Assembly: GCA_001789205.1 (NCBI GenBank)
Contig: MFYT01000083.1
Span: 1 to 31,631, forward strand
Direction of reading: 5' to 3'
Length of the DNA stretch: 31,631 nt
Source of the DNA: Candidatus Raymondbacteria bacterium RIFOXYA2_FULL_49_16
GTDB lineage: Bacteria > Fibrobacterota > OXYB2-FULL-49-7 > XYB2-FULL-49-35
The position numbers were made by a program, and so were the translations under genes. Of this stretch, positions 1 through 31,631 are shown in pieces. Under the pieces are notes generated by a model. It was not told the origin of the DNA, searched no databases, and saw nothing but the letters and a program-made list of their open reading frames with translations. How positions within the stretch are numbered: position 1 is the stretch's first letter; each line of letters opens with the position of its first letter.

Positions 1-123
1 ACCCGTGGTATCGCACTTCATGTCATTGGGATAATTCGCCGGATCGAGATAATCGTAATCGCCTGCCCAGAGAGCGGCTGAACAGACAAACAGCGTAATA
101 AATGCCCGGAAACCAATCTTCAT
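1..123 (-). CDS. Secreted protein, N-terminal fragment
   Basis: Only the first 41 codons lie in the window. The product begins MKIGFRAFITLFVCSAALWA, a typical Sec signal peptide with a likely cleavage site just after the AWA/G region, followed by an acidic, aromatic mature start (GDYDYLDPANYP). A clear purine-rich ribosome binding site (GGGAGGAAC) sits just upstream of the ATG. It reads leftward like the next gene, so the two may be co-transcribed, but 160 bases separate them. The function cannot be told from this fragment; many secreted proteins in the neighbourhood suggest an exported structural or hydrolytic protein. Confidence 0.7.
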   Translation of the reverse strand, partial: MKIGFRAFITLFVCSAALWAGDYDYLDPANYPNDMKCDTTG

Positions 124-283
124 AATGTTCCTCCCCCCTTAATCTTGGTGGTAATAGCAATTCTTCCTTGTGTGTTCGTGCCTTTGAAATTGCGCATAGC
201 TGAGCAAACTCAGGCAGAGCGCATCAAGTACCGCAAGCAGTTGCTTCATACAATACCCCCTAGTGACGGTTTCCCGGCATTGT

Positions 284-1405
284 TCATCGTAAAAGGACCA
301 TTTTTCTGGATACGCTCGTTTTACCAGTATTCAGGCTGCAGAAGTACACACCGCTGGGCTGCGCTTCCGCGTTCCACACCAGCGAGCCCTGGCCCGCGAC
401 GAGCGCGGTGTAAACGGTTGCGCCTTGGGCATTGCAGATCCGGACCTGGCCCCTGGCTCCGTTTCCAATAGTGTAGGCAATGGTTGTCATGGGATTGAAA
501 GGATTGGGGGCGTTCTGCTCAAGCGCAAGGCCATTGCCCGCGACAGGGACCACCTCAGCGTCCAACGTTGCCTCGGCGCTGCCGTACACAACAAGATGGA
601 CCGTATTGCCGTCAGTTGACCATGGGACATTGGGCACGGTCACTGATACGTCGGATGTAAGCACGCAATTCTCCCCTGCAAGAAGCGAAAATTTCCCCGT
701 GCTGCCCACACCAGCCTGCGAAAGCATGACAATGCCATACGCGGAAGACCCATTCACATTGCTGAGGATCCAGTTGACTTGGTCAGTGACATTAATGCGG
801 ACAAACTGGCCATCGAGAATAGGCGGTACATCGTTCTGGATGCGCCCCTGCGGTGCGGTAAAATCAATGATTTCCTCAGCCCCGGCAATGGTCAGATCAT
901 AACTTAAAGTATTCATAGGATCAAGGTCTGCCCAGACAGCATCATCGGGCATGGCGTCCGCACTACCCCACATCATGATGCCAAACGAGACATCAACAAC
1001 ACCGCAACGGATGGCAATGGGGCCTCCGTCGCAAAGTGCGCCATTTCCACTGGCCCAGTCAGTATATTCACCGCATAAAAAGGCCGAATCAGCATGGCCG
1101 CCCGCGTTTGACGCGTTATGTAAATTGTCGGAAAAAAAGACGCTAGACCAGCCTTGGTCATCGTCACGTTCAGAACCGCAACTAAAACCGCTCCCCGCAT
1201 ACCCCAGGCCAGTACTGTTGTTGGCAGTCACTATCTTACCCCCATGTTTTATTGCTCCCGCAGGAAGCGCAGGTCCATTTGGATCTTCAATATTGTAATT
1301 GTTTTCCCAGATCTTGTACCAATACACATGGACTCCGTCAGTAATTTCCGCATAATTCAGAACATAAAACAGGGCGATGCATACAACAATTAGTATTCTC
1401 TCCAT
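284..1405 (-). CDS. Secreted protein with C-terminal type IX-like sorting domain
   Basis: 373 residues. I chose the ATG at 1405, not a longer in-frame start at 1501, because it is preceded by AGAGGAGGCAG and begins a signal peptide (MERILIVVCIALFYVLNYA). The central part has no catalytic motif I recognise and looks like a beta-rich domain of DNRLRE type. The last 75 or so residues are a FlgD-like/Por sorting-type domain: they contain NAPNPFNPMTTIAYTI, a G-x-Y-F segment (SGVYFCSL) and the basic end SRKMVLLR. Proteins with this ending are normally exported by the type IX route in FCB bacteria and anchored or released at the surface. The specific role is unknown. Confidence 0.75.
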   Translation of the reverse strand: MERILIVVCIALFYVLNYAEITDGVHVYWYKIWENNYNIEDPNGPALPAGAIKHGGKIVTANNSTGLGYAGSGFSCGSERDDDQGWSSVFFSDNLHNASNAGGHADSAFLCGEYTDWASGNGALCDGGPIAIRCGVVDVSFGIMMWGSADAMPDDAVWADLDPMNTLSYDLTIAGAEEIIDFTAPQGRIQNDVPPILDGQFVRINVTDQVNWILSNVNGSSAYGIVMLSQAGVGSTGKFSLLAGENCVLTSDVSVTVPNVPWSTDGNTVHLVVYGSAEATLDAEVVPVAGNGLALEQNAPNPFNPMTTIAYTIGNGARGQVRICNAQGATVYTALVAGQGSLVWNAEAQPSGVYFCSLNTGKTSVSRKMVLLR

Positions 1406-1550
1406 AGGGCTGCCTCCTCTTTTTGGTTTTTCTCTGGATATAACAAAAACCAGGCCAGAATGGCGGAAATAATCCGAGAGACGCATTTTATTTATTGCCA
1501 AGGCATTACAAGACTGGATACGAACAGGTTATTTATGGAAAGATGAAAAG

Positions 1551-1567
1551 TGCCAAGAAACTTGGCA
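1551..1567 (-). terminator. Short hairpin after the lipoprotein gene
   Basis: A perfect inverted repeat (TGCCAAG, AAA, CTTGGCA) lies about 40 bases past the lipoprotein stop. Read leftward it is followed by CTTTTC, so it may be a weak intrinsic terminator. Further TTGGCA and TGCCAA copies occur at about 1491 and 1596, so a protein-binding site is an alternative. Confidence 0.4.
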
Positions 1568-1604
1568 GGCAGTCCTGTGCAGGTGACAAGTAACTTGGCA
1601 ACCT

Positions 1605-2867
1605 CTATTGTTTAACAAAGGTTGCGCTTTTTAGCCCGCTCCTGATGTGCGCAGCATCAGTGACCCAGACCGAGACATCGTTGGTGTCGGGTTGAAAGAG
1701 CACAACAGGCAAGGTGAGTGAAAAAGTGGTGCCTGCGGAGACCACCCGTCCGGAAAGCGAATCATATGTAGTACTGAATGTGCGGGCCGAGTCAGGATTA
1801 TACGCGTAATTGAAGCGCCATATGATATTTGATACATAGTAATTGGCCCGTATCACGACAATATTGACAGAAAGACTCTCCGGCTGATTATTGACGATAA
1901 GGTCGGGCATCACAAACAGTTCCGCCACCTGAGGCGGCAAGGGATGTATAACCTCCACGGAACCAAGGATTTCAGCAAGGGCATTGTTCATATCAAAAGC
2001 GCGAATAATGAGCGGATAGAGACCAGTATCGGCATAGACATGGGAAAAGATGGTATCAACGTACGCGGCGCGGGTTAATTCGTAGATACGGTCGTATGAG
2101 CCGTCTCCCCAATCAATGAATACAAGTTTCCAATTGCTGTCCGCGTCAAACAGATCCAGGTGCAGCCGGGAGATGTAGGTCGCGAAAAAAGGCGCGTTTC
2201 CTGTTTGATTAACAACATGCGGCCGATGATTGTTTATGACCGTGGCCGCGGCCAATGCCATGTCTGAATCACCCGAAATATCGCTTAAATAAAGCGACGC
2301 ATCGAAAGGGCCCGCAGTCTGGAACGCGTGTGAAATTGTGTCGAGCCCCCGGGCAACCAGGTATGGGAACGAAACCGCTGTATCGCCAAAATCGAGTGCG
2401 GCATACAGCAACTGGTCCGTCGAATCCGAGGCGCGAAAAACAAAAAGCGCCGTATCGCCGATATAGAAAGGTGAGGGAATAACGATGAAAAAAGTGTCGA
2501 TGATAGGCGGGGTATTTTTAACCAGATAGAAATATTTTTTCGTGGTACGGAACGATACATTGACAGAATCGATAATTGAAAAATATCCGTTTTTTTCAAC
2601 AACCGCTTTTTTCTTGCCGGTGGTCAGGTCTGAAAAAACAAAGCTCCCGTTCTGGTCGGTTTCGAGCGTGGTGGTTTCAATGGTAATGCGTACATTGGGG
2701 ACTGGTGCGGCAGTGGCACTGTCCAGGACCTTGCCGGAAAATTCAATTGTCGAATATTCGGTAGGTGACGCCATTTCACTGAAATAATTACACGAGGCAA
2801 GGAGCAGGAGTCCAGTCCCGCACGCACTAATGAGCGCCCGCCAAGGGGCGCAACGCATGGTTTTCAC
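1605..2867 (-). CDS. Lipoprotein with CarboxypepD_reg-like and PKD-like domains
   Basis: 420 residues starting at a GTG that overlaps the stop of the upstream sigma54 activator gene (GTGA), so translation is probably coupled; an ATG three codons later would also work. The N-terminus is a lipoprotein signal with lipobox LLLASC (Cys26). Residues about 40-110 look like a carboxypeptidase regulatory-like beta domain (GKVLDS, TDQNGSFVFSDL). The remainder carries PKD/Ig-like repeats, with FIDWGDGSYD as a clear PKD signature. No catalytic residues are seen. The likely place is the outer membrane or periplasm, as a binding or structural protein. Its place at the end of the kinase/FHA run suggests it is an output or sensor of that system, which is inference. 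Confidence 0.75.
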   Translation of the reverse strand: MKTMRCAPWRALISACGTGLLLLASCNYFSEMASPTEYSTIEFSGKVLDSATAAPVPNVRITIETTTLETDQNGSFVFSDLTTGKKKAVVEKNGYFSIIDSVNVSFRTTKKYFYLVKNTPPIIDTFFIVIPSPFYIGDTALFVFRASDSTDQLLYAALDFGDTAVSFPYLVARGLDTISHAFQTAGPFDASLYLSDISGDSDMALAAATVINNHRPHVVNQTGNAPFFATYISRLHLDLFDADSNWKLVFIDWGDGSYDRIYELTRAAYVDTIFSHVYADTGLYPLIIRAFDMNNALAEILGSVEVIHPLPPQVAELFVMPDLIVNNQPESLSVNIVVIRANYYVSNIIWRFNYAYNPDSARTFSTTYDSLSGRVVSAGTTFSLTLPVVLFQPDTNDVSVWVTDAAHIRSGLKSATFVKQ

Positions 2868-4759
2868 AATGTGTACTTCTTTTTCAGTTCCATAAGGGCG
2901 TTTCTGCTGATATGCAGCAGTTTTGCAGCTTGGGAAACATTGTCACCGGTTTCGGAAAGGGCCCGGCGAATAAACAGCTCATCGACCCGCTCGCGCGCCT
3001 GCTTTAGATCCAAGGAACCGTCGGATGGAAAAGCGGTCGCGGGAAGAACGTTTACCGGTCTCGCGGCTGCGTCCGCTTCCAACTGCAGATTGTCCGCATC
3101 AATGCAATCGCTGGTGGCGTTCACCAGGCCGCGCATGACGCAGTTCTCAAGCTCGCGTATATTGCCAGGCCACACATGCGCTTCGAGCGCAACGGAAGCT
3201 TGCTGGCTGAAACGGGTCGCTGATGAACCCATGCGTTCGCGGTATGCAGCTAAAAAATGGGCGGCAAAAAGGAGTATCTGCTGTTTTCTTTCGCGAAGCG
3301 GTGGAATGGCAATGGAAAAGACATTCAGCCGGAAAAACAGGTCTTCCCGGAAACGCTGGTCTGCAACCTCTTTTTTCAGGTCCTTGTTTGTTGCCACAAT
3401 GATGCGCGCCGTGCTGGTCCTTGGTGTGACGCTTCCCACGGGTTCATATTCTCCGGTCTGCACAAGTCTGAGTAGTTTTCCCTGAAGCCTAAGGGAAAGT
3501 TCTCCGATTTCATCGATGAAAAGCGTACCATCGCCAGCAGCCTCCACACGGCCTGTTGCGCGCGCAACCGCGCCGGTAAAAGCGCCTTTTTCGTGGCCAA
3601 AAAGTTCGCTCTCAAGAAGCTCCGAAGGAATAGTGGTGCAGTCAATAACCATGAAAGGCTTGCCCGAACGGCTGATGCGGTGGATTTCTCGCGCAAGCAG
3701 GCTCTTGCCCACGCCTGTTTCACCGGTAAGCAGTATGGGAATTCCCGCGGCCGCGGCCTTTTTAAGGGCTTCAACGCTCTCGGACGCAAGCAGACTGTCC
3801 CACGCAAGCGATGGCGCCTCGCCTTGGGGCCGCAGTTTGAGCGCAAGGTTCTCTTTCTCCTGCCGCAGCCGGGTGATGACCGGCAGCAGCCGCTCCTTTT
3901 CCTCAGTATGGGCCTGCTCCTTTTCACGGATAAGGTTGGCGAAGTTTTCAAAGGCAAGCGAGATGAGGAACGAACAGGCGCGGAGAAAAAGCTGGTCCTG
4001 CCGTACCATGCCCAATTGCCTGGTCCGCCGGGAAATGCAATAGAGAGCGCCGGACACTTCGCCCGCCCGCTTTTTTACCGGAACACACAAGAGCGATTGT
4101 ATGTTAAACTGGGTAAGGCTTTTAAACCCCACAACCGCGCTGTCGCTGCCGATATTTTCAAGAAACACAGGCTCGCCTGACGCAAGGACCTTTTCAAGTA
4201 CGCTCTCGCTGATGGTTTCGGTCGCGGCCTCGGCAACCACGTCAGCGCCCTCAAGCACATGAAAGACCGATTCGTCAATAGAATAGAGACCGCATACATC
4301 GAGCGCGAGTATTTTTTTAAGGCTCTCAAGGATTGTCCTGATCAGCGTATCACGGTCAGTAATGCGCAGGGTTGTCTCGAGCAGGCTATATAAATCGTCA
4401 AAGCGATCAAGGTTCTGCTGCAGCATAGCGGTCTGGAAACCCGCGGCTTCGAGCGGTTCGTCCAGCTCTCTGTTCCGGAAAACACATTCAATATCAGCGA
4501 ACTTTATCCGGTCGCCATCCTTGAGCTCAACGCTTTCGATCCGTCTGCCGTTTACCCTGGTGCCGTTGGTGCTGCCAAGGTCCGTGACTACAATGGCGCC
4601 ATTCTTACAGGCAAAGGAGGCGTGTACGGTCGATACATTGGGACTGTCGACCCTGATACCCGCTTCCGCTCCCCTGCCAACCTGTTGCAGCGGCTTATCG
4701 AGGACAGAGACGCGCTCGCGCGCAGTGCCTGGAAAAAAAACAAGGGCGGTTTGGATCAT
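2864..4759 (-). CDS. FHA-GAF sigma54-dependent transcription activator
   Basis: 631 residues. Domains in order: FHA (about 25-95; GRG, S-x-x-H and GSTNGTRVNG signatures) that binds phosphothreonine; GAF (about 120-275); a coiled linker; AAA+ sigma54 activator domain with Walker A GETGVGKS (346-353), the sigma54-contacting GAFTGA loop (392-397) and Walker B LFIDEIGE (413-420); and a Fis-type HTH at the C-terminus (about 595-628). All hallmark motifs are intact, so it should activate sigma54 promoters. The FHA module in place of a receiver domain fits control by a Ser/Thr kinase, and such a kinase is encoded two genes upstream in the same run. The start overlaps the preceding stop by four bases (ATGA). 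Confidence 0.93.
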   Translation of the reverse strand: MIQTALVFFPGTARERVSVLDKPLQQVGRGAEAGIRVDSPNVSTVHASFACKNGAIVVTDLGSTNGTRVNGRRIESVELKDGDRIKFADIECVFRNRELDEPLEAAGFQTAMLQQNLDRFDDLYSLLETTLRITDRDTLIRTILESLKKILALDVCGLYSIDESVFHVLEGADVVAEAATETISESVLEKVLASGEPVFLENIGSDSAVVGFKSLTQFNIQSLLCVPVKKRAGEVSGALYCISRRTRQLGMVRQDQLFLRACSFLISLAFENFANLIREKEQAHTEEKERLLPVITRLRQEKENLALKLRPQGEAPSLAWDSLLASESVEALKKAAAAGIPILLTGETGVGKSLLAREIHRISRSGKPFMVIDCTTIPSELLESELFGHEKGAFTGAVARATGRVEAAGDGTLFIDEIGELSLRLQGKLLRLVQTGEYEPVGSVTPRTSTARIIVATNKDLKKEVADQRFREDLFFRLNVFSIAIPPLRERKQQILLFAAHFLAAYRERMGSSATRFSQQASVALEAHVWPGNIRELENCVMRGLVNATSDCIDADNLQLEADAAARPVNVLPATAFPSDGSLDLKQARERVDELFIRRALSETGDNVSQAAKLLHISRNALMELKKKYTL

Positions 4760-5514
4760 GGCGCCTGGCCCCTCAAAGAAAGAAAGCCATCCACAATGCT
4801 GTAAAGATACGCGCCGGCAAAGACGCCAAAGCTTGCCCGGTAAAGATTTCCATAGGTCCTGTTTTCATCTATGTTTCCCGCATACCAGCCATAGTCAGGA
4901 TGATAATAATTCTGCCGTTTGTTGTATGCCCATATGCTGACACCCAACGCAAGGGTCTGAACAACAAGCATAGCACCTCCCTTGACCTTGCTCCCTGCCT
5001 GAAACTGACCTGCCCCGGCAGGCAGCAGGCACACAGGCGCACGATACCAGGACGCGCCGCTCCGCGCCATGACCAACGGGACCGTATCGGCCGGACGCAG
5101 AGACGCCGCGGGTGCGGCCTCACTTCCAGGTTCCGCCGGTTTCAGTGAGTGTCGTGTGCGCCATTCGATCCGCGCAGACGTGAAAACATCGTACAGGTTG
5201 GGCGCTGTGAGCACAGAATCAAGGACAAAGGTGGAATCCTCGTCGAGCATAGCGGAAAAGACCGCGCGCGCCTCGGGTAAACGATTGACAAGAATATAGC
5301 TAAAAGCAAGGTATCGCATATAATCCTGTCTGCCGGAATCCTGGCGGTCGAGGATCTTTGCTTCGAGGTAGTCGATGGCCTCGTTGTAAAACCCGCTTTC
5401 GAAAAGGACCTTGTAGGCAGGGTCCTGGGTCTTGGCTGGAACAAGTTCTTTCTGCTCCTCGTCAGCGTATGCGAGGCCCGCGATACAGGCAAAAATGGCT
5501 AATAATATTTTCAT
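4756..5514 (-). CDS. Exported membrane-associated protein, DUF5683-like C-terminus
   Basis: 252 residues from the ATG at 5514, chosen because it opens a signal peptide (MKILLAIFACIAGLAYA before DEEQ); the longer frame would run into the kinase gene. Residues about 25-110 are helical and resemble a TPR-type repeat (FYNEAIDYLEAKI, RLPEARAVFSAML). The C-terminal part (LLPAGAGQFQAG, KGGAMLVVQTLALG, then a second hydrophobic stretch) resembles DUF5683-type small membrane proteins. The function is unknown. It lies between the kinase and the FHA-sigma54 gene, overlapping the latter by four bases, which suggests a role in the same signalling path at the inner membrane or periplasm. Confidence 0.7.
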   Translation of the reverse strand: MKILLAIFACIAGLAYADEEQKELVPAKTQDPAYKVLFESGFYNEAIDYLEAKILDRQDSGRQDYMRYLAFSYILVNRLPEARAVFSAMLDEDSTFVLDSVLTAPNLYDVFTSARIEWRTRHSLKPAEPGSEAAPAASLRPADTVPLVMARSGASWYRAPVCLLPAGAGQFQAGSKVKGGAMLVVQTLALGVSIWAYNKRQNYYHPDYGWYAGNIDENRTYGNLYRASFGVFAGAYLYSIVDGFLSLRGQAP

Positions 5515-5558
5515 ACCCTTACAGAAAATACTATTGTAAAAAGCTGAAATAAAAGAGG

Positions 5559-6989
5559 TTACTGGTTTGACCCGGACGGAAGGACCTGGAGCGTGTACCG
5601 TTTCCGGACAATCGCCTTTGCCGGAATATCGATCTCCTCGGCCAAAGGTTCGCAAAAATCATTGATCAGTTCAACACGGTGCTTTCCCGCGACAAGCGTC
5701 AGGGGCGCCGCCATTGGGGTGCGGCTGATCTGCTTGCCGTCGATTTTGATATTTGCCCAAGGGTTGCTGAAAATAAAAAGTTGCCCGGAATCGGAGACAA
5801 TCGCCTGCTCGCGCGCAATCCTGGGTTTGCGCATACCAGACGCGCGTACAACAGGCGCACGGGGTGCTGCCAGGGCAGCCCGCTCAGCCGCAGAAGGGCG
5901 TTCTACGGGTTTTTCCGGTACATCCGGCTCGTTCACAACGTGAGACGCGGGCGGCGCGGTGTTTGTAACGTATGTATAATAGCTGTAATAAATCCCCGCG
6001 GCAAGAGCCGCGACAATCCCAACGGTTATCAGCGCACGCACAAGCTTTTCCATGCCCAGCTTGTGCGACGGAGTGTGATATACCATGGTCTTTGGCATAC
6101 GGTCGCCAACAGGACGCTTGTCGCCGTTTTCTAACGCAAAGGGCTGGAGAAGATTGTCAACCTGTTCCTGGGAAAGGGCTTCGGGAGCGGGCATGCGCCC
6201 TAGCAACACGCTGCCGTCCTGTATCCGCTCCTTGGGGTCAAAAAGAAAACAGTGCTGCACAATCCCGTGCACCTTGGGCGGCATCTGGGCGGTGAATGTC
6301 TCATCCATGCAGGTATGGCCCTCGTGAATGGATGAAATAATCTGGGCAAATTCCTTCTCGCGATACGGAAGCCCTGCTGACAGCAGAAAATAAAAAGAGA
6401 CGGCCCATGAATAAATATCACAGCTGAAAAAAAGGTCCTTTCCCGCAATCTGTTCGGGTGACATAAAACAAGGGGTGCCGGCGACCGCGTTGCTCAGGGT
6501 AAGGTGGGACTCAAGGGGGTTCCGCGCCATGCCGAAATCAGAAAGCAAAACACGGTTGTTGCGGTGCAACAGAATATTGGACGGTTTGATGTCGCGGTGG
6601 ATAATGCCGTTCGCATGCGCCTCTTTGAGCGCATTGGCGACAGCGTGCATGACCGCGTATGCCACGGGAAAGGGCACGCCCCCCAGCTTCCTGACAATGG
6701 TCTCCATGTCCAACCCGGGCACATATTCCATAACAATGCACTGGGCAGCGCCTTCGGCGATATAATCGTACACCCGCACAATGTTGGGGTGGTCGAGTTT
6801 CGCCGCTGCCAGGGCCTCGCGTTTGAACCGTTCGGTGGCCTGGGAATTGTCGCGCAAATGGGGATGCAGCACTTTGAGAGCGACGGTCCTCATTAGTTTC
6901 TTGTCAATTGCCTCGTAGACCGTGGACATACCGCCCGATCCAATGGACTTGATGATCTCATACCCTTTTACCGTGATGGAATCGCTCAT
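5559..6989 (-). CDS. Membrane Ser/Thr protein kinase with extracytoplasmic PEGA domain
   Basis: 476 residues. The N-terminal Hanks-type kinase is complete: glycine loop IGSGGMSTVYEA (16-27), catalytic Lys39 in VALK, HRD at 131-133 with DIKPSN, DFG at 151-153, and the APE-like MSPEQ. A single membrane helix lies at about 317-341, followed by an Ala/Pro-rich linker and a PEGA domain (about 402-470; FIFSNPWANIKIDG, LVAGKHRVEL). The topology puts the kinase inside and PEGA outside the inner membrane. Its start overlaps the stop of the radical SAM gene by four bases. The downstream FHA-sigma54 activator is the obvious candidate target; this is inference from FHA biology and gene order. Confidence 0.93.
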   Translation of the reverse strand: MSDSITVKGYEIIKSIGSGGMSTVYEAIDKKLMRTVALKVLHPHLRDNSQATERFKREALAAAKLDHPNIVRVYDYIAEGAAQCIVMEYVPGLDMETIVRKLGGVPFPVAYAVMHAVANALKEAHANGIIHRDIKPSNILLHRNNRVLLSDFGMARNPLESHLTLSNAVAGTPCFMSPEQIAGKDLFFSCDIYSWAVSFYFLLSAGLPYREKEFAQIISSIHEGHTCMDETFTAQMPPKVHGIVQHCFLFDPKERIQDGSVLLGRMPAPEALSQEQVDNLLQPFALENGDKRPVGDRMPKTMVYHTPSHKLGMEKLVRALITVGIVAALAAGIYYSYYTYVTNTAPPASHVVNEPDVPEKPVERPSAAERAALAAPRAPVVRASGMRKPRIAREQAIVSDSGQLFIFSNPWANIKIDGKQISRTPMAAPLTLVAGKHRVELINDFCEPLAEEIDIPAKAIVRKRYTLQVLPSGSNQ

Positions 6990-7945
6990 GGCCGCACCCT
7001 GTTTCCCTCGAACGGTTCCGCTTCCCGGAAATCAGGCACAAAGGCGGCGCCCACGCCAGGGTCCTGGTAAAAAAGGTTTTTGAACCCCAGGTCCATTGCT
7101 TTGTCGAAAACCCGGTCAAATTCCTCCTGCGTAATGGGACGCTGAAAATGGCCGCGGCCCGCGCAACAGGCATTGGGATGATATTGGCTCATGAGTGAAA
7201 GTGGAAGATACGCGCCCAGACGCTCGCGCAGGGTTGTGAGCGCCAGGAGGGAATTTTCAATATGACCTGGAAGAATTAGGTGGCGCACCAGCACTCCTTT
7301 GGTGGCTGGCGGAGAAAGAGCGCCCTCTTCAACAGGCCACGAATTGAGAAAACCCTTCTGCTCTACCATGCATTCAATGGCCTGGAGCGCAATTTCCGGA
7401 TACTCTTCAGCATCAGCGCAATACTTGGCCAATCCAGGATCAGCGAATTTATAGTCTGGTAAAAAAATATCAGTGTATTCCGCCATTTCCCTCACCGAAT
7501 CCAGGGTATGATATCCTGACCCGTTTATAAGCTGCGGCAGGGATAGGGCGTGCCTTCGCAGGCCGCTGATCAGGTGACGAACATGGGGCCAGAAGTGGTC
7601 GGGTGTGACGTAATTTATGTTGTGCACGCCATGCCTGACAAGGGCAAGGACCGCAACCAAAAATTCCTCTTCCTCATAATTTTCGCCCAGACCCTTGCGC
7701 GAAATCTGGTGGTTTTGGCAGAAAAAGCAGCCTAAGGCGCATCCAGTGAAAAAAATGGTTCCAGAACCTTTGGTCCCGGAAATGGGCGGCTCCTCTCCAA
7801 AATGCGGACCCATCGAGGAAATTCTCAAAACAGCGCTCTCCCCGCACCTGCCTTTGGCTCCGGCGTTGCGGTCAACATTGCACGACCGGGGGCAGAGCCC
7901 GCACCTCTGGTAAGGGGAAAAGAATCCTTCAGCATGTATTGCCAT
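6986..7945 (-). CDS. PflX-like radical SAM protein (COG1313 type)
   Basis: 319 residues. The radical SAM signature CALGCFFC (Cys69, Cys73, Cys76; CX3CX2C) should hold the 4Fe-4S cluster that cleaves S-adenosylmethionine. An N-terminal cysteine set (Cys15, Cys18, Cys22, Cys34; RCGLCPRSC) is typical of the COG1313 group related to pyruvate formate-lyase activating enzymes. No glycyl radical enzyme is encoded nearby, so the substrate is unknown. It is the first gene of the leftward run and overlaps the kinase gene by four bases; whether it belongs functionally to the signalling genes is unclear. The ATG at 7945 has AAGG six bases upstream. Confidence 0.88.
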   Translation of the reverse strand: MAIHAEGFFSPYQRCGLCPRSCNVDRNAGAKGRCGESAVLRISSMGPHFGEEPPISGTKGSGTIFFTGCALGCFFCQNHQISRKGLGENYEEEEFLVAVLALVRHGVHNINYVTPDHFWPHVRHLISGLRRHALSLPQLINGSGYHTLDSVREMAEYTDIFLPDYKFADPGLAKYCADAEEYPEIALQAIECMVEQKGFLNSWPVEEGALSPPATKGVLVRHLILPGHIENSLLALTTLRERLGAYLPLSLMSQYHPNACCAGRGHFQRPITQEEFDRVFDKAMDLGFKNLFYQDPGVGAAFVPDFREAEPFEGNRVRP

Positions 7946-7998
7946 ATATGCCTTAATTTAATTATATAAGATTCTCTAAATCAAACACGGAGTTGTCC
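7946..7998. promoter_or_regulatory. Divergent AT-rich promoter region
   Basis: This 53-base gap separates the leftward signalling run from the rightward solute-binding protein gene. It holds an AT-rich stretch with TATAAT on the minus strand (7961-7966) and TATAAG on the plus strand (7964-7969). No good -35 box is visible for either direction. GGAG at 7989-7992 is the ribosome binding site for the rightward gene. Confidence 0.35.
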
Positions 7999-9423
7999 AT
8001 GAGATTAACGGCCCTTTTCCTGCTCATTGCCATCCAAGCCAGTCTTGCGTTCGACAGCTTTACCATTGCGGTAAATATGATACCCGGCCAACGCCAATAT
8101 TTTATAGACAGTATCGTGGGGCCCTTCTGCAAACAGAAAAAATGCGAGATAAAAGTCATTGATTTTAAAGACAATGAGACCTTGCCGCAACTTATGGAAA
8201 AACTCCCGGTCCAGGCGGACGGCAAAGCCTATCCTCCCCTGGGTTTGGTAAAAATACCCCACGAGATGAGCATGGGTCTTGTGAAACAGGGAAAGCTGCT
8301 TGCGATCAACACTCTGCTTCAACCCGAACAGATACAGCCCATTCTCAATACCTATTTTCTGGTCGACCTCTATCTGGTTGATAACAACATCTACCTCATT
8401 CCCCGTAAACTGGAAACACGCCTCATGGTGTACCGGAAATCCAAGGTGAGCGACGCAGTAGCCAACTGGGCTTCAATGCGCGAAGCCATTGTTGCCGCGC
8501 TGAAAAAAGACAACCGTTTCGGCCTTCCCGAGGGGTATACGCTTGAGGCTGATCCCAATACGTGGGACTTTTTTGACTTGTTTGTCGCCGGATACTATTG
8601 GGCCGCAAAGGAAAAGGCCGGACGCATCGCCCACAGGGGCAAAAAATACAGCGGTACGGTCACCGGCCTCATGGACGGCATTTACCAGTGCAACGGCACT
8701 CCCTACGACCTTCTGAACATGGAAGCCGATCCTGTTGCCGACATGTTTACCTGGGAATGTGTCATGATCAAAAACAACGTGCTGAACAAAAAACTCTGGG
8801 AAGCGGGTTGGTCGGGCACGGATATCTGGCAGGCGTTTAAAAGCAATGAAGCCTACCTCTCCTTTATGACGCAGATCGACTGCTTTTTCCTTGCCGGTGG
8901 AGAGAAAAGCGAACCCTATATTCCGCCAGCGGACATGGGCATTGCGCTTATGCCAAAAGGCGCATCGCTGACATTGGACGCCAATGGGGCCGAGCCCGAA
9001 CGCGTGGGACGCAACGCGGTCTCGACCGGCGGCTGGTGGTGGGGCATTCCAGCGGCCGCGCCAAACCCGCGACTGGTCTATTCGTTCATTGAATACGTGA
9101 CCGGCGCCGAAGTGCAGAAAAAGGAATGCGGGAAATTCGGCATGCTGCCAGTGCGCGTTGAAATGATCATGAAATCAGAGAACTATTTCCAAAAGCCCTT
9201 TCTTCAGGACCTCTTCAAAATATCACGCAAACAGTTCCTCGAAAATGGCGCGAACAGCATTGCCACGGTCAAAAGCTATAAAATACTCGAACAGATCTAT
9301 CTTGATATGTTCGACTACTGCGTAAAGGAATATACGGGGAGCGACAAGACGATTTCCGCCGAAGGGTTGAAGTCGGCCCTGGGAAGCCGTTTTGGCGCAC
9401 GGCTCCAGGAAATCCAGGAATAG
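7999..9423 (+). CDS. Extracellular solute-binding protein, orphan
   Basis: 474 residues from the ATG at 7999, which has GGAG six bases upstream; a TTG two codons earlier is less likely. The signal peptide is MRLTALFLLIAIQASLA. The mature protein has the composition and layout of family 1 ABC-transporter sugar-binding proteins: an initial FTIAVNMIPG strand, a central PNTWDFFDLFVAGYYWAA segment, and a late GWWWGIP region followed by FIEYVTG near the hinge. No permease or ATPase gene is nearby, so it either partners with transporter proteins encoded elsewhere or acts as a sensor domain. It ends five bases from the convergent downstream gene. Confidence 0.75.
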   Translation: MRLTALFLLIAIQASLAFDSFTIAVNMIPGQRQYFIDSIVGPFCKQKKCEIKVIDFKDNETLPQLMEKLPVQADGKAYPPLGLVKIPHEMSMGLVKQGKLLAINTLLQPEQIQPILNTYFLVDLYLVDNNIYLIPRKLETRLMVYRKSKVSDAVANWASMREAIVAALKKDNRFGLPEGYTLEADPNTWDFFDLFVAGYYWAAKEKAGRIAHRGKKYSGTVTGLMDGIYQCNGTPYDLLNMEADPVADMFTWECVMIKNNVLNKKLWEAGWSGTDIWQAFKSNEAYLSFMTQIDCFFLAGGEKSEPYIPPADMGIALMPKGASLTLDANGAEPERVGRNAVSTGGWWWGIPAAAPNPRLVYSFIEYVTGAEVQKKECGKFGMLPVRVEMIMKSENYFQKPFLQDLFKISRKQFLENGANSIATVKSYKILEQIYLDMFDYCVKEYTGSDKTISAEGLKSALGSRFGARLQEIQE

Positions 9424-9428
9424 CAACA

Positions 9429-11639
9429 CTAACGGACAAGGGCTATCCGGCAATATCCGGCCTTCCGCGCACCCGCGACCCTGAGACAATATACTCCTGA
9501 GGGGACTTTCCGCCCCTGGCTGTCGCGGCCGTCCCAAAAAACAGATGATACAACCCCGCGGCAGCGCAGTTTTCTGACGCATTCACCACTGACAGAATAG
9601 ATATCAATGGCCAGGTCTCTCCCTGTTCCTGAAAAAACAATGGTTGCTCCGGGATTGGCTGGCTGGGGATAGGCCAGAAGACTGAAACACTCGCTCCCGT
9701 GCTGTGCGCGCGGGCCAAACACACCCGTATGCGCCGCATTGTACCCAGTGTCCGCCGTAACAGCCGTTGAAAAGAGCATGTCAGGAGAAACTGTCTGATT
9801 ACCATAGGGATCGCGCGCCGTTATACGGTAGTGATATGTCTGTGATGCGGCAAGCCCCTGAATGGTCCGTTCGCAGACCCTGGAAAAAAAATAATCCCTG
9901 GCATCCGGATCGTCTTCCCACAAACCGTCCACACTTCCCCATCCTGTTTCAAAGTCGATGAGCGCGCCATAGGCGGTTGTGAGACCATATTCGACCTTGT
10001 ATTGCGCAACCTCAGCATCTTTATCAGCATTGCCTCCGGCAAGGGCGATATGAAGAATTCTGCCGGTCGCAGCCAAACCGCGCCGCGTGGCAACAAGGCT
10101 GAATTCCGGGGCAACCGCGTCGTCGAAAGACGGGTTCCTGAAAGGCGCATACAAGGGATCGCCGAAGAAGCAAAACATCCATCGGTTGCCGAAATAGACC
10201 GAATTGTAGCAGCTTTCCGCAAAATCGCGGCCGCGCGTAAATGCGTAGAGGAAATAATCCCCATAGGGGATTCCCTCACTCGACGGCGCTTCCACTGCGC
10301 CGGCAGTGGCCGTGATGTTTCTCTGGATTGCCCGGTTGCACCAGCCCGGATCTTGTTTGTGAAAACCAATTGCCCCGTAATATTCCATGTGGTAACCAAC
10401 GGCGCCGGGAATAAACGTATAGACGTCCTTGTAAGCGCCAGGACCATAATATCCGTGATAGAACATGCAGTTTGTAACAGGAAGCGGCCCATACGCGTCG
10501 TACACGGTATCCAGCGCCTGAAAGCCCGCTGTTGTATTGAGAAACAGCCGTTCCGGAATGGGCGCGATTGACTCAACAACCGCGGTATTTCCCCTGCTGG
10601 TGCGGATAACGCGGCCTGGAGTGAAAAAGTCCGAGTAAAAATAGGTAGCCGCGGCAAAATTCAAGGTAATGAACCCCGAATCAGCGCGCACGCCCGCAGT
10701 GTCAATTTCACCCCAGACACGGGGCGCATGGCCGGATTCACCGATCTCTTCAGGATAGTTGTCGACAATCAGGTCCCAGGGACCAATTGCCGCGCTGGAA
10801 AAAAAAGGCGACAGGGGCTCGGTCCCGTCGAACCAGAGTTTGGCATTGACCAGATGTTGATTATGGTTCTCGTGAATATCGTCGTGGTCCAGAACAGCGA
10901 AGGAATGATACGCATGGGTTGGCGTGCTGGTAAAATTCTTCAGATACCGTTCGGCATAGAGGGCCTTGTCCACCAGTCCCTGCGCGTGCATAAGCGACGG
11001 GCCGTCGATGCGCGTGACCAGATAGTAATTACGGGTGGTCCGGTTCGCGTCACGGAACGAGGAAAAAGGCGCGACCGTGTTCTTGGTCGTTTTATAATAA
11101 TACAGCATCCGGTTGTCGTTTCGCGCTGTGCCCACGCCAGGCTGTCCCGTGCCCGCGTTATATCCGGCCGCGACGTTCGGGTCCACATTGACCAGCCATT
11201 GATCAAGGCACCTGATGTTGTGGTCGTAGCTGCCATTGGGCCACACCGGGTGGGTGGAACGGTCAAAATGGGTGTTGACGCACAGGGGCACCCCCCGCAC
11301 AACCGCAATGTAATAAATAACGTCCCTGTTCTGAACCGGGCCATCGTATTCCTCCAGCTTCGCTTGTATCTTGACAAGAATACTGTCGTAAAAGAGGGCG
11401 TACTCAATGGTGTCGCCCGTAAAAACGCCCAAGCCCGCGGCAGTGTGCACGCCAATGACGTGTGAAGCGGGAATGCCCCTCCGAGCCGCATAATAACCGG
11501 CAAGGTCCTTGGAATCCGATTGGCCATTGCCGGTACTGTCGGGCCAGTTGAGACTGTACACCACAAGCACACCGTTTGAATCAATGTCCTGGGAAAAGAT
11601 GGCGCCGGCAAGCGCGCACATACAGAGAAAAGGTTTCAC
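9429..11639 (-). CDS. Large secreted TIGR03790-like protein with sorting domain
   Basis: 736 residues from a GTG preceded by GGGAGG; the N-terminus is a signal peptide (MKPFLCMCALAGAIFSQ). Residues about 25-480 resemble the TIGR03790 family of secreted proteins: LVVYSLNWPDS, YYAARRGIP, IYYIAVVRGVP and VTRIDGPS are the family-like segments. A fibronectin III-like part follows at about 555-640 (YKVEYGL, YHYRITARDPYGN). The last 75 residues are a FlgD-like/type IX sorting-type domain (YPQPANPGATIVF, GVYCLRV). The family has no established activity; in its members it is often next to other surface proteins. It follows the STAS gene in the same direction, 54 bases apart. Confidence 0.8.
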   Translation of the reverse strand: MKPFLCMCALAGAIFSQDIDSNGVLVVYSLNWPDSTGNGQSDSKDLAGYYAARRGIPASHVIGVHTAAGLGVFTGDTIEYALFYDSILVKIQAKLEEYDGPVQNRDVIYYIAVVRGVPLCVNTHFDRSTHPVWPNGSYDHNIRCLDQWLVNVDPNVAAGYNAGTGQPGVGTARNDNRMLYYYKTTKNTVAPFSSFRDANRTTRNYYLVTRIDGPSLMHAQGLVDKALYAERYLKNFTSTPTHAYHSFAVLDHDDIHENHNQHLVNAKLWFDGTEPLSPFFSSAAIGPWDLIVDNYPEEIGESGHAPRVWGEIDTAGVRADSGFITLNFAAATYFYSDFFTPGRVIRTSRGNTAVVESIAPIPERLFLNTTAGFQALDTVYDAYGPLPVTNCMFYHGYYGPGAYKDVYTFIPGAVGYHMEYYGAIGFHKQDPGWCNRAIQRNITATAGAVEAPSSEGIPYGDYFLYAFTRGRDFAESCYNSVYFGNRWMFCFFGDPLYAPFRNPSFDDAVAPEFSLVATRRGLAATGRILHIALAGGNADKDAEVAQYKVEYGLTTAYGALIDFETGWGSVDGLWEDDPDARDYFFSRVCERTIQGLAASQTYHYRITARDPYGNQTVSPDMLFSTAVTADTGYNAAHTGVFGPRAQHGSECFSLLAYPQPANPGATIVFSGTGRDLAIDIYSVSGECVRKLRCRGVVSSVFWDGRDSQGRKVPSGVYCLRVAGARKAGYCRIALVR

Positions 11640-11693
11640 AGGCCTCCCTTTCTAAGTAAAATAGGTTTTTTAAGGGAATTTGTCGAATGCGGA

Positions 11694-12032
11694 TCAGGCC
11701 CTTTGCATGAATTCGACTTCGTTCTTGTAGATGGGGACCACCGCCTCAATACCGGTCAGTTTGAGAATTTCACCGGCCTTGGGACTGGGTTCGATAAGGC
11801 AGAATTTATGCTCTTTCTGCTCGAGTGTCTTTTTCCAGTTAATGAAAAAGCTGATAAGTCCGCTGTTGATATACTCGGCGTTGTGAAGATCCACCGCCAC
11901 GTCCTCTTTACCTTCGGATATGGTTTTCTCGAGCGCCCGCTGGACTTTAGTGAGGTCAGAGGGGCCGGAAATCTCCCCGCGTATCTCGAAGACCACGTAT
12001 CCGCACATTTCTCTCTGTGAAACGTCAACCAT
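11694..12032 (-). CDS. STAS-domain protein, anti-sigma factor antagonist-like
   Basis: 112 residues, the full length of a single STAS domain. The conserved phosphorylation loop reads NAEYINSGLISF, with Ser57 as the candidate phosphoacceptor. Such proteins are usually phosphorylated by HPK-like anti-sigma kinases and reactivated by SpoIIE-type PP2C phosphatases. No anti-sigma kinase is encoded next to it; a PAS-SpoIIE phosphatase lies about 7 kb downstream and could be its partner, which is inference. Its ATG has AGGGG five bases upstream. It is divergent from the AGCS symporter gene, with an AT-rich gap of 93 bases between them. Confidence 0.85.
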   Translation of the reverse strand: MVDVSQREMCGYVVFEIRGEISGPSDLTKVQRALEKTISEGKEDVAVDLHNAEYINSGLISFFINWKKTLEQKEHKFCLIEPSPKAGEILKLTGIEAVVPIYKNEVEFMQRA

Positions 12033-12125
12033 GATGCCCCTTTTTTCCAGTGTCCTTGATTATTGATAAAATATATTTTACTTTGGATCAAAGCAAAATT
12101 ATTACTTTGCAGAGGAACGGCGGCC

Positions 12126-13472
12126 ATGCTAGAAGCAGTATCGCGGTTATTCTCAGGTATCAGCGACCTTGTCTGGGGCCCGCCAATGCTGGCGCTCCTT
12201 GTGGGGACGCATCTCTTCCTTACCGTACGCCTGTGCGGGGTGCAGTTCCGGGGGCTTTTGCACGCCCTGTGGCTCGCCTTTGTCAAACGCGGGGAAAAAG
12301 ACAGTGAGGCGGGCGACATCTCCCACTTCCAGGCGCTCATGACCGCGCTTGCAGCCACTGTGGGAACCGGCAACATAGCGGGCGTGGCAACAGCCATTGC
12401 CGCCGGAGGACCTGGAGCGCTCTTCTGGATGTGGATGACCGGCCTTTTCGGTATGGCCAGCAAATACGCCGAGGCTGTGCTTGCGGTCAAGTTCCGCACC
12501 ACCAACGACCGGGGGGAAATGAGCGGCGGCCCCATGTATTACATCACCCGCGGCCTGAACATCCCTTGGCTGGGCGCTCTCTTTGCCATTTTTGCCGCAA
12601 TAGCCGCCTTTGGCATAGGAAATATGGTCCAGAGCAATTCAGTTGCAGCAGGATTGAAGGACGCCTTCGCGGTTCCGCCCGCGGTCACCGGCGCCATTCT
12701 GGCTGTGTTGACCGGGCTGGTTCTCCTTGGAGGAATAAAAAGCATTGCGCGCGCCTCCAGCGTCATTGTACCGGTCATGGTCGTGGTATATATGACAGCT
12801 GCGCTCGTTGTCATTATCATTGAATGGCGGGCCATTCCCGCGGTTGTGGCCCTCATTTTTGAAAGCGCTTTTTCTCCTGTGGCCGCGGCCGGAGGCTTTG
12901 CAGGATCACTGGTGCGGGACGCTGTGCGTTTTGGCATTGCGCGCGGTGTGTTCAGCAACGAATCGGGCCTTGGCAGTTCACCCATTGCCGCCGCAGCGGC
13001 AAAAACCAAGACCCCGACCGCCCAGGCCCTGGTTTCCATGACCCAGACCTTTATCGACACAATCATTGTCTGCTCAATGACCGGATTCGCCATACTGGTC
13101 ACCAACGCGTGGCAGAGCGGCAAAACAGGCGCGGCACTTACCAATATGGCTTTTTCAATCGCCCTGCCCGGCGCCTGGGGCGGCATTGTGGTCACCTTTG
13201 GCCTGGTGCTCTTTGCCTACTCAACATTGCTCGGATGGAGCTACTATGGTGAAAAAGCAATGGAATATCTGCTGGGAACGCGCGTGATCCTCCCCTACCG
13301 CGTTGTGTTTATACTTTTCATTTTTTTCGGGGCTGTACTGAAACTTGATCTCGTGTGGTCGTTTGCCGATAGTATGAACGGCCTCATGGCCTTGCCCAAT
13401 CTTATCGCGCTGCTTTTACTTTCGGGAATGGTGGCAAAAGAGACAAAGAATTACTGGAGCAAGAGAGAGTAG
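12126..13472 (+). CDS. AGCS family sodium:alanine/glycine symporter
   Basis: 448 residues from the ATG at 12126 with AGAGGA upstream; an upstream in-frame TTG gives an unlikely extension. Family signatures are present: [45 protein letters not shown] and a late [15 protein letters not shown]. About ten or eleven hydrophobic segments are visible, so this is an inner membrane carrier that couples uptake of a small amino acid (alanine or glycine) to a sodium gradient. It converges on the SSS symporter accessory gene; the two stop codons are two bases apart and lie in a 14-base palindrome (GAGTAGGCCTACTC). Confidence 0.93.
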
Positions 13473-13474
13473 GC

Positions 13475-13606
13475 CTACTCCATTTTTTTCAGCATCTCCT
13501 TGATGTCCCTGCCGCCGCGCACACCCACGACAAACACCAGCACGCCATACCAGAGAATTGACGCGCCAATGAGCGCCATCCAGAAATACGACAGAAGTTT
13601 GATCAT
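13475..13606 (-). CDS. Symporter small accessory protein (43 residues)
   Basis: A 43-residue protein starting MIKLLSYFWMALIGASILW, with one membrane helix (about 5-27) and a basic then acidic tail that ends DIKEMLKKME. The ATG has GGGAGG five bases upstream and overlaps the SSS symporter stop by four bases (ATGA), so the two are translationally coupled. Small one-helix proteins directly behind solute:sodium symporter genes form a recognised accessory family. It probably sits in the inner membrane with the carrier. Its size and tight overlap make a chance reading frame unlikely. Confidence 0.8.
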   Translation of the reverse strand: MIKLLSYFWMALIGASILWYGVLVFVVGVRGGRDIKEMLKKME

Positions 13607-15066
13607 ACCTGCCTCCCTTTGACACTATCACGCACTAGTGATCCGCCTATCATCCCGGCAGCGGCAAAAAGATACGAACAGATGCCCGCAATCGCGACCG
13701 AAGGCGCATGGTCTTTGGCTACCATGTTGAGGACCAGAAAAGACAGGGGCCCTGCCGCGCCAAGCACCAAAGCGGCATACGCGCCCCAGGTATTTGACCG
13801 TTTCCAATAAAGCGCTCCCACCATAAGCGCGAAAACCGATGAAAGATAGATGGAGCCTGTTATGGCAAGGTAGTCCCACGCTGCGCCGGGTATCTGGTAC
13901 CACAGGCCGAAAAAGAGGAGAAACACGGCAATGAGGACCAGGAGCAGCCGTGTGGCCAGAATGGCGTTTTTGTCAGATAGGCCTTTACGCATGAGGGGGG
14001 ACAACAGATCGTTATAGATGACCGACGCCCATGCGAGCAGATAGCTGCTGTCCGTGGACATCTCAGCCGCGAGCATGGAGGCGATCAGAAGACCCATGAA
14101 CCCGGGAACAAGCATAGAGCCAAGATAGGCCGGCATGGCATTGAGCGGGTCCATGCCCGGTTCAAGGAACCGCGTGCCAAAAACAGAGAGCGCGCCAATG
14201 GCCCAGAGCGCTGGCAGAAGAAAACGGCCCACATAATAAAATGAAACGCGTGTATAAATGCGGCGGGCCGCGCCTTCGTCCTTGGCTGCCAAAATACGCG
14301 AAATGACCGTTTGCCAGGTTGTCATGACCGCAATGGCCATAAGCACCTGCCAAAAGACCCACACAGGCCCCTGGTTGGGATTGAGAAAGGGATTGATGCC
14401 GCCCGCGCCATGGTAGTGCAGCACTGTCTGGACCAGGTTGCCCAGACCCTCGCGAAAAATAACAGCGCATGATACCGCGACAATGCCCAAGCCAAGCAGA
14501 ATAAACTGGATATAATCGGTAATAAGCACCGAAAGCATGCCTCCGGCCATGGTATAGACCAAGGTGATAAGGATAAGCGCTGTCATGGTTATCTCAAGAT
14601 AGCCCGCGGGAATGCCCGTGCAATAGACAATGAACTGGCCGCCCAGGCGCAGAAAAATACCCATGTTCAGAATGCCGCCCAGCGCGATAAAAAGACCCGC
14701 GAGCCAGCGAACGCCCTTGCTATAGCGCGTTTCAAATAGCTCGGGAATGGTCATGACATTGGCTTTGCGCAGGGGGGAAATGACAAAACCGCTGATACCC
14801 ACAAAAAGCGCGGCCAAAAACATGAGGATGCCGGGAAGCGCGCCCGCAAACCCGTTGCGATATCCGCTCTCAGCGGTATACATGATGGTCACAAGACCCA
14901 TTTCGGTTGCCGCGAGCGAGGCGACCCCCAGATAGACATTTACCTCGCGTCCGGCAACAAGATACTGGTCAATCTTCTTTGTATACCGCCGCATGGAAAG
15001 GCCGGCTATAAAGCAGATGGTGATATAGACGCCGACAATCACCCAATCAATCATGGTAAAATGCAT
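13603..15066 (-). CDS. SSS family sodium:solute symporter
   Basis: 487 residues from the ATG at 15066, which has AGGAG five bases upstream; a GTG two codons earlier is less likely. The protein has the SSS layout: a first helix (MIDWVIVGVYITICFIAGL), the YLVAGR segment, LAATEMGLVTIMYTAESGYRNG, MTIPELFETRYSKGVRWLAG, and many further membrane helices. It should import an organic solute such as a carboxylate or amino acid together with sodium; the substrate cannot be told from sequence. A regulated promoter with an operator-like palindrome lies upstream, and the small accessory gene follows. Confidence 0.92.
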   Translation of the reverse strand: MHFTMIDWVIVGVYITICFIAGLSMRRYTKKIDQYLVAGREVNVYLGVASLAATEMGLVTIMYTAESGYRNGFAGALPGILMFLAALFVGISGFVISPLRKANVMTIPELFETRYSKGVRWLAGLFIALGGILNMGIFLRLGGQFIVYCTGIPAGYLEITMTALILITLVYTMAGGMLSVLITDYIQFILLGLGIVAVSCAVIFREGLGNLVQTVLHYHGAGGINPFLNPNQGPVWVFWQVLMAIAVMTTWQTVISRILAAKDEGAARRIYTRVSFYYVGRFLLPALWAIGALSVFGTRFLEPGMDPLNAMPAYLGSMLVPGFMGLLIASMLAAEMSTDSSYLLAWASVIYNDLLSPLMRKGLSDKNAILATRLLLVLIAVFLLFFGLWYQIPGAAWDYLAITGSIYLSSVFALMVGALYWKRSNTWGAYAALVLGAAGPLSFLVLNMVAKDHAPSVAIAGICSYLFAAAGMIGGSLVRDSVKGRQV

Positions 15067-15093
15067 ACACACTCCTAACTAGTTGTGAGTGTT

Positions 15094-15144
15094 AATATAC
15101 TGTTTTTACCATACCTGGTAAAGACTGAAATAGTATATTTACCA
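15094..15144 (-). promoter_or_regulatory. SSS symporter promoter with operator-like palindrome
   Basis: On the minus strand there is a -10 box TATATT (15094-15099) and a -35-like box TTTACC (15117-15122), 17 bases apart. A perfect inverted repeat, TTTACCA, TACC, TGGTAAA (15105-15122), covers the spacer and -35, and a third TTTACCA half-site lies at 15138-15144. This is the expected layout of a repressor site on a sigma70-type promoter. The regulator is not identified. Confidence 0.55.
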
Positions 15145-15224
15145 CGTATGCCGCACACAGTCATAGAAAATCCTAATCCACAAACCTTGGCGGCTTCTTT
15201 AAACGAATAGAAAGGGGGCACCAT

Positions 15225-17551
15225 ATGACGCTCCGTGACCGGCTTTCTCGATTGACATAATTCCAGGCCGTCAAACTACTCGGCCCGAACGGAAAACACC
15301 TGCTCATGACTGGCGGGAAGATGCAGATAAACCTTCCGGCTGACGCGGAACTTGCCGGCAACCTGTTACGCGTCAGACTACCCAACGAAGGCGTGTACGT
15401 GTCTATAATGGAAGACGATCGTTCAGCGCATAACATGCGTTTTTTCTGCTCGGCATGCGAAGGCGTGTGCGAGCACATAGGCGCCGCCTTCTCGCTCGTG
15501 CTCAAGGAAAAGACCGCCCTTGGACTGGCGTCGCCGCCGCCCGAGAATGATGAGCCGCTCCTACTCACGGACGAAGAGCTTGAACACCGCGAACTTTTAC
15601 GCCGCTCTGACCGGGCGAAAATGGAACGCATGAGGCATGCGTCCGCAGACCCCAAAAAGCTGTGGACAGATTATACGGTCACGAACAGGGAATCCGGCAA
15701 GAGCTACCGGGTAGCGTTGAGGGGATGGGAACGCGGGGAGTCGTACTGTACCTGCCCTGATTTCAGAAAGAACACCTTGGGCACATGTAAACATATCATG
15801 TTCGTGTCCGGTAAAATGAAAGCTGCCTTTCCCCCAAAGGTCCGCGCCACGCCTTTTAGGCCGCAAGCGGTCACTGTCTTTGTCAAATACGGCAGGGAAT
15901 GCGAGCTTCGCGTTCAGGTCCCGTTACGCACACACCCCGCGATCAAGCATAAACTCTCCCGTTTTGTTGAAAAACCTGTTGCCGACGTTGAGGGATTGAC
16001 ACGGGCCGTTTCGCAATGCACGGCCAACAGCGCTGATATCGTCATCTATCCCGACGCCGAGCAATACATTGGCTTGGAACTGCACAGGCTGAAGGTCAGA
16101 CGGCTTGTCGAAGATATCAGGCGCGCGCCGGACAAGCACCCCTGCGGACTACGCTGCTTAAGAGCGAGTTGCTGCCCTACCAGCTCGACGGCATCGCTTT
16201 TGCCGTGGGCGCCGGCCGCGCGGTCATTGCCGACGACATGGGACTTGGCAAGACCCTCCAGGGAATAGGCATGGCCGAACTCCTAGGCCGCGAATGCGGC
16301 GTCACACGGACGCTCATTGTCTGTCCTGCTTCGGTCAAAGCGCAGTGGCGCAGCGAAATCGCGCGCTTCACTGGCAGGGAGGCGCGCATCGTGACCGGCG
16401 GGGCAAAAGACCGTTTCGGGCAGTATGCTGACCCGCCATTTTACACAATCTGCAATTATGAACAGATCCTCCGCGACCTGCAGGCCATTGAGCTGACCCG
16501 ATGGGACCTCATCATACTCGACGAAGGGCAGCGCATAAAAAACTGGGCGGCCAAGACAGCGCGCACCATAAAAGCGCTGCATTCGACCTATGCGCTTGTC
16601 CTTTCCGGCACGCCCCTTGAAAACCGGCTTGAAGAACTGTACTCGGTGGTTGAATTCATTGACGACCGCAGGCTTGGGCCCGACTTCAGGTTCCAGCACA
16701 ACCATGTCATTGCCTCTCCCGGCGGCCGCGTGGTTGGCTACCGGAACCTCGACACCCTGCGCAATGTCCTGAAACCCGTGCTGCTGCGTCGCACGCGCGC
16801 ACAGGTCATGAAGCAGCTCCCGCAGCGCACCACGGACATCGTCAGGGTCACGCCGACCGAAGAGCAATTGGACATACATGGGACCAACATCCGGATCGTC
16901 CAGCAGATTGTCCGCAAGGCCTACCTGACAGAAATGGATCTGCTGCGCATGCAGAAGGCGCTGCTCATCTGCCGCATGTCAGCAGACAGCACCTTCCTTG
17001 TCAACAAAGAGGCCCCTGGCTATTCCTCAAAACTGGAACGACTCGGCGAGCTTTTGCCCAGGCTTGCCACGGAAAAGGACCGAAAGACGCTCCTGTTTTC
17101 AGAATGGACCACCATGCTCGACCTGATCGAAAAGGCCATCCTGAAACCCGGAGGAATAAAATACGTCCGGCTTGACGGCAGCGTTCCACAGAAAAAACGG
17201 CAGGCCATTGTCCATGCATTTATGAGCGACCCGGCCTGTTCTTTCTTCATCACCACCAATGCCGGGGCTACGGCCCCAGACCCGGCAATCGTGGAACAAA
17301 TGCGTATACGATTGGGAAGCTGCGCCGAGAAAGACGAGAATGGAGAACTCTCTCTAAAGTTCAGGCTGCCCGACGCCTCCGCACTCGACAGCTTGGCCCA
17401 GGTCATGGCCGCGTTTATCGTACCCTCGCCAACAGCGAAAGAGACATGTTAATTTTTTGCTGATTCCTTCAGGACAACAGGAAACGATGATACTGAGCGG
17501 ATCAGAAATTTTGTGATTGAGGAACTGCTGAAATACTCGGGCAAGCCCTGA
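15225..17551 (+). pseudogene. Decayed SWIM-SNF2 family helicase
   Basis: A full gene start is visible at 15225 (AAGGGGG six bases upstream), but codon 12 is TAA (15258-15260); the reading then continues in the same frame. The SWIM zinc finger is intact (YCTCPDF...GTCKHI, coded about 15747-15800). Around the C run at 16139-16142 one base seems missing: the frame before it reads DKHP and the next frame continues LRTTLLKSELLPYQLDG. The SNF2 ATPase follows: DDMGLGKT (Walker A), LDEGQRIKN (DEAH box), LSGTPLENR, then LFSEWTT and VRLDGSV. After FITTNAGAT (about 17264) the helicase motifs V and VI are lost. A further in-frame TAA at 17450 is followed by 32 open codons. At least two lesions are clear, so this is probably non-functional; a base error at the C run is possible for that one lesion. 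Confidence 0.85.
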
Positions 17552-17553
17552 CC

Positions 17554-17766
17554 TTACTCCTTATCGCCGTGTTTCCTGTCCAGATAGGTCATCCGCCGGG
17601 TGTCGTTCTTCTTTTGCTTTGGTTTGTATTCAATACCCATCTCTTTGGCGCCCATTTTAAGCATTTCTTCCTTGGCCTGCGGCGTCATATGGTCGTACCC
17701 GATTGAGTGAAGGAGTTTCTTCTTCTCTTCCTCCTCCATTTTTTTCCTGATCTCTTCCTCGAACAT
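17554..17766 (-). CDS. Small charged helical protein, unknown function
   Basis: 70 residues from the ATG at 17766, with AAGGGA eight bases upstream. The first 20 residues are a strongly charged helix (MFEEEIRKKMEEEEKKKLL) and the end is Lys-rich. A middle segment reads HMTPQAKEEMLKMGAKEMG. It has no membrane segment, cysteine pair or motif I recognise. It follows the acyltransferase-like gene by 19 bases in the same direction and ends two bases from the helicase pseudogene. The good ribosome binding site and consistent position make it a likely real gene. Confidence 0.55.
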   Translation of the reverse strand: MFEEEIRKKMEEEEKKKLLHSIGYDHMTPQAKEEMLKMGAKEMGIEYKPKQKKNDTRRMTYLDRKHGDKE

Positions 17767-17785
17767 GTCGCCATCCCTTCGGGGA

Positions 17786-18889
17786 TCAATCCAACACAGC
17801 CCCTTTAATAAGATAATCTCCTTTTGCCCGTTTTTCAAGTAACCATTTCTTTATGTTGATGTAGGCAAAGGTAAGGACAAAGGTCATGATATACACTTTA
17901 ATGAGCAGCCAGAAGCTCATGGCCCAGGTAGTATGGCCCAAATACTGACGATAATAGATGAAAATGATCTTCGCGTGTATCCAATAGGCGATCATGGTAT
18001 GGCTGCCAATAAGCAGAATTGGCCCAAAACCAACACGTTTCTGAAACTGGTAGGAAAGCCACACAAAAAGGAGTACAATCAAAAAAAGGCGGCTGTAAAA
18101 AAAGACAAGACCAACGACAGAAAAACCATATCCGCGGCCAACCAGGTCGGCAATAAGACTGACCGCGGAGATACCCCCGAGCGCCCAGGCGGCCGGCAGG
18201 ACGTTTGTGAACGGCTTTTCAGCTGGCGCGGTTGTAAGGCAATGAGTGATATAGGCCCCGAAAAAAACATAGTGCGCTGCCTTAAAAAAGGGAAAGAACG
18301 AATTGGGAGGAACGCCGTTTATGTAATTTCTCAGGTGCTCAGGGAGCCAGGCCGGAAAATTGATCGCGGCAACTAACGGGCTCATGAGGACAATGACGAT
18401 AGCGCACACTAAATACCCTGTGGCGACCCATTCCTTGTTCCTGAATATGTGGTCAAACACCGCAAGGCCGCCCAGGCAGAATGCAATGGCATTGAGGATA
18501 TCAATAGTCCACCACCGGATATAGTGCCAGGGGACCCCAAAGGCCATGTCAATGATTTTGTACAAGTAGGCAAACCCCAGAAGCACCAGGCTTCGGCGCA
18601 GGTATCTCATTAAAATGACCTGCCGCGGCAACCCTTTGCGGACGCGGGCGTCGCGTGAAAGTATATAGGCCGCGCCGACCAAGAAAAGAAAAAGCGGTCC
18701 CGGGAGCTTGGTAACAAGGTCCCTGATGAGCAACGTGGTGTTTGTCTGAAAGGCCGGATCAATCCAGTTTTTCACCCCATGGGTAAAAACCATCATGAGC
18801 AGGGCAACACCCCGCAGACCATCGAGAAAATACAGGCGGCCGGGTTTCATCTGATCTTTTGGGATAAAAAAAAGATCGCGGATATTCAT
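17786..18889 (-). CDS. HGSNAT-like (DUF1624) membrane acyltransferase
   Basis: 367 residues from the ATG at 18889 (AGGA upstream); an earlier in-frame ATG lacks a ribosome binding site. The N-terminal motif RLYFLDGLRGVALLMMVFTH followed by GPLFLFLVGAAYILSR is typical of the heparan-alpha-glucosaminide N-acetyltransferase catalytic family and related OpgC-type acyltransferases. About ten membrane helices are visible, with the candidate catalytic His at FTHG. It should transfer an acyl group onto a surface sugar; the acceptor is unknown. It follows the SpoIIE-type gene by 42 bases and precedes the small charged protein. Confidence 0.75.
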   Translation of the reverse strand: MNIRDLFFIPKDQMKPGRLYFLDGLRGVALLMMVFTHGVKNWIDPAFQTNTTLLIRDLVTKLPGPLFLFLVGAAYILSRDARVRKGLPRQVILMRYLRRSLVLLGFAYLYKIIDMAFGVPWHYIRWWTIDILNAIAFCLGGLAVFDHIFRNKEWVATGYLVCAIVIVLMSPLVAAINFPAWLPEHLRNYINGVPPNSFFPFFKAAHYVFFGAYITHCLTTAPAEKPFTNVLPAAWALGGISAVSLIADLVGRGYGFSVVGLVFFYSRLFLIVLLFVWLSYQFQKRVGFGPILLIGSHTMIAYWIHAKIIFIYYRQYLGHTTWAMSFWLLIKVYIMTFVLTFAYINIKKWLLEKRAKGDYLIKGAVLD

Positions 18890-18931
18890 GCGTTGTATCC
18901 TGATTGTTTCATGCAAAGCGGCCGGTCGCGG

Positions 18932-20101
18932 CTACTCCAGGGTTGCGATAAGCACGGCAATATCGTCAGAAGGCGGGACATCGCCCATGAATTCCACATG
19001 CGCCTCGCGTATCCGTTTGACCAACTCATCCACCGGAGCGTCGCGGTGTTTGAGCAGCAGGCGCTCGAGGCGCTTTAAACCGTAAAAGACGCCCCCTTTG
19101 TTCCGGCATTCGACCAGGCCGTCGGTATACAGAAGAATAATGTCCCCGCTTTCGAGCGGGACCCGTTCCTCCTCGTATTTGTACCGCGGCGCAAACCCGA
19201 TAAAAATACCCTTGCCCGAAAGGCGGACAACGGTCCGGCGCCGCTTCCGCAGCAGCAGGGCGGGCGGATGGCTCGCGCGCGCGAACACGAATTCTTTCCG
19301 CGCCTTATCCACTATCCCGAGAAACACGGTAAGGAAGCGCTCGTTCTTCAGGTGAGCGATCAGTTCGTCGTTGACCTCGCGTAATACCGTGCGCGGCTTG
19401 AGCCCCCGCGCTATGTGCTTGGTGAACGACACCTTGGCCATTGCCGCGATCAGCGCCGCGGGAATTCCGTGGCCCATGACGTCGAGTATGAGGAGCGCAA
19501 TGCGGTCTTCGTCGATCTGGATGACGTCGTAAAGGTCGCCGCCAATGGTGCTGCAGGGAATGTATAGCGCGGCCACCTTCACTTCGTCTATCTGGTCGAG
19601 CCGCTCGGGCAGCATGGACTCCTGGATATTCCGGGCAATATTGAGTTCCATGTCAATGGTACGGACCGTGTTCTCCAATTCCTCCTGTGCGCTCTTCAAC
19701 CGTTCCTCCTCGAGCATCCGGTCGTTTATATCGCGCGTAATACCCACGATACCTATGGCCTTCCCCGTACTGTCGGTAATAGGCGCCTTGGTGGTGGACA
19801 CGGAGACAATGGGTCCCTTGCCGTATCGTACACGCTCAATCTTTCCCACCAGGGGCTTTCCGGAACGGAGGATGTTCTGCTCGTCGGCCAAAGCCTCGTC
19901 CGCGTGGGCGAAGAAATCGTGGTCGGTTTTTCCGATCGCATCCTCTGGCTTTGCAAGCCCCAAAAACCGCGCTTGCGCGCGATTGGTTCTGATAAAGCGC
20001 GATTGCGCGTCCTTGAAATAGATATGGTCGGGAATATTGTCCATCAAGGAACTGAGAAGCTGTTCCGGCGTAAATACGTTTTTCCGGCTTTTTTTTCCCA
20101 T
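18932..20101 (-). CDS. PAS domain SpoIIE-type (PP2C) protein phosphatase
   Basis: 389 residues from the ATG at 20101; the open frame extends upstream across the divergent MATE gene, but that part is a shadow. A PAS domain spans about 10-130 (MDNIPDHIYFKDAQSRFI, GKTDHDFF, GIVGITRDI), then a coiled linker (about 130-180), then a SpoIIE phosphatase domain with metal-binding Asp in GGDLYD, LDVMGHG, LLYTDGLVE and DDIAVLI. It is likely soluble and senses a small molecule or redox signal through PAS, then dephosphorylates a STAS-type partner. The STAS protein at 11694-12032 is a candidate, by inference. Confidence 0.92.
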   Translation of the reverse strand: MGKKSRKNVFTPEQLLSSLMDNIPDHIYFKDAQSRFIRTNRAQARFLGLAKPEDAIGKTDHDFFAHADEALADEQNILRSGKPLVGKIERVRYGKGPIVSVSTTKAPITDSTGKAIGIVGITRDINDRMLEEERLKSAQEELENTVRTIDMELNIARNIQESMLPERLDQIDEVKVAALYIPCSTIGGDLYDVIQIDEDRIALLILDVMGHGIPAALIAAMAKVSFTKHIARGLKPRTVLREVNDELIAHLKNERFLTVFLGIVDKARKEFVFARASHPPALLLRKRRRTVVRLSGKGIFIGFAPRYKYEEERVPLESGDIILLYTDGLVECRNKGGVFYGLKRLERLLLKHRDAPVDELVKRIREAHVEFMGDVPPSDDIAVLIATLE

Positions 20102-20202
20102 GGTACCTGTCTCCCCCCTTCGATAGCCCCTGCGTGACAAGGAATATATATTTCTCTTTTCGGTAAAAACAATTTCGCTGATGCACCATTGAAAATCCTC
20201 TT

Positions 20203-20211
20203 TGATATAAT
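20203..20211 (+). promoter_or_regulatory. Extended -10 promoter of the MATE gene
   Basis: TGATATAAT is a perfect extended -10 element (TGN before TATAAT), 33 bases before the GTG start. No good -35 box is seen at 17 bases, which is usual for extended -10 promoters. It lies in the 142-base gap between the divergent phosphatase and MATE genes. Confidence 0.5.
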
Positions 20212-20243
20212 GTATTGTATTACGATCATCTTTGGAGCTTTCC

Positions 20244-21641
20244 GTGCGCGATTTTACAAGCGGCAGCATTCTTCGCCAGGTCATCACCTTTTCAATCCCC
20301 CTGATTGCGGGCAATTTCTTCCTTTCAGCGTACAATATCATCAACATGATCTGGGTGGGACGGCTGCTGGGCCACGAAGCGGTTGCCGCCATCTCGGCCG
20401 CAATGCCTATTCTCTTTCTCTTTCCCTCGTTTCTGATAGGCCTTTCCATGGCCGCGAACATCCTGATAGCCCAGGCATATGGAAGAAAAGACATGGTATT
20501 GCTGGGAAAGGTGCTTTCAAATTCGTTTTCAGTCATGCTCATCATATGCCTAGCGCTCACGGTCGCTGGCATTTTTCTACGCGATGTACTGCTTGGACTG
20601 GTCAATGCGCCTCCGGCCATTCGTCCCATGGCATCGGCCTTTCTCGGCATCACCTTCATCGGATTCCTACCCGGTTTCTTCTTTAACTGGATGAATGGAA
20701 CACTCAGGGGCCTGGGCGACTCAAAGACCCCGCTCAAAATCCTTTTTCTGGCCACGCTGCTAAACATTAGCCTGGTACCGCTGCTCATTGCTGGTCCAGG
20801 GCCCTTTCCCGCATTGGGACTTACCGGAGCTGCCTGGGGTTCCATTACAGCAAACATCCTTGCCGGCATATGGGGATACCGGTACATTGCCAGGAAGAAC
20901 CCGATTTTCAATATCCGCAAGTGGGATTTCACGACCGACCGGCTTCTGGTGAAAAAAATATTCTCCATCGGCATTCCAGCTTCGTTGCAAATGATCGTTG
21001 TCTCACTCTCGGGGGTTTTTATACTTTCCCTGGTAAACAAATGGGGTACTGAAGTCACCGCTGCCTACGGCATAGGCATGCAGATCGATCAGCTCGCTTT
21101 CCTGCCTGCCATGTCCATTGGCATTGCCGTTACGTCCATGGCAGGCCAAAACCTGGGCGCACAGCTTTTTGAACGCGTGGAACAAGCTACCCGCATTGCC
21201 CTGTTTCTTTCCCTGGCCATTGCCGCTTGTTTCTGCGCGCTGGTATATATATTCCCCTATCAGATAGGCTCCGTGTTTCTCAAACAAGCTGGGGCAAACC
21301 TGGTAGTTCTGGATCATGTAGTCATTTATTACCGCTGGATCGGCTTCTGCTACCTTGGGTATGCGGTCATGTTCACACTGCAGGGAGTTGTCCGAAGCTC
21401 CGGTGATACTGTCGCACTGCTGGTCTTGGCCCTCATCTCCCTGGTATTGGTCCGTGTTCCTCTGGCCTATTTCCTTTCGCAAAAAGCCGGATTTGGTGAA
21501 AACGGCATATGGATGGGCATTCTTTTTAGCACCTTTATTGGCATTATCCTTAGCTACGCCTATTATAAAACAGGCAGATGGAAAAGGAAACAGCTTATGC
21601 CGCACAGCCCACGCCCCAATTCTGTCCCTAATCCCGAATAA
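20244..21641 (+). CDS. MATE family efflux transporter
   Basis: 465 residues from the GTG at 20244, which has GGAG at a good distance; a TTG four codons earlier is less likely. Twelve hydrophobic segments in two similar halves are visible. Family signatures include FSIPLIAGNFFLSAYNIINMIWVG-type helix 1 (ILRQVITFSIPLIAG, MIWVGRLLG), GTLRGLGDSKTP and, in the second half, FSIGIPASLQMIV and GVVRSSGDT. It should export cationic or lipophilic compounds in exchange for sodium or protons. The gene ends 100 bases before the element's left junction and is the last intact host gene on that side. Confidence 0.92.
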   Translation: MRDFTSGSILRQVITFSIPLIAGNFFLSAYNIINMIWVGRLLGHEAVAAISAAMPILFLFPSFLIGLSMAANILIAQAYGRKDMVLLGKVLSNSFSVMLIICLALTVAGIFLRDVLLGLVNAPPAIRPMASAFLGITFIGFLPGFFFNWMNGTLRGLGDSKTPLKILFLATLLNISLVPLLIAGPGPFPALGLTGAAWGSITANILAGIWGYRYIARKNPIFNIRKWDFTTDRLLVKKIFSIGIPASLQMIVVSLSGVFILSLVNKWGTEVTAAYGIGMQIDQLAFLPAMSIGIAVTSMAGQNLGAQLFERVEQATRIALFLSLAIAACFCALVYIFPYQIGSVFLKQAGANLVVLDHVVIYYRWIGFCYLGYAVMFTLQGVVRSSGDTVALLVLALISLVLVRVPLAYFLSQKAGFGENGIWMGILFSTFIGIILSYAYYKTGRWKRKQLMPHSPRPNSVPNPE

Positions 21642-21744
21642 GCCGTCTCCCCCTAACTCATGTGCCAAAAAAATCATGGTTCTTCGATATCTCAAAGTAT
21701 CTTTTGCAGGAATAAAAAGAAAAATATTATCTTATTATGCTCAT

Positions 21745-21787
21745 TGCCTGATAGCTCAGTTGGTAGAGCGCTTGGCTGTTAACCAAG
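21745..21787 (+). pseudogene. 5' part of tRNA-Asn, cut by the integrated element
   Basis: The first 43 nucleotides of tRNA-Asn (acceptor 5' strand, D arm, anticodon arm with GTT) are intact, but the variable, T and acceptor 3' parts are missing; element DNA follows. It matches the complete tRNA at 29844 for 27 bases, then differs at two bases of the anticodon stem (TT here, CC there). The anticodon stem here is fully paired (CTTGG with CCAAG). It probably keeps the original host promoter and so may give a non-functional transcript running antisense to the integrase end. Confidence 0.9.
21774..21785 (+). repeat. Left attachment site core (attL)
   Basis: GGCTGTTAACCA is the 12-base block common to both element ends where host and element sequences switch. 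It covers the anticodon loop of tRNA-Asn, a common target of tyrosine integrases. The integrase gene ends 28 bases further in. Confidence 0.75.
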
Positions 21788-21812
21788 AGCGCCACTTACG
21801 TAACTCATTAAA

Positions 21813-22901
21813 TCAGCAGGCTTTAGCAATCTCGACCACCTTCCCGGTCTCCAAATTATCGCTACCCTTCCCCAAAACAAGCTTCTGAAGGTCGTTATTC
21901 CTGAAGGATAGGTAGCGCTGAAAACAAGACAGTGTTTTGTGTCCACTGGCCTGCATTATCAGGAAATGAGAGTGCCCGGCGTTGTGCCAGTTGGTCAGCG
22001 CCGTATGCCGGAGATCGTGAAAGTGAAGGTGTTCAAGCTTTACCCGCTTTAAGGCAGTCCACCAAGACTTTTTCAGGTCCTGTACGCGCCTGCCATCCGC
22101 ATGAGTGAACAGATACGGGCTTTCCAGGTGTTCCCCGGACAGCCGGACAAGGACTTCTTTCAATTCCGGTGCAAGTGGTACGTACCGGCTTTCATCGTTC
22201 TTTGTGTCCCTGATAAATGCCGTATTACCGAAAAAATCCAAGTCCGCCTTTTTCAGGTTCAGGATTTCACCTTTCCGACAGCCGGTATAATAGGCAAATG
22301 CAATAACCGGCTTCAGGTAGTCAGGCAATACCCGCATGAGTGCGGTAAACTGGGTTTCATCGATTGTGAAGTCCCGGACATTGTTTTCAGGCAGCTTCCG
22401 GACCATTGCGCACGGGTTTTTATATCCCCGGATGAACTCGGTCTTTATCCCGTGGTTTATGGCCGCTGAAAGCGCCTGAAGAATCCGGTTGACCGTTGCA
22501 GGCTTTGCCGCTGAAACCGTGGGTTTCCCGTCCTTTCTTTTTCGCCGGGACTTCCAAGGCGTGCCCAGCGTTGCTTTCATCCAGCGTTCTATTTCCTCTT
22601 TACGTAAGGCCGTAAGGGTATAAGACCCGAAAGCCTTGATGGATTCATTCACGCCCCAGCGGTCATTTCCAGACTTACGGTACTGCAAATGTTCAGACCA
22701 ATACCGCTCAAGGATTTCAGAAACCTTTATTTCCCCGCCCGTGGGCCTATCTGGGAAATATCGGTCCTGGGCAAGTTCGGTCTTTACCCTTGCCAATGCC
22801 TGGGCCGCAAGGGTTTTACTTTCAGAAATGTACTCCTGAACGCGCCGCCCGTTGCGATAGTAATCAATTGCCCAGCCTTGCCGTGTCTTGATTAAACCCA
22901 T
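21813..22901 (-). CDS. int: Tyrosine recombinase (integrase)
   Basis: 362 residues. The N-terminal arm-binding part (GWAIDYYRNGRRVQEY) is an AP2-like fold, followed by a SAM-like core-binding domain (about 55-170) and the catalytic domain. The active-site set is complete: Arg209 (TGCRKGE), Lys234 (DTKNDE), His295 and Arg298 (HFHDLRHT), His321 (SGHK) and Tyr330 (FQRYLS). It should catalyse integration and excision at the tRNA-Asn anticodon arm 28 bases away. It is the last gene of the leftward transcript, and no terminator is seen before the tRNA fragment. A possible 24-codon frame overlaps its start. Confidence 0.95.
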   Translation of the reverse strand: MGLIKTRQGWAIDYYRNGRRVQEYISESKTLAAQALARVKTELAQDRYFPDRPTGGEIKVSEILERYWSEHLQYRKSGNDRWGVNESIKAFGSYTLTALRKEEIERWMKATLGTPWKSRRKRKDGKPTVSAAKPATVNRILQALSAAINHGIKTEFIRGYKNPCAMVRKLPENNVRDFTIDETQFTALMRVLPDYLKPVIAFAYYTGCRKGEILNLKKADLDFFGNTAFIRDTKNDESRYVPLAPELKEVLVRLSGEHLESPYLFTHADGRRVQDLKKSWWTALKRVKLEHLHFHDLRHTALTNWHNAGHSHFLIMQASGHKTLSCFQRYLSFRNNDLQKLVLGKGSDNLETGKVVEIAKAC

Positions 22902-22966
22902 AAGACACCCCCGGCCAAGATTGCTTTTAGCTCTGTGATTTCAAAGAACGTGCTTTTCTTTTCCAT
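22892..22966 (-). CDS. Possible 24-residue leader peptide before integrase
   Basis: A 24-codon frame (MEKKSTFFEITELKAILAGG, then VLWV) starts at an ATG with AGGGG about nine bases upstream and ends ten bases inside the integrase gene. The overlap could couple integrase translation to it. There is no homology evidence, and the frame could be chance. Confidence 0.3.
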   Translation of the reverse strand: MEKKSTFFEITELKAILAGGVLWV

Positions 22967-23013
22967 TGTCAAAGCCCCTTTCCGGACCTTGTGGCAATGG
23001 AGACCTGATAATA

Positions 23014-23042
23014 AAATTAACCAAAATTGTAAAAGATTGCAA
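23014..23042 (-). promoter_or_regulatory. Putative promoter for integrase
   Basis: On the minus strand, -35 TTGCAA (23037-23042) and -10 TAATTT (23014-23019) are 17 bases apart. The predicted start lies near 23007, about 40 bases before the 24-codon frame. It would allow integrase expression apart from the replication genes. Confidence 0.4.
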
Positions 23043-23067
23043 GGCATTTTGTTTTTACCGCTTTCTA

Positions 23068-23268
23068 TTACCTTTGACGGGTTTCTATCGGGCTTGACCT
23101 TTTGCCCTCGACAAATGCGGTCAATTCAGCCGGTTTAAACAAGACCGTCCTGCCCATTTTATAAAACGGGATCAGATGTTTGAAGGTCAGGTCATAAATC
23201 CGGGACCGGGGACAGGCAAGAAAAACCGCTGCCTGGGGCACGTTTAAAAAAGCTTGAGCGTTTTCCAT
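23068..23268 (-). CDS. Excisionase-like winged HTH protein (MerR/HTH_17 type)
   Basis: 66 residues from the ATG at 23268 (AAGGAAG upstream), chosen over a longer frame that overlaps the Cys-rich gene. The core LNVPQAAVFLACPRSRIYDL, then IPFYKMGRTVLFKPAEL, is the classical HTH_17 excisionase/AlpA-like fold with a K-x-G-R-x-x-x-F wing. Such proteins bind DNA at attachment sites or promoters, and in satellites the AlpA-type protein can control excision. Its place before the integrase gene supports an excisionase role. It is about 100 bases upstream of the predicted integrase promoter. Confidence 0.75.
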   Translation of the reverse strand: MENAQAFLNVPQAAVFLACPRSRIYDLTFKHLIPFYKMGRTVLFKPAELTAFVEGKRSSPIETRQR

Positions 23269-23345
23269 ATCGACTTCCTTTTTTTGAATGATCGGCGCTT
23301 TTTCAACCTCTGCGAAACCCGAAATATCCGGACTGAAGAAATCGT

Positions 23346-23528
23346 TCACGTCTCCCCCTGGTTGTCTGGTAAAGTTCCCAGGCGGTATTGGAACAAGGGG
23401 CAAGCCTCAGACCCGCATCCGGGAACAAGGCTTCTTTCGCCGCCCATGCAGAAAATGCAGAATTGCTGAATTGCCTTTAATGGCGTTGATAGATCACGGT
23501 CTTTCATTGGATACCCCGTGTATTTCAT
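23346..23528 (-). CDS. Small zinc-ribbon-like phage protein, four cysteines
   Basis: 60 residues from the ATG at 23528, which has AAGGAA seven bases upstream. The pattern PLKAIQQFCIFCMGGERSLV, then CGSEACPLFQYRLG, with Cys24, Cys27, Cys38 and Cys43, matches a family of small proteins common in phages and mobile elements that begin with a similar SPLRAIR-x-x-C-x-x-C motif. The four cysteines probably bind zinc. The role is unknown, perhaps nucleic-acid binding. It overlaps the end of the upstream coiled-coil gene by 35 bases. Confidence 0.7.
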   Translation of the reverse strand: MKYTGYPMKDRDLSTPLKAIQQFCIFCMGGERSLVPGCGSEACPLFQYRLGTLPDNQGET

Positions 23529-23646
23529 TGTAAAGTTCCTTGATCCGCCTTTCGAGAAGTTCTTTTCGCTTCACTTGACCTTCAAGAAGCTTTTCAATGG
23601 TTGTCAGTTTGTCAGAAAGGTAGGCAATTTCTTCTTTGGGTGTCAT
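23494..23646 (-). CDS. Short coiled-coil protein (50 residues)
   Basis: A 50-residue frame starting MTPKEEIAYLSDKLTTIEKL, with AAAGGA six bases upstream of the ATG. It is almost wholly a charged amphipathic helix with Leu at heptad-like spacing (YLSDKLTTIEKLLEG, KELLERRIKEL), suggesting a coiled coil. It lies 15 bases after the helicase gene and overlaps the start of the next gene, so it belongs to the same transcript. The function is unknown; helicase-associated or regulatory roles are possible but not shown. Confidence 0.5.
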   Translation of the reverse strand: MTPKEEIAYLSDKLTTIEKLLEGQVKRKELLERRIKELYNEIHGVSNERP

Positions 23647-23661
23647 GGTTTTTCCTTTGGT

Positions 23662-24942
23662 TTATAGATTTTCGCTCTGGAAATCAAGTGTCTGTAATCG
23701 CGCACGAATAGGCAACCAGTTAGAACAAGCGCCCTGCCTTTGGGTAATATGAATTTTTAAAGTCTGTTCCCCTGCAATGTTCCCCGGTCCATCTGTCCGC
23801 GTCCGGGTTTCATTCACAAGAATAAAAATAACGTCTGCAAATTGTGCTATCTGTCCGCTGCCTTCAATCATGCCGATATGCGGACTTTCAACCTGTTCAG
23901 CGGTCTTGTTCAACTGGACAACCAACAGGATAGCAATATTCAATTCACGGGCAAGCGCCGAAAGCCGGGAACATATTTTCCCGCGCTCTGCATTCTCGAA
24001 TTTTGTATCAACAATTATTTTTGTCAGGAAATCTATTGCAATGGCCTTGACCTTGAACAAGGAAACATGAAATCTGATAACCGCTTCCAGACCGTCCGGA
24101 GTAAGGCAGGCCGGAGCGGTCAACCGCAAATAATCCAAGACGGTTTTTAATGCCGTTGCATTGTCAGATAGTCTCGCCTTGTCCGCGTCTGTCAGTGTCC
24201 GGTTTTCCAGCCGCCCGGAATTGATAGCGCACATTTTCGCGTTCAACAGGTCAACAATTTCGCCGGGTGTCATTTCCAGCGTTATCATTGAACAGCGCCC
24301 GCCCTGGGCCGCAATGCCGTACATGGCCGCAACCGCAAGCCGTGTCTTGCCGGTCTTTTTTGTTGCGCCTAAAACATACAACCGCCCAGGGACCAGGCCG
24401 CCTGTCCAGGTGTCTAAAAAGTCCAGGCCCGTTGAAAACCCGGCGCGCTCCCCGGAATTGTACCGCGTCAAAGCGGATGCAACGAGGCATTCAGCGTCTG
24501 GCTCTTCGTCTTTGCCAGCGCCGGTCTGCAACACGCCTGCAACGAGAGACCGGGCCACATCCAGGGCCGGTTCATTTTCAAGGCGCTGGGCCGCTATATC
24601 GAGGCGCTGGGCCAGTTCCCGCTTAGCATGCAGGCCAGCAAGCCGGGCAATCAGAGGCGCTGGGTCAGCAAATGAGGTTTCAGAGTCGTCAAGGAAATAC
24701 AAAGGCAAATCTTTGCCCTGGTCTTTGAGTTTTGCTGAAATCTCTGGCAGGCCAAAGGGCTTCCCGGCCAGGAACAGGTCAGCCGCAACCTCAAAGACCG
24801 GCCGGGAATCAAGACAACTGAACATCTCAGGCGTTAAGGCCCGGAAGATCGCCTTATGCTGGGCAGGGGTGCCGCCAATGCAAAGCCAGACAATCTGCCT
24901 TTCCAGAACCTCATCGGCAAATACGGCATTATGGTCAGTCAT
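23662..24942 (-). CDS. DnaB-like replicative helicase
   Basis: 426 residues. An N-terminal helical part (about 1-150) resembles the DnaB N-terminal domain, with VLERQIVWLCIGG at its start. The RecA-like C-terminal domain begins at about 165 (GFSTGLDFLDTWTGGLVPG) and has Walker A GATKKTGKT (192-200), a Walker B-like strand KAIAIDFL (about 299-306), VVQLNK (341-346, DnaB motif 3/4) and GSGQIAQFAD (361-370). It should unwind DNA at the fork when the element replicates. No primase domain is present, so host primase would be needed. Its start overlaps the initiator gene by eight bases. Confidence 0.88.
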   Translation of the reverse strand: MTDHNAVFADEVLERQIVWLCIGGTPAQHKAIFRALTPEMFSCLDSRPVFEVAADLFLAGKPFGLPEISAKLKDQGKDLPLYFLDDSETSFADPAPLIARLAGLHAKRELAQRLDIAAQRLENEPALDVARSLVAGVLQTGAGKDEEPDAECLVASALTRYNSGERAGFSTGLDFLDTWTGGLVPGRLYVLGATKKTGKTRLAVAAMYGIAAQGGRCSMITLEMTPGEIVDLLNAKMCAINSGRLENRTLTDADKARLSDNATALKTVLDYLRLTAPACLTPDGLEAVIRFHVSLFKVKAIAIDFLTKIIVDTKFENAERGKICSRLSALARELNIAILLVVQLNKTAEQVESPHIGMIEGSGQIAQFADVIFILVNETRTRTDGPGNIAGEQTLKIHITQRQGACSNWLPIRARLQTLDFQSENL

Positions 24943-25354
24943 TGGAATAATCCGGGCCTGAATTTCTTCTTTTATCTGTTAATGCTCTGTTAATTAATTG
25001 TTCGGGTATCCGATTGGCCCCCGGTCCCCTGTCCGATTGGCCCCCGGTAGGGTGCTGATTGGCACCGGGTGCCGATTGGCTACCGGTATCCGATTGGCCC
25101 CCGGTCAAAACTGTGTATGTAGTCCGGCACCCGTTCCGGCGTTCAATGTCAATCAGTTTGCCTTTTTTAAGGCCCTTGATTGCCGCCCGTATCTGCCTTT
25201 TACCCATGCCGGTATCCATTGCCAGCCGGGAAATTGAAGGATAGGCGCGCCCGTCCTGATCCGCCCGTACTGCCAGGGCAAGAAATAAATGCTTTGCAGG
25301 CCGTTTCAATTTGAGATAGGCCGGACTGTCCAGCAATGAAGGTGAAATAATCAT
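24935..25354 (-). CDS. Winged-helix replication initiator with origin iterons in its gene
   Basis: 139 residues from the ATG at 25354. Residues about 15-80 are a winged HTH of HTH_36/phage replication protein type (KHLFLALAVRAD, SISRLAMDTGMGKRQIRAAI, KGLKKGKLIDIERR). Residues about 83-115 are low-complexity Gly/Gln/Ser/Pro (GGQSD, GANRI and similar) and coincide with the iteron-like repeats. The layout parallels phage lambda O: a DNA-binding initiator whose gene carries its own origin, followed directly by the helicase that it would load. A structured terminator-like RNA lies just upstream. Function as an initiator is inference from fold, order and repeats. Confidence 0.7.
   Translation of the reverse strand: MIISPSLLDSPAYLKLKRPAKHLFLALAVRADQDGRAYPSISRLAMDTGMGKRQIRAAIKGLKKGKLIDIERRNGCRTTYTVLTGGQSDTGSQSAPGANQHPTGGQSDRGPGANRIPEQLINRALTDKRRNSGPDYSND
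24961..25000. other. AT-rich unwinding region next to iterons
   Basis: A 40-base AT-rich block (TTTATCTGTT, TTAATTAATTG) sits at the 3' end of the initiator gene, directly beside the repeats, in otherwise GC-richer DNA. Iteron origins usually have such an unwinding element on one side. Confidence 0.5.
25006..25105. repeat. Five iteron-like repeats, putative replication origin
   Basis: Five direct copies of CCGATTGGCCCCCGGT (three exact, two with changes) start at 25010, 25033, 25055, 25072 and 25090. The steps are 23, 22, 17 and 18 bases, so copies fall in two reading frames of the initiator gene: three give G-x-Q-S and two give GAN-x. Conservation of the DNA regardless of frame shows that the DNA is the selected unit. 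Together with the AT-rich block this is a likely origin. Confidence 0.7.
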
Positions 25355-25365
25355 AGAGACCCCAG

Positions 25366-25441
25366 GGAAAAATAAAAAGGGCACTGGCATTGCACGTCAG
25401 GCCGGTCAAGCCTGCCCCTTGCGGGGAATACCAGCGCCCTT
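25366..25441 (-). terminator. Branched hairpin with U-tract before the initiator gene
   Basis: Read leftward, a 15-pair outer stem (25427-25441 with 25377-25391) is complete when two G-U pairs are allowed; on the other strand these would be A-C mismatches, so the RNA is from the minus strand. Inside are CCCC-GCAA-GGGG, a GNRA tetraloop hairpin, and CAGGC with GCCTG around a seven-base loop. TTTTTATTTTT follows. It could be a terminator of the 72-residue gene or an attenuator of the replication genes. Confidence 0.65.
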
Positions 25442-25487
25442 AAAATTTGTTTATCGGTTGACCTGTTCGCGTGCATATTGAAAATCC

Positions 25488-25706
25488 TTAATCTGTATTC
25501 GAAATGAATGACCGGACCTTTTCGAGGTCAGCCGCGCCCTTTACTTGCTGGGCCTTATCAATTTTTTCTAAAATGGCTTCCCGCGAAAGCCCGTATTGCC
25601 TCTGAACCAAGGCCATAACTTTGTCAGGATTGGCCGAAGCGTTCACAAGCAGGCCGATAAACTCATCGACTTCAGCTTGTTTGGTGGCCTCTATCCGCGT
25701 ATTCAA
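25488..25706 (-). CDS. Small helical protein, unknown function (72 residues)
   Basis: 72 residues from a TTG start with GAGG eight bases upstream. The protein is helical and charged (EVDEFIGLLVNASANPDKVM, REAILEKIDKAQQV), with no membrane segment or recognised motif. It lies after the capsid terminator (25780-25809) and before the branched hairpin, so it is the first gene of the replication side or a gene on its own. Its position, start signal and lack of shadow by another gene support it; the function is unknown. Confidence 0.5.
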   Translation of the reverse strand: MNTRIEATKQAEVDEFIGLLVNASANPDKVMALVQRQYGLSREAILEKIDKAQQVKGAADLEKVRSFISNTD

Positions 25707-25775
25707 TGGTTCAACCTCACTGAAAGATCAACAGGCCTGGTCTGTATTCTCGAAATCATTTTTCATCCTTTTTGG

Positions 25776-25809
25776 AAAAGGCCCGAGGTAACAAAGGAAC
25801 CCTCGGGCC
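25776..25809 (-). terminator. Terminator after the capsid gene
   Basis: A perfect nine-pair stem, GGCCCGAGG with CCTCGGGCC, around a 12-base loop lies eight bases beyond the capsid stop codon. Read leftward it is followed by TTTTCC. It should end the capsid transcript. Confidence 0.8.
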
Positions 25810-25816
25810 AGATCGT

Positions 25817-26935
25817 TTAATGCCCTGCATTTCTGTAAAGGCCTCTGTAATCACCTGCAAGCAGACCCCAGCTATGATAAATCCGCCAGGAGATGCTACC
25901 GCCAGTATTGGGTATAGAGCCTTCAAACTTAATGACAGGGCTAGGCATGCTCTCCAAGGTGACAAGCGATATCGTATCGACTTGAACGGGGTCAGCGGCC
26001 AGATACCAACCGTACGAATCGTATATGTCAAGGTGCCCGTCAACTATAACCGAGATATCGTTACGCGAATTCGCAGGCAGATTCTTGGCAACCGCGTTTT
26101 CGGCAGCGTATTTTTGCGCGCCCGAACAGATCAGATATTTAGGCAGCGCATTGACAATATCGTAGTCATCTTTGGCACCCGGCAAGGGTTGCGAGATCAT
26201 TGCAGTGCATCCAGCGGGGACGGTTGTTAAAGACGGGACTGCGCCATAGCCAAGAGCCACAAGGTTGCCGTGATCTGCATGGAATAAGGCCTTATCATCT
26301 TCGTCAAGGGTTGGTCCCGCGCCGCTGCTTGAAGTCAACAGTCGATAAACATCGTAGTTGATCGTCGTGGCAACGATCTTACCGCTCTGTAAAAATCTCT
26401 GAATAGCCGAATTGAGGCCGGAGTTATAAAACTCATGTAACGTCAATTGAACTGAACCACCTTTTAAGTCAAGCTTGCTTGATTCAACGATGCCTTCGGT
26501 TGATATATTTTGTGCGTCGTTCCCGGCCTGCAACCGGCCAAAAGAAGAGGTTTTTATTCTGTCAAATTCCCTGTAATCGCGCACAGTCATCCTTCCAACC
26601 CAATTTTGATAAGTGGTCGGAGCGTTTAAAGCCCCAAGGGATATTGACTGATTGAAAGTAGTGCCAATAATATCGTTGAGTGGTCCCGTTCTCGTCAGGG
26701 CGTTTCGGGCATAATCGCGTATCTCGGAAGGCGTGATTTTGCCCGAGATACTCGAATCTATTCCGGTATCCCGTTCCAAACAGCGGCATACAATCCCCTC
26801 GAAGGACCGGGGAAATCTGTCTGGATCGGTTCGCATGAGGTCATCTTTTCGCGCCTCGGGCATAGCCGCCGTTGAAGCGCCCAAGATGAGAAAGTCGCTT
26901 GAGATTTCAGTCTCTTTGTCGATGAATTTTGTCAT
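25817..26935 (-). CDS. HK97-fold major capsid protein
   Basis: 372 residues; the ATG has AAGGAG seven bases upstream. The C-terminal half has the pattern seen in the capsid half of prohead protease/major capsid fusion proteins and Mu gpT-like capsids: ALFHADHGNL (216-225), PKYLICSGAQKYAAENAV, DGHLDIYDSYGWYLAADP (299-316) and the end DYRGLYRNAG. The N-terminal part would hold the arm and any delta-like scaffold. It should form the icosahedral shell. Here it is a separate gene right behind the protease gene (25 bases), not a fusion. The length is normal and no lesion is visible. Confidence 0.85.
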   Translation of the reverse strand: MTKFIDKETEISSDFLILGASTAAMPEARKDDLMRTDPDRFPRSFEGIVCRCLERDTGIDSSISGKITPSEIRDYARNALTRTGPLNDIIGTTFNQSISLGALNAPTTYQNWVGRMTVRDYREFDRIKTSSFGRLQAGNDAQNISTEGIVESSKLDLKGGSVQLTLHEFYNSGLNSAIQRFLQSGKIVATTINYDVYRLLTSSSGAGPTLDEDDKALFHADHGNLVALGYGAVPSLTTVPAGCTAMISQPLPGAKDDYDIVNALPKYLICSGAQKYAAENAVAKNLPANSRNDISVIVDGHLDIYDSYGWYLAADPVQVDTISLVTLESMPSPVIKFEGSIPNTGGSISWRIYHSWGLLAGDYRGLYRNAGH

Positions 26936-26960
26936 AGTAACTCCTTTTTTTTATGAAATG

Positions 26961-27962
26961 TTATTTGTCTATTACGTCAAGTAAAACAGCGGACCAGTAC
27001 GCATGATCCGCAGCCAATCCCATATACTTTTGGCGAATTAAATCATCGCTTTGGAATGTATCGGACAAGCGCCGATATGAAACAGCTTTGGCCTGCAACC
27101 GTGTTGCTTCAGATTTAAGATTTTCGATCGCACCTGGCCCAGGATTACGCCTGAGATAAGCCAACGCTTGAAGGGCAAAAACATCCGCCGTCAAATCATA
27201 TCGAGGTGCGGTCTTTGAGCCTGTTTTACTGGAAGCATAATCAGCATTTCGCACTTTTGCAATTTTATCCGCTTGGATGGCACATAGAGACGCTTCCAAC
27301 ACAATCGCCCTAAAGACAAGCTTTGCCGGGCCGTAAATATCATTTTTGAAAGTATACTTTTCCCCGGCTGAAAGGTATCGGACTTCTTCGCACCGATAGC
27401 CGATCGAGATACCCGACAAATGCCCTTCCTTGACAAGTTGCTTGGCTTCCAGCGCCCGGGTGGTAGTCCCGAATGTCAAGAGTCCAACCAAGAGAGCGCC
27501 CTCCATCCGCATATCAGAAATTGAGCCCAAGATACAATTAACTGAGTCACGGGCATGGCTATCGAGTAAAGGTATCTGATCCCCATACGAGAAGCCCAAA
27601 AGCATTTCATCGATGAATTGGCCAGTTGAATGGTCGAATATCGGAACAGGCGAATCACTTGCCAAAACAGCTTCACAAGTGCCCGCATCCGCGTTAAAGG
27701 TGGAGACCCTCAGGCTCAGATCGCGACTTTGTAGGCCTCTGTCTTGATAAGACTGTTCTCTGGCTAAAAGCATGTTTTCCATAGACGTTTCCTTTTGTAA
27801 ACATAGGGTTACGGCTGATTTCACTTCGCTTGTCAACGTGGCAAAGCCATTGAGCTGTCGGGCCAAGGTGTTGTAATTTAAGCCTGTGAGCGCGGCCAGG
27901 CGCTTGAGACTCAAGCCGGATTGCTTGACTCGGTCATAAAGAATAGGGCCTTGGTTATCCAT
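26961..27962 (-). CDS. HK97-type prohead protease with N-terminal Xre-like HTH
   Basis: 333 residues. The protease core (about 100-240) matches the S78/U35 family: IPLLDSHARDSV with candidate catalytic His136, HLSGISIGYR with candidate Ser186, and VLEASLCAI, with Glu223, as the later conserved strand. It should cut scaffold and capsid arms during maturation. Residues 1-55 form an extra Xre/Cro-like HTH (SGLSLKRLAALTGLNYNTLA). A second start, ATG at 27782 (Met61), has an ideal AAAAGGA site formed by codons of the frame, so a 273-residue protease without HTH may be the main product. Residues 245-333 are helical and might act as scaffold. Confidence 0.85.
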   Translation of the reverse strand: MDNQGPILYDRVKQSGLSLKRLAALTGLNYNTLARQLNGFATLTSEVKSAVTLCLQKETSMENMLLAREQSYQDRGLQSRDLSLRVSTFNADAGTCEAVLASDSPVPIFDHSTGQFIDEMLLGFSYGDQIPLLDSHARDSVNCILGSISDMRMEGALLVGLLTFGTTTRALEAKQLVKEGHLSGISIGYRCEEVRYLSAGEKYTFKNDIYGPAKLVFRAIVLEASLCAIQADKIAKVRNADYASSKTGSKTAPRYDLTADVFALQALAYLRRNPGPGAIENLKSEATRLQAKAVSYRRLSDTFQSDDLIRQKYMGLAADHAYWSAVLLDVIDK

Positions 27963-28087
27963 TTTTATTATTTTCCTTTTTGCACTAAATTATTTGACTG
28001 TTCTTGCCAATAATATAACACAAAAAATCAAATCAACAAGGAACCAACGTGGAACTTTTATGTGGAGTTGGAAAAAACGGGTAGCGG

Positions 28088-28816
28088 TTATTCGTTCACT
28101 CTGCGACCAGGCTTCATTCTTGGCGGAGTAAGGTTATACCGTTTACAGGCATTCATTAAACCTTTTCTTGTGAATTTTTCAGTTGTCTCAAAATCTTCCC
28201 AGGTTTTATACTTTTTTTCTCGAAAGTTTCTCAGATAGTAATATATGTTTACAGGTGCATCACCTGGTATAAGCCCCCAAATCGCAGTAAGGGGAATGCT
28301 TTCTAAGTCTTTAAGCCCTCCAAGTCCATAGTTTATTCCGCCCGTAGGATCCCCGGGAAGGAATTGATACAATCGCACTAATTCAAGAATAGTCCCAGGC
28401 CATGGTGTTCCAAGACTATGTTTGTACCCCGGCTTATTTTTTTCCCAAAATTCAACTGTGAAAAAATCGGAAATGCCGTGTTTTTTATTCAAATGTTGTC
28501 CTATTGCTACCCATTGCAAAACACAAACAACCAGATATTTAAAACTGTTCTCAATAGACAGGTTTTGCCTGGCCTCTATATTCCACAATTCCCGGCAGAG
28601 AATTGTCTTAACCACGTCGTGAACATTCGTCTCCTTTAATAACTGAATTCTGATACGGCCACCCTTAGGCCCAATAGAAATACGTATCGAATTCCCAATC
28701 TCACCGGTCAAGTCATCAATTCCAGTGATATGAATGCGTAGGGGGGATTTTCTAAACTGGAAGCACTGGAAACGAATTATTTTATTCAGCCCTGAATGGT
28801 ACTCTTGCTCTGTCAT
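28088..28816 (-). CDS. Unknown element protein (242 residues), first in the capsid unit
   Basis: 242 residues; the ATG has an AAGGCGG site four bases upstream that is part of a repeated ten-base motif. I recognise no domain. The first 60 residues are beta-like and basic (RIHITGIDDL, GPKGGRIRIQLL); the middle has Cys/Trp-containing helices (VVKTILCRELWNIEARQNL), and the end is basic (RKGLMNACKRYN, PGRRVNE). No signal peptide or membrane helix is seen. It is the first gene after the structured leader and is followed by the protease and capsid genes, so a head-assembly, portal-like or packaging-redirection role is possible but not shown. Confidence 0.65.
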   Translation of the reverse strand: MTEQEYHSGLNKIIRFQCFQFRKSPLRIHITGIDDLTGEIGNSIRISIGPKGGRIRIQLLKETNVHDVVKTILCRELWNIEARQNLSIENSFKYLVVCVLQWVAIGQHLNKKHGISDFFTVEFWEKNKPGYKHSLGTPWPGTILELVRLYQFLPGDPTGGINYGLGGLKDLESIPLTAIWGLIPGDAPVNIYYYLRNFREKKYKTWEDFETTEKFTRKGLMNACKRYNLTPPRMKPGRRVNE

Positions 28817-28922
28817 ATATCCGCCTTTTTTACTATCCGCCTTGGTTTAAATAAAAAGGGGCGCGCCGGAAAGGCGGATAACCGAACCGGCAAAGGCCGC
28901 GAACCCGCGCCCCCTTGACATT
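28817..28922 (-). promoter_or_regulatory. Structured attenuator-like leader of the capsid unit
   Basis: From the predicted start near 28922, the RNA folds at once: AAGGGGGCGCG (28906-28916) pairs with CGCGCCCCTT (28856-28865) with one bulge, around two small hairpins (CGGC-CTTT-GCCG; CGG-TTAT-CCG). TTTTTATTT follows, as in an intrinsic terminator. TATCCGCCTT in the hairpin (28871-28880) is complementary to two downstream copies of AAGGCGGATA (28818-28827, 28834-28843), the nearer of which is the ribosome binding site. Both termination control and masking of the site are possible. Confidence 0.55.
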
Positions 28923-28928
28923 ATTTTC

Positions 28929-28957
28929 AATATACCAATTTACTCAAAAACAAACAA
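28929..28957 (-). promoter_or_regulatory. Promoter of the capsid unit
   Basis: On the minus strand, -35 TTGTTT (28952-28957) and -10 TATATT (28929-28934) are exactly 17 bases apart, in AT-rich DNA. The predicted start is about six bases before the structured leader. Confidence 0.6.
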
Positions 28958-29137
28958 TCTTTTTATCCTTTCAATGGCAATTATCCCTCATATAAACTAA
29001 ACCGCCCCTCTAATAATTTTCACAAAGCGGGGGTTTTTAATAAAAAACAACCAACCGCCCTGATTGCTTCCCGAAGGACCCGCAAGTTTATGGCTCGGGG
29101 CTATGGCCGGTTCCCCGCGCGCACGGATACTCAGATA

Positions 29138-29182
29138 TACCGGAGTATATACTTCGGTAATACCGATGTATGTGTTATACCG
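29138..29182. promoter_or_regulatory. Cluster of TACCG operator-like half-sites
   Basis: Four TACCG half-sites lie at 29138, 29155 (inverted), 29161 and 29178. The first two form a 22-base near-perfect palindrome centred on TATA, and the second and third form CGGTA-A-TACCG. The last site overlaps the end of the 111-residue gene. The group lies about 180 bases upstream of the capsid promoter; a dimeric regulator is the likely reader. Confidence 0.45.
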
Positions 29183-29513
29183 GCTCGTTGTGGCAGTCCC
29201 GGCCATAGTTGGTCAATGAACAGACAGCGCAATCGCTTTTGTCCATTTGGCAGTCATGGTATCGGACTTCACCCAGCGCAACATTGAAGCCCTTGCGATA
29301 GCCCTGGCCGCGTTGTGCCCTGGTCACGTCCTCACTGTCCGCTGCCTCGTACCATTGCAAATGCTCTGCCTCTGTTCCGAAAGCAGGCCCATGATACGCT
29401 TGCCGCAATCCGCGCTGATACCCTATCCACCATTCAGCCTTGGCCGGATCGAGTCCCTGAAAAGTTTTGGCCATGCTCATCTCTGTCTGAAACCTTTTGA
29501 AATCGATAATCAT
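29175..29513 (-). CDS. Element protein of unknown function, Cys-rich tail (111-112 residues)
   Basis: The ATG at 29513 has GGAG nine bases upstream; a start at 29546 has its site too close. Two similar segments, IGYQRGLRQAYHG and QGYRKGFNVALG, suggest an internal duplication of a G-Y-x-x-G motif found in several small phage proteins. The tail carries four cysteines (YHDCQMDKSDCAVC, then RDCHNEPV) and may bind zinc. No known function. It is the first gene at the right end of the element, next to attR, a place where accessory or early regulatory genes often lie. Confidence 0.6.
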   Translation of the reverse strand: MIIDFKRFQTEMSMAKTFQGLDPAKAEWWIGYQRGLRQAYHGPAFGTEAEHLQWYEAADSEDVTRAQRGQGYRKGFNVALGEVRYHDCQMDKSDCAVCSLTNYGRDCHNEPV

Positions 29514-29546
29514 AACTTGTTCTCCCTTTGTTTGTGTTTGTGCCAT

Positions 29547-29843
29547 ACCTCTACAATCCCCGCCATTATTGCACAGAGGCCCCAGGATTGATTATCGGGC
29601 CTCCTGCATACATTTTCCCGCCCCTGCCTGCAAAAGCCCTGCAAGGCCTCTGCGCGCTTGCTTTTTCATCCTACTTGACAAGATTCATGTGTCCTTTTGT
29701 CGGTCTCCAAAAAGTCTCCATTGCCGGTAAAGGTCCATCGAAATTAAACGAGTTACATCAAAATTAGGGTGGACACAAAAACCTGTTTTTAGAACAGAAA
29801 GCTTGATTTAATCCGCTGATTTAAATTATGTTACCTTGACAAT
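29547..29843. other. Element right end, no gene recognised
   Basis: About 300 bases between the rightmost gene and tRNA-Asn. I see only very short frames without good start signals, a small palindrome CTGTT-TTTAG-AACAG near 29796, and a likely element-supplied promoter for the tRNA (TTGATT and TATGTT, 18 bases apart, just upstream of it). Integrase arm sites could lie here but were not identified. Confidence 0.4.
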
Positions 29844-29919
29844 TGCCTGATAGCTCAGTTGGTAGAGCGCCCGGCTGTTAACCAGGATGTCGCAGGTTCG
29901 AGTCCTGCTCAGGCAGCCA
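29844..29919 (+). tRNA. tRNA-Asn(GUU), hybrid of element and host halves
   Basis: 76 nucleotides with encoded CCA. Acceptor TGCCTGA pairs fully with TCAGGCA; the D arm (GCTC/GAGC), anticodon loop CTGTTAA with GTT, variable loop and T arm (GCAGG-TTCGAGT-CCTGC) are normal, and the discriminator is G. Its 5' part is supplied by the element and its 3' part by the host. The anticodon stem (CCCGG with CCAGG) has a C29-A41 mismatch that the restored host gene would not have (T29-A41). A strong terminator follows immediately. Confidence 0.95.
29873..29884 (+). repeat. Right attachment site core (attR)
   Basis: The second copy of GGCTGTTAACCA, inside the complete tRNA-Asn. Left of it lies element-derived tRNA sequence, right of it host sequence. 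Confidence 0.75.
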
Positions 29920-29957
29920 AAAGAGATTTGCGGCTGATAACTGCAAGTCTCTTTTTT
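29919..29957 (+). terminator. Terminator of tRNA-Asn
   Basis: AAAAGAGATTTGC pairs with GCAAGTCTCTTTT (one T-G pair) around an 11-base loop and runs into a T-tract directly after the encoded CCA. It is a strong rho-independent terminator and shows that this side keeps the native 3' end of the tRNA gene. Confidence 0.85.
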
Positions 29958-30180
29958 ATTTTCGTTTTTTGCTTATGGATAAAAAAAATGCATCTATTTC
30001 AGAAAAAAGTAATGCCAACACATCTTCGCATTCGTTAATAAGAGCTGCCATCTTCGACCACTTGAGTTCGAACGAATATGCATGCCTGAACATGTGGCGG
30101 AAGTCGAGATAACCACGCAATTTTTGCTTTAAAGACTCGGAAACAACTGCATGGCGCTTTATTGACGACCTCGGGTCAAT
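29956..30180 (-). pseudogene. C-terminal fragment of a HepT-like (HEPN) protein
   Basis: A 74-codon open stretch ends at TAA 29956-29958 and contains LRGYLDFRHMFRHAYSFELKW followed by an acidic helix (ALINECEDVLALLFSEI). The FRHxFRHAY-x-F-E-L pattern is a hallmark of HepT-like HEPN domain proteins, RNase-like toxins paired with nucleotidyltransferase antitoxins. The stretch is bounded upstream by an in-frame stop (30181-30183), no start codon or ribosome binding site fits, and the N-terminal half and the antitoxin gene are missing. I read it as a remnant beside the tRNA, perhaps of an older insertion. Confidence 0.65.
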
Positions 30181-30600
30181 TTATCGGCCCTATATGGATT
30201 TGTTTGAAATGAGTCGCGTCGCCCGGTACGATTGCCACGATCCTTTAAGCTGCAATTAAGGGGAGGGCCGCCTGCCCGCCGACAGGAGCAAAAAGACCGT
30301 AAACATGCCCCCTGGTTACTGGCATTGCTGCGTATCCCGCCTGTCGAAGTTCTGTTTCCCGGGGTCTGAAAAGTTCCTGCCGTAATGAGGTGAATGTCCC
30401 CATCAAACCGATGCAGGCTTTCCATTTTACCCTGTTGAGAAAAGGGTATCGCCCTGCAAGAGCAGTTTGCCAATATTGCTGATTGATATACATTTAACAT
30501 TAACATTCAATTTGTAACTATTCAGGTCCCTATGAAAGTAGTTGCAATAAAAAATACCTCAACTATCGGGCGCTGACCCCCGAAAGAACATTCATCCGGT
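30181..30600. other. Stretch without a convincing gene
   Basis: Two overlapping leftward frames exist (30245-30493, 82 codons; 30159-30506, 115 codons), but neither has a ribosome binding site or recognisable domain. The DNA may be remains of the HepT-like gene and its neighbour. Confidence 0.4.
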
Positions 30601-30605
30601 ACTCT

Positions 30606-30655
30606 CCCCTCTCCCCATAAGGAGAGGGGTGTTTTGTCAACCAATCCCTTCGGGG
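30606..30655. repeat. Intergenic palindromic repeat (two hairpins)
   Basis: CCCCTCTCC and GGAGAGGGG pair around CCATAA (30606-30629), then CCC-TTCG-GGG forms a second hairpin (30646-30655). Palindromes of this CCCTCTCC type are dispersed between genes in many bacterial genomes; they give spurious frames on both strands. Confidence 0.55.
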
Positions 30656-30738
30656 TGAGGTCAGGACTGGAACATGGGAAATTAAAAAGTCCTTCATTTC
30701 TCTGGTAAATAGGCATAGGTACGTGAATAGTTATATCA

Positions 30739-30859
30739 ATTTAAGTCATTGTTTTATAATCAGATGTGTTATATATGCCCCAAAATAAACTCCACAACCG
30801 CCAAATGTGATTTAAATCATTGTTTTTAATTGAAGTTGTATATAGATTTATATTATAGA
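30739..30859 (+). promoter_or_regulatory. Promoter with upstream direct repeats before the last gene
   Basis: ATTTAARTCATTGTTTT occurs twice in direct orientation (30739-30755, 30810-30826), 71 bases apart. A -35-like TTGAAG (30830-30835) and -10-like TATAGA (30854-30859) with an 18-base spacer follow. The repeats may be regulator sites about seven helical turns apart. Confidence 0.45.
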
Positions 30860-30884
30860 TTTATTACTCTTTTTTAGGATAATT

Positions 30885-31631
30885 ATGGCACGAATTTTAA
30901 CTATACTCATTCTTCTGGCTGCTTTCGCTTTTGCAGCCCGGACCACATACGAAACCAATAACGACAACTTTGTCTGCGATCTTCCAACCGAAGATACGCT
31001 CAATGGCGGTGCACTGGGTTATTTAAGGATCATGGCATGGGACAATTACATTTCAATGATAGAGTGGAACCTTGCTTCCCTTCCCACTGGCCCCATCTCA
31101 TCATGCTCCCTGAAGGTAAAAGTAATGGGCGCCAGTAGCAGCACCAATATAACAACAAAGTCCTTCCAGATATCATCACTTGTCGACACCATGTACGGAG
31201 GCAATGGAAACTTTACCGCGTATGTGACAAACGCTAGCTGCTACAAATACAAGCAGTATAATTCCGTGTACTGGCTGGGTAATGCATCCAACCGTGTCGT
31301 GGATATATGCAAAGGGAACAACAATTCGAGAATAAACTCGGTGTATTTGACGAACATGACAATAACGGACGAGGTCAGGTCCATTCCATTGGACCTCGCG
31401 ATCATGCAGGACATGGTCAACAAGACCGCCTATGGACTTGCCATCGTTGACACCTCCAATGTCGCGGGAAATTATTATCTCCGGTCACTGAACCAAGCCA
31501 ATGACACGCACCCGGCGCTCATCATCAATACCTATACGCTGAACAATCCGACCAGTTCCCCGTGCAGTCTCGTTTTCTCTGTTGGCACCAGCACAAACGA
31601 TTTCAAGACCAGCTCTCCCACTATTTCGATC
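30885..31631 (+). CDS. Secreted DNRLRE-like protein, N-terminal part
   Basis: 249 codons are open to the window end, where the gene is cut. The ATG has AGGA about seven bases upstream. A signal peptide (MARILTILILLAAFAFA) is followed by a beta-rich region of DNRLRE/CBM-like type: a start with polar residues, GALGYLRIMAWDNYISMIEW, alternating strands, and LRSLNQANDTHPALIINTY near the end of the domain, matching the usual 'properly folded, surface-type' end motif HPALIINT. More domains, perhaps with a sorting tail as in the other secreted proteins here, would lie beyond the window. Confidence 0.75.
   Translation, partial: MARILTILILLAAFAFAARTTYETNNDNFVCDLPTEDTLNGGALGYLRIMAWDNYISMIEWNLASLPTGPISSCSLKVKVMGASSSTNITTKSFQISSLVDTMYGGNGNFTAYVTNASCYKYKQYNSVYWLGNASNRVVDICKGNNNSRINSVYLTNMTITDEVRSIPLDLAIMQDMVNKTAYGLAIVDTSNVAGNYYLRSLNQANDTHPALIINTYTLNNPTSSPCSLVFSVGTSTNDFKTSSPTISI

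Follow-up and report, generated by a model that had tools for sequence, protein, structure and literature searches.

The question raised by this locus is whether an integrated element that carries capsid and protease genes, with no recognisable packaging or tail genes, is a working phage satellite or what is left of a prophage. The window, that is, the whole 31,631-nucleotide stretch of DNA analysed here, had been read from sequence only as containing an 8.1-kb element between two tRNA-Asn junctions. This holds: from anticodon loop to anticodon loop (crossover points 21776/29875), the element measures 8,099 bp. A repeat of 63 nt, 84% identical, marks the junctions (21726-21788 and 29825-29887). 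The sole tRNA that ARAGORN calls in the window is a tRNA-Asn at the right end of the element (29844-29919); the left fragment taken alone is not a tRNA, and a single tRNA-Asn gene is regained when the flanks are joined within the anticodon loop. Both element ends contain, about 100-160 bp in, a copy of a 21-nt inverted repeat (86% matched, core GTGGACAC), where integrase arm sites would be expected. The ends are:

21745..21787, plus strand: attL, the host-derived 5' half of tRNA-Asn as far as the anticodon-loop crossover at 21776-21782 (CTTGG-CTGTTAA-CCAAG; repeat D2)
21926..21946, plus strand: putative integrase arm site, left (inverted repeat I2, 86%)
29769..29789, plus strand: putative integrase arm site, right (inverted repeat I2, 86%)
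29844..29919, plus strand: attR, the whole tRNA-Asn (gtt) with its 5' half given by the element; crossover loop 29875-29881 (ARAGORN)

All genes of the element are intact and co-directional on the minus strand, in the order capsid genes, replication genes and, last, the integrase. Those for integration and replication are:

21813..22901, minus strand: tyrosine integrase, 362 aa (PF00589, E 1.8e-26; phrog_1, E 2.5e-56; R, HxxR, H and Y motifs readable)
23068..23268, minus strand: AlpA/excisionase-like HTH_17 protein, 66 aa (HTH_17, E 4.1e-7; phrog_66, excisionase and regulator, E 0.004)
23346..23528, minus strand: putative zinc finger, 60 aa, Cys-rich (CxxCMGG...CxxxxCPL; open reading frame)
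23662..24942, minus strand: DnaB-like replicative helicase, 426 aa (PF03796, DnaB_C, E 3.2e-29; TIGR03600, E 1.1e-39; Walker A GATKKTGKT)
24935..25390, minus strand: O-like replication initiator, 151 aa (HTH_36, E 5e-10; phrog_1032, E 2.6e-13; O-like phrog_678, E 1.7e-8)
25005..25110, no strand: five iterons of the ATCCGATTGGCCCCCGG type, in the initiator gene (repeat D1)

The AlpA-like gene starts at 23268 after AAAAGGA, within a longer open reading frame that begins at 23403. The family search with the 60-aa Cys-rich protein gave nothing significant. The iteron unit CCGATTGGC has four copies within 25010-25098 and a degenerate fifth one, with 0.24 expected in the whole window, and the array in the initiator gene is probably the origin. 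As the first reading had it, no primase was found among the element genes; the replication set consists of the O-like initiator and the DnaB helicase. The element is thus integrated and mobile in type, as expected of a satellite: its att sites are defined, and it has a module of its own for integration and excision.

The initiator, helicase, integrase and excisionase-like protein that had been named from the sequence are all present by profile matches, and so are the capsid protein and prohead protease:

25817..26935, minus strand: major capsid protein (MCP), HK97 fold, 372 aa (PF25209, E 3.6e-20; NF045541, E 2.6e-38, positions 335-633; own ribosome-binding site AAAAGGAG)
26961..27782, minus strand: S78-type prohead protease, 273 aa from an internal start (NF045541 positions 1-169, E 4e-22; phrog_4523, E 7e-18)
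27783..27962, minus strand: HTH-like segment, 60 aa, in frame with the protease (sequence, own ribosome-binding site; HTH matches weak only)

The protease reading frame opens with the 60-aa HTH-like start, followed by an internal ribosome-binding site and ATG at 27782. H76, S126 and E163, which are invariant in the family, are retained in the protease (alignment A3), and the MCP retains 13 of 13 invariant columns of its alignment, on a very long branch in the tree. Both proteins are clearly of tailed-phage origin. The phage relatives examined have protease and MCP fused (for example, 703 aa in locus L103 and 668 aa in prophage G131), whereas here they are two separate genes, each with its own ribosome-binding site.

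The structure model of the MCP (pLDDT 77.7) matches the folds of encapsulins and phage capsids with a best E of 7e-9, encapsulins ranking first. That ranking, the missing packaging genes and the failure to find a resident helper (see below) would suit a domesticated capsid, either a host nanocompartment or an anti-phage sensor or decoy whose mobility is incidental. However, the encapsulins are alike in fold only; by sequence, the families matched are those of phage heads and proteases, and mobility is argued for by a prohead protease together with iterons and the modules for replication and integration. PADLOC gave no match for the 242-aa and 123-aa proteins described next. We consider domestication very improbable, and the idea of an encapsulin-like nanocompartment was dropped in view of sequence family and gene context.

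Searches against Pfam, PHROGs and NCBIfam revealed no recognisable terminase, portal, tail or lysis gene in the element, in agreement with the initial reading. The element therefore lacks genes required for autonomous virion production, and the head-packaging operon of a tailed prophage, with terminase, portal, MCP and tail genes, is not there. Three proteins have no assigned function:

25488..25706, minus strand: 72-aa protein (open reading frame; no significant family in Pfam or PHROGs)
28088..28816, minus strand: 242-aa protein (open reading frame; candidate size or packaging factor)
29175..29546, minus strand: 123-aa protein (open reading frame)

The searches that had been proposed for capsid, protease and 242-residue proteins thus led to phage families for the first two, but the third matched nothing: no homologue was found in phages, the phylum, Pfam, PHROGs, NCBIfam or PADLOC, and a fold predicted from the sequence alone (pLDDT 36) was unusable. 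The 123-aa protein gave no match in Pfam, PHROGs or PADLOC. Either of these two proteins could be a small terminase or size factor too divergent to be recognised. The unique and unexplained 242-aa protein might even be an unrecognised packaging ATPase of a self-sufficient minimal virus that needs no helper, but its sequence shows no Walker motif, the element has no portal, tail or lysis gene, and known HK97-fold viruses require a terminase and a portal. We regard such a virus as extremely improbable.

We then consider whether a temperate phage lost its packaging, tail and lysis genes and kept two capsid genes by chance. The tailed-phage origin of MCP and protease would fit this, as would the presence in the phylum of a complete related prophage, G131, the only one found there. 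No close relative of the exact element turned up among viral contigs, phages and genome contigs: the whole element had no match in a nucleotide search against phages, IMG/VR gave no useful close relatives of the MCP, protease, helicase or integrase, and the search of GTDB genome contigs with the MCP gave none. The sequences of the first alignment differed too much for a pattern search. A degenerate motif scan for the MCP gave two matches in the GTDB genome contigs. The same type of scan in IMG/VR gave at least 120 loci, most of them with portal and/or terminase where the flanks allowed, and no compact satellite with an integrase and without a terminase was recognised among them. Charybdis elements were also rejected; their content differs.

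A similar layout does exist at tRNA-Asn in two species that belong to a different family of the phylum. In genome G058, an MCP gene adjoins an intact tRNA-Asn (L008), and another contig terminates in an element where a copy of the tRNA-Asn 3' half accompanies an integrase, a helicase, a primase-like protein and an initiator (L156). In G022, a single 6.5-kb contig links the MCP end (97.5% nucleotide identity) to the replication side (91.5%) of this second element type, with no recognisable terminase or portal between them. The end of a further G022 contig (C110) shows a 22-nt tRNA-Asn match; this falls in host flank whose synteny is unclear and was not counted as evidence. In the overlap of the MCP tails, 9 synonymous and 4 non-synonymous changes give a dN/dS of about 0.11. 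The second type is larger than the window element and likewise combines tRNA-Asn, capsid gene, replication module and, last, integrase on one strand. Order and strand are alike in the window and G058 elements, but only MCP and integrase are common to both, at 24-26% identity; the replication genes differ, and no protease is recognisable in G058. In the tree, the two MCPs form a pair (97/88), and either one placed alone attaches beside the same four phages. This pairing could be long-branch attraction, and the long branches could mean that constraint was lost or that the role is not that of a capsid. The gene order that was to be looked for at tRNA sites of related genomes thus recurs as a general layout, but no close relative of the window element was found.

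These relatives weigh against decay, since in them a similar layout is seen again, with a constrained MCP and no terminase or portal. There are, moreover, no pseudogenes or fragments, the protease and MCP genes have separate ribosome-binding sites, and both ends and the arm sites are intact. Nor is the order that of a phage with holes, given the two genes in place of one fusion. The refuting case named in the first reading, a larger related prophage with no conserved compact relatives of the element, did not apply: relatives with this layout exist in G058 and G022, and G131 is distant. Its MCP is about 25% identical, its protease and MCP are fused and its gene order is different. Decay is therefore unlikely, in line with the first reading, which had judged it weakened by intact, co-directional genes.

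A helper prophage in the same genome, which had been suggested as a check, was not found: four terminase families (PF05876, PF20454, PF03237 and PF03354) and two portal families (PF05136 and PF04860) were all negative in the host genome, with positive controls. Any helper would therefore probably come from outside.

We think it likely that the element lives as a PICI-like phage satellite, with a capsid that is its own or is co-assembled with the helper's, and with portal, terminase and tail borrowed. This reading is favoured by precise tRNA-Asn integration with arm sites; by intact, co-directional genes; by the conserved protease residues and MCP columns and the HK97 fold; by the absence of terminase and portal from both element and host genome; by the second element type with its constrained MCP; by the pairing of the MCPs near the same four phages; and by analogous compact islands in E. 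coli, Klebsiella and the literature. The lack of close relatives, the limited sharing with G058 and the long MCP branches weaken it.

From the genes, we infer how the element might be induced, make use of a helper and form particles, and of what size their capsids might be. Upon infection by a helper phage, the AlpA-like protein and integrase would excise the element from tRNA-Asn. The O-like initiator would open the iterons in its own gene and load the DnaB-like helicase, and the circle would replicate. MCP and protease, made in quantity, would form a shell, alone or mixed with helper capsid protein (compare Ccm of SaPIbov5), which would probably be small; portal, terminase, connector, tail and lysis functions would be supplied by the helper. 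The particle would inject its DNA into a new cell and integration would restore the tRNA-Asn with the element's 5' half.

In one version of this satellite reading, MCP and protease would poison or resize helper capsids in a Ccm-like manner, with shells partly or mostly of helper protein. The missing portal and the very long MCP branch speak for it, as does SaPIbov5, whose Ccm resembles the helper MCP and joins small capsids yet needs helper capsid protein (PMC6893505); a dedicated, conserved protease is not obviously needed by a pure poison or resizing factor. We see this version as possible, if rather doubtful. Somewhat less doubtful, though short of an even chance, is a separate tRNA-Asn satellite lineage across families of one phylum, with its own complete, protease-matured shell and with portal, motor and tail obtained from a helper phage, be it virulent or temperate. 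If true, an own shell with a borrowed motor would be a third strategy between capsid-resizing satellites, such as P4, SaPI and PLE, and cf-PICIs, in an unusually small satellite genome. The 8.1-kb version with a separate protease and the larger related version in two species offer a natural comparison of satellite capsid function without portal or motor.

The cf-PICIs, with which the element had first been compared, encode their own capsid protein and protease, as the element does. They turn out to be the wrong comparison, as they encode the full protein set for capsid formation and DNA packaging (PMC12409344), and the element has no portal, TerL/TerS or connectors; the label was rejected. The idea of a smaller capsid-encoding satellite type survives as regards the compact satellite, but the type has precedents. 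Capsid homologues without large terminase or portal have been published for PmCI172, EcCICFT073 and SaPIbov5 (PMC6092414, PMC6893505). PmCI172 of Pasteurella multocida forms small capsids with a Mu-like helper (PMC6092414, PMC6893505), and the role of the capsid gene in the Gram-negative satellites is still undetermined (PMC6893505). Like the element, PmCI172 and EcCICFT073 are chromosomal satellites with integrase, own replication with iterons and a capsid-like gene, and the AlpA activator of EcCICFT073 resembles the AlpA-like protein; they are packaged by a helper, as proposed for the element. The integrase (PF00589) and AlpA-type regulator (HTH_17) of Gram-negative PICIs are present. Their rightward transcription, from int (first in the E. 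coli islands examined, L141 and L142) through alpA to replication, is not: the element is unidirectional, but runs from capsid to integrase with int and alpA last. Instead of pri-rep with iterons immediately 3', it has an O-like initiator with iterons inside its gene, and DnaB. A separate protease gene, the size of 8.1 kb, another phylum and no recognisable TerS set it further apart. SaPIbov5 also encodes an HK97-fold capsid protein and needs its helper for the rest of the particle, as proposed for the element from its genes; it differs in its Gram-positive SaPI backbone, in Ccm turning prolate phi12 capsids isometric, and in that no protease is mentioned in the literature found. Analogous in content are islands of about 10 kb in E. 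coli and Klebsiella (L140-L142, pYD-K10_2, pZ1323HEC0475-3), with integrase, AlpA, replication gene, protease and MCP and without TerL or portal; unlike the element, they have a ClpP-like protease fused to the MCP, primase replication, an int-first order and a DUF1441 TerS-like gene (phrog_141). The NF045541/phrog_4523 "prohead protease/MCP fusion" phages (for example, Stenotrophomonas phage S1 and prophage G131) are the source family of protease and MCP, but carry the fused protein in a terminase-portal-head-tail operon, at about 25-35% identity. The capsid-homologue satellites found in the literature come from Gammaproteobacteria and staphylococci, with none found described in the host phylum. 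The element is thus not an unprecedented type; its novelty lies in its phylum (probably Fibrobacterota), its very small size and its own protease.

ARAGORN finds a single tRNA in the whole window, a tRNA-Asn at 29844-29919, and a copy of its 5' half lies at 21745-21787 within a 63-nt repeat of 84% identity. The attL and attR copies agree around the anticodon loop CTGTTAA (21776-21782 and 29875-29881). Since joining the flanks in silico at this loop restores one tRNA-Asn and the left fragment taken alone is not a tRNA, the crossover would most simply fall within the anticodon loop, with the 5' tRNA half provided by the element; from loop to loop the element measures 8,099 bp, in agreement with the sequence-only reading of about 8.1 kb between two tRNA-Asn junctions. 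Just internal to both ends is a 21-nt inverted repeat with a GTGGACAC core, likely a pair of integrase arm sites. The restored tRNA-Asn (29844-29919) has a C-A mismatch in its anticodon stem (CCCGG/CCAGG); in the deduced empty site this position is a T-G wobble pair, and the host genome showed no other close copy of tRNA-Asn.

Every ORF assigned to the element (21.8-29.6 kb) lies on the minus strand. In the direction of transcription, right to left, these are:

Gene 1, minus strand: 123-aa protein, unknown
Gene 2, minus strand: 242-aa protein, unknown
Gene 3, minus strand: one ORF, a 60-aa HTH-like segment (27783-27962), then an S78-type prohead protease (26961-27782)
Gene 4, minus strand: major capsid protein (MCP), with a strong ribosome-binding site
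Gene 5, minus strand: 72-aa protein, unknown
Gene 6, minus strand: O-like initiator, with five iterons within the gene
Gene 7, minus strand: DnaB-like helicase
Gene 8, 23346-23528, minus strand: 60-aa Cys4 protein
Gene 9, minus strand: AlpA-like HTH protein
Gene 10, minus strand: integrase

The integrase, excisionase-like HTH, initiator with iterons, helicase, protease and capsid genes read earlier are thus all present on one strand, and the reported lack of terminase, portal, tail and lysis genes holds for everything recognizable in the element, as it does for a connector. Iterons are likewise intragenic in lambdoid O genes. The Cys-rich protein (CIFCMGG...CGSEACPLFQYRLG) resembles small prophage zinc-finger proteins. 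The 242-aa and 123-aa proteins could be candidates for a packaging-redirecting factor. At the level of gene content, this is an integrated element with intact replication and capsid modules and no motor.

The protease has its own ribosome-binding site and start at 27782, after the HTH-like segment; the two are fused in frame, with this second ribosome-binding site and an ATG between them, and the start context AAAAGGAA...ATGGAAAAC is common to the internal start and the AlpA-like gene at 23268. The protease matches the N-terminal part (positions 1-169) and the MCP the C-terminal part (positions 335-633) of the same prohead protease/MCP fusion model, NF045541; in the phage relatives examined most closely the two are a single protein, of 703 aa in phage locus L103 and 668 aa in G131, a genome of the same phylum. 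The protease retains the His, Ser and Glu invariant among relatives, and the MCP all 13 columns invariant among 37 MCPs, 11 of which lie inside the motif used to collect the phage loci. The predicted MCP structure (pLDDT 77.7) resembles HK97-fold shells, both encapsulins and phage capsids.

A search of 167 genomes of the phylum recovered a related MCP in only three, G131, G058 and G022, the latter two from one genus in a family other than the host's. The window and G058 proteins group together in the MCP tree (support 97/88), both on long branches. Omitting either one places the other beside the same four phages, G131 included (71/85 and 88/80), and the pairing may partly reflect long-branch attraction. 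On one G058 contig, the MCP, a coiled-coil protein and a sigma factor occupy the stretch from an intact tRNA-Asn to the contig end. A second carries a copy of the 3' half of this tRNA-Asn and its flank, with 83% identity over 164 nt and near-identity across the tRNA portion; after it, all on one strand, come genes for an integrase, a DnaB-like helicase, a primase-like protein, an initiator and a regulator. A 6.5-kb G022 contig runs from the MCP end (97.5% nucleotide identity to G058) through a sigma factor and small genes to a replication-side gene (91.5%), with no recognizable terminase or portal between them. As it bridges both sides, the G058 and G022 parts belong to one element type, and the three contigs from two species would form one continuous arrangement. 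GpA terminase is absent from both genomes. Over their 60-codon MCP overlap, 9 synonymous and 4 non-synonymous changes (dN/dS ~0.11) point to constraint in this small sample. The phage-type sigma-70 factor (phrog_351) near the MCP in G058 (L008 3362-4027) and G022 (L018 454-1113) may activate late genes; the window element lacks such a factor.

The layout sought at tRNA sites of related genomes is thereby found: tRNA-Asn, capsid gene, replication, and integrase last beside a truncated tRNA copy, on one strand, just as in the window. These relatives bear on whether the element is a decayed prophage, cut down from a larger one. G131 carries a complete prophage, with terminase, lambda-type portal and tails, but its protease and MCP are fused, and the compact G058 and G022 relatives exist. 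Decay is accordingly improbable; it keeps a small share of our belief since the searches turned up nothing closely related to this particular copy.

For a satellite, the AlpA-like protein and integrase would excise the element and replication would start from the iterons, as their families suggest; MCP and protease would form the shell, by themselves or together with helper MCP, and a helper phage would contribute portal, terminase and tail. A full shell of its own and co-assembly with the helper capsid protein, as for the SaPIbov5 protein Ccm, appear about equally probable; since co-assembly is one version of the satellite explanation, the confidence given to it overlaps with that given to the satellite explanation. 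No helper prophage of a recognizable kind was found in the same genome: in the draft assembly (5.43 Mb, 112 contigs, completeness 100), GpA ATPase, GpA nuclease, Terminase_6N, TerL_ATPase, Phage_portal_2 and Phage_portal gave no match, with positive controls, and this MCP is the only related copy. The lack of a recognizable resident helper does not exclude a satellite, because none of its strain's 17 native prophages mobilized EcCIEDL933 (PMC11389934).

Among described Gram-negative PICIs, PmCI172 encodes a homologue of the MCP and, with a Mu-like helper, gives rise to particles with small heads (PMC6092414). EcCICFT073 has a capsid homologue too, and Ccm, a protein with the capsid fold, is built into small capsids that still need the helper capsid protein (PMC6893505). 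Compact E. coli islands (L140-L142, at cspD-clpS and near a tRNA) and two circular records of 10.5-10.8 kb (Klebsiella pYD-K10_2, E. coli pZ1323HEC0475-3) carry integrase, AlpA, a primase-type gene, a protease/MCP fusion and DUF1441 (TerS-like family, phrog_141), with no TerL or portal. The pZ1323HEC0475-3 fusion is present over at least 80% of its length in 191 of 5,426 E. coli genomes; the three chromosomal copies examined each lie in such an island, two beside cspD-clpS. A 9.8-kb Photobacterium toruni record (NZ_AP024859.1, pCECT9189-4, a recorded linear plasmid) has a protelomerase, a DUF927 protein and a head-maturation protease/MCP protein with no annotated terminase or portal, and is possibly a telomere-phage satellite. 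Satellites that carry a capsid gene but no packaging motor are thus already known: the proposed smaller capsid-encoding type is best read as a compact satellite, but not as an unprecedented one. The novelty lies in the phylum, in the element's small size, in a protease encoded by a gene of its own, in a replication module of O/DnaB type and in a gene polarity that is reversed. cf-PICIs encode a full capsid-formation and packaging set, whereas other satellites typically encode one or two redirecting proteins (PMC12409344). Because its polarity and lack of a pri-rep module depart from Gram-negative PICIs, and the full set that defines cf-PICIs is missing, we file the element under neither; it would nevertheless work like a PICI-type satellite.
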